Source of the DNA: Rhodoferax sp.
GTDB lineage: Bacteria; Pseudomonadota; Gammaproteobacteria; Burkholderiales; Burkholderiaceae_C
Reading direction: 5' to 3'
DNA length: 64,000 bases
Assembly: GCA_031291295.1 (NCBI GenBank)
Contig: JARLJI010000113.1
Coordinates: 1 to 64,000 of the forward strand
Part shown: positions 1 through 64,000 of the stretch, piece by piece
Layout: each line of letters starts with the position of its first letter
Position numbering within the stretch: position 1 is the first letter of the stretch
Notes under the pieces: generated by a model
What the model was told of the DNA's origin: nothing
The model's input: only the letters and a program-made list of their open reading frames with translations
The model's database searches: none
Translations under genes and position numbers: made by a program

Positions 1-140
1 ACCACCACCGACTGCTGGAGCCCATCGGATACATTCCCCCTGCCGAAGCTGAAGACAACTACTATCGGCAATTAACCAGTCAGGCCGTCATGTCGGTCTG
101 ACTTAACCCAACGGGCCTCCTCGATAGCCGGGGCGATTCA
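1..140 (+). mobile_element. 3' end of an IS3-family insertion sequence (OrfB C-terminus plus right end)
   Basis: Frame 3..101 reads HHRLLEPIGYIPPAEAEDNYYRQLTSQAVMSV*, typical of IS3-family OrfB C-termini; then gcctcctcgatagccggggcgattca, resembling an IS3-family terminal repeat. Confidence 0.8.
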
Positions 141-156
141 TATCGCTGCTTTTCCT

Positions 157-1068
157 TCAGGGCGTGAACTGAAGCCGGTAGTCCCTGGCAAACTCCTCGC
201 ATCGCGAAAGCATCCGCTGCTTTTGCCGTGCGACATCAGACGGATTGCTGCAGGTGAAGTTGGCGGCCTGCCGACCGTAGGCGCGCAGAGCGTCGGCTAC
301 CCGGCCCGCATCCTCCGGCGTCGCCACGACAACCGGTCTTAGCGCCGGATGGCGGGTATGGCGCTGATAGCGGACTAAACGGGCCAATCTGTTGAGCATT
401 GCCTTGCTGCAGGTGATCGAGCTGATCAGCGGCCGGTCCATCATCAATGGCGCATAAGGACGATTGACCGTCGCCAGCCAGTCTCTCCATTTGAACTCAT
501 TGAAGCGATGGGCCAAAACACATGCCGCCCACGGAATGCCCATGGCATCGGCACAAATGGCACCGTGCAAAGACTCGGCCAGAATGCGCGAGCAAGTGCG
601 CGTCTGCGCGATGACCGCATTGGGCGACTGCCGGGGATTGATGGCCAACATGTCCGCCTTGCCTGCGACGCGATCCCAGTCAAAACTGTCCCAGGTCGCA
701 TGGTGCGGAATCAGTCCGACAGGGCCCGCCGCATCATGCCCCGGCAGAAGTTCCGGCCACAGAATGGCGGAGTCGCCGAGCGCCAGTTCACTGGGTATCC
801 CGAATTCCTTCGCCGTCTTGGGTCCTCGCACCCAACGAAAATCCCAGTTGGAATCAGGTAAGCCCACCAGATTTCCGCCGAGTCCAGTCCCCAGCACAAC
901 TTTTCTGGCTGTGGCATCGTGTCTGCCGTCCAGCAGCGTTCCGACACCATAGAAAAGCACCTGCCCGGTTAATTTCGACAGATCGGGAAACAGTCGGGCC
1001 CACAACTGCAAATTGATGTCATCACCAAAGTTCCCGCCATCGATGCAGCAGTATTGGATCAATGCCAT
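157..1068 (-). CDS. Polysaccharide pyruvyl transferase-family protein
   Basis: 303-aa ORF with GGNFGDDINLQLW N-terminus, LGTGLGGN and SLHGAICADAMGIPW motifs. Confidence 0.75.
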   Translation of the reverse strand: MALIQYCCIDGGNFGDDINLQLWARLFPDLSKLTGQVLFYGVGTLLDGRHDATARKVVLGTGLGGNLVGLPDSNWDFRWVRGPKTAKEFGIPSELALGDSAILWPELLPGHDAAGPVGLIPHHATWDSFDWDRVAGKADMLAINPRQSPNAVIAQTRTCSRILAESLHGAICADAMGIPWAACVLAHRFNEFKWRDWLATVNRPYAPLMMDRPLISSITCSKAMLNRLARLVRYQRHTRHPALRPVVVATPEDAGRVADALRAYGRQAANFTCSNPSDVARQKQRMLSRCEEFARDYRLQFTP

Positions 1069-1259
1069 TCTGTACTCGCCATGGCTCTGGCAACAAGAAG
1101 TGACATGCTACAGGCTTGTCGTTTGTATTGCATGATGCAACTGTCAAGCAAGGAAGGTGCCTCAGAATGTCCACGGAGTGAATATTTGGTAAAGACAAGT
1201 AATGCATCGATTGGAACGCCACTCGGGTTCAGTTTCCCCCCCCCGGGGGAAAGAAAAAA

Positions 1260-1283
1260 GGACTTGGCATGTTTGCCAAGTCC
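1260..1283 (-). terminator. Rho-independent terminator, probably native to the adjacent tRNA
   Basis: Perfect 10-bp stem GGACTTGGCA/TGCCAAGTCC with 4-nt loop; on the minus strand followed by TTTTTTC. Confidence 0.85.
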
Positions 1284-1306
1284 TTAATTTTCATAACCAA
1301 TCAGAT

Positions 1307-1351
1307 TGGTGGGCAGTGCAAGTTTCGAACTTGCGACCCCTGCAGTGTGAA
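1307..1351 (-). tRNA. 3' fragment of a tRNA (Val, anticodon CAC by loop position), 5' half missing
   Basis: Minus strand reads TTCACAC-TGCAG-GGGTC-GCAAG-TTCGAAA-CTTGC-ACTGCCC-A-CCA: anticodon loop, 3' anticodon arm, T arm, acceptor 3' strand, CCA. Upstream bases do not pair with the anticodon stem (TAGGA instead of CTGCA). Confidence 0.75.
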
Positions 1352-1494
1352 TCCTAAAAGTGCCCTTCTGGCAAAACTACGATCAACTGGAAATCATAAC
1401 ATAATCAACCACTTACGTTAAATCATGCGCAACCGACATTGATCAATATTGACACGCAAGTGCGACAAAATTACGCCAAATTTGCGTCTCGCGG

Positions 1495-2268
1495 TCATAC
1501 GTAGTCAATCCAGAAATTGTCGCCGTGACGCGCTTTTGACCAGCTGACGAGCTGGCTGTGCCGGCGCGTAGGCCCCTCCCCCTTCGGGCGCCGATTTTCT
1601 TTTTCGTTGATTTTCACAAGGTCCAGTTCAATCATTACAACTTGGAGCGCGGCCAGCGTGATTTCTTCCCGGCGCTTAGAAAGCTCAATGCAGCCACTAA
1701 TGGCGTCCATTCGCTGATAGAAAGTCCAGCTGTCAGCAGGTTCATTGAAGGGCTCCCAGGCCCGGGCTGATTCCTCCATGCGCGGATCACCCCAACCCAA
1801 ATCTTTTGGGTGAGGGGGCATGTCGACGGCGGGCTTTTTGTCAATCCACTTTTTGGCGGTGGCATTAACAATGAGAGCCTCCAGGACATTCATGTCCATT
1901 TGCTTGTCATCTGCCTCGTACGGCCTCATGAAGCGCTGCCAGGTGGTCTGCTTTGCGTTTTTGGGGTCCGCCTCCCAGCCCATCGCTTGAGGCAACTCGT
2001 TTTTTGTCATTCCGCCGTCCATGCATTTTTGAATTACCGCCTGGACGAGTCTGGAAGGAGCGCTTGGCATGCGCCTCGCCACCCCCTTTTCTCTCCCGTC
2101 TTTGCCGGGGCGTAGATCAAGGAAATCCAGCATGCCCTCGATGAGCGGCTCATCCTCGGGGTGAGCGCCAGCCCGCGCAGCATCAGTGTCGATTTCAATG
2201 CCGAGCATTTGGCAAATGGTCAAGTGTGATCTTTGGGAGTCGTCAGGTTTACTCATCGCTGAAATCAT
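1495..2268 (-). CDS. Hypothetical protein
   Basis: 257-aa ORF; no family recognised by eye. Confidence 0.6.
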   Translation of the reverse strand: MISAMSKPDDSQRSHLTICQMLGIEIDTDAARAGAHPEDEPLIEGMLDFLDLRPGKDGREKGVARRMPSAPSRLVQAVIQKCMDGGMTKNELPQAMGWEADPKNAKQTTWQRFMRPYEADDKQMDMNVLEALIVNATAKKWIDKKPAVDMPPHPKDLGWGDPRMEESARAWEPFNEPADSWTFYQRMDAISGCIELSKRREEITLAALQVVMIELDLVKINEKENRRPKGEGPTRRHSQLVSWSKARHGDNFWIDYV

Positions 2269-2296
2269 TCGTTATCGATTTCAAAGAGGCTACACC

Positions 2297-2680
2297 ATGC
2301 GTGCTATCAATTCAAATTCTATGGTGCATTCAGCGCCACTTGTGTTGCGCGATTTCGACCTGGCGGCCAAGGTGGCCAGACTGCCGGACTCGTTTCTGAT
2401 CGGGCCGCCCGAAATTTCATCCATCACTGGTTTCGCCGTTTCGTCGCTTCGCAACCCCGCGCAGCGCGCGCGGCTGGGCATGCCTGAGCCGTTGGCAATT
2501 CGCCACTTGCGCTGGTCGTTGGGGAGCATCCGGGACTGGCTGGGCGGGCCCGCGCTGATGGAGACAGCCGGAACAGACGACACGAAGAAGATTGGGCGGC
2601 CGACAAAGGCGACGCAGGTAGCGATCGCGCGCCAAGCACAGCAAAGCACCAAAGGCTCTACGAAAGCAACCTTGTCATGA
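2297..2680 (+). CDS. AlpA-like / helix-turn-helix DNA-binding protein
   Basis: Small ORF before the primase genes; ITGFAVSSLRNPAQRARLGMPEPLAIRHLRWSLGSIRDWL resembles a MerR/AlpA-type domain. Confidence 0.5.
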   Translation: MRAINSNSMVHSAPLVLRDFDLAAKVARLPDSFLIGPPEISSITGFAVSSLRNPAQRARLGMPEPLAIRHLRWSLGSIRDWLGGPALMETAGTDDTKKIGRPTKATQVAIARQAQQSTKGSTKATLS

Positions 2681-3234
2681 GCGAGGGTTACCACAATCCC
2701 AACCTCGCAGCGGCAAAGGCCTTTCTCGATCGCCTGGACCGAAATGGTATTTTCACCTTCCAGACTTTCGATGATAACAAGCAGCGCAAAAACCCCCGCC
2801 TAGCACGCGTCTTCCACGGCACGCTCGACCAGCACCACGCGGCACTCACGCGATTTCAGCAACAGGGTGCGGGGATATTTGTGATGGTCAACCAAGGCGA
2901 CGGCATTGTTCACCCGGGCAATAAGACCTGCCGCACGAGTAAGAACGTCGTTGCCGTACGATCCGTCTTTGTTGATCTTGATGGCTCGCCGCTCGACCCC
3001 GTGCTGGCGGCCTTGCACCCCGACATCGTGGTGGAAAGCAGCCCAGGGCGTTGGCACGGTTACTGGCTCACCGATGATTGCCCATTGTCAGATTTCACGA
3101 AACGTCAGCTCCAAATTGCCCGGAAATTCGACGGCGACGCTGCCGTCGCAGACCTGCCCCGCGTCATGCGCGTGCCAGGGTTTTTTCACCAGAAGGCTGG
3201 GCCCTTCATGACCCACATTACGTTCCTGGAGTAA
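2677..3234 (+). CDS. RepB-like DNA primase domain protein
   Basis: NFQTFDD..GAGIFVMVNQGDG..FVDLDGSPLDPVLA..PDIVVESSPGRWHGYWL; ATGA overlap with the upstream gene. Confidence 0.75.
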   Translation: MSEGYHNPNLAAAKAFLDRLDRNGIFTFQTFDDNKQRKNPRLARVFHGTLDQHHAALTRFQQQGAGIFVMVNQGDGIVHPGNKTCRTSKNVVAVRSVFVDLDGSPLDPVLAALHPDIVVESSPGRWHGYWLTDDCPLSDFTKRQLQIARKFDGDAAVADLPRVMRVPGFFHQKAGPFMTHITFLE

Positions 3235-3238
3235 TCGC

Positions 3239-4933
3239 ATGGCTACCGTCCTCCCACTCGTTACGCAGTCGCCACCGTCGACGGCCAAAAACCGCTCCTT
3301 TCTTAGCATCGTGAAAGCATTGCAACTTGACGACATCCAGGTGCCCGAAAAAAATAAGGCTCGACGGGATTCCAGTCCGAACGCCATTCCCCAGGCGCAA
3401 GCTAGCAACGACTGCGGCATCCCGGAATCCGGCCGCAACAACACGCTCACCAATCTGGCTGGCGCGATGCGCCGCAAGGGTATGTCTGAGGCGGCAATTA
3501 ACGCTGCTCTGCAGGCGGAGAACCTGGCTCGCTGCCGACCACCGCTGGACCTTAATGAAGTCAGCGGCATCGCAGCTAGCATCATGCGCTACCCAAAGTC
3601 CAATACCGAGGACGTCCTGAAGTCGCTCAACGACGCTGGCAACGCCATCCGCTTCGGCCGTCGCTACCAGTGCGAGATTCTGTACGTGTATGGCCTGGGC
3701 TGGGTGATTTGGGATCACCTGTGTTGGCGGCGCGATCGGGTCGGAAAAATCATGGAGAGCGCCAAGCAAGTGGCGCGCGACATCTACCAAGAAGGTGAGG
3801 CGCTGGATGATGATGACGCACGCATCGAGGTTGCCAGACATGCAAGATCGAGCCAGCAGGCCCCCAGGCTGAAGGCCACTTTGGAACTTGCGCAGAGCCT
3901 GCCCGAGCTGGTGACCGAGATTCATCTGCTGGATGCACATGACATGCTGCTCGGGGTCGGCAATGGCGTCATCAACCTCAAGATGGGAAAGCTGCAGCCC
4001 GCCCGGAGAGAAGACCTGATGACGCGCCACATCCCTGTGGCCTACGACGCCACGGCCCAGTGCCCACAGTTCGAAGCCTTCATCGGCCAGGTGACTGGCG
4101 GCGACAAGACGCTCGCCCAGTATCTGCAGCGGGTGGTCGGCTATAGTTTGACCGGGCGCACTTATGAACAGTGCATCTTCTTCCTGTACGGCAACGGGGC
4201 AAACGGCAAAAGCACGTTTCTGAATCTGGTCAAGGAATTGCTGGGGACTGAATTGGCCAGTCAAACGCCATCCGAAACGCTGATGGCCAAGCGCTCCACC
4301 AGCACTAACGACATCGCGCGCCTTCAAGGGGTCCGAGTGGTTATTGCCAACGAGATCGAAGATGGCTCCCTATTGGCCGAATCACTGGTCAAACAGATGA
4401 CTGGCGGCGAGGCTCTGACGGCAAAATTTCACTACCAGGAGTACTTTGAGTTCACGCCCAAGTTCAAACTCTTCATCGCCGGCAACCACAAGCCCATGAT
4501 TCGCGGACGCGACAACGGAATCTGGCGGCGGATTCGACTGATCCCGTTCGAGGTCACGATCCCGCCTCAACAGCGAGACAAGCACCTGCAGGAAAAGCTG
4601 CGCACTGAACTCCCAGGTATCCTGAACTGGGCCATCAAGGGCTGCCTGGACTGGCAGAACGCCGGCCTCACTGAGCCCACGGTGGTGACAAATGCGGTAA
4701 CAAGTTACCGGGAAGAAATGGACGTTATTGGGCAGTGGATGCAGGACTGCTGCACGGTGGCAGCCAACCTTGAGTGCAAGTCGGGAAATGCGTATCAGAG
4801 CTACAAAATCTGGGCTGAGCAAAATGGCTACAAGCCCATGGCGGCGGGGACATTCAGCCGCGACTTCGCGTACCGTTTCAAGAGGGTCAAACGCAACGAC
4901 GGCAACTATTTTGAGGGCATCAAGATCAGTTGA
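3239..4933 (+). CDS. Phage/plasmid primase, P4 family (D5-type primase-helicase)
   Basis: 564 aa; Walker A LYGNGANGKSTFLNLV, then LFIAGNHKPMIRGRDNGIWRRIRLIPF typical of P4/D5-type helicases. Confidence 0.9.
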   Translation: MATVLPLVTQSPPSTAKNRSFLSIVKALQLDDIQVPEKNKARRDSSPNAIPQAQASNDCGIPESGRNNTLTNLAGAMRRKGMSEAAINAALQAENLARCRPPLDLNEVSGIAASIMRYPKSNTEDVLKSLNDAGNAIRFGRRYQCEILYVYGLGWVIWDHLCWRRDRVGKIMESAKQVARDIYQEGEALDDDDARIEVARHARSSQQAPRLKATLELAQSLPELVTEIHLLDAHDMLLGVGNGVINLKMGKLQPARREDLMTRHIPVAYDATAQCPQFEAFIGQVTGGDKTLAQYLQRVVGYSLTGRTYEQCIFFLYGNGANGKSTFLNLVKELLGTELASQTPSETLMAKRSTSTNDIARLQGVRVVIANEIEDGSLLAESLVKQMTGGEALTAKFHYQEYFEFTPKFKLFIAGNHKPMIRGRDNGIWRRIRLIPFEVTIPPQQRDKHLQEKLRTELPGILNWAIKGCLDWQNAGLTEPTVVTNAVTSYREEMDVIGQWMQDCCTVAANLECKSGNAYQSYKIWAEQNGYKPMAAGTFSRDFAYRFKRVKRNDGNYFEGIKIS

Positions 4934-4947
4934 CGTTACTGCCACGG

Positions 4948-5035
4948 GTGGAGGGTGGTGGAGGCTGAATTCGTGGCTTTTCTATATTTCCTCTACATGT
5001 AGAAAGTTACTGAAATAGCCTCCACTGCCCTCCAC
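4948..5035. repeat. Iteron-like dyad between convergent genes
   Basis: GTGGAGGGTGGTGGAGGCT (4948-4966) and AGCCTCCACTGCCCTCCAC (5017-5035): 19-nt inverted arms with 2 mismatches, each with two GTGGAGG units 10 bp apart; CTACATGTAG palindrome in the centre. Confidence 0.7.
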
Positions 5036-5039
5036 TTTT

Positions 5040-5582
5040 TTAGACAGGTCCGCTTTCGCACTCAATACAGCCACCACTACCGCTCGCGATGACAGCAAGC
5101 AGATCCGCGTCCGAGAGCGAGTTCAATCGATTCATCTCGACCTCACCATCGGCACTCGCCTCCACCCCCTTCACCTGCGGTGCGTAGAGCCCGAGCATTT
5201 TCCCGATCTCGCGGAACCCCGAAATCATGGCCATCGGGTTCATCTGCGCCCGGGCGTACGCCACAGCTTCCAGCAGCCCCGCCCGCACATCTTCTGGGGC
5301 CAGAGATAGACAGGTATCCACAGCGTCGGGCAAGTGATGCATCATTTTGGCATAGGCTGCACCCTTGACGAAAATCAGGCAGCTTCTGCTTTCAATGAAT
5401 TCACTCGCGCATTCGCTCCATTGCGCGACCCATACCCAAGGTATCTTGGCCGGAGCCCTCAGCCGCCCGCACTCCCCCATTTCCTGTTCCGGGCTGGGGT
5501 TTTTGGCAATCGTCGCTTCGAGGCGCAAGACTGTTTTTCTCTCGATCAACCGGCAGCAACGAAGTGCCGATGGCCAGGCCAT
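5040..5582 (-). CDS. Small hypothetical protein (terminase-small-subunit-like C-terminus); start uncertain, may overlap the relaxase end
   Basis: GFREIGKMLGLYAPQVKGVEASADGE..LSDADLLAVIASG. Confidence 0.5.
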   Translation of the reverse strand: MAWPSALRCCRLIERKTVLRLEATIAKNPSPEQEMGECGRLRAPAKIPWVWVAQWSECASEFIESRSCLIFVKGAAYAKMMHHLPDAVDTCLSLAPEDVRAGLLEAVAYARAQMNPMAMISGFREIGKMLGLYAPQVKGVEASADGEVEMNRLNSLSDADLLAVIASGSGGCIECESGPV

Positions 5583-6753
5583 CGCGATCGCGCTGGGCCA
5601 ATTCGTCGATTACCGCGTCAATCGCCTTCAAGATGCCGACAGCATCCGCCCTCCCCGCCAGCGCGACCGCGACGCGTGCAACCAGCGTAGGCTCCGTGAA
5701 TTCATTCAAATCTTGATCCAACTCCGCGGCGACGCTCCGCGCAATTGTCAACATTTCGTGGCGATCGGCGACACGCGCGTTTCCTCCGTGCATCAGCTCC
5801 CGGACCTGATTCGGACCAAAGCCCATCGCCTCTCCTCGCTGCAACCATGAGTGCTCCAGCTCTGAGCGCGGCCTCATCACTTTGGGCGCGCGGGTCTGGA
5901 TGACAACTTTCCTCAACAACCCACGACTGGGCGGGGTCTGCTCAGGATCCCTGCCCCGCCTCAGCAACTCGCTCGTGGCCGCTGCCAGCACCGCCCTCCT
6001 GCGCTGACTGAACGCCACACAGACCTCGGCGGGCACGCCCTCCACTTCGAACAGATTGCCAGCCTGTTCGATACCGAATCCAAGCTCGCGCAAGCCGAAG
6101 GCGAGTTCGGCGTGATACAAACACGCGGCCGCACCTTGCCAGCACATGATTTTTCGGGTCTCGAGAGCGCCACTGCTGCCGTCCGATCGGATCGTCACGT
6201 TGAGTAGCGTGCAGTGCGTGTGCAGCTGGGGATCCTCGGCCCGACTTGTGCCGTGAGCAAACAAGGCCGCGACGATCGCGCAGGGGGTCTTGAGGATGCC
6301 GGCCTTGCCTTGGCGGCTGTAGGCGGCGCGCGAGCCGACCAGTGACACAAAGGCTCTCGCGGCCCTACCCTGTGCCGCCTCGATGAGCCGTTTGGTCCGC
6401 TCATCTGCCTGGGACCAGACGACCGACACCGACTTCGGCGCCGATAGCGTGAAATCATGCAGCGCCACACGCCTGGGGTTCCCTGCGTTCTGCACCAAAC
6501 GCCTTTTCCGCTGCAGCTCCGAAGGATGGAACCCCTGGACCAGAGCCTCGAATTTGGGCAAGTCTGCCGCGGTGAACCTGCGGCCGCTGTCGATACCCAG
6601 CGCAACTTCTGCCGCTACCGAGCCGGGACCGACGATCCACCATAGCGCAGTAAGGCCGTGTGGGTCGTCGCTGTCGTGTAGACCCTCTTCTTCGAGACCG
6701 TCGATGTAGTACTGCCCGCCGGCCGGGGATGTCTTCTTGTGCGAAACCGTCAT
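5401..6753 (-). CDS. MobF/TrwC-family relaxase without helicase domain
   Basis: 450 aa; HDFTLSAPKSVSVVW and AALFAHGTSRAEDPQLHTHCTLLNV (HxDPxLHTH-type metal motif). Confidence 0.88.
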   Translation of the reverse strand: MTVSHKKTSPAGGQYYIDGLEEEGLHDSDDPHGLTALWWIVGPGSVAAEVALGIDSGRRFTAADLPKFEALVQGFHPSELQRKRRLVQNAGNPRRVALHDFTLSAPKSVSVVWSQADERTKRLIEAAQGRAARAFVSLVGSRAAYSRQGKAGILKTPCAIVAALFAHGTSRAEDPQLHTHCTLLNVTIRSDGSSGALETRKIMCWQGAAACLYHAELAFGLRELGFGIEQAGNLFEVEGVPAEVCVAFSQRRRAVLAAATSELLRRGRDPEQTPPSRGLLRKVVIQTRAPKVMRPRSELEHSWLQRGEAMGFGPNQVRELMHGGNARVADRHEMLTIARSVAAELDQDLNEFTEPTLVARVAVALAGRADAVGILKAIDAVIDELAQRDRDGLAIGTSLLPVDREKNSLAPRSDDCQKPQPGTGNGGVRAAEGSGQDTLGMGRAMERMRE

Positions 6754-6889
6754 GACCCGACCTTCCCTGTGTACGTCTCGCCCGCCGCGATCGACAGGAC
6801 ATCACTTGGCTGTGTCACCGTATTCCTCCGGCCTGGAGCAAGCGGCAATCCCGAGGCTGGCAGGAGCCACATTCATCCTTCCCGCCCTA

Positions 6890-6945
6890 CCCCACACAGA
6901 TACGCACCCGCGGCGGCCGGGTTGCGGGTGCGTATCTGTGTGGGG
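6890..6945. repeat. Perfect 22-bp inverted repeat, candidate oriT
   Basis: CCCCACACAGATACGCACCCGC (6890-6911), 12-nt spacer, GCGGGTGCGTATCTGTGTGGGG (6924-6945); just upstream of the relaxase gene. Confidence 0.8.
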
Positions 6946-7185
6946 CTGCGACGGGGCGGCAAATGCGCAGAGTTGGACCGAATGCACCTCAAACCACGCC
7001 TCCAAGGCATTCGGTGCAGAAGGGTTCCAAAGCTCTGACAGAGTCATGACAAACGTCTGTCGCGCTGCGAGATGCTGCCAAAGTTGTTTCAAAGTTATGT
7101 CGTGCACAGCTGGGGCTGTCGAATTGCTGCAAGAGTTGAGTTTGCTCATCAATACATATATCATGCCATACATTATTAATGTTTC

Positions 7186-7590
7186 ATGCGTATTATGGCT
7201 TCCAGACTCGATCCTTTCCTGCAGGTTCTTTTTGATCAGCTCAACGGGCAGGGACAAAGCTATCGGACTGTGGCTGCAAACCTGCTGCTGATGGGTGTCG
7301 AAATCTCGCCTCAGTCGCTGCGCTCCTGGCATGTGCGCAAGATGCGAAAGATCTCTCATCGGAGCGCTTCGCCTGCTCCATTAGTTGCGACTCGCTCATC
7401 GGCACCATCCATCCCTACCCGCCAGGTTTCGGCTGCAGCCTCCCCGCCGAAGACGGCCCCTGTGTGTCCGACCGATGGCAACTTGGTGCACCGAAGCCTG
7501 CGCGCGCAGATCGCGGAGGAAGAGAAGCTGCTGGCAGCCCGGCCCTTCTTCCAGACAAGCAGCGTTTTCCCAGTGCCACGAAAGAGATGA
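7186..7590 (+). CDS. Small putative DNA-binding protein (StbA-like position)
   Basis: 134 aa; SRLDPFLQVLFDQLNGQGQSYRTVAANLLLMGVEISPQSLRSW HTH-like N-terminus; precedes the ParA-like ATPase. Confidence 0.55.
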   Translation: MRIMASRLDPFLQVLFDQLNGQGQSYRTVAANLLLMGVEISPQSLRSWHVRKMRKISHRSASPAPLVATRSSAPSIPTRQVSAAASPPKTAPVCPTDGNLVHRSLRAQIAEEEKLLAARPFFQTSSVFPVPRKR

Positions 7591-7654
7591 GCCGACTTTT
7601 CGGCCAGACAGCTCCACCCGTATCGACTCATTCACTAACCTCAAGGACTTAAAG

Positions 7655-8389
7655 ATGAACAACATCAATATCGCGACCATCAATATCGCCGGGGGCGCCG
7701 GCAAATCCACCTTTACCAAGCATGGGCTGGTGCCTCAACTGCCCAACGCTTCCCGTATCTCGGTGGAGGACTGGAACTCCGGCGATGGCGAGGCCGATTT
7801 GGAAATCAGTGCCAAGTCGTTCTATCAGCTGGCGGCGCAGCTCAACACCGATGAGGAACAGAGTTTTGTGCTGGATATTGGAACCAGTAATTCGCGCGGC
7901 ATGCTGCAGCACTTTGCCGACCTGGAGCTGACCCGCGACGAGATCGACTTCTGGGTCGTGCCGGTGCGCGCCGGCAGCAAGGAGCGGATCGACACCATGC
8001 GGACGATTGCCAGCCTGCTGGAGCTCGGGATCGACCCGGCCAGCATCGTGGTGGTGGCGCAGGCCATCACGGACATCGCGACCTTCGAGGCCGACTTTGC
8101 GGTGCTCAAGGCTTCGGCACGCGATCTGGGCCTTTCGTTTGCCACCCAAGCCGTGCTGTACAACGATGTCTACCATCTTCTGAAGGGCGGCCCACAGACC
8201 GTTTTTGATGTCGTGCGCGACAAGCCCGACTTCAAGGCGCTGCGGACGCAACACCGGGGCAACGAGCAAAAGCTCATCGAGATTGGCAATCAGATGCTGC
8301 TGTACAGCCTCGCGAGCACCGCCGTTCGCAATCTGATGGCGGTGTTCGAGAGTACCCCGCTGGCGGCGGCGGTGCGGGGTCAGGCATGA
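7655..8389 (+). CDS. ParA/StbB-like partition-type ATPase
   Basis: MNNINIATINIAGGAGKSTFTKH deviant Walker A; VLDIGTSNSRG; GSKERIDTMRTI. Confidence 0.8.
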   Translation: MNNINIATINIAGGAGKSTFTKHGLVPQLPNASRISVEDWNSGDGEADLEISAKSFYQLAAQLNTDEEQSFVLDIGTSNSRGMLQHFADLELTRDEIDFWVVPVRAGSKERIDTMRTIASLLELGIDPASIVVVAQAITDIATFEADFAVLKASARDLGLSFATQAVLYNDVYHLLKGGPQTVFDVVRDKPDFKALRTQHRGNEQKLIEIGNQMLLYSLASTAVRNLMAVFESTPLAAAVRGQA

Positions 8390-8817
8390 CGGAGTTCTTT
8401 GGGCTGCGGCCCGAGGATTTTCAGAAGGCGTGGGCGAACGCCTATCAATCGGCCCTGCAGCAGGTCGCGGTGCTGCAGGAATTCTCCGAGCAACAACTGA
8501 CCTCCGCCACCGGTCAGGTGCTGTGGGCGCGCCAGGCGGTTGAGGTCAGCGTGCGTGAATTGGACGGTGTACGGACCTGTTTGGTGGAGGCGATGGAGCG
8601 CGCCGCGCAGCTGAATGCGGCGGCACTGCACGACGCGGCAGCCGCGCTCGCCCATGAGGCGCAACAGCTTATTCGCAGAGACCAGGCATTGCAGGCCGAG
8701 GTCGCGCGCCAGAAACAACTGCTGGGTCAAGCGCGCGCCGACATTGAAGCCGCCCGCAGGCGGCTTCTCCGGGGCTCGCTGTGGCGGCGCCTGGTGTGGG
8801 CATTCTGGCCGCATTGA
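8386..8817 (+). CDS. Coiled-coil hypothetical protein, StbC-like position
   Basis: 143 aa, overlaps the preceding ORF by ATGA, alanine/glutamine-rich heptad-like sequence. Confidence 0.55.
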   Translation: MTEFFGLRPEDFQKAWANAYQSALQQVAVLQEFSEQQLTSATGQVLWARQAVEVSVRELDGVRTCLVEAMERAAQLNAAALHDAAAALAHEAQQLIRRDQALQAEVARQKQLLGQARADIEAARRRLLRGSLWRRLVWAFWPH

Positions 8818-8877
8818 CCCCGGCTGCTTCCCTGCCTTCCCCCTTGGCTCCAACCATTATTTCTGACGGAACCGTAT

Positions 8878-9189
8878 ATGACGCTGCCCTTGACGTTTTT
8901 TGAAGTCCAATTGAATTTCGTGCTTTCACTGTCTCGTGCAGCGGACGATGAAGAACGGGATCTTGACCCAGAGGATGCGTTGTTGTCAGCGCCGGATGAA
9001 GATGCCTGGTGCGATGTGGTCGGCTATTTCGAGGCAACGTCCGCGATGCAGGCGCTGCAGATGGCTGCGATTGCCAATGGACACACGAATCCTGTGGCCT
9101 GGTGCGACTGCAATAGCGCCAGCGGGGAGTTTTACTGCTCCATCGAGGCGGTCGAGGTGCAGGGTGTGCCATTGGAGTCGGTGTACTGA
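8878..9189 (+). CDS. Hypothetical protein
   Basis: 103-aa acidic ORF. Confidence 0.5.
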   Translation: MTLPLTFFEVQLNFVLSLSRAADDEERDLDPEDALLSAPDEDAWCDVVGYFEATSAMQALQMAAIANGHTNPVAWCDCNSASGEFYCSIEAVEVQGVPLESVY

Positions 9190-9206
9190 CCTCTTGGTCA
9201 CGGCCC

Positions 9207-9692
9207 TCACCTCTTGCGGCCACGCCCCTCGGAGCCGGCGAGCAGGCTCTCCACGCGTGCCAGCTCCAGTTTGAGCAGCTCGCGCACCACGTCGGGGCGC
9301 CCGTAATACTCCCGGAAGTCAAGCATGTCGGGCTGCGGCGGGAGCTGGTCGCGCAGGGTATCCACCAGATCGAGTTGCCGCTGGGTCAGACGCACGTCCA
9401 GGCGCTCAAAGCTTTGACCCGTCGGGATGGCCAGTGACTTGGGTACGGGAAGCTTGAATCGCTTGTCCTGGGCGGTTTCGATCACGGTGCACAGAATGGC
9501 GTGGATAGTGTGCCTCTGCCCCGTCAGGAGTTCGGTGAGGGCGCGCAGGCGGGTCAGGGCCGCCGATTCGTCGTGTTCCGGCGCGGCGTCCGGGGCCGAT
9601 GGCAGGCGCAGCGTGAGGTGCTTGACCTCCTCGGGCGTCTTTGGCCGGCGGGGCTTGACGGCTCCTGGAACATTTTTACTGTGGGCTTCCAT
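9207..9692 (-). CDS. Hypothetical protein of the mobile module
   Basis: ORF from MEAHSKNVPG; convergent with 8878-9189. Confidence 0.5.
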   Translation of the reverse strand: MEAHSKNVPGAVKPRRPKTPEEVKHLTLRLPSAPDAAPEHDESAALTRLRALTELLTGQRHTIHAILCTVIETAQDKRFKLPVPKSLAIPTGQSFERLDVRLTQRQLDLVDTLRDQLPPQPDMLDFREYYGRPDVVRELLKLELARVESLLAGSEGRGRKR

Positions 9693-9780
9693 ACCGGGGA
9701 TTTTGCAGCCAAAGTGACGGCCGCTCGGTGAAGGGGGAAGGAAAATCGAAAGGCTACGTCGTTGGCGCAAAGATCGAAAT

Positions 9781-9897
9781 GACCTTGCCCCCGAAAAGTG
9801 GGGTTCTTGAGCCTTGTTCAAAATATGACCAAGGAGTCAAGAAGTGTCAGGAAAGCAAGCGCGTGCGCAGTACACGCTGGAATACAAACTGGAGAGT
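9781..9897 (+). mobile_element. Truncated IS3-family element (left end plus OrfA start)
   Basis: tgaccttgcccccgaaaagtgg end followed by MSGKQARAQYTLEYKLE, typical of IS3-family OrfA; homology stops after KLE. Confidence 0.7.
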
Positions 9898-10185
9898 GAT
9901 TTCCCGATGGAGGCAGATAGCAGTCCTTCGCCGGCTAGCCCGTGGGATCGAATGTCAGCTTGCCGGCGCCTCCACGGATTCATTGTCCCGGTCAGTTGCC
10001 GTCTGCAGCTACCGTCAGCATCGAAGACTCGGCACCGCACACCAAGCGCAAGGCCGCAGCGGCCTGATGCAGCCGTATACCATCGGTGTTTTTTGAATTG
10101 CATCGGACACCAAGTCCAACCTGATTTGCCCCCAAGCCTCAAGCTGCAGCCGGGTTTGCCACACATGCTCGTCGCTACGAGCCCG

Positions 10186-10944
10186 TCACATCCCAAGGTA
10201 CGCGCGGCGCACCTCATCGTTGGAGAGCAGGTCCCGCCCGTTGCCTTGCAACATCACGTTGCCGGTTTCCAGCACGTAGGCGTAGTCGGCCACCGCAAGC
10301 GCGGCGCGCGCATTCTGCTCTACCAGCAGAATCGTCATTCCGCCCTCCTTGAGCTTGACGATGACGCGGAAGATCTCCTGGACGATCAAGGGAGCCAAAC
10401 CCATCGATGGCTCGTCCAGCAGCAACAGGCTCGGCTTTCCCATCAGCGCGCGGCCAAGCGCGAGCATTTGCTGCTGCCCGCCGGAAAGTGTGCCGGCAGG
10501 TAGCAACCGCTTCTCCTTGAGGATGGGAAAGAGCTCGTACGCTTCCTCCAAGCCCCTCGCAACATCAGCGGCCGGGCGCGTATACGCCCCCATGCGCAGG
10601 TTGTCTTCGATTGTCATCGGACCGAACACCTGTCGCCCTTCGGGTGCTTGGCAGATGCCAGCGCGAACACGGGCGTCCGGGCGTGCACTGGTGATAGGTT
10701 TGCCGCGCAGCAAGATACTGCCGTCACTCACAGGCTGGACTCCGGAGACGCAACGCATCAATGTCGTCTTGCCAGCGCCGTTCGCTCCGACGAGAGAAAC
10801 GAGCTGACGGTCCTTCACTACGATCGATACGCCGTGGAGCGCCTCGACGCGGCCGTACCGGGTCTTCAGGCCCTTGAGTTCCAGCACATCGACGTCGGGC
10901 GCTCGCGCGAGGTGCTCTGCAGTAGCGACCGCTTCGTCATCCAT
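10186..10944 (-). CDS. livF: Branched-chain-type ABC transporter ATP-binding protein (LivF-like)
   Basis: GANGAGKTTLMR, LSGGQQQMLALGRALMGKPSLLLLDEPSMGLAP. Confidence 0.92.
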   Translation of the reverse strand: MDDEAVATAEHLARAPDVDVLELKGLKTRYGRVEALHGVSIVVKDRQLVSLVGANGAGKTTLMRCVSGVQPVSDGSILLRGKPITSARPDARVRAGICQAPEGRQVFGPMTIEDNLRMGAYTRPAADVARGLEEAYELFPILKEKRLLPAGTLSGGQQQMLALGRALMGKPSLLLLDEPSMGLAPLIVQEIFRVIVKLKEGGMTILLVEQNARAALAVADYAYVLETGNVMLQGNGRDLLSNDEVRRAYLGM

Positions 10945-10946
10945 AG

Positions 10947-11711
10947 TCAGACCTCCTCGAGCGCCTCGCCGAGATAGGCCGAAATGACGTCTCGATTGGT
11001 TCGGATTTCGTCTGGAGTCCCTTCGGCCAGTCTTTCGCCATGGTCGAGTACGAGGATCCGCTGAGACACGTTCATCACCAGCTTCATATCGTGCTCCACA
11101 AGAACGATCGTGATTCCGGAGCTTGCCAGTTTGGCAACCAATTCCTCGATTTCATGCGTTTCGGTGTGGTTGAGGCCAGCGGCAGGTTCGTCGAGCAGCA
11201 GAATCTTGGGATCGGCGGCGAGTGCTCGCGCAATTTCGAGGCGCTTCAAAGCGCCATAAGGCATTGAGTTGGCATGCGCGCCGATAAACCTTTCGCAGCC
11301 GACGAAGCCCAGCAGCTCGGCGGCCCTCGTGCGGCAAACGCGGTCGGCCGAGCCAAGACCTGGCCAACGAACCATTCCCGCGAACAGACTGCTGTTAAGC
11401 TTGAGATGGGCGCCGACCATTACGTTCTCGATTGCGCTCAGGTTCATGCAGACCTGCAAATTCTGGAACGTCCGGCTCATGCCGCGCTTGGCCAACTCGT
11501 TCGGGGCCACACCGGCAACCTCTTGCCCTTCGAATTCGATGGAACCGCTCGAGGGCGTATAGACGCCCGTGACGAGATTGAACAGCGTCGTCTTGCCTGC
11601 ACCGTTCGGTCCAATGACGGCGTAGACGATCCCCTGCGGCACTTCGAACCCGACATCCCGGACGGCGTGCACGCCACCGAAGCTCTTGGAGAGATTTGAA
11701 ACCTTGAGCAC
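10947..11711 (-). CDS. livG: ABC transporter ATP-binding protein (LivG-like), GTG start
   Basis: GPNGAGKTTLFNLVTGVYTP, YGALKRLEIARALAADPKILLLDEPAAGLNHTE. Confidence 0.9.
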   Translation of the reverse strand: MLKVSNLSKSFGGVHAVRDVGFEVPQGIVYAVIGPNGAGKTTLFNLVTGVYTPSSGSIEFEGQEVAGVAPNELAKRGMSRTFQNLQVCMNLSAIENVMVGAHLKLNSSLFAGMVRWPGLGSADRVCRTRAAELLGFVGCERFIGAHANSMPYGALKRLEIARALAADPKILLLDEPAAGLNHTETHEIEELVAKLASSGITIVLVEHDMKLVMNVSQRILVLDHGERLAEGTPDEIRTNRDVISAYLGEALEEV

Positions 11712-11712
11712 G

Positions 11713-12717
11713 TCAGTTATCTTTCCGATCCAGCAGCTTGGCAAGGCTCGGCACGACGCCACGAGGCAGAAAAATCATCGTGACGATCAGGATGAGGCCG
11801 AAGACGATCGTCTCCCACCCTTCGAAGCGAGTGAGGGCCTGCGGAAGCAGTGTCAGAAGCGCTGCGCCGAACACCGAGCCCCACACCGAAGCCATGCCGC
11901 CGATGACCACCATCGTGACGAGCTCTATCGAATAAGGCAGTGAGGCCAGTCCTGGCGTAATGAAGCCCAAGTAGTGTGCAGAGAGGCTACCTATGACTGC
12001 CGCGACTACCGCTGAGAAGACAAAGACGCGCGTCTTGAACTTCACCGTGTCGATGCCGACGACGCAGGCGGCGATCTCTGATCCATGGAGAGCCTGCAGG
12101 GCACGCCCCGCGGGCGAGTCGATCAGGTTTTGCGCGAGCACGATCATCGCCAGTAAAAGGCCGGTGAAGAGCCAATACCACTGCTTTTCACCCGTCAGGT
12201 TCCAGCCAAACACACTGAAGTTACCGACCGACATGCCGTCCGGCCCCCCAGTCCAAGCGCTTTCATTCGAGATAACGATTGAAACAACGATCCCCAGCCC
12301 CAATGTGGCCATAGCGAGATAATGGCCGCGGAGCCGCAGGATGGCGCTGGCAACCAGCCAGCTGAGAGCAGCAGTTACCATCACCGATGCAAGCAGTGCC
12401 AACCCAGACGGAAGACCAAAACGAGAGGTAAGCACCCCCGACGCGTACGCGCCCACCCCATAAAACGCGGCATGCCCGAGGCTGATTTGGCCAGCATAGC
12501 CCACCAACAGGTTGAGCGCGATCGCGATAACGGCATTGATTGAAATGCGTATCGCGACGTCGGTGAAGTAGGCGTTGGGCAAAACCAATGGCAGCAAGCC
12601 TAGCAGTACGGCAAAGGCCCCGGTCGCAACTAGGCGGCGCGACTGTGCCCGTGCCGTCGGGTCAAGTGCAGTGACTGACGAGGAAGAGCCCTCAGACACG
12701 ATCCGTTTGCCTTGCAC
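11713..12717 (-). CDS. livM: ABC transporter permease (LivM-like)
   Basis: NLLVGYAGQISLGHAAFYGVGAYASGVL. Confidence 0.9.
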   Translation of the reverse strand: MQGKRIVSEGSSSSVTALDPTARAQSRRLVATGAFAVLLGLLPLVLPNAYFTDVAIRISINAVIAIALNLLVGYAGQISLGHAAFYGVGAYASGVLTSRFGLPSGLALLASVMVTAALSWLVASAILRLRGHYLAMATLGLGIVVSIVISNESAWTGGPDGMSVGNFSVFGWNLTGEKQWYWLFTGLLLAMIVLAQNLIDSPAGRALQALHGSEIAACVVGIDTVKFKTRVFVFSAVVAAVIGSLSAHYLGFITPGLASLPYSIELVTMVVIGGMASVWGSVFGAALLTLLPQALTRFEGWETIVFGLILIVTMIFLPRGVVPSLAKLLDRKDN

Positions 12718-13564
12718 CGAACATCCCTTGCGGTCGAACCACGAGGATAAGCAGGACGAGAACGAACGCTACCGCGTCCTTATAGGCGGAAGAAACGTAG
12801 CCGGCAGTCAAGGTCTCAAACAGGCCCAAGAAGAGGCCGCCGAAAACCGCGCCCAGCCCACTGCCGAGACCACCGATCGCCGCAGCGACAAAGCCCTTGA
12901 GCCCCAACATCACTCCCGAGTCGTATGACGTGGTCGAAATAGGCGTAATCAAGACGCCGCCAGCGGCGCCTATGGCCGCCGACAGCACGAAGCTCAAGGC
13001 CAGCACGCGCCGGGTGTCGATCCCCACCAGCTGAGCCGCGAGTCGGTTGTAGGCGGTCGCCAGCATGCCTTTGCCGAGTCGAGTTTGAGTGAAAAAATAG
13101 CCCAGCGCGACAACAAGCAGCGTGGAGAGACCGATCACCCACAGGCTTTGCGGCAGGATCGTCGCGCCAAACGCCGAAAGCGGCGCGTCGCCTGAAAATG
13201 AACGCAATGCGTACGTCCCCTTGCCTAGAGTCACCTCAACCAAGCCCCGCAGGACCATCGATACGCCAATGGTAATGATGATGATGCCCACCACGTCGGC
13301 ATCATGCGCCGGCTCGATGGCGAGTTTTTCCACCACCAAGCCGACGAAGGCGACCACGAGGACACCCAGTACGGCGGCGAGTGGAAGCGGGACTCCTACG
13401 GTCGTCAGGAACGCCGCGGACATGCCCCCCAGCATGATGAATTCGCCTTGCGCGAAATTGATGACCCCGGAAGCGTTGTAGATGATCGAGAAGCCGAGCG
13501 CCGCCAGAGCATAAGTCGCGCCAATGGTGATTCCAGAGAACAGGAGCTGGGTGAACTGCGACAA
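12692..13564 (-). CDS. livH: ABC transporter permease (LivH-like)
   Basis: GATYALAALGFSIIYNASGVINFAQGEFIMLGG. Confidence 0.9.
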   Translation of the reverse strand: MSQFTQLLFSGITIGATYALAALGFSIIYNASGVINFAQGEFIMLGGMSAAFLTTVGVPLPLAAVLGVLVVAFVGLVVEKLAIEPAHDADVVGIIIITIGVSMVLRGLVEVTLGKGTYALRSFSGDAPLSAFGATILPQSLWVIGLSTLLVVALGYFFTQTRLGKGMLATAYNRLAAQLVGIDTRRVLALSFVLSAAIGAAGGVLITPISTTSYDSGVMLGLKGFVAAAIGGLGSGLGAVFGGLFLGLFETLTAGYVSSAYKDAVAFVLVLLILVVRPQGMFGARQTDRV

Positions 13565-13625
13565 TACGGGGGTTCCTGTCTGAAATGTGAGGACGTTTGT
13601 AAAGGAAGATCACTGACATTCTGCT

Positions 13626-14771
13626 TCAGTCGACCAAAGACCACTCGCCCTTCTTGATGTCCATCAACTTGAGGGCGGACTTCGGATCCAGACCCATGTG
13701 ATCAGTCGGAGACATGGTGAAGATGCCGGAGACCCCGACGTAGTCGGAAGTCCGCTCGAGCGCGTCACGCACTTTTTCCTTGTCGGTACTCTTGGCCCGG
13801 CTAACGGCGTTGACATAGAGATCGAGAGCATCAAATGCATAGCCGCCAAACGGAGATGCCTCTTCCTTGTATTTGGCCTCATAGGTTTTTGCAAACGCCA
13901 TGAGCACTTTCTTCTGTGGGTCCGAGTCAGGAAGTTTGTTTGGAATGAGCAGTGCGGTGCCCGAAACCCGGACGCCTTCCGCGGCGGTGCCCGACAAGGT
14001 GATGTATTCGGACGTTGCGACACTGGCCGACTCGTAGTGCGGCGTCTTGATTCCGAGCTGTGCCATGTTCTTGGCAAGCACGACCGCCCCTTGACCGGCC
14101 CCGAACACGAAGATTGCCTGCAGATTCGGAATCGCGCGGATCTTCGCCAGTTGGGCGGTCATGTCAGTGTCCTTGGCTCCGTATGACTCGTCCGCAACGA
14201 TCTCGATGCCGTACTTCAATGCTGCACTTTGTGACTCCTTGCGGCCGGACTGCCCGTAGCCGGTCGTCTCGGAAATGAGCGCGATGCGCTTGATGCCACG
14301 CTTGTTCATATCGGCATAAACCCGGGCAATCTGCATGCGATCGGTGGAGGCAGTCTTGAATACGTAAGGCTTGACCGGCTCGACCACAACGACGCCGCCA
14401 GCGCACGAGATGAAGGGCACCTTGGCCTTTTCGACGATCGGAATCATGGCCATGGACGATCCGGTCGTGGTGCCGCAAAGCACCACATCGACGCCATCGT
14501 TCTCGATCAGCCGCTTGGCGAAGCCATTCGCTTTTGCGGCGTCGCTTCCATCGTCATAGACAAACAATTTGAGCTGCTTGCCGAGGACACCTCCGGACTT
14601 GTTGATCTCCTCGACGCGCATCTGGAGTGCCTTCTCTTGCGGCGCACCCAGATACCCGGCCCCCCCTGTCGTCGACAGCACCGCGCCAACCTTTATGACG
14701 TCTTGCGCCACAGCGGACAAGGTCGCAAGGGTTGCTGCGGCTACAAGGACACTTTTCAGGAACTTACGCAT
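13626..14771 (-). CDS. ABC transporter substrate-binding protein (LivK-like)
   Basis: Signal peptide; IKVGAVLSTTGGAGYLGAPQEKALQMRVEEINKSGGVLGKQLKL. Confidence 0.9.
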   Translation of the reverse strand: MRKFLKSVLVAAATLATLSAVAQDVIKVGAVLSTTGGAGYLGAPQEKALQMRVEEINKSGGVLGKQLKLFVYDDGSDAAKANGFAKRLIENDGVDVVLCGTTTGSSMAMIPIVEKAKVPFISCAGGVVVVEPVKPYVFKTASTDRMQIARVYADMNKRGIKRIALISETTGYGQSGRKESQSAALKYGIEIVADESYGAKDTDMTAQLAKIRAIPNLQAIFVFGAGQGAVVLAKNMAQLGIKTPHYESASVATSEYITLSGTAAEGVRVSGTALLIPNKLPDSDPQKKVLMAFAKTYEAKYKEEASPFGGYAFDALDLYVNAVSRAKSTDKEKVRDALERTSDYVGVSGIFTMSPTDHMGLDPKSALKLMDIKKGEWSLVD

Positions 14772-14950
14772 GATTTGCTTTCTTCTTTACGATTCAAATT
14801 GCGTGCAACGTTTGCCAGTGGCGGGTGAAGCTGTGTGAAACTCCTCTCCCATTGCCAACAGGGTTCAAGTTAGGCACGCTGACAGCAGCGACTTCGACTG
14901 GATCGTAGGCAGTACCCGGCCAGCAGGCTGTCCCCTCGCAGGGGTACAGG

Positions 14951-15062
14951 GCTCATGCCTGGTACCTGCCCAAGGGCACCGGCCTGAGGGTGTTCGGCCG
15001 GGACGAGTTCGACGCGATCGCCGACAGCATGAACAACCGGCCACGTGCCACGCCTCTGGAGA
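14951..15062 (+). pseudogene. IS30-family transposase C-terminal fragment
   Basis: AHAWYLPKGTGLRVFGRDEFDAIADSMNNRPRATPLE. Confidence 0.75.
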
Positions 15063-15140
15063 GACAGAGGGCGCCACCGATTGTTCAGACCAATAAAGTG
15101 GTAGGCGGCAAAATTGGGGAGAGGAGCACCTTGGCAACTC

Positions 15141-15162
15141 GTCCCCTTCGGCGGGGACAGAC
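15141..15162 (+). promoter_or_regulatory. Operator motif GTCCCC-TTCGGC-GGGGAC-AGAC
   Basis: Exact palindrome, tail toward + gene; 47 bp before the ATG at 15210. Confidence 0.7.
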
Positions 15163-15209
15163 TGGAACTCTCCCAACTGCGACCATTTGACAGCAAGAGA
15201 GGTGCTCAG

Positions 15210-15407
15210 ATGGAATGGCTGATCCCGTACAACCTGGAACCGGACGAACCTGACGTGGGCGAGGGACGTTTGCCTGTCGAGCCCAAGGTCGATGCCTCCA
15301 ACACGCCTGCAGCGGGTGCCATTGGTGCTCGTCCCAGGCTTTCCGCCGCTAGTGAACGTACCGGGCAGCCGCCGATTCTGCGAATCCAGGAGTGCGGGCG
15401 TGCGTAA
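15210..15407 (+). CDS. Small hypothetical protein overlapping the ferredoxin reductase start
   Basis: ATG 47 bp after operator; ends GTGCGTAA, overlapping the GTG start of the next ORF. Confidence 0.4.
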   Translation: MEWLIPYNLEPDEPDVGEGRLPVEPKVDASNTPAAGAIGARPRLSAASERTGQPPILRIQECGRA

Positions 15408-16611
15408 GCCAGTTGTCATCGTCGGCGCGGGACACGCGGGCTTTCACTGCGCCGCAGCGCTTAGGCAACAGAGTTACGAAGACGGCATCGTGCTGATCGC
15501 CGGCGAGGACTCGCTGCCCTACCAGCGCCCACCTTTGTCGAAGGCCTACCTGCTGCAGAAGACCTCCGCCGCGGACCTGCTGTTCCGGCCCGAGCGTTTC
15601 TTCGGCGACCAGCGGATCGACGTGGTTTTCGCGAATGCGGCGAGCATCGACCGCAGGCTCCAGCAGGTGGTCCTCCTGAATGGCGACTGCGTCGAATACA
15701 GCCACTTGGTCCTGGCCACAGGCGCCAAGGCCCGCAGACTTGCCATTCCAGGCGCCGACCTGGCCGGGGTATTGGCGCTGCAGACCCTCGGTGACGCCGA
15801 CACGTTGCTGCCCATGCTCCGGAGCTGCGAAAACGTGCTGGTCGTCGGGGCCGGCTTCATCGGCCTCGAGTTCGCAACGGCTGCCCGCGGATTGGGACTC
15901 AAGGTTCGCGTCGTCGATGTCGCGGACCGGCCCATGTCACGCGCCCTTTCCAACGAGTGCGGCGGATTTTTTGCCAACGCCCATCGCCAACTCGGCACCG
16001 AGTTCCTGTTCAACACCGGACTGGAGCGGCTGGAAGGGCTTGATGGCAAGGTCGTGGCGGCAGTGACTTCGCAAGGCCGGCGGCTGCCTGCCGACCTGGT
16101 GCTCGTCGGCATTGGCGCGACGCCGCAGACCCAACTCGCCTTGCAGGCGGGGCTGGCGGTGGAAAATGGCATCTCCGTCGACAGCCACCTGCTCACGGCG
16201 GATCCGAACATTTCGGCGATTGGCGACGTGGCCTGCTTCCCGGAAGCTGGCAGCGGACGCGCCATCCGGCTGGAATCGGTGCAGAACGCAACCGATCAGG
16301 GGCGCGCGGTCGCGGCGCGGATCATGGGAAAGGAGGCAGCCTACGCCACTGTGCCCTGGTTCTGGAGCGACCAGGGCGACATCAAATTGCAGATTGCGGG
16401 CCTGCGCCGCGGCGATGAGGAGCACGTGGTCATCGGGGATCCCGCGTCTCGCAGTTTCTCCGTGTTGTGTATCCGGGATGACACCCTGGCTGCCGTCGAA
16501 TCAGTGAACCGGCCGGCCGACCACATGCTGGCGCGGCGGCTGATCGCCAAGGGGTGCAGGACCACGCCCGCTGCGGCCCGCCAGCCGGCGTTCGACCTCA
16601 AAGCCCTATAG
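15400..16611 (+). CDS. NAD(P)/FAD-dependent ferredoxin (rubredoxin-type) reductase
   Basis: VRKPVVIVGAGHAGFHCA; LPYQRPPLSKAYL; VVGAGFIGLEFA; two dinucleotide motifs. Confidence 0.88.
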   Translation: MRKPVVIVGAGHAGFHCAAALRQQSYEDGIVLIAGEDSLPYQRPPLSKAYLLQKTSAADLLFRPERFFGDQRIDVVFANAASIDRRLQQVVLLNGDCVEYSHLVLATGAKARRLAIPGADLAGVLALQTLGDADTLLPMLRSCENVLVVGAGFIGLEFATAARGLGLKVRVVDVADRPMSRALSNECGGFFANAHRQLGTEFLFNTGLERLEGLDGKVVAAVTSQGRRLPADLVLVGIGATPQTQLALQAGLAVENGISVDSHLLTADPNISAIGDVACFPEAGSGRAIRLESVQNATDQGRAVAARIMGKEAAYATVPWFWSDQGDIKLQIAGLRRGDEEHVVIGDPASRSFSVLCIRDDTLAAVESVNRPADHMLARRLIAKGCRTTPAAARQPAFDLKAL

Positions 16612-16644
16612 GCCGTCCGACATCTTGAAACGAGGGGAAACCCC

Positions 16645-17200
16645 ATGCACCAAGCCAGCCTTCACATCATCCGGGAAGAGCATTCGGCGCTGTCCGCAGT
16701 GCTGTAGTCGATCATTGCACTGCTCGAGAGGGGCCCACGCGACGATCCACGTCAATTCTTCGACGCACTCCGGGCGATGCTTTTCTACACCGATGAGTTC
16801 CCCGAACGGCGCCGTCACCTCAATGAGTCGAACCTGTTGTTTCCCGCGGTCGTGCGAAGCGCCCCGGAGCACAAGCCGGTCATCGACCAGCTTAAAAACG
16901 ATCACGGGCACGGCGAAGCGAGGGTGCGCGAGCCGTAGCACTTGCTGCTGTCGTGAGAGTTGCTCGGAGAGACGGGTGAAATTGCTTTCAGGCAGGCCGC
17001 CCGGGAGTATGTGCAACTCTACCTGCATCACATGCGCCTGGAAGAAACCGAGATCCTCCCGGTGGCTCAAGCCAGGCTCACGCCAGACGACTGGGCGCAG
17101 CTGGACGCGAAGTTCATGAAGGACCGCGATCCGCTCAGTGGGGGTGAGCGCGATCCCAAGTACGAACGCCTGTTCAGCCTGATTGCGTTGCTGACGCCCG
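16645..17200 (+). pseudogene. Hemerythrin-domain protein with three in-frame stops
   Basis: MHQASLHIIREEHSALSAVL*SII..FYTDEFPERRRHLNESNLLFP..ARVREP*HLLLS*ELLGE..EYVQLYLHHMRLEETEILPVA; paralogue at 37123. Confidence 0.8.
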
Positions 17201-17236
17201 CCGCCCATCGGCTTGGCCAACTGAAGGGCTGCCGCG

Positions 17237-18151
17237 TCAGGCAGCACCGGCCGGGGGCCGCCCGATGCCGGGGAAGATCCGGATCACCGCGCTGTCGTCC
17301 TCGCGCCCCAGTCCAGCCGCCGCTGCAATGGCGAACATCTGGTACGCGGTGGATGCGAGCGGCGTGGGAAAGGCGCTGGCGCGCGCGGTGTCCAGCACGA
17401 GGCCCAGGTCCTTGACGAAGATGTCGAGCGCGGTCTGCGCGCCCGGCTCAGGCGAAATCATCCGCGGCACGCGGTCGCTGAAGGCCCAGGAGCTGGCCGC
17501 GCCGCTCTGGAGTGCTTGGTACAGCAGCTGCGGGTCCACCCCTTCGCGCAGGCCCAGCGCCATCGCCTCCGCGGCGGCGGCAATCTGCACGCCGACCAGC
17601 AGCTGGTTGATCACCTTGGCCTTGGAGCCCAGGCCATGCGCAGTGCCGAAGCGGAACCCGCGCGTGGAGATCGCGGCCAGCACGTCTTCGCAGGCGGCGT
17701 AGGCGGGCTCGGGACCGGAGGTCAGCAGCGTCAGCGTGCCTTGCGCCGCACCGGTGACGCCGCCAGTGACCGGCGCGTCCAGCAGCAGCAGGCCGAGCGC
17801 GGCGAGCCGCTCGCCAAGTTTCTCGACGAAGGCCGGGGGCGTGGTCGCCGAGAGGATCACCACGCTGCCCGGCCGCAACTGCGCGGCGACGCCGCCGGGT
17901 CCGAACAGGACCGCTTCGGTTTGCCCAGCGTTGACGACCAGGACGATCACGGCGCCGCACCTCTCGCCCAGATCTGCCGGCGTGGCACAAGCCTGGCCGC
18001 CTTCACGCACCAGGGCTGCACGCGCATCCGGCCGCAAATCGCAGCCATGGACCTTGAAGCCTTTGCGTAACAGGTTGCGTGCGACGCCCTGCCCCATGGC
18101 GCCCAGGCCGATCAGGCCGACGCAGCGCGAGGCAGGCGCCGCCGTCGTCAC
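17237..18151 (-). CDS. NAD(P)-dependent beta-hydroxyacid dehydrogenase family
   Basis: GLIGLGAMGQGVARNLLRKGFKVHGCD; DAPVTGGVTGAAQGTL. Confidence 0.88.
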   Translation of the reverse strand: MTTAAPASRCVGLIGLGAMGQGVARNLLRKGFKVHGCDLRPDARAALVREGGQACATPADLGERCGAVIVLVVNAGQTEAVLFGPGGVAAQLRPGSVVILSATTPPAFVEKLGERLAALGLLLLDAPVTGGVTGAAQGTLTLLTSGPEPAYAACEDVLAAISTRGFRFGTAHGLGSKAKVINQLLVGVQIAAAAEAMALGLREGVDPQLLYQALQSGAASSWAFSDRVPRMISPEPGAQTALDIFVKDLGLVLDTARASAFPTPLASTAYQMFAIAAAAGLGREDDSAVIRIFPGIGRPPAGAA

Positions 18152-19713
18152 TGCGTCACCTCTCCGCGCTCGAGCAACTGCTCACGAATGTCCTTCTTGG
18201 TGATCTTGCCGTAGCCCGACTTCGGCAGCGCATCCCAGAAGAACACATGGTGCGGCCAGCGGTAGCGGGCGCAGCGTCCCTCCAGGTGCGCCAGCAACGC
18301 ATCGCAGTCCACCGCCTGGCCTTCGCGCCGCACCACCACTGCGACACCAACCTCGCCCCATTTGCGATCGGGCACGCCCAGCACCGCCACTTCGGCCACG
18401 CCGGGATGCGTCAGCAGCACTTCCTCCACCTCGCGCGGATAGACGTTGGACCCGCCCGAGATGTACATATCCGATTCGCGCCCGGTGATGAATAGCAGGC
18501 CGCGCTCGTCCAAGCGGCCCAGGTCGCCGGTATGGAACCAGCCGCCGCGCAGCGCCTTGGCGGTGGTATCCGGGTTGTCGTGGTAGCCGGAGAACACGGC
18601 CGGGCCGCGGCAGCAGATCTCGCCGACTTCGCCGACGGGCAAGGGCTTCAGGTCGGCGTCGAAGATCGCCACTTCCATGCCGGTGCGCGAGCGCCCGCAC
18701 GAGCCGATGTTGGCGTTGGGATCCGCGTCGTCGGCCGAATGCATGTCGGGCCGCAACACGGTGATGCAGCCCGTCACCTCTCCCAACCCGAAGTACTGCA
18801 CCAAGACGTTGCCAAGCTTTTGCAGCGCCAGCTTCTGGTCGGCGCGGTACATGGGCGCGCCCGCGTAGATCATGTAACGCAGGCTGCTGTGGTCATGGCG
18901 GTCCACGGCCGGATGCTCCACCAGGATCTTGACGATGGTGGGCACGGTGAAGAGATTGCTCACGCGATGCCGCTCCACCGCCTGCCAGAAAGCGGCGGCG
19001 TCAAGCCTCTCCCCGGGCAGCAGGACCGTGGCCGCGCCGCGTGCGACGTTTAGCAGCGCATGGATGCCGGCGCCGTGCGACAGCGGCGCAACCGCGATCG
19101 AGCAGTCGCGCTCGGTGGTGCCGGGAATCAAGTCGGCCAAGTGGTTGGTCACCACGAAGCTCATCTGGCCATGCGTGAGCACACCGGCTTTGGGCCGGCC
19201 AGTGGTACCGGAGGTGTAGAAGAACCACAGCGGGTCGTCGTATTCCACCGTTTCATGTTCGGCGCTCTCGCCGTGATGGCGCTGCACCAGCTCTTCATAG
19301 CTGTGCTCGCCCTCCCGCGGCGCGCCGATCGCCACTACATGGCGCAGCGCCGGCGAGGCCGCGCGTACCGCGTCCGTGTGCGCCGAGAACGCGTCTTCGA
19401 CGATCATCGCGCTGGCGCCGCTGGAAGCGCCGAGGTACGCCACTTCCGGCGGCGTCAGGCGGAAGTTGGTCGGCACCCAGACGCAGCCCAGGCGGAAGGC
19501 GATCCAGCAGCTCTCGAACATCTGGACGTTGTTGCGCGACTGCACCAGGATGCGCTCGCCCTTGCACAGGCCGAGGGCTCGCAGCGCCGCCGTCATCGCG
19601 GCCACCCGCTGCTCCATCTCGCCCCAGGTCCAGGTCTTGCCGCCCTCCTGAATCAGCGCCGGGCGATCCGGAAACAGCCTGGCCGTCTGCGTGAGTAGCC
19701 GGCCCAGGTTCAT
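18148..19713 (-). CDS. AMP-dependent acyl-CoA synthetase/ligase
   Basis: FFYTSGTTGRPKAGVLTH; GWFHTGDLGRLDERGLLFITGRESDMYISGGSNVYPREVEE. Confidence 0.9.
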   Translation of the reverse strand: MNLGRLLTQTARLFPDRPALIQEGGKTWTWGEMEQRVAAMTAALRALGLCKGERILVQSRNNVQMFESCWIAFRLGCVWVPTNFRLTPPEVAYLGASSGASAMIVEDAFSAHTDAVRAASPALRHVVAIGAPREGEHSYEELVQRHHGESAEHETVEYDDPLWFFYTSGTTGRPKAGVLTHGQMSFVVTNHLADLIPGTTERDCSIAVAPLSHGAGIHALLNVARGAATVLLPGERLDAAAFWQAVERHRVSNLFTVPTIVKILVEHPAVDRHDHSSLRYMIYAGAPMYRADQKLALQKLGNVLVQYFGLGEVTGCITVLRPDMHSADDADPNANIGSCGRSRTGMEVAIFDADLKPLPVGEVGEICCRGPAVFSGYHDNPDTTAKALRGGWFHTGDLGRLDERGLLFITGRESDMYISGGSNVYPREVEEVLLTHPGVAEVAVLGVPDRKWGEVGVAVVVRREGQAVDCDALLAHLEGRCARYRWPHHVFFWDALPKSGYGKITKKDIREQLLERGEVTQ

Positions 19714-19727
19714 GGCCTGCGCTGCGT

Positions 19728-20894
19728 TCACGCTGCCTCCAACACGCTCAGGTAACTGGCGACGGCGGAGCCGCCCATATTGAACACGGCGCCGAGACGG
19801 GCGTCGTTCACCTGCATGCCGCCGGCCGTGCCGGACAGCTGCATCGCCGCCATCACGTGCTGCGACACGCCGGTGGCGCCGATCGGATGACCCTTGGACT
19901 TCAGGCCGCCCGAGGGATTCACCGGCAGCTTGCCGTCCTTGCGCGTGACGCCGTCCAGGATCACGCGCGCGCCCTGCCCGTGCGGCGCCAGCCCCATCGC
20001 TTCGTACTCCAGCAGCTCGGCGATGGTGAAGCAGTCGTGCGTCTCTACGAACGACAAGTCGCCCAGGCCAGCGCCGGCCGCGGCCAGCCCGCGGTGCCAC
20101 GCCAGCGCCGCGCCCTCGAAGCGGGTCGGATCGCGCCGCGACATCGGCAGGAAGTCATTGACCTGGGTGCGCGAGCGCCAGCGGATCGGCGCCACCTTGG
20201 CGCCGGCCAGCGGCTCGGTCGACAACACCATCGCCGCGGCGCCGTCGGACACCAGCGAGCAATCCGAGCGCTTGAGCGGCCCCGACACGAACGGGTTCTT
20301 GTCTGACGGGTTGCGGCAGAAGTCGAAGCCCAGGTCGCGCCGCATGTGCGCGTAGGGGTTGTGCATGCCGTTGCTGTGGTTCTTGGCCGCGATCGCCGCC
20401 AGCGCATCCGACTGGTCGCCGAAGCGCTCGAAGTAGTTGGTCGCAATGCCGCCGAAGATGCCGGCAAAACCGGCCGGGTCGGAACCCTCCTCCTTGACGT
20501 ACGAGCACTTGATTAGTGTCGCGGCCACCTCCGGCGTGGTCAGGCCGTTCATCTTCTCCATGCCGATCACCAGGGTCCGTTTCATGCGGCCGGCCCCCAT
20601 GGCGTCCAGCGCAGCCCAGATAGCCGCCGACCCCGTGGCGCAGGCGTTTTCCATGCGCACCGCGGGTGTGTGGCGGAACTCGGGTATCGCGACCGCGGGC
20701 AGTGAGGCGGTGAAGTCCTGGCCCACGAAGCCGGCGTTGAAGTGCCCCAGGAAGATGCCGTCGATGTCTTTGGGCTCCAGACCCGCACTGTCCAGGGCGG
20801 GCTGCACCGCATCGCGGATCAGTTGCTCCAAGTCGAGCTTGTCGAACTTGCCGAAGACCGTGTGGCCCCAGCCGATGATGTGTGCATTCGTCAT
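19728..20894 (-). CDS. Thiolase / acetyl-CoA acetyltransferase family
   Basis: ENACATGSAAIWAALDAM; NPSGGLKSKGHPIGATGVSQ. Confidence 0.9.
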   Translation of the reverse strand: MTNAHIIGWGHTVFGKFDKLDLEQLIRDAVQPALDSAGLEPKDIDGIFLGHFNAGFVGQDFTASLPAVAIPEFRHTPAVRMENACATGSAAIWAALDAMGAGRMKRTLVIGMEKMNGLTTPEVAATLIKCSYVKEEGSDPAGFAGIFGGIATNYFERFGDQSDALAAIAAKNHSNGMHNPYAHMRRDLGFDFCRNPSDKNPFVSGPLKRSDCSLVSDGAAAMVLSTEPLAGAKVAPIRWRSRTQVNDFLPMSRRDPTRFEGAALAWHRGLAAAGAGLGDLSFVETHDCFTIAELLEYEAMGLAPHGQGARVILDGVTRKDGKLPVNPSGGLKSKGHPIGATGVSQHVMAAMQLSGTAGGMQVNDARLGAVFNMGGSAVASYLSVLEAA

Positions 20895-20923
20895 GGTTTA
20901 CCTCGTTGGGTGGAAGGAAAAAA

Positions 20924-22120
20924 TCAGGCGGTCGCCACTCGCGGCCCGTGGCGCTGAACTAGCGTCAGCGCGACCAGTCCGGTGGCGGCAACCAGTGTGC
21001 CGGTGGTCAGCGACAGCACCGCAGCGCTGCCGCTCTTGAACATCACGCCCATCCAGGTGCCGCACAGGAAAGCGGCCGCCGCGAAGATGAAGCCGCCCAG
21101 CGCCGAAGCCGCGCCCGCCTGCAGCGGAAACGGGGTAGCCATGCCGACATGGCCGCAAGGCTGGTGGATGCCGTAGGCCAGCAGGTTCAGCCACAGGGCC
21201 GCCGTCAGCGTGAACTGCGTGTGCGCGCCAGCCAGCTGCGGGACGATGAACAGAGCCGCCGCCAGCAGCGACAGTAGGCCGGCGCGCCGCACCGAGGCCG
21301 TGATGCCTTGGCTCGCGATCCAGCGCCGGCACAGAAAGGTGCCGGCCAGGTAGGCCACTGACGCGCCGCCGATGACCAGCCCGAAGGCCACGCGCGAAAC
21401 CCCGAAGGTCTCGATGAACAGGTAGGCCGAACTCGAGAAGAAGCCGAAATTGGCGGCATAGCCGCAGGAGTTGAGCAGGGTCCACGAGCAGAACGCCGGG
21501 TCGCGGGCGATGCGGCCGTAGCCGGCGAACAGCGGGCGCAGGCGCATCGCATGCGGTTGCAGGGCGCGGGCGGTTTCGGGCACGCGCAGCAGCACCAGGG
21601 CCACGCCGCCCAGGCCGAACAGCGCCATCGCCAGCAGTGTCGAGCGCCAGCCCAGCGCTTCCGTCAGCAGGGCGCCGGCCACCGGCACCAGCATGGTCAT
21701 CGTGGCCAGCGTCGACATGGCGATCGTCATCACGTGCGTGCCGCGCTGCTGCTCGTACAGGTCGCGCACTATGGCGCGGCCGCACACCATTGAGGCCGCA
21801 ATGCCCAGGCCCTGGACGAAGCGGGCCGCGATCAGCACCTCGATCGTCGGCGCCAGCGCGCCGATCAACGCGCCTCCGGCGTAGAGCGCAAAGCCGGCAA
21901 GCAGCACCGGTCGGCGCCCGAAGCGGTCCGACGCCGGGCCCCACAGCAGTTGGCTCAGGCCGAAGCTGAACACCAGGACCGCGAGCGTGAGCTGCACCAC
22001 GCTGACCGGCGCATGGTACTCGTTTCGGATGGCCGGCAGCGCCGTCAGGTACAAGTCGGTCCCCAGCGGCTGCACGGCTGTCGCCAGCGTCACGACGAGA
22101 ACGACCAGCGCCGGGCCCAT
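20924..22120 (-). CDS. MFS transporter, Bcr/CflA-like
   Basis: VQPLGTDLYLTALPAIRNEY; LLWGPASDRFGRRPVLL. Confidence 0.85.
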   Translation of the reverse strand: MGPALVVLVVTLATAVQPLGTDLYLTALPAIRNEYHAPVSVVQLTLAVLVFSFGLSQLLWGPASDRFGRRPVLLAGFALYAGGALIGALAPTIEVLIAARFVQGLGIAASMVCGRAIVRDLYEQQRGTHVMTIAMSTLATMTMLVPVAGALLTEALGWRSTLLAMALFGLGGVALVLLRVPETARALQPHAMRLRPLFAGYGRIARDPAFCSWTLLNSCGYAANFGFFSSSAYLFIETFGVSRVAFGLVIGGASVAYLAGTFLCRRWIASQGITASVRRAGLLSLLAAALFIVPQLAGAHTQFTLTAALWLNLLAYGIHQPCGHVGMATPFPLQAGAASALGGFIFAAAAFLCGTWMGVMFKSGSAAVLSLTTGTLVAATGLVALTLVQRHGPRVATA

Positions 22121-22152
22121 GGCCGGCGGTGTGCGCGAAGCGGCGGCCGCGG

Positions 22153-23676
22153 TCAGCGGGTTTCCCCAGGGCCGCCATCGAGTTGCTCGCGCAGCGCCCG
22201 CTTGAGCACCTTGCCGTAGCTGTTCTTGGGCAGTGCGTCGATGAACAGGTAGCGCTTGGGTCGCTTGAAGCGCGCGATGCGGTCCAGGCAGTTCGCGTCG
22301 AGCTCCGCCACGGACACCTGCACGCCCGGCGTGCGGACGATGAAGGCGATCACCGCCTCGCCCCATTCCGCGTCGGGCTGGCCGACCACGCTCGCCTCGC
22401 TGACGCCGGGGTGCGTGAGCAGCGCCTCCTCGACCTCGCGCGGATAGATGTTGGAGCCGCCGCTGATCACCACGTCCTTGCTGCGATCGCGCAGCGTGAG
22501 ATAGCCGCGCGCGTCGAACGCGCCCATGTCGCCGGTGTAGAGCCAGTCGCCGCGCAGCACCTCGTCGGTGCCGGCGGCGTTGCGCCAGTAGCCGGACATC
22601 ACCACGTCGCCGCGGCAGACGATCTCGCCGGTCTCTCCCGGCGGCAGCGAGCGGCCGTCGGGCCCGACCACGCGCACCTCGACGCCGGTGCGCGGCAGGC
22701 CGACCGAGCCGAGGATCGCATCGTCGCCCGCCGCATGATCCTCGCGGCGCAGCCAGGTGATGGTCATCGGCGACTCGCCCTGGCCGTAGATTTGGGCAAA
22801 GACGTTGCCGAACACGGCCAGCGACTTCTTCATTTCTTCCACGTACATCGGCCCGCCACCGTAGACGATAGTGCGCAGGCCGGATGGCTTGCGGCCCGCG
22901 GCCTGCGCGGCCCGGCGCAGGCGCTGCACCATGGTCGGCGCGAGAAAAGAGCCGCAGCCGGGATGCAGGTCGCACAGATCCAGAAACTCGTCGGGCTCGA
23001 AACCCTGCGAGGCCGGCACCACCTGGCGCGCGCCGCGCGCCACGTAGGCCGGGATGTACAGGCCCGAGCCGTGCGACATCGGCGCCGCATGGATCTGGCT
23101 GCAATCCTCATTTACGGCCTCGACGTCGGCCAGGTGCGCCAGCGTCATCGCCATCAGGTTGCGGTGCGACAGCATCGCGCCTTTGCTGCGGCCCGTGGTG
23201 CCGCTGGTATAAAACAGCCAGGCCAGCGCCTGCGAATCAGTCACCGGCAGCTCGGCCGGTTCGGCGCTGAACAGGGCCTGGTAGCCGGACGAGCCGATGA
23301 CGACGATGCGCTCGCGCCATGGCGCGGGGAGTGCCTCCCGCAAACCATCCGCCAGTCCGGACGAAGCGAACACCCATGCTGCATCGGCGTCCTCGACGAT
23401 CTGCGCCATCTCGCGCGCGTGCAGCTTGTAGTTGACCGGGACTACCGCCGCTTGCGCGGCCCAGGCGCCGAACATCAGCTCCAGGTACTCGGGGCAGTTG
23501 TCGGTGGCGATCGCGACCCGCACCGCCGCGCCGCCGCGCTCGCGCAGGGCGACCGCCAGCGACAGCGCGCGGTCACGCAATCCGGCCCAGCTGTGGACCA
23601 GTTCGCCGCCGAGATAGACGGCGCCGGCGTTCGGCCAGCGCCGCGCGGTGCGTTCGAGCAGGCTGAAGACGTTCAT
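22153..23676 (-). CDS. AMP-dependent acyl-CoA synthetase/ligase
   Basis: LFYTSGTTGRSKGAMLSH; RDRSKDVVISGGSNIYPREVEEALL. Confidence 0.9.
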   Translation of the reverse strand: MNVFSLLERTARRWPNAGAVYLGGELVHSWAGLRDRALSLAVALRERGGAAVRVAIATDNCPEYLELMFGAWAAQAAVVPVNYKLHAREMAQIVEDADAAWVFASSGLADGLREALPAPWRERIVVIGSSGYQALFSAEPAELPVTDSQALAWLFYTSGTTGRSKGAMLSHRNLMAMTLAHLADVEAVNEDCSQIHAAPMSHGSGLYIPAYVARGARQVVPASQGFEPDEFLDLCDLHPGCGSFLAPTMVQRLRRAAQAAGRKPSGLRTIVYGGGPMYVEEMKKSLAVFGNVFAQIYGQGESPMTITWLRREDHAAGDDAILGSVGLPRTGVEVRVVGPDGRSLPPGETGEIVCRGDVVMSGYWRNAAGTDEVLRGDWLYTGDMGAFDARGYLTLRDRSKDVVISGGSNIYPREVEEALLTHPGVSEASVVGQPDAEWGEAVIAFIVRTPGVQVSVAELDANCLDRIARFKRPKRYLFIDALPKNSYGKVLKRALREQLDGGPGETR

Positions 23677-23689
23677 GGCGGCGGCGCCC

Positions 23690-24868
23690 TCAGCGCTCGA
23701 GCAGGCCGCGCTCAGTCAGCCAGCCGCGGATCAGGGCGGTCGCCTCGGCCAGCAGCTCGGGCTGGCCGGCGTAGTAGTGGGTGGCGCCCTTGATCACGCG
23801 AAAGGTCTTGTCAGGCGAAGCAGCGGCCTCGTATAGCATGGTCGGGTGCGTCTGCGGCGCGGCGTCGTCGGCGCTGTTCTCGATCACCAGCAGCGGCGCC
23901 CGGATGCGCCTGGCGCCCTCCAGCCCGTTACCGCAGGAGTCATCGAGCGACCACTGCGACAGCCAGGATCTCAGCGTGCTGAAGCGCGCCAGCCCGACCG
24001 GGCCGTTGTTGACCGTCGCCGGATTGCCCATGTAGCACCAGTTCGGCCGGCGATCGTTGGGATCCAGCGTCGGGTCCCGGAAGCGCGGGTCGGCCAGCGT
24101 GCGGTGGACGACGAAGCCGCGCTCCATCTCGCCCGTGTTGCGGCGCTTCAGCTCGGCCAGCATGCCCTTCACCCAGGCCGTGATGCGGCGCATGCGGGCC
24201 AGCTGCGCCGCGCGATAGCGGGCGATGTACTCGGCCGAATACGGTGGCTGGTTGGGATTGCGCGGGTCGTAGATGTCCAGCTCGACGTCGCGGTCGTCGG
24301 GGTTGAGCTCGTCGCGCACCGAAGGGTCGATGGTCTCGGCCAGCAGGTGGGCGCGCGACAGGTGGGCGGCCTGGTAGATCACGGCATCGGCGGGGATCAG
24401 GCCCGCGCCCTTGAGGTCGACCGGGTCGCCGGCGGGCGTGTGCGTGATGCGCGGGTCTTCCGCCTCGGCCTGGTAGCTCACGGCCAGCGAGCCACCGCCG
24501 CTCCAGCCGACCAGCACCACCTTCTTGTAGCCCCACACTTCCTTGGCGTGGCGGACGTAGGCCCCCAGGTCAAGCAGTACCTTCTCCATGATCAGCGCCG
24601 TATCGTTCTTGGCATAGCGGCTGGCGGCGCACAGCACGTGCGCGCCAGTGGCAGCCATGGTCCGCGGCACCGGCAGCAGCTGCAGCGTGGAGGCCGGATG
24701 CATGAAGATCATCAGCGTGTCAGAGGGCGTGCCTTCTGGCCGGAAGCGGATTCCTTCGAGGTTCACGGCCCCCTGGTTGCCGGAGAAGCCATAGGTTTCG
24801 GTGAAGGCCGCCTTCTCCTCGTACTGGAGATGGACCCACTCGGCCTGGACGGGAAGGGATTTGGTCAT
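23690..24868 (-). CDS. Alpha/beta hydrolase
   Basis: VVLVGWSGGGSLAVSYQ nucleophile elbow; ENSADDAAPQTH; KGATHYYAG. Confidence 0.82.
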   Translation of the reverse strand: MTKSLPVQAEWVHLQYEEKAAFTETYGFSGNQGAVNLEGIRFRPEGTPSDTLMIFMHPASTLQLLPVPRTMAATGAHVLCAASRYAKNDTALIMEKVLLDLGAYVRHAKEVWGYKKVVLVGWSGGGSLAVSYQAEAEDPRITHTPAGDPVDLKGAGLIPADAVIYQAAHLSRAHLLAETIDPSVRDELNPDDRDVELDIYDPRNPNQPPYSAEYIARYRAAQLARMRRITAWVKGMLAELKRRNTGEMERGFVVHRTLADPRFRDPTLDPNDRRPNWCYMGNPATVNNGPVGLARFSTLRSWLSQWSLDDSCGNGLEGARRIRAPLLVIENSADDAAPQTHPTMLYEAAASPDKTFRVIKGATHYYAGQPELLAEATALIRGWLTERGLLER

Positions 24869-24898
24869 CGCAGCACTCTAAGCGCGCCGGCGCTGCGG

Positions 24899-24920
24899 CA
24901 CAGTCCCCCCCGGGCGGTAC
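24899..24920 (-). promoter_or_regulatory. Operator motif, variant distal half
   Basis: Minus strand GTACCG-CCCGGG-GGGGAC-TGTG, about 30 bp before the hydrolase start. Confidence 0.45.
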
Positions 24921-24932
24921 ACCCCACCGCGC

Positions 24933-25931
24933 TCAGGGAATCAGCAGGACCGACCCGGTGCTGCGGCCCTGCTCCGCCTCAGCGTGCGCCAGGGCTGCGT
25001 CCCTGAGCGGGTAGGTGCGGCTGACCTCGACCTTCATCGCGCCACTGCGCACCAACTGGAACAGTTCGCCGCAGGCCTCGGCTCGCGTCTCGGGCGTGGC
25101 GGCATGGAAGCCGAACCCCGGCCGGTGCAGCGCCAGGCAGCCCTTCTGCGCCAGCAGCATCAGGTTGAACGGCGGCACGTTGCCCGAGGCGTTGCCGTAG
25201 TTCACCACCGCGGCGAAAGGCCTGACGCAGTCAAACGAGGGCAGGAAGGTGTCCTTGCCGACACCGTCGAACACTGCAGCGACCCCTTCGAGGGCGACCC
25301 GCTTAACCGCCGCGACGAAGTCATCCTGGCGATACAGGATGGTGTGGCGGCAGCCGTGCGCCTGCGCGAAAGCGGCCTTGGCCGGCGAGCCCACGGTGCC
25401 GATGACGGTGGCGCCCAGGTGCTGGCACCACTGGGCGAGCAGGCTGCCGACGCCGCTGGCGGCGGCATGAATCAGGACCACGTCGCCCGGCTTTGGCCGG
25501 TAGCAGCGGTGGATGACGACCGAGGCCGTCAGCCCCTTGAGCATCATGGCTGCCGCCTGCTGGTCGGAGATGTCGGACGGCAGCTTCACCAGACAGGCGG
25601 CCGGCAGGTTGCGCTGCTCCGCGTAGGCCCCGGTGTCATGGAAGAACAAGCCGCCGGTACCGGCATAGGCGACCCGATCGCCCGGCCGGAACCCCTGGAC
25701 TTCGGCGCCCACGCTTTCCACCACGCCGGCGGCCTCGTTGCCGAGGATGACCGGGAACTTCGGCCCATTACCCAGGTAGAAGCCGCCGTTGCGGACGTTG
25801 ATGTCGGAGAAGTTCAAGCCGATGGCCGTGTGCCGGACTCTCACTTGCGCCGGCCCGGGCGGCGGCAGCTCGATCTCGATTGGCTCGAGGACTTCGGGTC
25901 CCCCGTTGCGGTGAATTGCGATGGCTTTCAT
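24933..25931 (-). CDS. Quinone oxidoreductase (zeta-crystallin-like MDR)
   Basis: MKAIAIHRNGGPEVLEPIEIELPPPGPAQVRVRHTAIGLNFSDINVRNG; HAAASGVGSLLAQW. Confidence 0.9.
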   Translation of the reverse strand: MKAIAIHRNGGPEVLEPIEIELPPPGPAQVRVRHTAIGLNFSDINVRNGGFYLGNGPKFPVILGNEAAGVVESVGAEVQGFRPGDRVAYAGTGGLFFHDTGAYAEQRNLPAACLVKLPSDISDQQAAAMMLKGLTASVVIHRCYRPKPGDVVLIHAAASGVGSLLAQWCQHLGATVIGTVGSPAKAAFAQAHGCRHTILYRQDDFVAAVKRVALEGVAAVFDGVGKDTFLPSFDCVRPFAAVVNYGNASGNVPPFNLMLLAQKGCLALHRPGFGFHAATPETRAEACGELFQLVRSGAMKVEVSRTYPLRDAALAHAEAEQGRSTGSVLLIP

Positions 25932-25939
25932 GGAATAGT

Positions 25940-27142
25940 TCAGGCAGGTTCCACCCGCAGCGGCAGCCGGTCCAGCGTGCGCAGGGTGTTGACAGGACGG
26001 TAGACTGGCACGCCGGCCAGGGTGATGGAGCGGGCGCGCCTGGCCAACGCGCCCAGCAGGCACTCGGCCTCGAGCCGGGCGATCATCTGGCCAATGCACA
26101 CATGCGCGCCGTGGCCGAAGGCCAGCTGCTGTCCGGCCTGGCGCCGCAGGTCGAACACATGGGCATCGGACCATTTGCGCGGATCGCGATTGGCCGCGCC
26201 CATGAAGGCGGCGATCTTGGTGTCGGGCTCGAGCGCGATGCCGCCGAGTTCGGCGCCCTCGCAGGTGGTGCGGAACATCACCTGCACCGGCGCCTCGAAG
26301 CGGATCGCCTCCTCGAAGGCATTGCGCGTCAGCGCCGGGTCGGCGCGCAGCAGCGCCCACTGCGCCGGGTCGCGCGCCAAGGCTTGCAGCGCGGCGCCGA
26401 TGCCGCTGATGGTGGTGTCCATGCCGCCGCGCAGGAACGAGCGGGTCAGGTTGGCGGCGAAGCCCGGCTGCAGCGCGCCCGCGTCCTCGGCCTGGTAGAT
26501 CAGCTCGCCGAAGCCGCCGGGCAGCATGGCCTCGCGCTTCATGCTGTCCTCGTACCACTTCATGTAGGGCTGGGCGCGCGCCGCGGCCGCCTGGGTCAGT
26601 TCGTTGTTCGGGCCGATCGCGTTGAAGTTCATGTCGCCGATGGCCTGGGCGTTCTCACGCGGGATGTGGATGCCCACCGCCGGCGGGAACACCGACAGCA
26701 CGAAGGCCTCGGCGGCGTCGCGCATGCCGTCGAATTCGCCCTGCGCCACCAGCGCATCGGCCAGTCTCTCGGCCTCGGCCGCGAAGCGCTCGCGCCATTG
26801 CCGCACCACTATCGGCGAGAGAATCTTCTGCAGCGCCGCGCGCACTTCGGTGTGCTGCGGCGGATCGACCTCCAGGATCACGCTCGCGGGCCGCCAGTTG
26901 CCGGGCTTGCGGATGTCCGCCAGGCCGGCGCCGCCGGTGTTGGTGAAGCGCTGCCACTGCGACAGCACGGTGGCCGTCTCGGCATGGCGGCCGGTCGCAT
27001 ACATGCCGTATTGCTCCAGCCAGACCACCGGCCCGGCCTCGCGTAGCGCCTCGAAGAAGGGATACGGGTCGGTCAGGGTCTGGGCCGTGAAGGGATCGAT
27101 GCCGAGCACGGGCGGCTCGGGCAGCAAGGCGGCGGCGGTCAT
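25940..27142 (-). CDS. Cytochrome P450 (CYP199-like appearance)
   Basis: Heme motif FGHGAHVCIGQMIARLEAE; GLADIRKPGNWRPASVILEVDPPQHTEVR. Confidence 0.93.
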   Translation of the reverse strand: MTAAALLPEPPVLGIDPFTAQTLTDPYPFFEALREAGPVVWLEQYGMYATGRHAETATVLSQWQRFTNTGGAGLADIRKPGNWRPASVILEVDPPQHTEVRAALQKILSPIVVRQWRERFAAEAERLADALVAQGEFDGMRDAAEAFVLSVFPPAVGIHIPRENAQAIGDMNFNAIGPNNELTQAAAARAQPYMKWYEDSMKREAMLPGGFGELIYQAEDAGALQPGFAANLTRSFLRGGMDTTISGIGAALQALARDPAQWALLRADPALTRNAFEEAIRFEAPVQVMFRTTCEGAELGGIALEPDTKIAAFMGAANRDPRKWSDAHVFDLRRQAGQQLAFGHGAHVCIGQMIARLEAECLLGALARRARSITLAGVPVYRPVNTLRTLDRLPLRVEPA

Positions 27143-27199
27143 GGGCGGCGCTCCGGAAACAGGATGCGGCGAGTGTGCGCCCGACCGGCACGGCCGACC

Positions 27200-27221
27200 G
27201 TCCCCTGACGAGGGGACTGAC
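27200..27221 (+). promoter_or_regulatory. Operator motif GTCCCC-TGACGA-GGGGAC-TGAC in a divergent P450/ferredoxin promoter
   Basis: Exact match, 53 bp before the ferredoxin ATG and 57 bp from the divergent P450 start. Confidence 0.75.
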
Positions 27222-27274
27222 ACCGCGCCCGCTCCAGCCGACAGTGAGGGTGAGCGAACCCCCAAGGAGTCCCC

Positions 27275-27598
27275 ATGACCCAAGCCACCTTCATCTGCGC
27301 GGACGGATCGCGCCGCGACGTCGACGTCTCGATGGGCATCAACCTCATGCGCGCGGCCTGCGACAACGGCATCGAAGGCATCGTCGGCGACTGCGGCGGT
27401 GCGATGAGCTGCGCCACCTGCCATGTGTTCGTCGAGGACGGCTTCGCCGATCGCGTCGGCGCGATGGAGCCCAACGAGAACCAGATCCTCGACTTCACCG
27501 CCGCCGGCCGCCAGCCCAACAGTCGGCTCGCCTGCCAGATTGTGATGAGCGAGGCGCTGCACGGCATCATCGTGCGCATCGCCGACCCGCAAGTCTGA
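27275..27598 (+). CDS. [2Fe-2S] ferredoxin (putidaredoxin/terpredoxin type)
   Basis: GDCGGAMSCATCHVFV...RLACQIVMSEALHGIIVRI. Confidence 0.92.
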   Translation: MTQATFICADGSRRDVDVSMGINLMRAACDNGIEGIVGDCGGAMSCATCHVFVEDGFADRVGAMEPNENQILDFTAAGRQPNSRLACQIVMSEALHGIIVRIADPQV

Positions 27599-27620
27599 TT
27601 TCAACTTCCAGGATATCCCC

Positions 27621-28451
27621 ATGAATTCTTCCGCAAAGCCGGCCGCCGGCTGGCTCGAACTCGAGAACAAGGTCTGCGTCGTGACCGGCGCGGCCAGTGG
27701 CATCGGCGCGGAGATCGCCCGCGAGTTCGCCAAGGTGGGTGGCCACGTGGCGATCCTGGACCGTGACGAAAAGGGCGCGCGGGCCGTGGCCGCCGCCATC
27801 GCCGAAACCGGCGCGCGTGCCATCGCCGTCGCCTGCGACATCACCGACAAGGCCAGCGTGGACAAAGCCGCCGAAACTGTGGAGCGCGAGCTGGGACGCT
27901 GCGACGTGCTGGTCAACAACGCCGCCGCGATCTACGCCGATGCGCTGATGAACATCGACCTGGCCAAGTGGAACCAGCTGATGGCGGTCAACGTCGGCGG
28001 CTTCCTGCTGTGCTCGCAGGCCTTCGGGCGCCAAATGATCGCCGGCGGCGGCGGCAGCATGGTGCACATCGCTTCCATCTCCGGCCGCGTGCCGCAACCC
28101 TACAGTGGCCCCTACAGTGTCAGCAAGGCCGGCGTGAAGATGCTGTCGCAGCTGCTCGCGGTGGAACTCGGCGAACACGGCATCCGCAGCAACGTGGTCA
28201 GCCCGGCGATGGTGCGCACGCCCATGAGCGAGGTGATCTACCAAAACCCCGAGGTGCTGAAGAAGCGCGAGCAGATCGTGCCGGCGCGCCGCATCAGCGG
28301 CCCACGCGACATCGCCGAAGTGGTGGTGTACCTGGCTAGCCCGCGCTCGGGCTATGTCAGCGGCCAGGACGTGCTGGTCGACGGCGGCCTGTCCACCGCG
28401 TGGCTGACGCTGATCCCGCGGCCCGGCTTCGAGAAGCAGGACGCGCAGTAG
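27621..28451 (+). CDS. SDR family oxidoreductase
   Basis: VTGAASGIGAEIAREF; VNNAA; YSVSKAGVK. Confidence 0.9.
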   Translation: MNSSAKPAAGWLELENKVCVVTGAASGIGAEIAREFAKVGGHVAILDRDEKGARAVAAAIAETGARAIAVACDITDKASVDKAAETVERELGRCDVLVNNAAAIYADALMNIDLAKWNQLMAVNVGGFLLCSQAFGRQMIAGGGGSMVHIASISGRVPQPYSGPYSVSKAGVKMLSQLLAVELGEHGIRSNVVSPAMVRTPMSEVIYQNPEVLKKREQIVPARRISGPRDIAEVVVYLASPRSGYVSGQDVLVDGGLSTAWLTLIPRPGFEKQDAQ

Positions 28452-28461
28452 CGCGACGCGA

Positions 28462-29664
28462 TTGACCGCCCGGCTGTCCGCGCTGCTGCCGCTGGCAGCG
28501 GCGTATTTCGCGAGCAGCGCCATGATGCGCGTGTGTGACCCGATGCTGCCGGCGCTGGCCCGCAGCTTCGGCGTCACCACCGGCCCGGCGGCTTTCACCG
28601 TCTCCTGCTACGCCATCGCCTACGGCCTGATGCAGCTGTTGTTCGGCCCGCTGGGCGACCGCTGGGGCAAGCGGCGGGTGATCGGCTTTGCGGCGCTCGC
28701 CTGCGTGATCGGCAACCTCGCCGCGCTACTGGCGATGAGCCTGGAGATGCTGGTGGCCGCCCGCATGCTGGCCGGCGCCGCGGCGGCCGGGATCATCCCG
28801 CTAGTGCTGGCCTGGATCGGCGACACCGTGCCTTACGAAGAACGGCAGGCAGTGCTCGCGCGCTTCCTCAGTGCCTCGATCCTGGGCATGATCGCCGGCC
28901 AATGGGTGTCGGGCGTGCTCACCGACCTGTTCGGCTGGCGCACCGTGTTCGCGGTTCTGGCCCTGCTGTTCTGCGCCGCGGGCACGACGATCTCGCTCAA
29001 TCGCGAAGTTCGCAGCGACCCGGTACGCCCAGCCTTGAGCCACGGCCACCTGCAGCAGATCCTGGACGTGCTGGGCCGGCCTTGGGCGCGCTGGATTCTC
29101 CTCAACGTCGCGATCGAGGGTGCCTTCGCGTTTTCCGTGATGGCCTTCCTGCCTGCCTATCTGGTGACCGAGTTCGGCCTTGGCATTTCGTGGGCGGCGG
29201 CAGTGGTCGCGCTGTACGGCGTGGGAGGGATGGTGTATTCGTTCGCCGCGAAGCCGCTGCTCGCGCGCCTGGGTGAATCCGGGCAATCCCTCGCGGGAGG
29301 CTGCCTGCTGGGCCTCGCCTGGAGCCTGCTGGCCCTGGTGGCGCACTGGCAGGTCGCGTTGCCGGCCTGCGTCCTGGCCGGCATCGGCTATTACATGCTG
29401 CACAACACGCTGACCACGCACGCCACCCAGATGGCGCCGGAAGTGCGCGGCACGGCCGTCGGGCTGTACGCCTCTGCGCTGTTCATCGGCATCTCCGCCG
29501 GCGTCGCACTGACCGGCCTCGGCGTCGACCGCATCGGCTACCGGCCGCTGTTCCTGGCCTGCGGCATCGGCCTGGCGCTGCTCGGTGCGGCCTTCGCACT
29601 CAGCCTGCACCGCCGCGTCGCAGAGTCTTCAGGCGCTGAAAGCGCCCGTCCGGAACCCCGTTGA
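28462..29664 (+). CDS. MFS transporter (TTG start)
   Basis: LMQLLFGPLGDRWGKRRVIGFAALA; multiple hydrophobic segments. Confidence 0.85.
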   Translation: MTARLSALLPLAAAYFASSAMMRVCDPMLPALARSFGVTTGPAAFTVSCYAIAYGLMQLLFGPLGDRWGKRRVIGFAALACVIGNLAALLAMSLEMLVAARMLAGAAAAGIIPLVLAWIGDTVPYEERQAVLARFLSASILGMIAGQWVSGVLTDLFGWRTVFAVLALLFCAAGTTISLNREVRSDPVRPALSHGHLQQILDVLGRPWARWILLNVAIEGAFAFSVMAFLPAYLVTEFGLGISWAAAVVALYGVGGMVYSFAAKPLLARLGESGQSLAGGCLLGLAWSLLALVAHWQVALPACVLAGIGYYMLHNTLTTHATQMAPEVRGTAVGLYASALFIGISAGVALTGLGVDRIGYRPLFLACGIGLALLGAAFALSLHRRVAESSGAESARPEPR

Positions 29665-29680
29665 GCAGTCACTGAACATC

Positions 29681-30334
29681 ATGACGACAAACACTGCCCC
29701 TGCCGCTTCGCCGATCGATCCGCCGGTCCTTGACATCGATCTCTTCTCCGACGCGACCCTGGCCAATCCGTACCCCCCCTTCGATTAGATGCGTGAAGCC
29801 GCGCCCGCCGTCCACATCACGGCGCACAACATGTATGCGGTGGGCCGCTGGAAAGAGGTGGGCCAGGTGGCCGCCGACCACCACCGATTCGCTACCATCG
29901 GCGTCGACCTGTCGGACATCCGCAAGCCCGGCGCCTGGCGGCCGGCCAGCCCGATCACCGAGATCGATCCGCCTGAGCACACCGGCGTGCGCGCGGTGCG
30001 GCAGAAGATCCTGTCGCCGATCGTGGTGCGGCAATGGCGCGAGCAGTTCGAGCAGCACGCCGGTGTCGTGGCCGAGAAGGTCCTGGACCATCGCGACGTG
30101 GACGGCGTCGTCGACATCACCGAGCCGTTCGCGCGCGGCGTGTTCCCCAAGGTGCTGGGCATCGAGGTCCCGCCGGAGCGGCTGATCATCACAGGCGAGC
30201 TCAACTTCAACCAGATGGGCCCGAACAACGAGCGCCTGCAGAAGGCGCTCAAGCGCACCGGTGAGCCGGTCCTCCGGCTGGTCAACAGCCTGCGCACGCT
30301 CAACCGGCTGCCACTGCGTCTCACGCCGGCCTGA
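29681..30334 (+). pseudogene. Decayed cytochrome P450 (stop codon plus internal deletion removing heme region)
   Basis: MTTNTAPAASPIDPPVLDIDLFSDATLANPYPPFD*MREAAPAVHITAHNMYAV..DIRKPGAWRPASPITEIDPPEHTG..LKRTGEPVLRLVNSLRTLNRLPLRLTPA; no Cys heme motif. Confidence 0.88.
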
Positions 30335-30407
30335 GGCGCGGGCCGGCCCGACCCGACAGCTTCATAGCAGCGTCCGCACCGGCGGCACGAAGTCTCCCTT
30401 GTGTTCT

Positions 30408-30932
30408 TCAGCTGTCGGCTCGGCGCAGCAGCGAGCTGTCGGGCTCGCCCGCCGCGCGCCGGGCGATGAGCTCTTCAGGCACGACGAGGACGCCGATTGG
30501 ATTGCGCGCGAAGGCGTCGCCCTGCATCCAGGCGTTGGTGGCGACCGCATCGGGCAGCGTATCCACCTGGATTTCGATCTCGTTGCCGTCCGGATCGCGG
30601 TAATAGAAGGACAGCGTAGGTCCGTGGTTGATGCAGCGATAGGGCACGATGTCCTGAGCCTTCAGCTCGGCGTACGACTGCAGCATCTCGCCCAGGTTCG
30701 CATACGCGAAAGCCGCGTGATAGAAACCGACAGTGACGCCTTGCGCTCTCGGCGCGTAGGGTTCCAGTGCCACTAGGGCGATGCGGTGATGCTCCTCGTC
30801 GTTGGTGAGGAATGCGATCTTGTCGTTGCGGAAATTGACGCGCGCGCCCAGCAGCTTGCAGTACCAGTCGATGAGCATCTGCAGCTGGTTGGTACGGAAA
30901 ACGCAGTGCGCCAGCCGCGGTGGGGTGATCAT
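30408..30932 (-). CDS. VOC-family (glyoxalase/extradiol-fold) protein
   Basis: RLAHCVFRTNQLQMLIDWYCKLLG..GFYHAAF..YRDPDGNEIEIQVD, retaining H/H/E ligand pattern. Confidence 0.85.
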   Translation of the reverse strand: MITPPRLAHCVFRTNQLQMLIDWYCKLLGARVNFRNDKIAFLTNDEEHHRIALVALEPYAPRAQGVTVGFYHAAFAYANLGEMLQSYAELKAQDIVPYRCINHGPTLSFYYRDPDGNEIEIQVDTLPDAVATNAWMQGDAFARNPIGVLVVPEELIARRAAGEPDSSLLRRADS

Positions 30933-30985
30933 GGTGGGGCCTCCGTTCTATGACCGTCGTCATGCTAGGACAGCGCCGGGCCCGG

Positions 30986-31006
30986 GGTAGTCCCCTTCTT
31001 GGGGAC
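30986..31006 (-). promoter_or_regulatory. Operator motif (N5 variant)
   Basis: Minus strand GTCCCC-AAGAA-GGGGAC-TACC, about 55 bp before the VOC gene start. Confidence 0.55.
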
Positions 31007-31090
31007 AAGCGTCTGGCGCCGATTGGGTCATCATGCTCGGGCCTGCGCAGTGATCAGCCCGCGTCGGGCAGTCACTCCTCCAGCGTGACC

Positions 31091-31647
31091 TCAAAGGTCA
31101 TGCAGGTGCTCGCTTCCCGGTTGCAGCACGTGGATGTTGGTTTCGGGATCAAACTCCACGCGCAACTCGAACCCCTCGAAAGCGGTTACCAGCACTGGAA
31201 TCGGCTCGGGTCCGACTATGGAGGACGACGCGATAATGTGGCCGCCGCGGATCTCGCCGGCCTCCGTGCGGATGGCCGCGTGGCAATGAACCAGCGGCTC
31301 GCCCGCTGCGTCCTTGCCGATCGGGGCGTTGCCGAACACCAGGCACGAGCGCCCGGCCGCCATCGGCCGCGTGTAGGCGATCACGGCGCGCCCCGTGGGG
31401 TCCGGCGGCGCAACGCAGAATGCAGCTGGCTGAAGAAGCCGCCCAGGAGCGTGGTGGAGGCGTTGGCGATGCCGATCGCGGCCAGCGGCTGCACCAGTGC
31501 GTCGAACAGGCTGAGGCCGGGCTGCAGCGCCAGACGGATATGGCGCGCGCGGCCCGAGCGTCGGCTGCGGATACGAACCGAGTTGAACGCGTCGGGATGG
31601 ATCAGCGTTCTGGGACGGGGGAACTCGGAAGTGACTCTCGAGGCCAT
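31091..31647 (-). pseudogene. PPC/DUF296-like domain protein split by a -1 frameshift
   Basis: MASRVTSEFPRPRTLIHPDAFNSVRIRSRRSG..TTLLGGFFSQLH continues in another frame as FCVAPPDPTGRAVIAYTRPMAAGRSCLVFGNAPIGKDAAGEPLVHCHAAI. Confidence 0.7.
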
Positions 31648-31775
31648 GGTGTGGTCTCCTGGCGGAACGGTCCCTTGTGGGGACCAGCGCGCCCAATGAA
31701 TCGGGCGTTGTGAGCAGGCATCTTGCGGCAAGTGCGGCGTCCACGCAGTGCCACGCCAGGGGAACAAGGGCGCGG

Positions 31776-32408
31776 TCAGTCGCCCACGCCCAGCAGCTGC
31801 CGCGGGTAGCGGCAGGCTTGCAACTCGTCGAGCAGGGCGCACGCGAAGTCGCCATACGAAATGCAGCTGCGGCCCGCCTCATCGGCCACCAGCGCATCGA
31901 CGGCTGTGCGGTAGCGGCCGCTGCGCGCGCCGGGCCCGATCTGCGCGGCCGGCGCGACGCAGGTCCAGTCGAGGTCAGCGGCGCGACGCAGGACCGCAAT
32001 CGCATCCGCGTGGGCCTTGACCTTGGGCATCAGGGCCGCCGGAAAGCCCGGCGTGTCGGCCAGCCGCACGCCCGGTGCGACCTCCAGGATTCCGGCGCCG
32101 CCGACCAGCAGCACGCGCCGGACTGCCGCCTGGCGCGCCGCACTCACCACCGAAGCGGCCACCGCGGGCAACAGCTGAAGGGCGCCCGCCGGCGCGCCAT
32201 AGGCGCTGACGATGGCGTCGCAGCCGCGCACGGCACGGGCCAGGTCCAGCGAATCGAAGATGTCCACCGCGCCAGCGGCCCTGGCGAGCGCTGACGGGCC
32301 AAGCGCGTTCGGGCGCAACAGCGCAATGACTTCGTGGCCGCGATCCTGCGCCTCCTGCGCGATCGGGCGGCCGACCTTGCCGCCGGCCCCGATGATGGCG
32401 ATCTTCAA
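31776..32408 (-). CDS. NAD(P)H-binding epimerase-like (atypical SDR)
   Basis: MKIAIIGAGGKVGRPIAQEAQDRGHEVIALLR. Confidence 0.85.
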   Translation of the reverse strand: MKIAIIGAGGKVGRPIAQEAQDRGHEVIALLRPNALGPSALARAAGAVDIFDSLDLARAVRGCDAIVSAYGAPAGALQLLPAVAASVVSAARQAAVRRVLLVGGAGILEVAPGVRLADTPGFPAALMPKVKAHADAIAVLRRAADLDWTCVAPAAQIGPGARSGRYRTAVDALVADEAGRSCISYGDFACALLDELQACRYPRQLLGVGD

Positions 32409-33115
32409 TCCGCATGCCGGCCCAGCCCGGCGCGGATCATCGTGCCGGGCGCGGGCTCCAGCAGGTTGACCTCGCCGCGCTGGAACAGCGTGGTGCCGAG
32501 CTTGCGCCGCTGCGCCGCCAACTCAGCGCGCAGCGACTCGTCAGTGTCGAGGCGCCGCTGTCCCGCGTACCATGTCGCGGCATCGGGCCACGCGTACAGC
32601 AGCACCACCTTCTGCATGCCTGAGCCGGCCGCCATGTCGAATACGCCCAGCACGCGGGCGCCCGCTTCGCGCAGCCGCGGCAGCCAGCTTTGCTTGATGA
32701 ATTCGTTGACCGCCGCCGCCTGGCCCGGCGCCACCTGCTGCTGCACCAGCTCGTGCAGGCCGCCGACCGACTGCTGCGCCGGCGCGCCGTCCAGCGCATC
32801 CCATGCCGCATTGGGCTTGAGGAAGTACAGGTCGTGCCGCTCCACCATCTCGTGGCCGGCATTGGTGTGGGCGCGAATGCGCCACCAGTCGGCGTCCTGG
32901 TAGAAACCGGCCCACACCGCTTCGCGGTGGGCGTAGTCGCGGTAGGCCAGGAGGTAGACGAAACGCGGTGCGTCGGGCCCGGCCAGCGCGCTCCAGCGGC
33001 CGACGCAGTCCACCCGGTGGCGCTCGAACAGCACGGGCAGGTGGTCGGCGAAGCGCGAATGCACTTCGGCCATGCGGCCGGGGGCCACGGAATACAGGCG
33101 CAGCTCGTAGATCAT
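32405..33115 (-). CDS. NIPSNAP-family protein
   Basis: MIYELRLYSVAPGRMAEVHSRFADHLPVLFERH; two NIPSNAP-like halves. Confidence 0.82.
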   Translation of the reverse strand: MIYELRLYSVAPGRMAEVHSRFADHLPVLFERHRVDCVGRWSALAGPDAPRFVYLLAYRDYAHREAVWAGFYQDADWWRIRAHTNAGHEMVERHDLYFLKPNAAWDALDGAPAQQSVGGLHELVQQQVAPGQAAAVNEFIKQSWLPRLREAGARVLGVFDMAAGSGMQKVVLLYAWPDAATWYAGQRRLDTDESLRAELAAQRRKLGTTLFQRGEVNLLEPAPGTMIRAGLGRHAD

Positions 33116-33168
33116 GGAAGTCGGCCTTTCGAATGAATGGCCTCCACGATAGCGACCTGCCGCGCGTT

Positions 33169-33190
33169 GTCTGTCCCATCCGAGGGGGGC
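33169..33190 (-). promoter_or_regulatory. Operator motif, degenerate
   Basis: Minus strand GCCCCC-CTCGGA-TGGGAC-AGAC, 53 bp before the NIPSNAP start. Confidence 0.45.
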
Positions 33191-33225
33191 ATACGCGGCG
33201 CGTGGCGCTGCCTATGCTGACGGAC

Positions 33226-34176
33226 ATGAAAGCCATTGTTTCCACTCCCGAAGGCGCGCGGCTGGCCGATGTGCCGGTCCCGCAGCCCCAGGCCCATGAA
33301 ATCCTGGTGCGCGTGAAGGCGGCCAGCCTGAACCGGGCCGACCTCGCGGGCCTGGCCGCCAAAGACGGCAAGGTGATCGGCATGGAATGGGCCGGTGAAG
33401 TGGTGGAGGCCGGCGCGCAGGTCACGGCGCTGAAGCCGGGCGACCGCGTCATGTGCACCGGCGCCGGCGCGTATGCCGAGTACGCCGTCACCGACGGCGG
33501 CCGCGCCTGCCGGATTCCCGATGCGGCGCTGCCCTATGAAGAGGCCACGGTCCTGACCCTGGCGCTGCAGGCCATGCACGACGCGCTGGTCACGCAAGGG
33601 CGATTCAAGCGCGGCAATGCCGTGCTGATTCATGGGGCCAGCTCCGGCGTCGGGCTGATGGGCCTGCAGATCGCGCGCCTGCTGGGCGCGCGCCAAGTGA
33701 TCGGCACGTCCACCCACGCCGCCCGGCGGGCGCGGCTGGCGGAGTTCGGCGCCGACCTGGCGATCGACCCCGGCCAGCCCGGCTGGCACGAGCGCATCCT
33801 GGAAGCCACGGGCGGCAAGGGCGTCGAAGTCATCGTGGACCAGGTCACCGGCAAGCAGTTCGCGCAGACCATGCAGACCGCGGCTATCGGCGGACACATC
33901 GTCAACCTCGGCCGCCTCGGCGGCGCCGGCGGCGAGTTCGACTTCCAGCTCCACGCGCTGCGGCGCCTGAGCTACATCGGCGTCACCTTCCGCACCCGTT
34001 CGGTGGACGAGATCCGGGTGCTGAACACGCTCATGCTGACGGACCTGGGGCAGGCCGTTGCCGAGCGCCGGCTGCGCCTGCCGATCGACAGCAGCTACCC
34101 ACTGGCCGACGCCGGCACGGCGCTGGCGCGCATGAGCGCCAACCAGCATTTCGGCAAAATCGTCCTGACCATCTAG
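33226..34176 (+). CDS. Zinc-type alcohol dehydrogenase / quinone oxidoreductase (MDR)
   Basis: MKAIVSTPEGARLADVPVPQPQAHEILVRVKAASLNRADLAGL; HGASSGVGLMGLQIA. Confidence 0.88.
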   Translation: MKAIVSTPEGARLADVPVPQPQAHEILVRVKAASLNRADLAGLAAKDGKVIGMEWAGEVVEAGAQVTALKPGDRVMCTGAGAYAEYAVTDGGRACRIPDAALPYEEATVLTLALQAMHDALVTQGRFKRGNAVLIHGASSGVGLMGLQIARLLGARQVIGTSTHAARRARLAEFGADLAIDPGQPGWHERILEATGGKGVEVIVDQVTGKQFAQTMQTAAIGGHIVNLGRLGGAGGEFDFQLHALRRLSYIGVTFRTRSVDEIRVLNTLMLTDLGQAVAERRLRLPIDSSYPLADAGTALARMSANQHFGKIVLTI

Positions 34177-34223
34177 AACGACTGGCTGGTCTTCTCCCCT
34201 TCCTTCAACCCACAAGAGTCCCC

Positions 34224-34829
34224 ATGGCCAACGTCACCATCGTCTACTACAGCAGCACCGGCAACACTTGGGAAATTGCGCGCGCGGTCGAGCAAGGCGC
34301 GCGCAACGCTGGGACGCAGACGCGCCTGCGCAAGGTGGCCGAACTCGCCGGCCCGGAGACGATTGCGGCCAAGCCGGCCTGGCAAGCGCACATCGAGGCG
34401 ACGCGCGACGTGCCCGAGGCCACGCCGGCCGATCTCGAGTGGGCCGACGGCTTTGTGTTCGGGTCGCCCACACGGTTCGGCCTGCCTGCGGCGCAACTCA
34501 AGCAGTTCATCGACACGCTCGGCCCGCTGTGGTCGCAGGGCAAGCTGCAGGACAAGGCCGCCGCCGCCTTCACCGGCGCCGGCAACCTGCACGGCGGCCA
34601 GGAGTCGACGCTGCTGGCGCTGCAGAACATCTTCTACCACTGGGGTTCGATCATCGTGCCGGTCGGCTACACCGACCCGCTGGTGAAGGCAGCCGGAGGC
34701 AACCCATACGGCATCAGCTTCAGCGACGGGCGCGGCATGCCCCTGCCCGACGAGGTGCTCGCGGCGGCGCGCTACCAGGGCACGCGCATCGCGCGCTTCG
34801 CGCAGATCTTGGCGGCCGCGCGCGGCTAA
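34224..34829 (+). CDS. NAD(P)H:quinone oxidoreductase, WrbA-like flavoprotein
   Basis: VTIVYYSSTGNTWEIARAVEQGA; GSPTRFGLPAAQLKQFIDT. Confidence 0.88.
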   Translation: MANVTIVYYSSTGNTWEIARAVEQGARNAGTQTRLRKVAELAGPETIAAKPAWQAHIEATRDVPEATPADLEWADGFVFGSPTRFGLPAAQLKQFIDTLGPLWSQGKLQDKAAAAFTGAGNLHGGQESTLLALQNIFYHWGSIIVPVGYTDPLVKAAGGNPYGISFSDGRGMPLPDEVLAAARYQGTRIARFAQILAAARG

Positions 34830-34905
34830 GACCGGCGTGCGCAAACTCCCCCATGCTAGGCTGGCGCCCCCGGATTCACCGGTGCGAGCGAACAAGGAGG
34901 GGGAC

Positions 34906-35745
34906 ATGGGCCAGAACCGCGAACCTGAGACGACGAGCGAAGACAACGGCGACAATGACGCCGGCGGCGTAAAGGCCGTGGACACCGCGGTGCGCGTGCT
35001 GTCGGCGCTGATTGACATGGGCGCGCCGCTGATGCTCAAGACCGTGGCCGAACGCGCCGAGATGCAGCCGCCCAAGGCCCATCGCTACCTGGTGAGTTTC
35101 TGCCGCAGCGGCCTGGCCGAACGCGACGCCGCCAGCGGCGGCTACCGGTTGGGCCCGCTGGCCGTGCGGCTGGGGCTGGCGGCGCTGCGTCATCTCAACG
35201 TGGTCGCGGTCACCGCACCCGCCCTAGGCCTGCTGCGCGACGAACTCGGCTTCACGGTCGGCCTCGCGGTGTGGGGTGGGGCCGGGCCGACGTTCGTGCG
35301 CTTCGAGGAAACCAACGACGCGCTCATCATCAGCGGGCGCCCCGGGTCGGTCATGCCTATGCTCACATCTTCCACCGGCCGCGTGTTCGGCGCCTACCTG
35401 CCGCGGTGCATCACCGAGCCCTACATCCGCAAGGAACTGGCCGGCACGCTGCACCCCGGGGCGAGCCCAACCAACGGGGCGAAGGCAGCCGGCAAGATGA
35501 GCATCGAGGACGTGGAAGCGATGTTCGCCGAGGTGCGTCAGCACAAGCTCGCGCAGGTCAAGGGCGACGTCAATCCCGGCCTGCACGGCCTGTCGGCACC
35601 GCTGTTCGACCACACCGGCGCCATCGTCGGTGTGATGACCGTGATGGGCTCGGCCGGCCTGATCGACACACGGCTCAACGGCCCCGTCGCACTGGGGTTG
35701 GCGGCCCGGGCAGAGGAGGTCTCCCATCGCATGGGCTGGGCCTGA
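34906..35745 (+). CDS. IclR-family transcriptional regulator
   Basis: VKAVDTAVRVLSALIDMGAPLMLKTVAERAEMQPPKAHRYLVSF; effector domain with MPMLTSSTGRVFGAYLP. Confidence 0.9.
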   Translation: MGQNREPETTSEDNGDNDAGGVKAVDTAVRVLSALIDMGAPLMLKTVAERAEMQPPKAHRYLVSFCRSGLAERDAASGGYRLGPLAVRLGLAALRHLNVVAVTAPALGLLRDELGFTVGLAVWGGAGPTFVRFEETNDALIISGRPGSVMPMLTSSTGRVFGAYLPRCITEPYIRKELAGTLHPGASPTNGAKAAGKMSIEDVEAMFAEVRQHKLAQVKGDVNPGLHGLSAPLFDHTGAIVGVMTVMGSAGLIDTRLNGPVALGLAARAEEVSHRMGWA

Positions 35746-35770
35746 GGCCGCCGTCAGCCGGATCTACGGG

Positions 35771-35806
35771 TTATTACGGATTCAATTTTATTACGGTAAA
35801 CGTAAT
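35771..35806. promoter_or_regulatory. AT-rich direct/inverted repeat upstream of the LuxR-type gene
   Basis: TTATTACGG at 35771 and 35788; ATTACG-GTAAA-CGTAAT dyad at 35790-35806. Confidence 0.5.
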
Positions 35807-35899
35807 CTAATTATGTTTTCAAGGCGGTTCAGCAAACCGACTGCGAGTCCAGTCGGGAAGGGCCGTCCTATGTATATGTATTTCTCAGGAGACAAGCAC

Positions 35900-36763
35900 A
35901 TGATGACCGTGATGATTCAGGACCCCGTGGCCCCGGGCAGCACCCCGAGCAATTCGCTGACGCAGCTGGTGGAATCCATCGGCCACGACCGCTTCGGCCC
36001 GGCCCTGGCCCATTACCTCCACCACCTGTGCGGCGCGGACCACTTCGCGGCGTTCCGGCTCGGTCCGGACGACCTGAGGGAAGTCGCCGCGTGCTGCGTC
36101 AAGCCAGAGCACACCGCACGTGATCGGGTCGAGCGCTATGTCGGCGGGTGGTGGAAGCGCGATCCAGCCATGAACGAAGCGCAGCGCTGCCTGCAGGGGC
36201 CAGCACTCAGCAGCGTCATCCATGTGGACTTCAGCGACGACGGTGATACCGACCTGCGCATGCGCGTCTATCCAGACGTGCGCGACCGCATCCTGCTGTG
36301 CGGCCGCAGCGCCAACGCCGCCTTCGGGCTGAGCGTGTTGCGCTCTGACCCGCACTCCCCGTTCGCCGGCGACGCCATCGCAAAACTGGGCCAATGCGCC
36401 GACCTGCTGGTGGCAATGCTAGGCAAGCATGCCGACGTCTGCCAGAGCCGGCCCAACGCGGCGCAGTCGCTCACCGAGCTGCCGGACATCGAAAGCTGCA
36501 TCACCGCCACCAGCGACCTGCCGCGGCGAGAGGCCCAAGTCTGCGCGCGCATCCTGTACGGGCTGTCATCCGTCGGTATCGCGCTGGACCTGTCGGTGAG
36601 CGAGGAAACCGTCAAGACCTATCGCAAGCGCGCCTATCAGCGGCTGACCATCGGCTGCGAACGGGAACTGCTGACCTGGTACCTGGCACGCTGGAGCCCC
36701 TGGATCAGCCGGCGCTTCGAACCGCTGGCCGCATCGGCAGCCGCTCCCACAGCGTTGCACTAA
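35900..36763 (+). CDS. LuxR-family (solo) transcriptional regulator
   Basis: C-terminal LPRREAQVCARILYGLSSVGIALDLSVSEETVKTYRKRAYQRLTIGCEREL HTH; SD aggaga before ATG 35900. Confidence 0.85.
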   Translation: MMTVMIQDPVAPGSTPSNSLTQLVESIGHDRFGPALAHYLHHLCGADHFAAFRLGPDDLREVAACCVKPEHTARDRVERYVGGWWKRDPAMNEAQRCLQGPALSSVIHVDFSDDGDTDLRMRVYPDVRDRILLCGRSANAAFGLSVLRSDPHSPFAGDAIAKLGQCADLLVAMLGKHADVCQSRPNAAQSLTELPDIESCITATSDLPRREAQVCARILYGLSSVGIALDLSVSEETVKTYRKRAYQRLTIGCERELLTWYLARWSPWISRRFEPLAASAAAPTALH

Positions 36764-36779
36764 GCTGGATGCCGGCCTC

Positions 36780-36990
36780 AGCCGGCCATACCGCTCGCCG
36801 AGCGCGCCATAGAGAGCAGTTGCAGCAGCCCGTAGGCCAGTGCGTAGGCCGATGTGGACCAAAAGGCGTACGTGAGCGACGCATCGAACTTCCGCGCCAG
36901 CGCTGACAGTATGGCATCGCACAAGGCACAGCGCGGCGCTGCTCGCGAAGGTGGCGAACCCGACGGCCAGCAGATAACCGGAGTTGCCGT
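36780..36990 (-). pseudogene. MFS transporter N-terminal remnant with frameshifts
   Basis: LLAVGFATFASSAALCLV / DAILSALARKFDASLTYAFWSTSAYALAYGLLQLL / YGALGERYGRL in alternating frames; resembles MFS at 28462. Confidence 0.65.
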
Positions 36991-37053
36991 GTTCAGCGGA
37001 AGTGGCGCTCTGCATGCGTGCATGGCGTTCACCATCGGACGTGCGCGCGCAAT

Positions 37054-37075
37054 GTCCCCCAACGCGGGGACTGAC
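37054..37075 (+). promoter_or_regulatory. Operator motif GTCCCC-CAACGC-GGGGAC-TGAC
   Basis: Exact match, 47 bp before the hemerythrin start. Confidence 0.75.
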
Positions 37076-37122
37076 CACCCGGCAAGGCGATGCCCCAATA
37101 GAGGCATGCTTACATCCCATTC

Positions 37123-37683
37123 ATGCAACCTCCGGCCATTACGCTGATCAAGCAGGAGCACCAAGCGCTCACCACTGTGCTGCGCGCGCTGCGCCAGTCG
37201 GTGAAAAGGGTCGGCAAATCGGGCCAGCCGCCGGACTTCGACGGGCTGCGCGCGATGCTGTTCTACCTGGACGAGATGCCGGCCCGCGTACATCACGCCA
37301 ACGAGAGTGAACTGCTGTTTCCGCGCATTTACGAGCGCTGCCCCGCGCTGCGACCGGTGCTTGACCGGCTGCAGGCGGAGCACAGCCGCGGCGAATCGGC
37401 GGTGCGCGAGTTGGAACACGCCCTGACGGGCTGGCAGATCATGGGCAACGAGCGCCGCGAAGCCTTCGAGTTGCTGCTACACGCCTATTCCGAAGATTAC
37501 CTCGGCCACATGGAGGTCGAAGAAAGCTATGTGCTGCCGGTAGCGATGGACTATCTATCCCCCGCTGACTGGAGCGAGCTCGGCGCCGCCTTCACGCGCC
37601 AGCGCGGCGCCCTGGCGGAATCCATAGCTCGCGGCCACCGCGAACTGTTCGAGCGGATCGCATCGAACCAATCCCTCTCCTGA
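37123..37683 (+). CDS. Hemerythrin-domain protein
   Basis: LIKQEHQALTTVLRALR; HHANESELLFPRIYERCP; DYLGHMEVEESYVLPVA; H/E-rich. Confidence 0.85.
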   Translation: MQPPAITLIKQEHQALTTVLRALRQSVKRVGKSGQPPDFDGLRAMLFYLDEMPARVHHANESELLFPRIYERCPALRPVLDRLQAEHSRGESAVRELEHALTGWQIMGNERREAFELLLHAYSEDYLGHMEVEESYVLPVAMDYLSPADWSELGAAFTRQRGALAESIARGHRELFERIASNQSLS

Positions 37684-37693
37684 CTTAATCACC

Positions 37694-39472
37694 ATGCAAA
37701 AGATCGAAGTTCCCGTCCTCATCATCGGCGGAGGCGGCTGCGGTCTGGCTTCCTCGCTGTTCCTGTCCCGCCAAGGCATCCGCAGCTTGCTAGTTGAGCG
37801 CCATCCTGCGCCCGGCCGCCTGCCCAAGGCCCGCTACATCAGCCAGCGCACGATGGAATTGCTGCGCCAGTTCGACGCCGCCGACGCGGTCTACGCCAAG
37901 TCGATGCCGCTCGCGCACATCTCGCACATCCGATGGTGCACCACGCTGGCCGGCGACGGCGAACTGGACCGCCGCACCTTCTACCGCATCGAGTCCTTCG
38001 GCGGCGGCTCGCTCACCCACTACGCCAGGGACAGCCCCTGCGAATCGACATTGTTCCCTCAGGTGCGGATGGAGCCTCTCCTGCGCGACATGGCCTCGGC
38101 GCAGGACGAAGCCCAGGTGCTCTACAACCACCAACTCGTGTCCTTCGAGCAGGACGAGAGCGGCATCGCGGCCGTGGTGCAGGAGCGCGACACCGAAAAG
38201 CTGATCCACGTGCGCGCCCGCTACATGATCGGCGCCGACGGCGGCAAAACCGTGGGACCGGCGCTCGGGGCGAAGATCGAGGGGCAGACCGACCTGGCGC
38301 ACATGGTCACGGTGTACTTCCGCGCCGACCTGTCGCAATACTGGGACGACGACTACTCCATGACCACCTGGTTCGTGAATCCCCAGGGCGGTTCCTGGGC
38401 CAGCGGCGTGTTGGGCCAGCTCGGCCCGACGAGGTTCGGCCGCCATTCGGAAGAATGGATGTTCCACTTCAGCTTCCGCCCGGACGATCCGTCGCGCTTC
38501 GAGGAAGCCTCCCTGCTGCCGCGCATGCGCGAGCTGCTGAAGATTCCCGACCTCACGCCCGACATCATTGGCATCGGCCACTGGACGGTGGAAGGCGTCC
38601 TGGTGGACCGCTACCGCTGGGGCCGCGTGCTGCTGGCCGGTGACGCGGCACACCGCCATCCGCCCACGACCGGGCTGGGGCTGAACTCCGCCATCCAGGA
38701 CGCGCACAACCTCGCCTGGAAATTGGCCGCCGTGATCAAGGGGCAGGCGCACGACAGCCTGCTGGACAGCTACGAGGCCGAACGCCGGCCGGTGGCGGCC
38801 AGCAACATCCAGTGGGCGCTGATGACCTTCCAGAACCACCAACTCACCGATGCCGGCATCGGCCTCGTGCGCGGCAATCCCGAGGCCAGCTTCGCCAATT
38901 TCCGGCGCTACTTCGCCGACAACCAGGAAGGCCGAACCCGTCGCGCCCGCCTGGCGCAGATCATGGAAGTGCAGCGCATGGAATGGCAGGCCCATGACAT
39001 CGAGCTGGGCTATCACTACGATGTGGGCGCGGTGATGCCCGACGGCACGCCCACACCCGGGCGCGACCCGCTGGGCCAGACCTACGTGCCCACCACGCGG
39101 CCCGGCCACCGGTTGCCGCATGCGTGGGTGGAGCGCGATGGGAAAATGATCTCCACGCTGGACCTGGTGCGGCCCGGCACCTTCCTGCTCATCGTTGGCC
39201 GCAACAAGTCGAACTGGACCGAGGCGGCTGCCGAAGTCGCACACGCCAGCGGCGTCACCATCGACGTGGTGGAGATTTCCGAAGCAGGCCAAGTGCGTGA
39301 CACCGACAGCACGTGGCGCAATCTGCGCGAAGTGTCGTCAGACGGCGCGATCCTGGTGCGGCCGGACCAGCACGTAGGCTGGCGCTCGGTAGGTGCCCAC
39401 GCGAAGCCGCCGCAGGTGCTGGCGACAGCGCTGGGACGGATCCTGCAGCGGGATCTGATCAACGCGAGCTGA
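37694..39472 (+). CDS. FAD-dependent aromatic-ring monooxygenase (PheA/TfdB-like)
   Basis: VPVLIIGGGGCGLASSLFLSRQGIRSLLVERH; GRVLLAGDAAHRHPPTTGLGLNSAIQDAHNLAWKL. Confidence 0.9.
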   Translation: MQKIEVPVLIIGGGGCGLASSLFLSRQGIRSLLVERHPAPGRLPKARYISQRTMELLRQFDAADAVYAKSMPLAHISHIRWCTTLAGDGELDRRTFYRIESFGGGSLTHYARDSPCESTLFPQVRMEPLLRDMASAQDEAQVLYNHQLVSFEQDESGIAAVVQERDTEKLIHVRARYMIGADGGKTVGPALGAKIEGQTDLAHMVTVYFRADLSQYWDDDYSMTTWFVNPQGGSWASGVLGQLGPTRFGRHSEEWMFHFSFRPDDPSRFEEASLLPRMRELLKIPDLTPDIIGIGHWTVEGVLVDRYRWGRVLLAGDAAHRHPPTTGLGLNSAIQDAHNLAWKLAAVIKGQAHDSLLDSYEAERRPVAASNIQWALMTFQNHQLTDAGIGLVRGNPEASFANFRRYFADNQEGRTRRARLAQIMEVQRMEWQAHDIELGYHYDVGAVMPDGTPTPGRDPLGQTYVPTTRPGHRLPHAWVERDGKMISTLDLVRPGTFLLIVGRNKSNWTEAAAEVAHASGVTIDVVEISEAGQVRDTDSTWRNLREVSSDGAILVRPDQHVGWRSVGAHAKPPQVLATALGRILQRDLINAS

Positions 39473-39770
39473 AGTTCGACTCAGCCTGGCGCTCGCGCCA
39501 AACAGACGCCGACGAGGTTAGGCGTCATTCCACCAGCGGGTTCTACAAATAGCCTGGGTGTGCGCCCAGCCAGCGCAGCCAGGACGATTTGCGCTTCACA
39601 AGGCTCCTTCTAGAGAGCTTTGAGCTGAGCCGATCGAACCTGCGGCAACCCGTGCGGGCGGCATGGCGACCTGCGCGCTTGTGATGCGGCTCAGGGGAAT
39701 GTATGCGTGTGTCGCCCCGGCACAAGGCCCGGACAAGCCCGAATGATCCCGTCGACGGTAGCGCACCCGC

Positions 39771-40487
39771 TCAGGCGATAGCGCCAGCCCGCCCGAAGTA
39801 GTGATCGGCGATCACCGGATCACTAGCCAACTCGCCCGCGTCGCCTTCGTGCACGACGCGGCCCTGCTCCAGCACCGCTGCGCGGTGCGCCGTCTGCAGC
39901 GCCAGCTTCGCATTCTGCTCAACCAGCAGGATTGTGAGTCCCTCGCGGTTGAGACGCTGCAGCGCGTTGAACACTTCCTTCACGATCACGGGCGCGAGGC
40001 CCAGACTGGGCTCGTCCAGCAGCAGCACCTTGGGCCGGCCCATCAGCGCGCGACCGATGGCCAGCATCTGCTGCTGGCCGCCGGACAGCGAACCCGACAT
40101 CTGGTGGCAGCGATCGGCCAACACCGGAAAGAGTGCATGCACGCGCTCCAGGTCGGCCGCGTCGCTTCCGCGCACGCCGGCGGCCTGGCGCCCCAGCTCG
40201 AGGTTCTCCGCCACCGACAGGGGTGCGATCACGCGCCGACCTTCCGGTACCTGGATAATGCCGGCGCGCGCGCGCTTGTGCGCGGGCATCTTGCCCAGCG
40301 ACCGGCCCTCGAAGAAGATTTCGCCGCTGCAAGGCACGATACCCGACAGCGCATTGACCAGGCTCGACTTGCCCGCGCCGTTGGGGCCGATGAGTGCGAA
40401 GATCTCACCTTTCTTCACCGTCAGGCTGACGCCGCGCAGCGCCTGAATGCCGCGGTAGTGCAGGTCGAGGCTGCGTATTTCCAGCAT
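39771..40487 (-). CDS. livF: LivF-like ABC ATPase
   Basis: GPNGAGKSSLVNALSG; LSGGQQQMLAIGRALMGRPKVLLLDEPSLGLAP. Confidence 0.92.
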   Translation of the reverse strand: MLEIRSLDLHYRGIQALRGVSLTVKKGEIFALIGPNGAGKSSLVNALSGIVPCSGEIFFEGRSLGKMPAHKRARAGIIQVPEGRRVIAPLSVAENLELGRQAAGVRGSDAADLERVHALFPVLADRCHQMSGSLSGGQQQMLAIGRALMGRPKVLLLDEPSLGLAPVIVKEVFNALQRLNREGLTILLVEQNAKLALQTAHRAAVLEQGRVVHEGDAGELASDPVIADHYFGRAGAIA

Positions 40488-40490
40488 TAG

Positions 40491-41249
40491 TCAGGCTCCC
40501 AGGTAGGCATCGACGACGACGGGATTTCGGCCCACGGCTTCAGGTTCGCCCTCGGCGATCAGCCGGCCGGATGCCACCACGTACAAGTGGGAGCATAGCG
40601 ACATCACGAAGCGCATGTTGTGTTCGATCAGCAGCACCGCCACGCCGTCGGCCGCGACGCTGCGAAAAATGCCGGCAAGGCTTTCGGCCTCGGCATCGTT
40701 CATGCCAGCGACCGGCTCGTCCAGCAGCAGCAAGCGCGGCCGCATCGCCAGCGCCCGCATCATCTCGATGCGCCGCTGATGGCCGTAAGACAGTCCGCCA
40801 GCGCGGTATTGCGCCAACGCCGCCATGCCGAAGCGCTCCAGCAACTGCATGGCATCGCCCTTCAGGCGCGCCGTCTCGGCGCGCGCGGATGGCAGGCCCA
40901 ACAGGTTCGCCCACAGGCTCGATTGCTCATGCCGGTGGAAGCCCGCGAGCACGTTGCCGAGCACGCTCGCATCCGGCACCAGACGAATATTCTGGAAGGT
41001 GCGGGCCACGCCGGCCCGCGCCAGTTCGGGCGCCTCAGCGCGCGAGACGTCCTTGCCGTCCAGCAGCACCCGGCCCGACGTGAGGTGCAGCAACCCCGTG
41101 ATGAGGTTGACCACGGTGGTCTTACCGGCGCCATTGGGGCCGATAAGGCCGGTGATCTGCCCGGCCGGAACGGACAGGCTGAGGCCGTCGACGGCGGGCA
41201 CGCCGCCGAAATGGCGTGCCACGTTTTCCAGAACCAGGGTGGCGCTCAT
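40491..41249 (-). CDS. livG: LivG-like ABC ATPase
   Basis: GPNGAGKTTVVNLITG; YGHQRRIEMMRALAMRPRLLLLDEPVAGMN. Confidence 0.92.
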   Translation of the reverse strand: MSATLVLENVARHFGGVPAVDGLSLSVPAGQITGLIGPNGAGKTTVVNLITGLLHLTSGRVLLDGKDVSRAEAPELARAGVARTFQNIRLVPDASVLGNVLAGFHRHEQSSLWANLLGLPSARAETARLKGDAMQLLERFGMAALAQYRAGGLSYGHQRRIEMMRALAMRPRLLLLDEPVAGMNDAEAESLAGIFRSVAADGVAVLLIEHNMRFVMSLCSHLYVVASGRLIAEGEPEAVGRNPVVVDAYLGA

Positions 41250-42196
41250 GGCCGCACTCCCGCCTGGTTGCCGGACACCGGCAGGCCTGGCTTAGGGATG
41301 GAGGGTGGTTCAGGCGGTGTCGAAGTTTCCGCCAACGCGCGGGCCGCCGCTCGCCTCAGCCGCCGGTCGCGCATGGTGGCGATGAAGGTATCGGCCACGC
41401 CGCGCGGCAGGTAGATGATCACGACCATCAACAGGACGCCCTGCACGACGTTGCGGTAGGCCGCGAACACGCGAAACAATTCTGGCAGGGACACCAGCAC
41501 GACGGCACCCACCAGCGCGCCCCACACCGTGGTGCGGCCGCCCAGCACCACCATCGCCAGAGCCGCGACCAGCAGGCCGAACCCATAGTCATTGGGTGTA
41601 ATGGCATAACTGCTGGTCGCGTGCAGCCCGCCCGCCAGGCCCGCCAGCGCGCCCGACAGGATGAAGGCGAAGCGCTGGTAGCGCGGCACGTGAATGCCCA
41701 GCGAGACGGCCACGGTTTCGTCTTCGCGGATCACGTCCATAGCGCGCCCCAGGCTGAAGCGGCCCATGGCCACCAGCACCAGCACCAGCACCACCACGAT
41801 CACGAACAGCGTGCCGGTACCCGCCACATGGGGAATGTCATTGATGCCGAGCGCCCCGTGCGTCAGGCTTTCCCAGTTCTCGGTTGCCGACAACACGATT
41901 TGCACGAAAGCCAGCGTCGCCACGGCCTGGAACACGCCACGCAGCCTCGCCAGGGGTAGCGCCAGCAGCGCGCCCGCGGCCGTGCCCAGCAGCGCGCCGG
42001 CGGCGACGGCGGCGACCGGCGGCCAGCCTGCGGCGGTGATCAGGATCGCCGTGCAGTAGGCGCCGAGCGCCGCGAAACCCGCGCTGCCCAGAGAAAAGAC
42101 GCCGGCGCGCAGCACCACGTATTGACTCATGGCCAGCATCGAATTGACCAGGATGTGGTCAAACAGCGACTGGTAGGTGTAGAAGAAGCTCATCAT
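41246..42196 (-). CDS. livM: LivM-like permease
   Basis: VFSLGSAGFAALGAYCTAIL; ATG overlap with livG. Confidence 0.88.
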   Translation of the reverse strand: MMSFFYTYQSLFDHILVNSMLAMSQYVVLRAGVFSLGSAGFAALGAYCTAILITAAGWPPVAAVAAGALLGTAAGALLALPLARLRGVFQAVATLAFVQIVLSATENWESLTHGALGINDIPHVAGTGTLFVIVVVLVLVLVAMGRFSLGRAMDVIREDETVAVSLGIHVPRYQRFAFILSGALAGLAGGLHATSSYAITPNDYGFGLLVAALAMVVLGGRTTVWGALVGAVVLVSLPELFRVFAAYRNVVQGVLLMVVIIYLPRGVADTFIATMRDRRLRRAAARALAETSTPPEPPSIPKPGLPVSGNQAGVRP

Positions 42197-43086
42197 GCCC
42201 GCTGCACCCGCATGGCTGCGGTGGGCTGGCCGAAGATGCCGGTCGGCCGCACGACGATAACGACGAACAGGGCCAGGAACACGATCGCCTCGGAAACCCC
42301 CGACGAGATGTAGGCGATGCTCAGCGTCTGCACCAGCCCGATCGCCAGCCCGGCAATCAGAGCCCCGGGAATGCTGCCCAGGCCGCCGAGAATGATGATG
42401 ACAAAGGCGCGCAACAACAGCGGCTCGCCCATCGCGAAGTGGACCGAGTTGAACACCAGGCCGATTAGCACGCCCGCCATGCCGGCCAGAGCGCCCGAAA
42501 TGAAAAACACCTGCATGTTGACCGGGCCCGGGTTGATGCCCAGCAGGCGCGACGTCTGCTCGGAATAGGCGACAGCGCGGATGCGCTGACCGAAGCCGGT
42601 ACGGTACAGGTAGAACATCAGCGCCATCACCAGCACGATCACCAGCCCGACGATCACCAGTTGCAGCAGCTGGATGCGCAAGTCAAAGACGTTGAAGACG
42701 ACCACCGGGAAGGCGCCGAACGGAAAACGCATGATGGCGGTGTTGGAAACCTGCTGCGCCAGGGCCAGCAGGATCAGGTTGGCGCCGATGGACGAAACGA
42801 TGGCGGAGAACTCGGACGCGCCGCGCCGCCGCAACGGGCGAAAAGCGAAGAGGTCCAATGCCACCGAGACCAGCCCGCCGGCCACCATGCCCGCCATCAG
42901 GGCCACCACGATCGGCGCATCCAGCACGTTGACGGCATACAGCCCCGCGAAGGCGCCCCACATGAACACGGAGCCGTGGGCCATGTTCAAAATATGGTTG
43001 ACGCCGAACAGCAGCGTGAAACCGAGCGCAAACAGGCCATAGACGCTGCCCACGACAATTCCGTTGAGTATTTGTTGCATTAGCAT
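42193..43086 (-). CDS. livH: LivH-like permease
   Basis: MLMQQILNGIVVGSVYGLFALGFTLLFGVNHILNMAHGSVFMWGAF. Confidence 0.9.
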   Translation of the reverse strand: MLMQQILNGIVVGSVYGLFALGFTLLFGVNHILNMAHGSVFMWGAFAGLYAVNVLDAPIVVALMAGMVAGGLVSVALDLFAFRPLRRRGASEFSAIVSSIGANLILLALAQQVSNTAIMRFPFGAFPVVVFNVFDLRIQLLQLVIVGLVIVLVMALMFYLYRTGFGQRIRAVAYSEQTSRLLGINPGPVNMQVFFISGALAGMAGVLIGLVFNSVHFAMGEPLLLRAFVIIILGGLGSIPGALIAGLAIGLVQTLSIAYISSGVSEAIVFLALFVVIVVRPTGIFGQPTAAMRVQRA

Positions 43087-43116
43087 AGTGGCAGGATAGG
43101 AGGCCAACGTTTTCCG

Positions 43117-43172
43117 GTCAGTCCCCCTGCCCGGGGACGGGTCTTCCCTTGTCCCGGGGCAGGGGGACTGAC
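43117..43172. promoter_or_regulatory. Two mirrored operator motifs in the divergent livH/P450 promoter
   Basis: 43117-43138 minus: GTCCCC-GGGCAG-GGGGAC-TGAC; 43151-43172 plus: GTCCCG-GGGCAG-GGGGAC-TGAC. Confidence 0.8.
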
Positions 43173-43237
43173 GGACCTGACGCCCGTGGCTAGTCTGACG
43201 GTAGCCGATACCGACCCTCGCGGCCAAGGAGATTCCA

Positions 43238-44509
43238 TTGCGACCACTTTCCACAGAAGCTTCGTCTCAGGCAGAAGGGCCCATCACCCCGGCCAGCGGC
43301 CGATTCGACCCCTTCGATCCGACCTATGTCCTTGATCCCTACCCCATCCTGGCCGGGCTACGCGCGAGCGAGCCGGTATTCTTCTCGCCGGTCGTCGGCT
43401 CCTGGGTGGTGACGCGGTTCGAAACCGTCAAGGCCGTGCTGCGCGACGCGCAGCACTACTCCGCGATGCTCGCGTCGGACCCGCTGACGCCGCTGTGCCC
43501 TCACGCCCGCTCCATTTTTGCCGACGCCGGCTTCAACGTGCCGCCACTGCTCGTCAATAATGACCCTCCTTCGCATACCCACTACCGTGCCTTCTTCGGC
43601 GCGCCGCTGCAGCGCGAGCGCATGCAGACCTTGAAGCCCTTCATCCAGGAAACAGTCGATGCCTACTTAGACCGTTTGGCGGCGGGACCCAATCCGGCGG
43701 ACCTGGTGGCGGGGCTCACATGGGACGTGCCCGCGCTAGTGCTGTTCAAGCTGCTGGGCGTACCGGCGCAGGACGTGCAGCAGGTCAAGAACTGGGCCTC
43801 AAGCCGCGTGGTGATGACCTGGGGCCGTCCGACCGAAGCTGAGCAGGTGTCGCTCTCCACGGGCGCTGTGGAGTACTACCGCTATTCCCAGGCACTGGTA
43901 CAGCAGAAATTCGAGAACCCAGCCGACGATTACCTGAGCGACCTGATCCGACTGCGCGCCGACGACGATGCCCAGGCCACGCTGCACGAGATCGCGGCCA
44001 TCGCCTTCAACCTGCTGTTCGCCGGCCACGAGACCACCTCCAGCGCCGCGGCCAACATGTTCAAGGCGCTGCTGCCGGATCGCGCCCTATGGGGCAAGGT
44101 GTGCCGCGGCGAACAAGCTGCGGCGCCCGTGGTCGATGAAGCGCTGCGGATGGATCCGCCGGTGCAAGCCTGGCGCCGCCAAGCCAAGGAGGCCGTGGTG
44201 CTGGACGGGGTCTCGATCCCGGCGGGCGGGCGCCTGCTGCTCGCGTTCGCCTCGGCCAACCACGATCCGGACCAGTTCCCATCGCCCGACGCCTTCATCC
44301 CGGGCCGGCGCAATGCGCTGCAGCAGGTCTCCTTCGGCGCGGGCACGCACTTCTGCCTGGGCGCGCCGCTGGCGCGGCTCGAACTCGAGGTGACGCTCCA
44401 GCGCGTAGCCGCTCGCCTGCCGGGGCTTGCGCTGGTGCCCGGCCAGGAATTCCCCTACACCCCGAACACGTCCTTTCGCGCCCTGCGCCGACTGATGGTG
44501 ACCTGGTAA
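43238..44509 (+). CDS. Cytochrome P450
   Basis: Heme motif SFGAGTHFCLGAPLARLELE; LLFAGHETTSSA I-helix. Confidence 0.93.
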   Translation: MRPLSTEASSQAEGPITPASGRFDPFDPTYVLDPYPILAGLRASEPVFFSPVVGSWVVTRFETVKAVLRDAQHYSAMLASDPLTPLCPHARSIFADAGFNVPPLLVNNDPPSHTHYRAFFGAPLQRERMQTLKPFIQETVDAYLDRLAAGPNPADLVAGLTWDVPALVLFKLLGVPAQDVQQVKNWASSRVVMTWGRPTEAEQVSLSTGAVEYYRYSQALVQQKFENPADDYLSDLIRLRADDDAQATLHEIAAIAFNLLFAGHETTSSAAANMFKALLPDRALWGKVCRGEQAAAPVVDEALRMDPPVQAWRRQAKEAVVLDGVSIPAGGRLLLAFASANHDPDQFPSPDAFIPGRRNALQQVSFGAGTHFCLGAPLARLELEVTLQRVAARLPGLALVPGQEFPYTPNTSFRALRRLMVTW

Positions 44510-44536
44510 CCCTTTCTATCCTCTTCGAGAACAACC

Positions 44537-44992
44537 ATGAAATTCCCACGACTGCCGGTGGACGATGAACTGGAAATCCGCTCCCTGTTCGCGCGCTACG
44601 GCCACCTGGCCGACGCCGGCGACCCGCTGTTCGTCGAACTGTTCACGCCCGACGCCACCTGGACCCGCGCCAATTCGCCGCCCGCTTCCATGGGCGGCTC
44701 GGGCCTGCCGCCTGAAACCATCCACGGCCGCGACAAGCTGGGCGCGCTGATGGTGGAGGTGATGCAAAAGAAGTTCCGCCAGCGCATGCACCACCAGTTC
44801 ACGGATTTCTACGTCGAGCCCGGCGAGACCACCGACGACGCAGCGGGGCACGCGCGCGCACTCATCACCGACTGGCGCGAGGGCCCCGGCAAGTTCGCCA
44901 TGTTCGGCAAGTACAACCTGCGCTTTCGCCGTACCGGCGAGGGCTGGCGCATCTGCGACGCCGTGGTGCGCGTGTTGCCCGACGGACTCTAA
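44537..44992 (+). CDS. SnoaL/NTF2-like nuclear transport factor 2 family protein
   Basis: DDELEIRSLFARYGHLADAGDPLFVELFTPDATW. Confidence 0.85.
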   Translation: MKFPRLPVDDELEIRSLFARYGHLADAGDPLFVELFTPDATWTRANSPPASMGGSGLPPETIHGRDKLGALMVEVMQKKFRQRMHHQFTDFYVEPGETTDDAAGHARALITDWREGPGKFAMFGKYNLRFRRTGEGWRICDAVVRVLPDGL

Positions 44993-45009
44993 CTGATTGG
45001 AAATAGACG

Positions 45010-46221
45010 ATGAATGCCGATAGCGCTACCCTGAACGTGCCTGATGCCCCCGTCACCGACGAGGACCCGTTCTCCGACGAGAACATCGCCAACCCCTACC
45101 CGCTTTTTGTGCGGCTGCGTGAACTGGCCCCGGCCGTGTTCATCCAGCCGCACGGCTACTACGCCGTGACGCGGCACGAGGAAGCCGGTATCGTCGCCAG
45201 CGACTATGCGCGATTCAGCACGGCTGCCGGCGTGGGCCTAAGCGACATTCGCAAGCCGGGCGCGTGGCGCCCCCGCAGCCCGATCACCGAGATCGACCCG
45301 CCGGAACACACGCGCGTACGCGCCGCGCTGCAGAAAATACTCTCACCGCTGGTGGTCAAGACCTGGCGCGACAAGTTCGCCCAGCGCGCCGAAGAAGTGG
45401 CCGAGCGCGTGGTGGCACAAGGCAGCATCGACGGCGTGAAGGACATCTCGGAGGCTTTCGTGCTCCAGGTCTTCCCCGAGGTACTGGGCGTCGATGTGCA
45501 GCCCGAGCGCATCAAGCAGACCGGAGAACTCAACTTCAATCAACTCGGCCCCAATAACGCCCGGCTGGCGCGCGCCATGAAGCGCACGGCGCCGCTCATG
45601 GAGTGGTACGCCCAGGTGCTGCAGCGGGAGCACATGCTGCCCGGCGGTTTCGGCGAGAAGATCTACCTGGCCGAGGACGCCGGCGACTTTGATCCCGGCA
45701 CGGCAGCACCTCACGTGCGCACTTTCTTTCGCGCCGGTGTCGACACTACCATGGCCGGCATCGGTTCGACGCTCAAGCTGCTTGCTGAGAACCCGGACCA
45801 GTTCGCGCTGGTCAAGGCCGACCCCGCCAGGATCAAAGGCGCTTTCGAAGAGGCGCTGCGCCTTGAATCACCGGCGCAGGTGATGTTCCGCACCACCACC
45901 GCCGACGTCGAACTGGGCGGCGTCAGGCTGCGCGCCGACACCAAGGTGGGCTACCACATAGGCGCCGCCAACCGCGACCCGCGCCAGTGGCCAGAGCCCG
46001 ACCGCTTCGACGTGACGCGGCAGACCACGGGCATTCACCGGTCGTTTGGCGTCGGCGCACACGTGTGCATCGGCCAGATGATCGCGCGGCTGGAGGCCGA
46101 GAGCATCCTGGGCGCGATCATCCATCGCGTGAGCGCTATCGAGCCCGCGGGTGCCGCCCAATGGCGGCTCGTGAACACGCTGCGCACGCTGGACACGCTC
46201 CCGCTGCGGCTGGTTCGTTAG
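45010..46221 (+). CDS. Cytochrome P450 (same clade as 25940)
   Basis: SFGVGAHVCIGQMIARLEAES; GLSDIRKPGAWRPRSPITEIDPPEHTRVR. Confidence 0.93.
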   Translation: MNADSATLNVPDAPVTDEDPFSDENIANPYPLFVRLRELAPAVFIQPHGYYAVTRHEEAGIVASDYARFSTAAGVGLSDIRKPGAWRPRSPITEIDPPEHTRVRAALQKILSPLVVKTWRDKFAQRAEEVAERVVAQGSIDGVKDISEAFVLQVFPEVLGVDVQPERIKQTGELNFNQLGPNNARLARAMKRTAPLMEWYAQVLQREHMLPGGFGEKIYLAEDAGDFDPGTAAPHVRTFFRAGVDTTMAGIGSTLKLLAENPDQFALVKADPARIKGAFEEALRLESPAQVMFRTTTADVELGGVRLRADTKVGYHIGAANRDPRQWPEPDRFDVTRQTTGIHRSFGVGAHVCIGQMIARLEAESILGAIIHRVSAIEPAGAAQWRLVNTLRTLDTLPLRLVR

Positions 46222-46228
46222 GGCCACC

Positions 46229-46894
46229 GTGTACTTCGAGCTGATCCAGGGCGATCTGGCCGACGCAGCCGTCCCGACCGGCCTGCTGGGGCGGCTGGCC
46301 GAGCGGCCCGCCGGGCTCGTGGGGGCATGGCAGGCCACCGCGGGCGCCGGGCTTCCGCGCCTCGTTCTGCTGCATTTCTGGAACCAGCTGGATGACCGAA
46401 GCGCGGCCTTCGCTGCCGGTTCGCACCCGCTGGCCGGCACGCCCTGCGACGGCGCACTGCTCAGACACGAGGTAGCGGTGCTGGGCCCCAGCATCGCATG
46501 GCGGATGGCGCGCCGCGAGACGGCGCCGTTGCCCCCCGGCGGCTTGTACGAATTGCGGATCCAGCAGGTCCTCAACGGCCACTCGACGGAAGCGGCGAAG
46601 GTCACGGGCGAATCCACCCTGCCCCTGCTGCAGTCCCTGGGCGGGCAAGTCCTGGGCGTCTTCGATCTGCTCCTAGGCAGCCATCGCACGCGCATGGTCA
46701 TATTCATCGCCTGGCCTTCCCTGGAGACGCAGCAGTATGCGTGGGCGCGCCTCGACGTTGAGCCGCGTTTCTGGCGCCGCCGCGACGAGGAACGTATCCG
46801 GCTGCGTCGCCCGTTGTTCGGCGCGCAGGAATGCCATCTGCTCACGGCGCTGCCGGGCTGCGAGCCGCGGCCGGATTTCGGTGTGACCCCATGA
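46229..46894 (+). CDS. NIPSNAP-family-like protein
   Basis: GGLYELRIQQVLNGHSTEAAKV; NIPSNAP-like C-terminal half; ATGA overlap with next gene. Confidence 0.7.
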   Translation: MYFELIQGDLADAAVPTGLLGRLAERPAGLVGAWQATAGAGLPRLVLLHFWNQLDDRSAAFAAGSHPLAGTPCDGALLRHEVAVLGPSIAWRMARRETAPLPPGGLYELRIQQVLNGHSTEAAKVTGESTLPLLQSLGGQVLGVFDLLLGSHRTRMVIFIAWPSLETQQYAWARLDVEPRFWRRRDEERIRLRRPLFGAQECHLLTALPGCEPRPDFGVTP

Positions 46895-47604
46895 ACACCA
46901 ACGCCCCAGGATTCTGGGAACTTCGCCTGTACGAGATGCTGCCCCGACGCCTTCCCGACATGCACCATCAGTTCGCGCACGAGGTCCCGCCGCTATTTGC
47001 GCGAGCAGGGGTGCCGGCACCGCTGGCTTTCTGGGATTGCTTTGCCGGGCCGATGACGGCCATGCTCGCGTACCTGCTGCGCTGGAACAGCCTGGACGAG
47101 CGCATGGCGGCCTGGGGACGCTTCTATGGCGACCCACAGTGGTGGCGCCAGTACGAAGACGCGCACGGCGGCGAACAGATGCTGGAGCGCTCGCACGTGC
47201 TGTTGATGCGTGCGTCGCCGGCGTGGCAGCCGGACCATGACGATTCGCCCGTGCCGGCCAGCCTGCACGAACTGCGCATGGTCGAGCTCGCGCCGCAAGC
47301 TGCCGACTCCGCCCATGGGGCGCTCGCCACGGTAGACCTGGCCTGTGTGGCCCGGCATGGCGCGCGCGTCCTGGGCCTGTTCGACATGGTGGTGGGCCCG
47401 CGCCTGCCTCAAGCCGCGGTGTTCCTGGCATGGCCCGATGCGGCGGAGCGCGAGGCTGCCTGGATGGCCCATGCGCGTGACGAAGCGGTCGCAGCCGCCC
47501 GCGCGGCCGAACGCGCCGCGCATGGCGTGCCCTTGGTGGGCCGCACCGATTCTTTCCTGCTGCGGCCTTCCACCTATGGGCCGCCGCGAGGAGTTCCCTG
47601 GTAG
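46891..47604 (+). CDS. NIPSNAP-family protein
   Basis: FWELRLYEMLPRRLPDMHHQFAHEVPPLFARAG. Confidence 0.8.
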   Translation: MNTNAPGFWELRLYEMLPRRLPDMHHQFAHEVPPLFARAGVPAPLAFWDCFAGPMTAMLAYLLRWNSLDERMAAWGRFYGDPQWWRQYEDAHGGEQMLERSHVLLMRASPAWQPDHDDSPVPASLHELRMVELAPQAADSAHGALATVDLACVARHGARVLGLFDMVVGPRLPQAAVFLAWPDAAEREAAWMAHARDEAVAAARAAERAAHGVPLVGRTDSFLLRPSTYGPPRGVPW

Positions 47605-47612
47605 CACGCACG

Positions 47613-47634
47613 GTCCCCGGAGAAGGGGACAGAC
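47613..47634 (+). promoter_or_regulatory. Operator motif GTCCCC-GGAGAA-GGGGAC-AGAC
   Basis: Exact palindromic halves, 79 bp before the LivK ATG. Confidence 0.7.
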
Positions 47635-47713
47635 GCGCTGAAAGGCGCTCTGGATACTGATCGCGCAATTCAAGTCCGTCGCAGTTCACCCACTCATTAC
47701 TCAGGAGACATCC

Positions 47714-48844
47714 ATGAAACTTCTTCGCAGGCAGGCTATCGCAAGCGCCGCTCTCATCGCCGTGTGCGGTTTCGCCATGGCCCAGAACCGCGAGATCCCC
47801 GTCGGCGTCTTCAATGCCATGACGGGCAACTATGCCTTCGGCGGCGTGCCCATCCAAAACGGCATGAAGCTGGCGCTGGAAGAAGCCAATGCGGCCGGCT
47901 TGCCCGGCGGCGCGAAGTTCAAGATCTTCGAAGGCGACACCGCCGGCGAAAAGGGCCAGACCATCAGCCTGATCAACCAGTTCGTCAAGCGCGACAACGT
48001 GATGCTGATCCTCGGCCCCACGATCAGCGGCAGCGCCCTGGCCGGAGCGCCGGTAGCAAACGACCTGAAGGTACCCATTCTCGCGATCGGCAGCTCCCCC
48101 GGCATTCCGGCCACCGGCCCCTGGGCATTCAAGATCCAGGCCACGCCCGTGGACATCATGGACTTCCTCGGCAAGCTGAGCGTGGAAAAGCTGGGTATCA
48201 AGCGCGTCATCACGGCCATTGACCAGAGCAATGACGGCTACGTCGGCCAGAAGGACGCGCTGGTCAATTACCTGAAGGGCGCAGGCGTCACCATCGTGGC
48301 CGATGAGAAGTTCGTCGCGTCCGAAAACAACTTCCTGGCGCTGGCGACCAAGATCGCAACAGCACAGACTGATGCCGTCTTCATCGCCGCACCCGCGGAA
48401 GTGGCGGCCAACTTGATCATCCAGATCCGCCAGGCCGGAATCGACCCCAAGGTGAAGTTCATCGGCCCCTCGACTTTCGGCTCGCTGGGCTTCATCAAGG
48501 CGGGTGGCAAGGCAGTGGAAGGCACGTACATCGTGTCCGACTACTCGCCCAACGCCAAGTCGTCGCAGAACGTCGCCTTCATCAGCGCGTATAAGGCTAG
48601 GTACAAGGCCACACCGGACAACTGGGCCGCGATGGGCTACGCGCTGGGAACGGTCGCGGTCCAGGCAGTGCGCAATGCCGGGCCCAATCCCGACCGCACC
48701 AAGATCCGCGACGCGATGGCCAAGCTCAACAAGGTACCGACGGTGCTGGGCAACGGCACCTGGAGCGTGGACGACAAGCGCAACCCAAGTTATGGCGGCG
48801 TACTGCTGCAGGTCAAGAACGGCAACTTCGTCACGGTAGAGTGA
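47714..48844 (+). CDS. LivK-like ABC substrate-binding protein
   Basis: Signal peptide; IPVGVFNAMTGNYAFGGVPIQNGMKLALEEANAAG. Confidence 0.9.
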   Translation: MKLLRRQAIASAALIAVCGFAMAQNREIPVGVFNAMTGNYAFGGVPIQNGMKLALEEANAAGLPGGAKFKIFEGDTAGEKGQTISLINQFVKRDNVMLILGPTISGSALAGAPVANDLKVPILAIGSSPGIPATGPWAFKIQATPVDIMDFLGKLSVEKLGIKRVITAIDQSNDGYVGQKDALVNYLKGAGVTIVADEKFVASENNFLALATKIATAQTDAVFIAAPAEVAANLIIQIRQAGIDPKVKFIGPSTFGSLGFIKAGGKAVEGTYIVSDYSPNAKSSQNVAFISAYKARYKATPDNWAAMGYALGTVAVQAVRNAGPNPDRTKIRDAMAKLNKVPTVLGNGTWSVDDKRNPSYGGVLLQVKNGNFVTVE

Positions 48845-48846
48845 CG

Positions 48847-49593
48847 ATGGGCGCTCACCTTCCCGGCGCGCTCGGGCTGGCGGACCGCCGTGTACTCGTC
48901 ACCGGCGCCGCCAGCGGAATTGGGCAGGCCGCCGCGGAATGCCTAGCGCAGCTCGGCGCTACCCTGGTGCTGACCGACCGCGGCCCGCTGGATGAAACCG
49001 AAGCCCGCGTCAAGGCGCTGGGCGTTCCGGTGACCTGCATCCAGGGCGACATTACCGACGAGGCACTGCGGCAGCGCCTGCTCGCCACCGGTCCGTACTA
49101 CGCGCTGGCCAGCGCCGCGGGCGTCTTCGCCGGCAAGCCGGGCATGAGCGAGCAGGAGGCCTTCGACTTCGTGATGGGGGTCAACGTGCGCGCCACCATG
49201 CAGCTGGCCAGCGCCTGCGTCGACCAGATGATCGCGCGCCAGGAAGGCTTCGTGGTGCTGGTGGGCTCGGCCGCGGGACGCAACGGCGGCGGCCTGCCCA
49301 ACGACTCGCAGGCCTACGCCACCTACGCGGCCTCCAAGGGAGGCATCCACACCGTGGTGCGCTGGCTGTCGCGCCGCGCGGCAGTGCACGGCGTGATGGT
49401 GAACGGAGTGGCACCCGGCATCGTGGCGACGCCGCTATCGGCGCCGATGAAGATCGACACGTCGGTGCTGCCGATGAAAAGGCTCGGGCAGCCGCACGAG
49501 CTGGGCTGGCCGATCGCCCTCCTCTGCACGCAGGCGGCATCATTCACCTCGGGCGCCATCCTCGACGTGAACGGCGGCATGTTCGTCGGCTGA
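48847..49593 (+). CDS. SDR family oxidoreductase
   Basis: VLVTGAASGIGQAAAECLAQLG; YATYAASKGGIHTVVRWL. Confidence 0.9.
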   Translation: MGAHLPGALGLADRRVLVTGAASGIGQAAAECLAQLGATLVLTDRGPLDETEARVKALGVPVTCIQGDITDEALRQRLLATGPYYALASAAGVFAGKPGMSEQEAFDFVMGVNVRATMQLASACVDQMIARQEGFVVLVGSAAGRNGGGLPNDSQAYATYAASKGGIHTVVRWLSRRAAVHGVMVNGVAPGIVATPLSAPMKIDTSVLPMKRLGQPHELGWPIALLCTQAASFTSGAILDVNGGMFVG

Positions 49594-49621
49594 ACGCCGC
49601 CGATGGTGGGGCGTGGCAGCG

Positions 49622-50404
49622 TCAGGCTGTCATGCCACCGTCGACGTTGTAGACGCCGCCGGTGATGAAGCCGGCCTGCGGGCCCAACAGCCAGAACACC
49701 AGGTTCGCCACTTCATCGGCCGTCGCGGCGCGGCCCAGGGGCTGGTTGGCGAAGTGCTGCTTGAGCGCGCGCTCGACCTCCTCTTCGCTGCGGCCATCGA
49801 TGCGGAAAGTGCTGCGCAGCAAGGGCGTATCGATCGGGCCCGGGCAGATCACGTTAATGCGGATGCCATGCGGGGCGAACTCCAGCGCGGCCTGCTGCGT
49901 CATGCGGATCACCGCTGCTTTCGAGGCACCATACACGCCCAGCCCGGCGTCGGCGCGGCTGCTGCGCTGACCTGAGACGGACGAGGTGTTGACGATGGTG
50001 CCCCCACCCTGCGCGCGCATCGCGCGACCCACCGCCTGCATGCCCAGCAGGACGCCGCGCACGTTCACGGCGAAGATCCGGTCGAAGTCGGCCATGCTGA
50101 AATCGAGCAACGAGCTCTGCGGCCCGACGATGGCGGCATTGTTGTGGAACAGGTCGATGCGGCCGAATCGCTGCAGCGCGGCATCCGCGTAGCGCTGCAC
50201 ATCGGCCTCGTTCGCCACGTCTGCAGCAACGGTGAGCAGGCGTGCGGCGTCCAAGCCCTCGCCCGCGCGGGCCAGCGCGGCCTCGTAGCGGTCCACGATC
50301 GCAACCTTCGCGCCGGCAGCCAGCAGCTGGCGCGCCAGGGCCAAGCCGACCCCGCTCGCGCCGCCGGTGACGACGGCAACCTTGCCCTCGAACGGCCCGA
50401 TCAT
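49622..50404 (-). CDS. SDR family oxidoreductase
   Basis: VAVVTGGASGVGLALARQLL; NNAA; YGASKAAVI. Confidence 0.92.
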   Translation of the reverse strand: MIGPFEGKVAVVTGGASGVGLALARQLLAAGAKVAIVDRYEAALARAGEGLDAARLLTVAADVANEADVQRYADAALQRFGRIDLFHNNAAIVGPQSSLLDFSMADFDRIFAVNVRGVLLGMQAVGRAMRAQGGGTIVNTSSVSGQRSSRADAGLGVYGASKAAVIRMTQQAALEFAPHGIRINVICPGPIDTPLLRSTFRIDGRSEEEVERALKQHFANQPLGRAATADEVANLVFWLLGPQAGFITGGVYNVDGGMTA

Positions 50405-51642
50405 TGCAGCACCACCGGCAGCGCGCGCGGCGCGCGGAACACGAAAGTGTGCATGTGCTTGGCCTCGTCCGGCTGCACCAGTCGCATCTTCGGAAACCGC
50501 TTCGAGAATTCCTCGAACACGATCTTCATCTCCAGCCGCGCCAGCGGCGCGCCCAGGCAGAAGTGAACGCCGTTGCCGAAGGTGAGCTGCCGGCGCGCAT
50601 TCTTGCGGCGGATGTCGAATCGCTGCGGGTCCTCAAACACATCCTCGTCGCGGTTGGCCGAGGCGAAGGACAGCATGATCGGCGCGCCGGCGGGAATCTT
50701 GACCCCCCTGAATTCCACGTCCTCCAGCGCGATGCGGCGCCAGCCGATCACGGCTCCGGCGTAGCGCATGCCCTCTTCCACCGTGTTCGCGGCCAGCGAC
50801 GGGTCGGCGCACAGCGCCTGCCATTGCTCCGGATGCTGCAGCAGCGTGCGGAAGGTGTTGGTGAGCTGGTTGGTGGTGGTCTCGTGGCCGGCGAAGGCCA
50901 CGCCGAAAGTATGGGTGGTCGCTTCGTCCAAGCTCATCACGGCGGCGTCACCGTTGCGGATCGCAAGCATGCGGCTGGTGAAGTCATCGCGCGGATGCCT
51001 CAGCCGGTCCTGGACCATGTCGGCGCAGTACTTCCAGTACGCCACCAGATTTTTCGCACCTTCAATCTGCTGCTCGTAGGTGGCGGGGCTAAAGTCAATC
51101 ACGCTACGCGTGCCAGCCCACTTCTTCACCGAAGGGATGTCCGAATCGGGTATGCCTAGCAGCTTGAACACCACCTGCGCCGGCAGCTCGTAATTCACGT
51201 CGTGCAACAAGTCGACCTGGTCTGTCCCGTCGATACGGTCCATCGCCTCGGCCACCAGCTTGCGGATGTGCGGCTCCAGCTTGATGAAATCACGCAGGTT
51301 CAGCACCTGGCTGGTGACGCCGCGGATGCGCTTGTGCGTCTCGCCGTCCAGACTGGAGTGGCTGCCGGTGGACGCATAGCCCCCATCTTTGAGGATAGCC
51401 AGCGCATCCGGGTGCATGGGTGTCACCGGACGGGTGGTGTTCTGCGCCGAAAAGCGCTGGCCGTCGTGCAGGACGGCCAGCACGTCGGCATGCTTGGTGA
51501 GCACCCAGTAGCCGATCTCCTCGGACCAGAACACCGACTCATCGCGGCGCTGGCGCTCTAAGGCGGCGTGCAGCTCTAGGCTGTAATAGGGCTTGAAGCT
51601 GCTGCCGGCCGAATGGAAGGGACAGATTGTGATTGCGTTCAT
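50401..51642 (-). CDS. Cytochrome P450 (same clade as 43238)
   Basis: LTFGNGVHFCLGAPLARLEMK; GVAFAGHETTTNQ. Confidence 0.93.
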   Translation of the reverse strand: MNAITICPFHSAGSSFKPYYSLELHAALERQRRDESVFWSEEIGYWVLTKHADVLAVLHDGQRFSAQNTTRPVTPMHPDALAILKDGGYASTGSHSSLDGETHKRIRGVTSQVLNLRDFIKLEPHIRKLVAEAMDRIDGTDQVDLLHDVNYELPAQVVFKLLGIPDSDIPSVKKWAGTRSVIDFSPATYEQQIEGAKNLVAYWKYCADMVQDRLRHPRDDFTSRMLAIRNGDAAVMSLDEATTHTFGVAFAGHETTTNQLTNTFRTLLQHPEQWQALCADPSLAANTVEEGMRYAGAVIGWRRIALEDVEFRGVKIPAGAPIMLSFASANRDEDVFEDPQRFDIRRKNARRQLTFGNGVHFCLGAPLARLEMKIVFEEFSKRFPKMRLVQPDEAKHMHTFVFRAPRALPVVLQ

Positions 51643-51657
51643 GTTTCTTTCCTCGTG

Positions 51658-52422
51658 TTAGCGCATCAGCATGCCGCCGTTGACGTCGAGCGTCGCGCCG
51701 GTCACGAAACCGGCGCCCGGGGACACCAGGTACGACACGGCCGCGGCAATTTCTTCGGGCAGGCCGATGCGCCCCAGCGGCACCTGCGAGGTGCCCAGGT
51801 ATTTCTGGTCTCCATGGCCGGGGGCGACGGTCTGCTGCAGCATGGGCGTGTCGATCGGGCCGGGCGCGATCGTGTTGACGGTGATCCCCAGGGAAGCCGC
51901 TTCGCGCGCGGCCACCTTGGACAGCGCCAGCACCGCGCCCTTGGAGGCGCTGTACGCCGCCCCGCTTTGCATGCCGCCCATCTGGCCGGCCAGCGAGGCG
52001 ACCGTGATGATGCGGCCCTGCTCCACCGTGCGGCCGGCGCAGCGGCGCAGCATCTCGCGCACGCACAGGAAGGTGCCGCGCGCGTTGACCTGCATCACCC
52101 GGTCCCATTCGGCTATCGTGATGTCCACCGTGGGCAGGCGCCCCGGCACCGACTGGCTGCTGAGGATGCCGGCGAAGCAGGCCAGCACGGTCACCGGTCC
52201 GAGTCGCTGCTGCGCCGCGTCGAAGGCGGCGCGGACGCTGGCCTCGTCGGTCACGTCGATAGCCAGGCCGATGTGGCCTTGGCCGGGCAGGCTCGCCGCG
52301 GCCGATGCCGCCTTGTCCGGATTCAGGTCGGCGATGGCGACAACCAGGCCGTCCGCGGCCAGGCGCTGGGCACTGGCCAGGCCGAGCCCGCTGGCGCCGC
52401 CGGTGATGAGAGCAATACGCAT
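51658..52422 (-). CDS. SDR family oxidoreductase
   Basis: ALITGGASGLGLASAQRLAADG; YSASKGAVL. Confidence 0.92.
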   Translation of the reverse strand: MRIALITGGASGLGLASAQRLAADGLVVAIADLNPDKAASAAASLPGQGHIGLAIDVTDEASVRAAFDAAQQRLGPVTVLACFAGILSSQSVPGRLPTVDITIAEWDRVMQVNARGTFLCVREMLRRCAGRTVEQGRIITVASLAGQMGGMQSGAAYSASKGAVLALSKVAAREAASLGITVNTIAPGPIDTPMLQQTVAPGHGDQKYLGTSQVPLGRIGLPEEIAAAVSYLVSPGAGFVTGATLDVNGGMLMR

Positions 52423-52434
52423 GATGGAAAGATC

Positions 52435-53238
52435 CTATGAATCGGGATGGGCGTCGACCCAGCACTGCACGAGGTCGTCGCTGATGAAAGCGCTGGAGGT
52501 CTGACCGCCGTCGACGGCCAGCACCTGGCCGGTGACGAAGCCGGCGTCGTCGCTGCAGAGGAAGGCCGCCGCGCCCGCGACTTCCTCGGGCGTTCCGGCG
52601 CGGCCTATGGGCGTGGTGCCGACAATGCTGGCCTGGAAGCGCGCGGTCGTGAGCCGCTGTTCGGTCAGCGCGGTGCGGATGACGCCCGGGGCGATCGCGT
52701 TGAAGCGCAGGCCGAGGTGGCCGTATTCCGCGGCGAGGTTGCGTGTCAGTCCCACGACCGCCGCCTTGCCTGCAGTGTAGGGCGCGCTGCGCCGGTAGCC
52801 GGCCAGCGCGAGGCTGGAGGCGATGTTCACCACCACGCCTTCCGAGGCGAACAGCGCATCCAGCGCCTGCCGCGTCATGCACCAGGTGCCGCGCAGGTTG
52901 GCGTCCATCCACTTGGTCCAGTCGGCGTCGCTGGTCTCGTGGAACGGCGGCGCGTTGCCCAGGCCGGCGTTATTGACCAGGATCCGCAGCCCGCCGAAGT
53001 GGCCGAGGCAGGCGGACACGATGGACTGCGCCGCGCCGTCCTGCGTCACGTCGGCCACCAGCGTGCGCAGGTTCGGCGACGGCGGCAAGGCGTCCAGCGA
53101 GCCGGCGTTGAGGTCCACCGCCAGTACGTTCGCGCCTTCATCCAGCAGCCGCAAGGCGATGGCCCGGCCAATGCCCGAGCCGGCGCCGGTGACGACCGCC
53201 GGGCGGTCCTGCAAGCGCCGCTGGGTGAACGTAACCAT
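52435..53238 (-). CDS. SDR family oxidoreductase (tandem copy 1)
   Basis: VVTGAGSGIGRAIALRLLDEGANVLAVDLNAGSL; GQVLAVDGGQTSSAFISDDLVQCWVDAHPDS. Confidence 0.92.
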   Translation of the reverse strand: MVTFTQRRLQDRPAVVTGAGSGIGRAIALRLLDEGANVLAVDLNAGSLDALPPSPNLRTLVADVTQDGAAQSIVSACLGHFGGLRILVNNAGLGNAPPFHETSDADWTKWMDANLRGTWCMTRQALDALFASEGVVVNIASSLALAGYRRSAPYTAGKAAVVGLTRNLAAEYGHLGLRFNAIAPGVIRTALTEQRLTTARFQASIVGTTPIGRAGTPEEVAGAAAFLCSDDAGFVTGQVLAVDGGQTSSAFISDDLVQCWVDAHPDS

Positions 53239-53243
53239 GGCGG

Positions 53244-54032
53244 TCAGGTGTCGGGATGGGCGTCGACCCAGCACTGCACCAGCGCGTCGCTGATGTAGGC
53301 GCTACTGGTCTGACCGCCGTCGACGGCCAGCACCTGGCCGGTCACAAAACCGGCATCGTCGCTGCACAGGAAGGCCGCGGCGCCCGCGATCTCTTCGGGC
53401 TTGCCCGGCCGGCCCATCGGAGTGGTGCCGACGATGGTGGCGTAGAAGCGCGCCGTGTTCAGGCGGCCCGCCGTCTGCGGCGTGGCGATGATGCCCGGCG
53501 CGATCGCGTTGACCCGGATGCCCCGGTCCGCATAGTCGGCGGCCAGGTTGCGAGTCAGGCCGATCACACCGGCCTTCGCCATCGAGTACACGGCCTGCCT
53601 GCGATAGCCGACTACGCCCAGCGTGGAGGCGATGTTGAGCACCACGCCCCTGGCCTTGATTAGCTCCGGCAGGGCCGCGCGCGTGATGATGAAGGTGGTC
53701 TTGAGGTTAATGTCCAGCCACTTCTGGTAGTCGGCGTCGGAGGTCTCGTGGAACGGCGGGCAATTGCCCAGCCCCGCGTTGTTGACCAGCACCCGCACGC
53801 CGCCGAAGTGGCCGATGCAGGCCTGCACGATACGCGCCGGCGCGTCGTCGGCCGTGACGTCCTGCATCAGCGTTCGCAGCGTGTCCGAGGCGGGCAGCGA
53901 TGCCAGCGACTCGGCATGGATGTCCACCGCCAACACCTTTGCGCCCTCTTCGTGCAGACGCAGCGCGATGGCGCGGCCGATTCCCGAGCCCGCGGCGGTG
54001 ACGATGACGGACCGACCCTCGAAGCGATTCAT
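53244..54032 (-). CDS. SDR family oxidoreductase (tandem copy 2)
   Basis: VIVTAAGSGIGRAIALRLHEEGAKVLAVDIHAESL; GQVLAVDGGQTSSAYISDALVQCWVDAHPDT. Confidence 0.92.
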   Translation of the reverse strand: MNRFEGRSVIVTAAGSGIGRAIALRLHEEGAKVLAVDIHAESLASLPASDTLRTLMQDVTADDAPARIVQACIGHFGGVRVLVNNAGLGNCPPFHETSDADYQKWLDINLKTTFIITRAALPELIKARGVVLNIASTLGVVGYRRQAVYSMAKAGVIGLTRNLAADYADRGIRVNAIAPGIIATPQTAGRLNTARFYATIVGTTPMGRPGKPEEIAGAAAFLCSDDAGFVTGQVLAVDGGQTSSAYISDALVQCWVDAHPDT

Positions 54033-54496
54033 GCGACCTCCCAGATGTCGTAGACCGGGCCATCCGGCTCGCGTGTGCCGGTGCCGATGGCGACCCGGTC
54101 GTTGAGCCACTTCAGCGCCGGCGCCGCGGTCTCGAACTGCACCAGCACCCGGAAGTAGTCCGCACCCTTGGGGATGGGCTCGCGGTTGACGATCTTCTGC
54201 ATGATCTCGGGCGTGGGGCCGTTGCGCCGGCCGTTGTAGGTCATGTAGACCAGTTCGCCGGCGTTGGTTTCCAGCACCAGGCGCACGTCCAGGTGCAGGC
54301 CGCCATCGGGCCGCTCCAGCACCACGTCGGCGCCGCCCGGCAGCACCCGGCCGCGCAGGCGCTCGCCCTCGAAGCGGCCGCCGGCCACGCACATCACGCG
54401 GCGGGTGTAGCCATGCGGCACGGCGCCCACCAGCTGCGCCGGCGCGTCCACGTCGGCCTTGATAGTGAACAGGGGCTTGAGTTCGATCGGGGTCAT
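54029..54496 (-). CDS. DUF3237-family protein
   Basis: ELKPLFTIKADVDAPAQLVGAVPHGYTRRVMCVAGGRFEGERLRGRVLPGGADVVL. Confidence 0.82.
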   Translation of the reverse strand: MTPIELKPLFTIKADVDAPAQLVGAVPHGYTRRVMCVAGGRFEGERLRGRVLPGGADVVLERPDGGLHLDVRLVLETNAGELVYMTYNGRRNGPTPEIMQKIVNREPIPKGADYFRVLVQFETAAPALKWLNDRVAIGTGTREPDGPVYDIWEVA

Positions 54497-54507
54497 GGAG
54501 CGTCCGA

Positions 54508-55128
54508 TCAGTCGTAGCGCTTGCGCACGTCCTTGATCAGCTCCAGCAGCGCCTCGGGCACGTCGCGGCCCGCGGCCCTGGCATTGGCTTTGGCGTCTTC
54601 CCACAGCTTCAGGTCGGCGTAGCCCTTCACCGTGTGGCGATTCCACTCCTTGTCCAGTGGCGTGGTGATCTCCAGGCGGATGCCGGCGGGGTCGTGGAAA
54701 TAGATCGACAGAATCAGGCCCTTGTGGTCGGTCGGCCCGATCACGTCGACGCCCTGCGACTTGAGCCAGTCGTACCACTTGAGCACTTCCTCGCGGTCCT
54801 TCGCCTGCAGCGCGATGTGGTTGAAGATATCGTAGGCGGGGTGGCTGGACTCGGACGGGGCCGGCACGCCGGGCGCCTCGAAGAAGGCCAATGTGGAGCC
54901 ATCACCCATGCGGAAGAAGATATGGAAATACGGGATCGCGTCGCCGGTGGACGGCACGCTGTCATCGAGCACCGTGCTGGCCAACTCCATTCCCATGATC
55001 CGCGTGTAGAAGTCGGTCGTCGCCGCCGCGTCGGGCGTGACCCACGCCGCGTGGTTCAGCATCATCGGCGTCAGGCCGGGATTGGGCGCGCCAAGGGCGT
55101 GCAGGGTCTTGGGGGTGGTTGCTTGCAT
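54508..55128 (-). CDS. VOC-family (extradiol-fold) protein
   Basis: MMLNHAAWVTPDAAATTDFYTRIMGMEL; FNHIALQAKDREEVLKWYDWLKSQGVDVIGPTDHKGLILSIYFHDPAGIRLEI. Confidence 0.85.
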   Translation of the reverse strand: MQATTPKTLHALGAPNPGLTPMMLNHAAWVTPDAAATTDFYTRIMGMELASTVLDDSVPSTGDAIPYFHIFFRMGDGSTLAFFEAPGVPAPSESSHPAYDIFNHIALQAKDREEVLKWYDWLKSQGVDVIGPTDHKGLILSIYFHDPAGIRLEITTPLDKEWNRHTVKGYADLKLWEDAKANARAAGRDVPEALLELIKDVRKRYD

Positions 55129-55177
55129 TGGGTTCTCCGGGTAGTAATTACTTGGTTCGAGATGGCGCCTGGCTGCT

Positions 55178-55501
55178 TCAGAGTTGCGGATCGGCGATGC
55201 GCACCGTGATGCCATCGAGCGCGTCGGCCATCACGATCTGGCACGACAGGCGGCTGGTAGGCTCGCGCGCCGCCGCCGTGTACTCGAGCATCTGGTTCTC
55301 GGTGTCGCCGGGCGGCGACAGCAGGCTGGCGAACGCGGGGTCGACGAACACGTGACAGGTCGCGCAGCTCATCACGCCGCCGCAGTCACCCACGATGCCA
55401 TCCACGTCGTGACCGGTAGCCGCTACCATCAGGCTCTGGCCGGTCGGCACCTCGAGCTCGGTGCGCTCGCCGTTGGGATGGACATAGATGACGCGTGGCA
55501 T
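55178..55501 (-). CDS. [2Fe-2S] ferredoxin
   Basis: GDCGGVMSCATCHVFVD...RLSCQIVMADALDGITVRI. Confidence 0.92.
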   Translation of the reverse strand: MPRVIYVHPNGERTELEVPTGQSLMVAATGHDVDGIVGDCGGVMSCATCHVFVDPAFASLLSPPGDTENQMLEYTAAAREPTSRLSCQIVMADALDGITVRIADPQL

Positions 55502-55559
55502 CGTGAGTAACTGTGTTGGTTGCTAGGTTGGTTCAAATGTCGGCCAGGGGTCGCGCCGC

Positions 55560-55580
55560 GTCAGTCCCCATTGGGGGGAC
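55560..55580 (-). promoter_or_regulatory. Operator motif (N5 variant)
   Basis: Minus strand GTCCCC-CCAAT-GGGGAC-TGAC, 58 bp before the ferredoxin start. Confidence 0.7.
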
Positions 55581-55581
55581 G

Positions 55582-56628
55582 TCAGCGTGCCGTGCGGCGC
55601 TCCTTGACGCGCCGCACGGCCTTGCGCAACAGGCCGACGAAGCCGTCGGGCATCACGAACATCGAGAGAATCAGGAAACCAGCGAAGATGGCGGAGGGAG
55701 CCGACTTGGATATCTGGTCCGCCACGTTCGGGACGAACTGGATGAAGGCCGCGCCGACCAGGGCTCCCGAAATCGTCCCGAGACCGCCGACCACCACGCC
55801 GACCAAGAAAAACACCGACACGAACATGCCGAAGCTGTCGGGCGCCACGAATGCGGTGGCGACGGCTCCGAGCGAGCCCGCGACACCGGTGTAGAGCGCA
55901 CTGACGCCGAAGGTCATGGCCTTCACGTAGGGAACGTTGATTCCCATGGCCGAGGCTGCCATGGGCTGCTCCCGGATCGCCACCGTGGCGCGCCCGAGGC
56001 GGCCGCGCAGCAGGTTCCATGCGGCGAGGAACAGCAGCGCCGCAATCGCAAGCACCACCATGTAGAGCCACTGGTCGGAAGACAGCTTCCATCCGAAGGG
56101 CGCCTCGGGCTTGAGCAGCGAGATGCCCTGCACGCCGCCGGTCCACGGCTCGAGCGCCTGGTGCTTGAGCAGTTGCGGCGTCGCCAGCGCCAGCGCGAAC
56201 GTGGCGAGCGCGAGGTAGTGCCCTTTCAGCCGCAACGCGGGCCAGCCAAACAGAAAGCCGAACACGAAGCAGACCGCCGCCGACACCGGCAGGGTCGCCC
56301 ACCAGGGGAAGCCCGCATGCTCCATGAGCACCGCAGTGACATAGGCGCCCAGGGCATAGATCGCCCCGTGCCCCAGCGAGAGCTGGCCGTTGTAGCCGAC
56401 CAGGATGTTCAGGCCCAGCACGGCGATCGCGGTGATGAGCATCATGGTCACGAGGAACAGCCGGTAGTCGCTCAGCACGAACGGCATCGCCAGCGCCAGC
56501 GCCAGCAGGGCGGCAAGGCCGGCCCGTTGCCAGGTGCCGACTGCAAGGCGGGACGGCGCGATGCCGGGCGCCGCTGCGGCAGCGGATATTTCGCCGTCGG
56601 TTCTCACCGGTAAGGTCGACATGCTCAT
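55582..56628 (-). CDS. livM: LivM-like permease
   Basis: NILVGYNGQLSLGHGAIYALGAYVTAVLMEH. Confidence 0.9.
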   Translation of the reverse strand: MSMSTLPVRTDGEISAAAAAPGIAPSRLAVGTWQRAGLAALLALALAMPFVLSDYRLFLVTMMLITAIAVLGLNILVGYNGQLSLGHGAIYALGAYVTAVLMEHAGFPWWATLPVSAAVCFVFGFLFGWPALRLKGHYLALATFALALATPQLLKHQALEPWTGGVQGISLLKPEAPFGWKLSSDQWLYMVVLAIAALLFLAAWNLLRGRLGRATVAIREQPMAASAMGINVPYVKAMTFGVSALYTGVAGSLGAVATAFVAPDSFGMFVSVFFLVGVVVGGLGTISGALVGAAFIQFVPNVADQISKSAPSAIFAGFLILSMFVMPDGFVGLLRKAVRRVKERRTAR

Positions 56629-57497
56629 ACCCGCACCACCAGCCTGCGGCCGAACAGGCCCGAGGGCCGAATCAGCAAGACACCCACAATGAGCACGAGC
56701 GCGACCGACAGCTTGAGCTCGGTGCCCACCACGTAGGTGCCCGCCAGGTTCTCGACCACGCCCACGATCAGGCCACCGGCCACCGCGCCCCAGGGATTAT
56801 CAATTCCGCCAAGCAGCGCCCCGGCAAAGGCGTAGATCAGCACGCCGCCCATCATGTTGGGGTCGAGAAACACGATAGGCGCAACCATCAGCCCGGCCAC
56901 CGAACCGATCAGCGCAGACAGGCCCCAGCCAAGCGACAGCATCAGCGACACGGGGATGCCGGCCAAGCGGGAGGACACCGGGTTCTCGGCAGAGGCTCGC
57001 ATCGCCAGGCCCATCCGGGTGAAGCGCAGGAAGGCATAGAGAATCACCATGACCAGCAGGACCACGGCGATGGTGCCCATCTCATGACCGGAGATCAGCG
57101 CGGTGCCGAAAGGTGCCCTTTGCGGGAACGGGCTGGGGAAGGTCTCGAGCTGATGGCCGAAGATCCAGCCGGCCAGAGAGTTGATGCCAATTAAGAGGCC
57201 AATGAACACCATGATCACCGACAGTTCCGGCGCGTCCTTGAGCGGCCGCAGAATCAGCCGCTCGATCAGAAAGCCGCCGACGAAGCCGAATGCCAGGGTC
57301 ACCGCCACGGCGACCCAATACGGCAGGCCGGCCTTGAGCAGCATGAAGGCGATGAAGGTGGAGAACATCGCCATCTCGCCCTGCGCGAAATTGATGTGGT
57401 GAGTGGACTGGTAGATCATCACCAGCGCCAGCGCGAGGCAGGCGTAGATTCCGCCCATCGCGATGCCGGAGGCGATCTGCTGCAGCAAGTTGTACAT
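56625..57497 (-). CDS. livH: LivH-like permease
   Basis: GIAMGGIYACLALALVMIYQSTHHINFAQGEMAMFSTF. Confidence 0.9.
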   Translation of the reverse strand: MYNLLQQIASGIAMGGIYACLALALVMIYQSTHHINFAQGEMAMFSTFIAFMLLKAGLPYWVAVAVTLAFGFVGGFLIERLILRPLKDAPELSVIMVFIGLLIGINSLAGWIFGHQLETFPSPFPQRAPFGTALISGHEMGTIAVVLLVMVILYAFLRFTRMGLAMRASAENPVSSRLAGIPVSLMLSLGWGLSALIGSVAGLMVAPIVFLDPNMMGGVLIYAFAGALLGGIDNPWGAVAGGLIVGVVENLAGTYVVGTELKLSVALVLIVGVLLIRPSGLFGRRLVVRV

Positions 57498-57510
57498 GGA
57501 TGCGGTTCCT

Positions 57511-58224
57511 TCAGAATCCGAGGTAGGAGCGGCGGATCTGCTCGTCGTCGCGCAGAGCCTGCGCCGTGCCGGACATGACGGTGCTGCCGGTCTCGAGCAG
57601 ATAGGCATGGTCGGCAAGGTCGAGCGCGCGCGCGACGTTCTGCTCCACGAGCAGGATGCTGACGCCATCCTTTTCGTTGATCACGCGCATGATCTGGAAG
57701 ATCTCCTGGATGATCAGCGGCGCGAGCCCGAACGAGGGCTCGTCCAGCAGCAGCAGCTTTGGCCGCTGCATCAGCGCCCTTCCGATCGCCAGCATCTGCT
57801 GTTCGCCGCCGGAAAGAGTGCCCGCCTGCTGCGTGCGGCGCTCGCGCAAGCGCGGGAAGTAGGTGTACATACGCTCGAAATCGGCTTCGGCCTGTTTCCG
57901 TTCGCGGCGCAGGTACGCGCCGACGCGCAGGTTCTCCTCCACCGTGAGGTTGACCAGCGTGCCGCGACCGTCGGGCACGTGCGCGATGCCGAGCGCGGCG
58001 ATCTTCTCGGTGGCAAGGCCGTCGATCCGTTGTCCGGCGAAGCGGATCTCGCCAGCCGTGCGGATCAGGCCGCTGAGCGCACGCAGCGTCGTCGTCTTGC
58101 CCGCGCCATTGGCGCCGAGGATGGTTGTGATGCCGCCGACGGCCACCTCGAAGTTGATCCCCTTGAGCGCCCGGGTAGCGCCGTAGAAGGCTTCCACGTT
58201 CTTCGCTTCCAGCAAGGCAGCCAT
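57511..58224 (-). CDS. livF: LivF-like ABC ATPase
   Basis: GANGAGKTTTLRALSG; LSGGEQQMLAIGRALMQRPKLLLLDEPSFGLAP. Confidence 0.92.
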   Translation of the reverse strand: MAALLEAKNVEAFYGATRALKGINFEVAVGGITTILGANGAGKTTTLRALSGLIRTAGEIRFAGQRIDGLATEKIAALGIAHVPDGRGTLVNLTVEENLRVGAYLRRERKQAEADFERMYTYFPRLRERRTQQAGTLSGGEQQMLAIGRALMQRPKLLLLDEPSFGLAPLIIQEIFQIMRVINEKDGVSILLVEQNVARALDLADHAYLLETGSTVMSGTAQALRDDEQIRRSYLGF

Positions 58225-59015
58225 CAGGCGGTCTCCGTTCCGAGATAGGCGCGAACCACCTCATCGTGCGCCTGCACATGCGCCGGCGGACCGTCGGCGA
58301 TCTTGCGGCCGAAATTCATCGCGATCACCTGGTCGGAGACGCGCATCACCAGATTCAGGTGGTGCTCGACCAGCAGCACGGTGACGCGGAAACGGTCGCG
58401 TACGTCTATGATCAGCTGACGCAAGCCGTCCACTTCCTCGTGGTTCAGGCCGGCGGCAGGCTCGTCCAGCAGCAGCAACTTGGGATCGGCCACCAGGGCG
58501 CGTGCCATCTCGACGCGCTTGCGCGTGCCGAACGACAGGTTGCGTACCGGCGTGTCGGCCGCGTCGCGCAGCGACAGTAGTTCCAGCAGCTGATCCGTAC
58601 GCACTCCAACCTGCTCCTCCTCGCGGCTGACCGAGGGCAGCCGCAGCGCGTTGGCGATGTAGCCGCTGGCAGTGCGGCAGTGGCGCCCCACCATGACGTT
58701 CTCGCGCACCGTCATCGCCGGGAACAGCGCGACGTTCTGGAAGGTCCGTCCGATCCCGCAGGCGGCGATCGCATGCTGGGGCTTGGCCAGCAGGTCCTCG
58801 CCCTCGAAAAGGATCGCGCCCGCGTGCGGCGTGTACAGACGGGAGAGGCAGTTGAACAGCGTCGTCTTGCCAGCGCCGTTGGGGCCGATGACGCCGCAGA
58901 TCTGGCCACGCTGGACCTCGAACGAAATGCCATCGAGAGCGACGATGCCCCCGAAGCGCACCGACAGGTCGGTCACGCGCAGCAAGGAATCGGCAGTGGA
59001 TTGGGGCGTAGTCAT
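58224..59015 (-). CDS. livG: LivG-like ABC ATPase
   Basis: MTTPQSTADSLLRVTDLSVRFGGIVALDGISFEV; GPNGAGKTTLFNCLSRLYTPHAG. Confidence 0.92.
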   Translation of the reverse strand: MTTPQSTADSLLRVTDLSVRFGGIVALDGISFEVQRGQICGVIGPNGAGKTTLFNCLSRLYTPHAGAILFEGEDLLAKPQHAIAACGIGRTFQNVALFPAMTVRENVMVGRHCRTASGYIANALRLPSVSREEEQVGVRTDQLLELLSLRDAADTPVRNLSFGTRKRVEMARALVADPKLLLLDEPAAGLNHEEVDGLRQLIIDVRDRFRVTVLLVEHHLNLVMRVSDQVIAMNFGRKIADGPPAHVQAHDEVVRAYLGTETA

Positions 59016-59083
59016 AAGTTTTCGCGCAGCCCGGTCGGACCAAGCGGGGAATGGCAGCCAGTATTCGCTGGCGCGAGCTGCTC

Positions 59084-59150
59084 GTCTGTCCCCTGCCGGT
59101 GGTACACGGCGCCGGCGGGGAAATCCTTGTCCCTTGCGATGGGGACTGAC
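59084..59150. promoter_or_regulatory. Two oppositely oriented operator motifs in the divergent livG/P450 promoter
   Basis: 59084-59105 minus: GTACCA-CCGGCA-GGGGAC-AGAC; 59129-59150 plus: GTCCCT-TGCGAT-GGGGAC-TGAC. Confidence 0.7.
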
Positions 59151-59208
59151 GCCGGAGCGGTCGCTGCCTACAGTCGGCTCAATCCCCCAACTCGCCACAA
59201 AGGCGTAT

Positions 59209-60405
59209 ATGACCGTGCTGCACTCGCCGAGCCCGCTTGCCATCGACCCGTACGGGATGGACGTACTGCTCGATCCCTATCCGTTCCACGACGAACTGCG
59301 CGCCGCCGGGCCAGTGGCGCACATCACCGCCCACGACGTGTACGCGGTCGGCCAGTATGAGGCGGCCGCCGCCGTGCTGGGCGACTGGAAGCGCTTTTCC
59401 ACCACCGGTGGCATCGGGCTGGCCGACGCGCGCAAGCCGGGGGCGAACTTCCGTCCGCTCAACGCGCTGCTCGAGGTCGACCCGCCCGACCACGCCAGAC
59501 TGCGCAGCGTGGTCAACCGGATTCTCTCGCCCGCCACCGTCCGCGGCTGGCGCGCGACGATGGAACACGACGCGGCGCAGTTGGTCGACCGCCTGCTGCA
59601 GGACCCCGAGATCGAGGCCGTGGAAGATCTGGTGGAAGCCTATATCTTCAAGGTGTTCGTGGACGCGGTGGGCGTGCGCTTCGACCGCGACGCGATCCTC
59701 GCCATCGGCGCAATGAGCTTCAATCAGAGCGGCCCGCCGAACGCGCTGTTCCACGAGGCGATGCGGCGGGTCCAGCCCTACCTGCAATGGTTCGAGGACA
59801 GCCAGCGGCGCGAGCACGTCAAGCCCGGCGGCGTGGCTTGGCAATTCTTCCTGGCCGAGGACGCGGGCGAGATCGCACCCGGCATCGCCTCCAACCTCAC
59901 GCGCACCTTCGTGCGCGGCGGCATGGATTCCACCATCGCCGGACTCGCGTCCACGCTGATGCACCTGTCCCGCAGCCCGTCGCAATGGCAGTGGCTGCGC
60001 GAGCAGCCATCGCGCGCCCGCGGCGCCTTCGAGGAAGGCGTGCGAATGGAGACGCCGTTCCAGGTGACCTACCGTGTGACCACCGGCGAAACGGAGCTCG
60101 GCGGCGTGGCGCTGGAGGCCGGTCGCAAGGTCGGCATCTTCCTGGGCGCCGCCAACCGCGACCCGCTGCGCTGGAATGATCCGCACGGCTACGATGCCGC
60201 GCGCATCACCGTCGGCCACATGGCCTTCGGCGGCGGCGACCACAACTGCATCGGCCAGATGATGGCCCGGCTGGAGGCCGAGTGCCTGCTGGGCGCCCTG
60301 CTCGCTCGCGTCAAGTCGATCGAGCCGGCCGGGGCGGCGACCTGGCGTCCGGTCAACCAGATGCGCACGCTCGACAAACTGCCGCTGCGGCTGGTGCCGC
60401 AGTAG
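59209..60405 (+). CDS. Cytochrome P450 (clade of 25940 and 45010)
   Basis: MAFGGGDHNCIGQMMARLEAECL; GLADARKPGANFRPLNALLEVDPPDHARLR. Confidence 0.93.
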   Translation: MTVLHSPSPLAIDPYGMDVLLDPYPFHDELRAAGPVAHITAHDVYAVGQYEAAAAVLGDWKRFSTTGGIGLADARKPGANFRPLNALLEVDPPDHARLRSVVNRILSPATVRGWRATMEHDAAQLVDRLLQDPEIEAVEDLVEAYIFKVFVDAVGVRFDRDAILAIGAMSFNQSGPPNALFHEAMRRVQPYLQWFEDSQRREHVKPGGVAWQFFLAEDAGEIAPGIASNLTRTFVRGGMDSTIAGLASTLMHLSRSPSQWQWLREQPSRARGAFEEGVRMETPFQVTYRVTTGETELGGVALEAGRKVGIFLGAANRDPLRWNDPHGYDAARITVGHMAFGGGDHNCIGQMMARLEAECLLGALLARVKSIEPAGAATWRPVNQMRTLDKLPLRLVPQ

Positions 60406-60438
60406 GCGGGCCTCACCCTCTCCCAAGGAAGAAACATC

Positions 60439-62136
60439 ATGATCGAAACAGACATCGTGGTCATCGGCAGCGGCGCGGCCGGCCTTACCGCGGCCATCAC
60501 TGCCTGCAAGCTGGGGCTGGAAGCGCTGGTGGTCGAAAAGACCGGTCACTTCGGCGGCACCACCGCCTACTCCGGCGGCGCGCCCTGGATTCCCTGCAAC
60601 CACGTCATGAAGCAGATCGGCCTGGACGATTCGCGCGAGGCGGCCGATCGCTACCTGCGCGCCGTGCTCGGCGAGGCCTACCGCGAAGAGCTGGTGCAGC
60701 AGTACCTGGACAATGCGCCGCGGATGCTGCAGTTCCTGGAGAGCAATTCGCAGGTTCGCTTCAAGCCCTTCCCGCTGCCCGACTACGAATCCGAGCTGCC
60801 CGGCGCAGCGCGCTGCCGCTCGCTGCTGACGCCAGAATTCGACGGCCGCCTGCTGGGCAAACGGCTGGCCGAGCTGCGTCAGCCACTGCCGCAGCTGATG
60901 CTGTTCGGCAGCATGCAGATCGAGGGCGCCGACATCCACCCGATGCGTCACGCCCTCAAGACCTGGGCCGGCTTCAAGCACACAGCCAAGGTGATGCGCC
61001 GCTTCGTGCTGGACAAGTTGCGCTACGGCCGCGGCACCCGGCTGGTCAACGGTAACGCGCTGGCGGCGCGGCTGTTCCACTCCGCCATCGAGGCCGGCGT
61101 GACGTTGTGGAAGAACACGCCGGCGCTGGAGCTGGTGATCGAAAACGGCGCGGTGCGCGGCGTGGTGGTTGAGCAGGACGGCAAGCGCGTCACCGTGAAA
61201 GCCCGGCGCGGCGTGCTGCTCGCCACCGGCGGCTTCGGCGCCAACGAGAAGATGCGAGCGAAATACATCCCCACGCCCGAGCATCACTACTCGCTGCAGC
61301 CCGAAGGCAACGTGGGTGACGGCATCCGCATCGGCCTGGCCGCCGGGGCGGTGCACGACCCTGTGCATGCCGGTGACTGCATCTGGACGCCGGTCTCCGT
61401 GCTGCGCAAGCCGGACGGCAGTATCGTGAAGTACCCGCACATCTTCATCGACCGGGCCATGCCCGGCTGCATCGTCGTGGACCCGGGCGGCAAGCGCTTC
61501 GTCAACGAAGGCGCCTCTTACCAGACTTTCGTGGGCACCATGCACCAGCGCGGCCTGACCACGGTACACCTGATCGCCAACCGCGACTTCCTGCGCAAGT
61601 ATGGGCTGGGACTGGCCCGGCCGGCGCCCTTTAGCGAACGCGCCTATGTGGAATCCGGCTACCTGATCGAGGCAGCCACGCTGGCCGAGCTGGCAGCGCG
61701 CATCGGTGTCGATGCGCGCCAGCTGGAAACCACGGTGCGCCGCTTCAACGAGGGCGCGCTGCGCGGCGAGGACCTGGAATTCGGCAAGGGCGCCGACGCC
61801 CATTCGAAGTTCCGCGGCGACCAGACCCACCAGCCCAACCCCAGCCTCGGGCCGATCGGCGACGGTCCTTACTACGCCGTCGCGCTGCACCCGGGCGACC
61901 TGAGCACCGTCGGCGGCCTGGACACCAACGGCAGCGCGCAAGTGCTGGCGGCCGACGGCACGCCAATCCAGGGGCTGTATGCCGCAGGGCTGGACATGAA
62001 TTCAATGATGCGCGGCCGCTACCCCGGCGGCGGCTCCAGCATCGGCCCGGCCATGACCTTCGGCTACATCGCCGCGCGCCACATGGCACCGGGCACGGTC
62101 AGGGCCGACCAGCACGAACTGGAGGTGGCAGCATGA
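60439..62136 (+). CDS. FAD-dependent dehydrogenase, 3-ketosteroid delta-1-dehydrogenase-like (FAD_binding_2)
   Basis: DIVVIGSGAAGLTAAITACKLGLEALVVEKTGHFGGTTAYSGGAPWIPCN; C-terminal GLYAAGLDMNSMMRGRYPGGGSSIGPAMTFGYIAARH. Confidence 0.87.
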   Translation: MIETDIVVIGSGAAGLTAAITACKLGLEALVVEKTGHFGGTTAYSGGAPWIPCNHVMKQIGLDDSREAADRYLRAVLGEAYREELVQQYLDNAPRMLQFLESNSQVRFKPFPLPDYESELPGAARCRSLLTPEFDGRLLGKRLAELRQPLPQLMLFGSMQIEGADIHPMRHALKTWAGFKHTAKVMRRFVLDKLRYGRGTRLVNGNALAARLFHSAIEAGVTLWKNTPALELVIENGAVRGVVVEQDGKRVTVKARRGVLLATGGFGANEKMRAKYIPTPEHHYSLQPEGNVGDGIRIGLAAGAVHDPVHAGDCIWTPVSVLRKPDGSIVKYPHIFIDRAMPGCIVVDPGGKRFVNEGASYQTFVGTMHQRGLTTVHLIANRDFLRKYGLGLARPAPFSERAYVESGYLIEAATLAELAARIGVDARQLETTVRRFNEGALRGEDLEFGKGADAHSKFRGDQTHQPNPSLGPIGDGPYYAVALHPGDLSTVGGLDTNGSAQVLAADGTPIQGLYAAGLDMNSMMRGRYPGGGSSIGPAMTFGYIAARHMAPGTVRADQHELEVAA

Positions 62137-62966
62137 TCGACTACGGACTGAAGGACCGGGTGATCTTCATCACCGGTGGCGGCTCGGGCATCGGCCGCGC
62201 CATCGCCTTGCTGGCGGCACGCGGCGGCGCCCGCGTCGCAGTCGCGGACGCCGTGGCCGAGCGCGCCACGCAGGTCGCCGCCGAACTGCGCGACCTGGGC
62301 ATGCAGGCGATGGGTGAACTGCTTGACGTACGCGACTCGCAGACTTGCGACAACGTGGTCGCGCGCGTCGAGGAGCAACTCGGTCCGCTCGACGGCATGG
62401 TGGCCTGCGCAGGCATCTCACCGCCCTCGGCCGCCACCGATATGGGCGACGAAACCTGGTCGCGCTGCCTGGACGTCAACCTCACCGGCATGTTTCGCTC
62501 GATCCGTCCCGTCGGCCAGCGCATGGTGCAACGCAAGCGCGGCGCCATCGTGACGATCTCCTCGGTGGACGGCCTCGGCGGCCACGCCGGCCGCGCGCAC
62601 TACAGCGCTTCCAAGCACGGCGTGATCGGTCTCACGCGCGCGTTGGCGATCGAATGGGGCCGCCATGGCGTGCGCGTCAACTCCGTCGCACCGGGCGTCG
62701 TCGACACGCCGCTGCTGCGCGCCAACATTCCGCCGGACCACCTGCAGTACGCGATGCTCGACCGCATCCCCATGGGTCGCCTCGCGCGCGCCGAGGAACA
62801 GGCCGGCCCGACGCTGTTCCTGCTGTCCGACGCCGCGAGCTATCTCACCGGCTCCGTGATGACCGTCGACGGCGGCACCTCGGCCGGCTACTTCACGCGC
62901 TGGAATGGCGCCGACCTCGGCTCGCGTGCGCTGCTCGAGGCTGGCGCCTACGGCGAACCCCAGTAA
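62133..62966 (+). CDS. SDR family oxidoreductase
   Basis: VIFITGGGSGIGRAIALLAARGG; YSASKHGVIGLTRALAIEW. Confidence 0.92.
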   Translation: MIDYGLKDRVIFITGGGSGIGRAIALLAARGGARVAVADAVAERATQVAAELRDLGMQAMGELLDVRDSQTCDNVVARVEEQLGPLDGMVACAGISPPSAATDMGDETWSRCLDVNLTGMFRSIRPVGQRMVQRKRGAIVTISSVDGLGGHAGRAHYSASKHGVIGLTRALAIEWGRHGVRVNSVAPGVVDTPLLRANIPPDHLQYAMLDRIPMGRLARAEEQAGPTLFLLSDAASYLTGSVMTVDGGTSAGYFTRWNGADLGSRALLEAGAYGEPQ

Positions 62967-62992
62967 CTCTTTTCAACACCTAGGCATCACCC

Positions 62993-63724
62993 ATGAAAAA
63001 CCTGTTCGACCTGCGCGGCGAGCGCATCCTCATCACCGGCACCGGCGGCGCCATCGGCGGCGCCACGGCGCGCGTCTGCTCGGCACTCGGCGCCGAGCTG
63101 ATCATCACCGACCTGAAGGCTCCGACCGAACTTGCCAGCGAAATCGGCGCTCGCGCCGTCGCGCTCGACAACACGAAGCGCGACGACGTCAACGCCGTGT
63201 TCGCGGATGCCGGCCAGCTGGACGCCATGATCGACTGCAGCGGTTACTACGTGAAGGGCGACTGGCTCGACGGCGGCGACGAATGGGAAACGCTGCTCGC
63301 TCGCACCATGGACATCAACGTCAAGGGGCCGGTGAACCTGATCCGCGCCTGCATGCCGGCCATGATGAAGCGCGGCAGCGGCCGCATCGTGCTGACCAGC
63401 TCGATGGCCGCACGCAATGCGGGCTCCACGCTGGCGGTCGAGCCGGCCTATGCAGCTTCCAAGGGCGGTCTGCAGGCGCTGGTGCGTTACTTCGCGCGGC
63501 AGGCGGCGGCCCATGGTGTGGTCGTCAACGGCATCGCGCCGGGCCCGATCCTAACGCCGCTACTGGTCTCAGCCAACCAACCATTTGCCCTGGACAGTTA
63601 CCCGATGAAGCGCTTTGGCCAGCCCGACGAGATCGGCTGGCCGGCGGCCTTCCTGGCCTCGCGCGGCGCCACCTTCACCACCGGCGCGGTGCTCGACGTC
63701 AACGGCGGCATGTGCTTCTCCTGA
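62993..63724 (+). CDS. SDR family oxidoreductase
   Basis: ILITGTGGAIGGATARVCSALG; YAASKGGLQALVRYF. Confidence 0.9.
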   Translation: MKNLFDLRGERILITGTGGAIGGATARVCSALGAELIITDLKAPTELASEIGARAVALDNTKRDDVNAVFADAGQLDAMIDCSGYYVKGDWLDGGDEWETLLARTMDINVKGPVNLIRACMPAMMKRGSGRIVLTSSMAARNAGSTLAVEPAYAASKGGLQALVRYFARQAAAHGVVVNGIAPGPILTPLLVSANQPFALDSYPMKRFGQPDEIGWPAAFLASRGATFTTGAVLDVNGGMCFS

Positions 63725-63737
63725 CCGAAGTTCCGCG

Positions 63738-64000
63738 ATGAGCAACCTCTCAGCCCTGTGGCAGCCGGTGCGCATCGGCCACGTCGAAACGCGCAACCGG
63801 ATCTACCTGCCGGCCCACCAACCCAGCCTGCCGCCGCTGGAATACGGCGCCTACCTGGCCGAGCGCGCACGCGGCGGCGTCGGCCTGATCGTGACGCACG
63901 GCTTCCACGTGCACCCGGCCAGCGCGCGCGCTGGCGTCTCGCCCTGGGAGCCGGCCTGGGCCGACGCCGTGCACAAGTTCGTGGCGCCGGCCAAGTCGCT
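63738..64000 (+). CDS. NADH:flavin oxidoreductase / Old Yellow Enzyme family, truncated by window end
   Basis: MSNLSALWQPVRIGHVETRNRIYLPAHQPSLPPLEYGAYLAERARGGVGLIVTHGFHVHPAS. Confidence 0.85.
   Translation, partial: MSNLSALWQPVRIGHVETRNRIYLPAHQPSLPPLEYGAYLAERARGGVGLIVTHGFHVHPASARAGVSPWEPAWADAVHKFVAPAKS

Follow-up and report, generated by a model that had tools for sequence, protein, structure and literature searches.

What is the long inverted repeat that lies between the divergent livH and P450 genes of this Rhodoferax sp. contig: a single palindromic element shared by both genes, or a pair of elements of which each gene owns one? In the window (the whole 64,000-nt stretch of DNA analysed) an initial annotation had described inverted motif copies at this locus, and a repeat search recovers them at exactly 43117-43172, as two arms of 22 nt (GTCAGTCCCCCTGCCCGGGGAC at 43117-43138 and GTCCCGGGGCAGGGGGACTGAC at 43151-43172) that are separated by a 12-nt gap and complementary at 21 of 22 pairs (95%), with one mismatch. 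The motif also exceeds chance, as GTCAGTCCCC-N7-GGGAC with ≤3 mismatches matches the window 17 times against 2.8 expected, a count reached by no shuffle. Beyond what had been described, the contig holds at least 12 further copies, each followed, in the direction of its head, by a −10 hexamer at the constant distance of 22 nt.

Alignment of the copies yields a box GTCCCC-N5/6-GGGGAC, then a head (TGAC, AGAC or ATAC), a G+C-rich stretch and [TG]AnnnT exactly 22 nt past GGGGAC. At this very offset xAnnnT is found in 24 of 27 boxes from four genomes, orthologous sites across genomes not being independent, and 2000 shuffles of these boxes average 0.96 at 22 nt with a top count of 7 at any offset. 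The 27 boxes were picked without regard to the −10, which lies outside the site search; the head was included in that search and its near-invariance is partly by construction. One box, at 37054, is without a good −10. The head sits at the −35 position (cTGACn, with a 17-nt spacer to the −10), and the −35 elements are poor (cAGAC, cATAC). Assigning −12 to −7 to the −10 places the box at −52 to −35 with its centre at −43.5, as an 18-bp dyad adjoining or overlapping the −35 at a set distance from the −10, which is a class II promoter feature. A centre near −43.5 is the class II activator position of the LuxR/TraR type, the lux box itself lying near −42.5. Judged by this layout, each half is very probably a class II activator-dependent promoter centred near −43.5, with the LuxR-type protein encoded at 35813-36763 as its most likely binder. 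Between livH and P450 the two promoters mirror each other (TATCCT and TAGTCT), and each head faces its own gene at the −35 place with the −10 at the fixed distance, in agreement with the earlier proposal of a directional operator with one copy per gene. A sigma-70 promoter scan of the region detected nothing, because the −35s are poor.

The same elements are retained in relatives. Caenimonas soli S4 has an orthologous cluster (P450 89% identical), and across ten orthologous boxes the left half-site is conserved at 95%, the right half-site at 100%, the head at 93% and the −10 at 92%, compared with 66% for the box spacer, 64% for the −35/−10 spacer and 46% and 55% for the flanks. About ten such boxes are spread across the 40-kb homologous cluster of genome G442, and in Variovorax paradoxus VAI-C, whose cluster was located later via the LuxR protein, boxes precede the ferredoxin, wrbA-IclR-LuxR and hemerythrin-monooxygenase genes, corresponding to window boxes 27200, 33173 and 37054 (Table 1). 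The same box stands ahead of livHMGF, livJ, the second liv set and the P450 and ferredoxin genes, which bears out the suggested link of solute uptake with P450 expression, and its position at 33173-33190 upstream of the regulator genes predicts autoregulation.

Table 1. Predicted promoter elements and candidate regulator genes (window coordinates)
Feature	Position	Strand	Remarks
livHMGF activator box GTCCCC-GGGCAG-GGGGAC	43121..43138	-	predicted; kept at C. soli L026:9855-9872
TGAC head of livH box, -35-like (cTGACc, 17 nt before -10)	43117..43120	-	
livH promoter -10 TATCCT	43093..43098	-	22 nt past box; livH ATG 43086 6 nt on, predicted leaderless
P450-operon activator box GTCCCG-GGGCAG-GGGGAC	43151..43168	+	predicted; kept at C. 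soli L026:9887-9903
TGAC head of P450 box, -35-like	43169..43172	+	
P450 promoter -10 TAGTCT	43191..43196	+	same hexamer in C. soli
LuxR-type regulator (GerE), predicted to bind all boxes	35813..36763	+	true start probably near 35903
IclR-type regulator, rival binder	34837..35745	+	always paired with LuxR gene in close relatives
weak box GTACCC..GGGGAC, -10 TACGAT	14930..14947	-	faces livK-like gene 13626-14771
box, -10 GACCAT	15141..15158	+	faces ferredoxin reductase gene
box, -10 GACAGT	27200..27217	+	counterparts in C. soli and V. paradoxus stand ahead of 2Fe-2S ferredoxin gene
box GTCCCC-N5-GGGGAC, -10 TAGCAT	30990..31006	-	faces VOC protein 30408-30932
box GTCCCA..GGGGGC, -10 TATGCT	33173..33190	+	ahead of ADH-flavodoxin-IclR-LuxR genes
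box, -10 position CCCAAT (kept as xCCAAT)	37054..37071	+	ahead of hemerythrin-FAD monooxygenase operon
box, -10 GATACT	47613..47630	+	ahead of livJ binding-protein gene 47714-48844
box, -10 GACATT	55564..55580	-	ahead of ferredoxin-extradiol dioxygenase genes
second mirrored pair, left box, -10 AATACT	59088..59105	-	faces second liv set
second mirrored pair, right box, -10 TACAGT	59129..59146	+	faces P450/FAD dehydrogenase genes

An ATG lies exactly 6 nt past the −10 at 20 of 65 boxes, and 5-7 nt past it at 25 of 65, with a shuffle maximum of 6 at any offset; the 65 boxes were collected without using the ATG position, and orthologous sites among them are not independent. Most ATGs at 6 nt begin the expected gene (livH, ADH, ferredoxin, DUF3237, P450 or hydrolase). 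Because of this spacing at 20 of the 65 boxes, transcription is predicted to begin on the A of the ATG, implying leaderless mRNAs, that of livH included. The P450-side transcript carries a leader, with ribosome site AAGGAG and a TTG start at 43238. At the 37054 box, at its counterparts in C. soli and V. paradoxus and at three G442 boxes the ATG at the predicted +1 opens a frame of just 11-20 codons (window 37054-37150, L056:16396, L082:20858 and G442 29905, 33805 and 37910), possibly a leaderless leader peptide.

Two candidates for the protein that reads the boxes are encoded side by side, an IclR-type and a LuxR-type regulator. Pfam GerE (PF00196) is present in all 21 members of the LuxR-type alignment (A1), the island protein among them. 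Its AlphaFold2 model (pLDDT 87) matches TraR, QscR, RhlR, SdiA and the ligand domain of VqsR in Foldseek, and because of these matches we assign it as a LuxR-type receptor, with perhaps a pathway compound as ligand. Pfam Autoind_bind gave a marginal match (E=0.09) in 1 of the 21 members, and LuxI (PF00765) had no match in three genomes, as it had none in the control genomes either. Orthologues accompanied by the same boxes are found in C. soli (80%), G442 (68-69%) and V. paradoxus (72%).

If the boxes were instead operators of the IclR-type regulator, the LuxR-type protein would act elsewhere. Binding near −40 is also a property of IclR activators, PcaU and PobR for example, and the IclR and LuxR genes are linked on our contig, in C. 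soli, in both G442 copies and in V. paradoxus; since both genes are conserved there, linkage within the close cluster cannot choose between them. More distant LuxR homologues (about 25-37% identical) make the IclR assignment unlikely, as boxes of the same architecture stand beside LuxR genes in loci with no IclR match, in same-family genomes as well as in Burkholderia, Cupriavidus and Sphingobium. These boxes, usually in a divergent intergenic region, read GTCATC-N6-GATGAC, GTCATC-N6-GAGGAC or GTCCTC-N6-GAGGAC with the −10 at 22 nt. Round the distant homologues there are 24 matches to a GTCNNC-type box followed at 22 nt by a −10 (two of them belonging to the close homologue L053) against 1.7 in shuffles, and a half-site-agnostic scan of 33 distant LuxR loci gives 20 at 22 nt against 0-8 at other offsets from 14 to 31. 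A Sphingobium plasmid encodes a 46% LuxR homologue and carries GTCCC-type boxes ahead of P450 and hydrolase genes, IclR being annotated nowhere in 40 kb of a gene table that is incomplete, and the homologues of Burkholderia plantarii and Cupriavidus metallidurans (31-34%) are likewise accompanied by such boxes. Several homologues (e.g. L031, L039-L041 and L050) have no recognisable box within 1.5 kb. In most members the recognition helix reads RKRAY with GGGGAC and RNRAF with GATGAC; a one-residue specificity code is not clear, being confounded by L049 (RKRAF with GATGAC) and by phylogeny.

Two further LuxR homologues, L028 (C. soli C7:103888) and L032 (G418), are 53-56% identical over the DNA-binding part only and have no recognisable box nearby. 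In G442 the IclR-LuxR pair is present twice within about 30 kb (C11:189931-190779 and C11:220205-221053), both times near boxes.

The boxes might also be operators at which a repressor, either this LuxR protein or a different one, blocks RNA polymerase, for which a site beside the −35 would serve too. We regard this as improbable: the −35s are poor, and the box-to-−10 register is one and the same in every genome, as class II activation requires, where a repressor would be expected to tolerate variable positions.

A single long cruciform or RNA hairpin across 43117-43172, acting as a shared terminator or attenuator, is far less probable still. The 22-nt arms are able to pair, spacers included, and the complementary spacers CTGCCC/GGGCAG had been offered as an argument in the initial annotation. 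That argument fails in C. soli, where the spacers of the same boxes are CCCCAA and GGGAG and do not pair. The idea of a ~56-bp palindrome as one fixed element fares no better, as outward pairs elsewhere (59088/59129, 68081/68122 and two in G442) are set at ~20 to 46 bp centre-to-centre and the present pair at 30 bp. The promoter layout is the same at boxes that stand alone, and a search of the livH/P450 region for a terminator-like site found none. Long pairing is not maintained across relatives, which refutes the hairpin; because the distances differ between outward-facing pairs each box is its own unit, and 43117-43172 is, as read from these comparisons, two independent boxes. A plasmid DNA search with the intergenic region gave no match.

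About 14 such promoters are intergenic in a catabolic island at about 15-69 kb of the contig, whose genes comprise branched-chain-type (liv) transporters, several P450s, and ferredoxin, NIPSNAP, SnoaL, SDR, FAD and extradiol-dioxygenase genes. With about 67-70% the island has a higher G+C content than either flank (about 56-61%), and because of this difference it was probably acquired. The assembly to which it belongs (4.9 Mb in 265 contigs, contamination estimated at 5.55%) has all its clean copies on this contig (81,327 bp) and none elsewhere, and among 398 further genomes of the order five have a single copy apiece. The pattern GGGGACWKAC-N18-KANNNT matches 25 times in three genomes (15.3 Mb), 24 of these in the homologous cluster, against 1 for the reversed control. 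Among the single-copy matches L022 (G323) adjoins a LuxR homologue and fits; in L021, an ambiguous case, the copy is found where a weak LuxR homologue has its 3′ end; L020, L023 and L024 have no LuxR link and look like chance. The initial annotation had raised the prospect of a mobile repeat, and a REP/BIME-type repeat carried in with the island has a next to negligible probability: its tetranucleotide head, hairpin and outward pairs are indeed REPIN-like and every copy is on one island, but the boxes are not dispersed (missing from the rest of three genomes, rare in the 398 relatives), stand ahead of genes and differ in spacer copy by copy, and the fixed −10 and the syntenic positions kept in other genera rule it out.

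We therefore keep to class II activation by the LuxR-type protein. A dimer of this island-encoded protein would most likely occupy GTCCCC-N5/6-GGGGAC, where it would adjoin and overlap the poor −35 (the TGAC head) and touch RNA polymerase at the −10 22 nt downstream. Of the back-to-back pair, one promoter would transcribe livHMGF to the left and the other the P450-SnoaL-P450-NIPSNAP operon to the right; ~12 further copies would turn on the remaining catabolic island, the regulator operon included. At several promoters, livH among them, the ATG would coincide with the transcription start, giving leaderless mRNAs.

This arrangement resembles class II activation of the LuxR/TraR type in its GerE helix-turn-helix, the QS-receptor-like fold of the N-domain, an 18-bp dyad abutting the −35 and a fixed distance to the −10. 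In contrast to those systems the neighbours here are catabolic genes, and the half-site is GTCCCC where the lux box has a CTGT-type one. LuxR solos, and TeiR of Comamonas testosteroni among the catabolic LuxR-type regulators, are similar in that an orphan LuxR-type protein stands beside catabolic genes in the Comamonadaceae. DosR and OsdR (NarL-type) likewise place a GerE-type helix-turn-helix on a GGGAC-like half-site, OsdR sites being of the kind GGGGACGATCGTCCCC (PMC5069765), but they are two-component response regulators with the opposite half-site order (GGGAC-N-GTCCC as against GTCCC-N-GGGAC). CrbR, a LuxR-family regulator of acetate genes, requires the imperfect inverted repeat of its ACTU motif for activation in one regulon (PMC5715377); the motif (TACTACCATCGTCGAAT) is unrelated to our box and CrbR, too, is a two-component response regulator. 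A paper on a Variovorax isoflavone cluster (PMC11069340) makes no mention of LuxR or IclR, and a search of the accessible literature found no description of a GTCCCC/GGGGAC LuxR box or of a LuxR-DUF3237 pair. On balance we lean towards an undescribed LuxR-solo clade of Alpha- and Betaproteobacteria with a QS-receptor fold, probably sensing catabolic substrates, that runs mobile degradation islands via rigidly spaced class II boxes, the box drifting with the recognition helix (GATGAC, GAGGAC, GGTGGC, GGGGAC) and many of the mRNAs being leaderless with the ATG at +1.

Such a reading turns a palindrome into a predicted regulon of one regulator, ~14 promoters and one island for uptake and P450-based degradation. 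Any genome can be scanned with this promoter rule, a box followed after 22 nt by a −10 and often after a further 6 nt by the ATG, to reveal targets and true start codons, and because half-sites and recognition helices form a natural paired series, DNA specificity in the LuxR family is open to direct testing. Leaderless mRNAs in a LuxR regulon, as predicted here, would be unusual.

High GC3 marks the catabolic block (window 15000-64000 and contig positions 64001-76000), and transposase-like ORFs occur near 73-76 kb of the contig, both in keeping with probable acquisition of the island. Three distinct branched-chain-type ABC transporter sets (window 10186-14771, 39771-43086 and 55582-59100) lie round the one catabolic block, which suggests several related substrates. 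Finally, DUF3237 genes are repeatedly found right behind LuxR-type boxes (L033-L035, L036, L043, L044 and L052; L019:4171-4644), their identity being Pfam-confirmed for L033, L034 and contig position 68171, and this recurrence suggests a functional LuxR-DUF3237 pairing.
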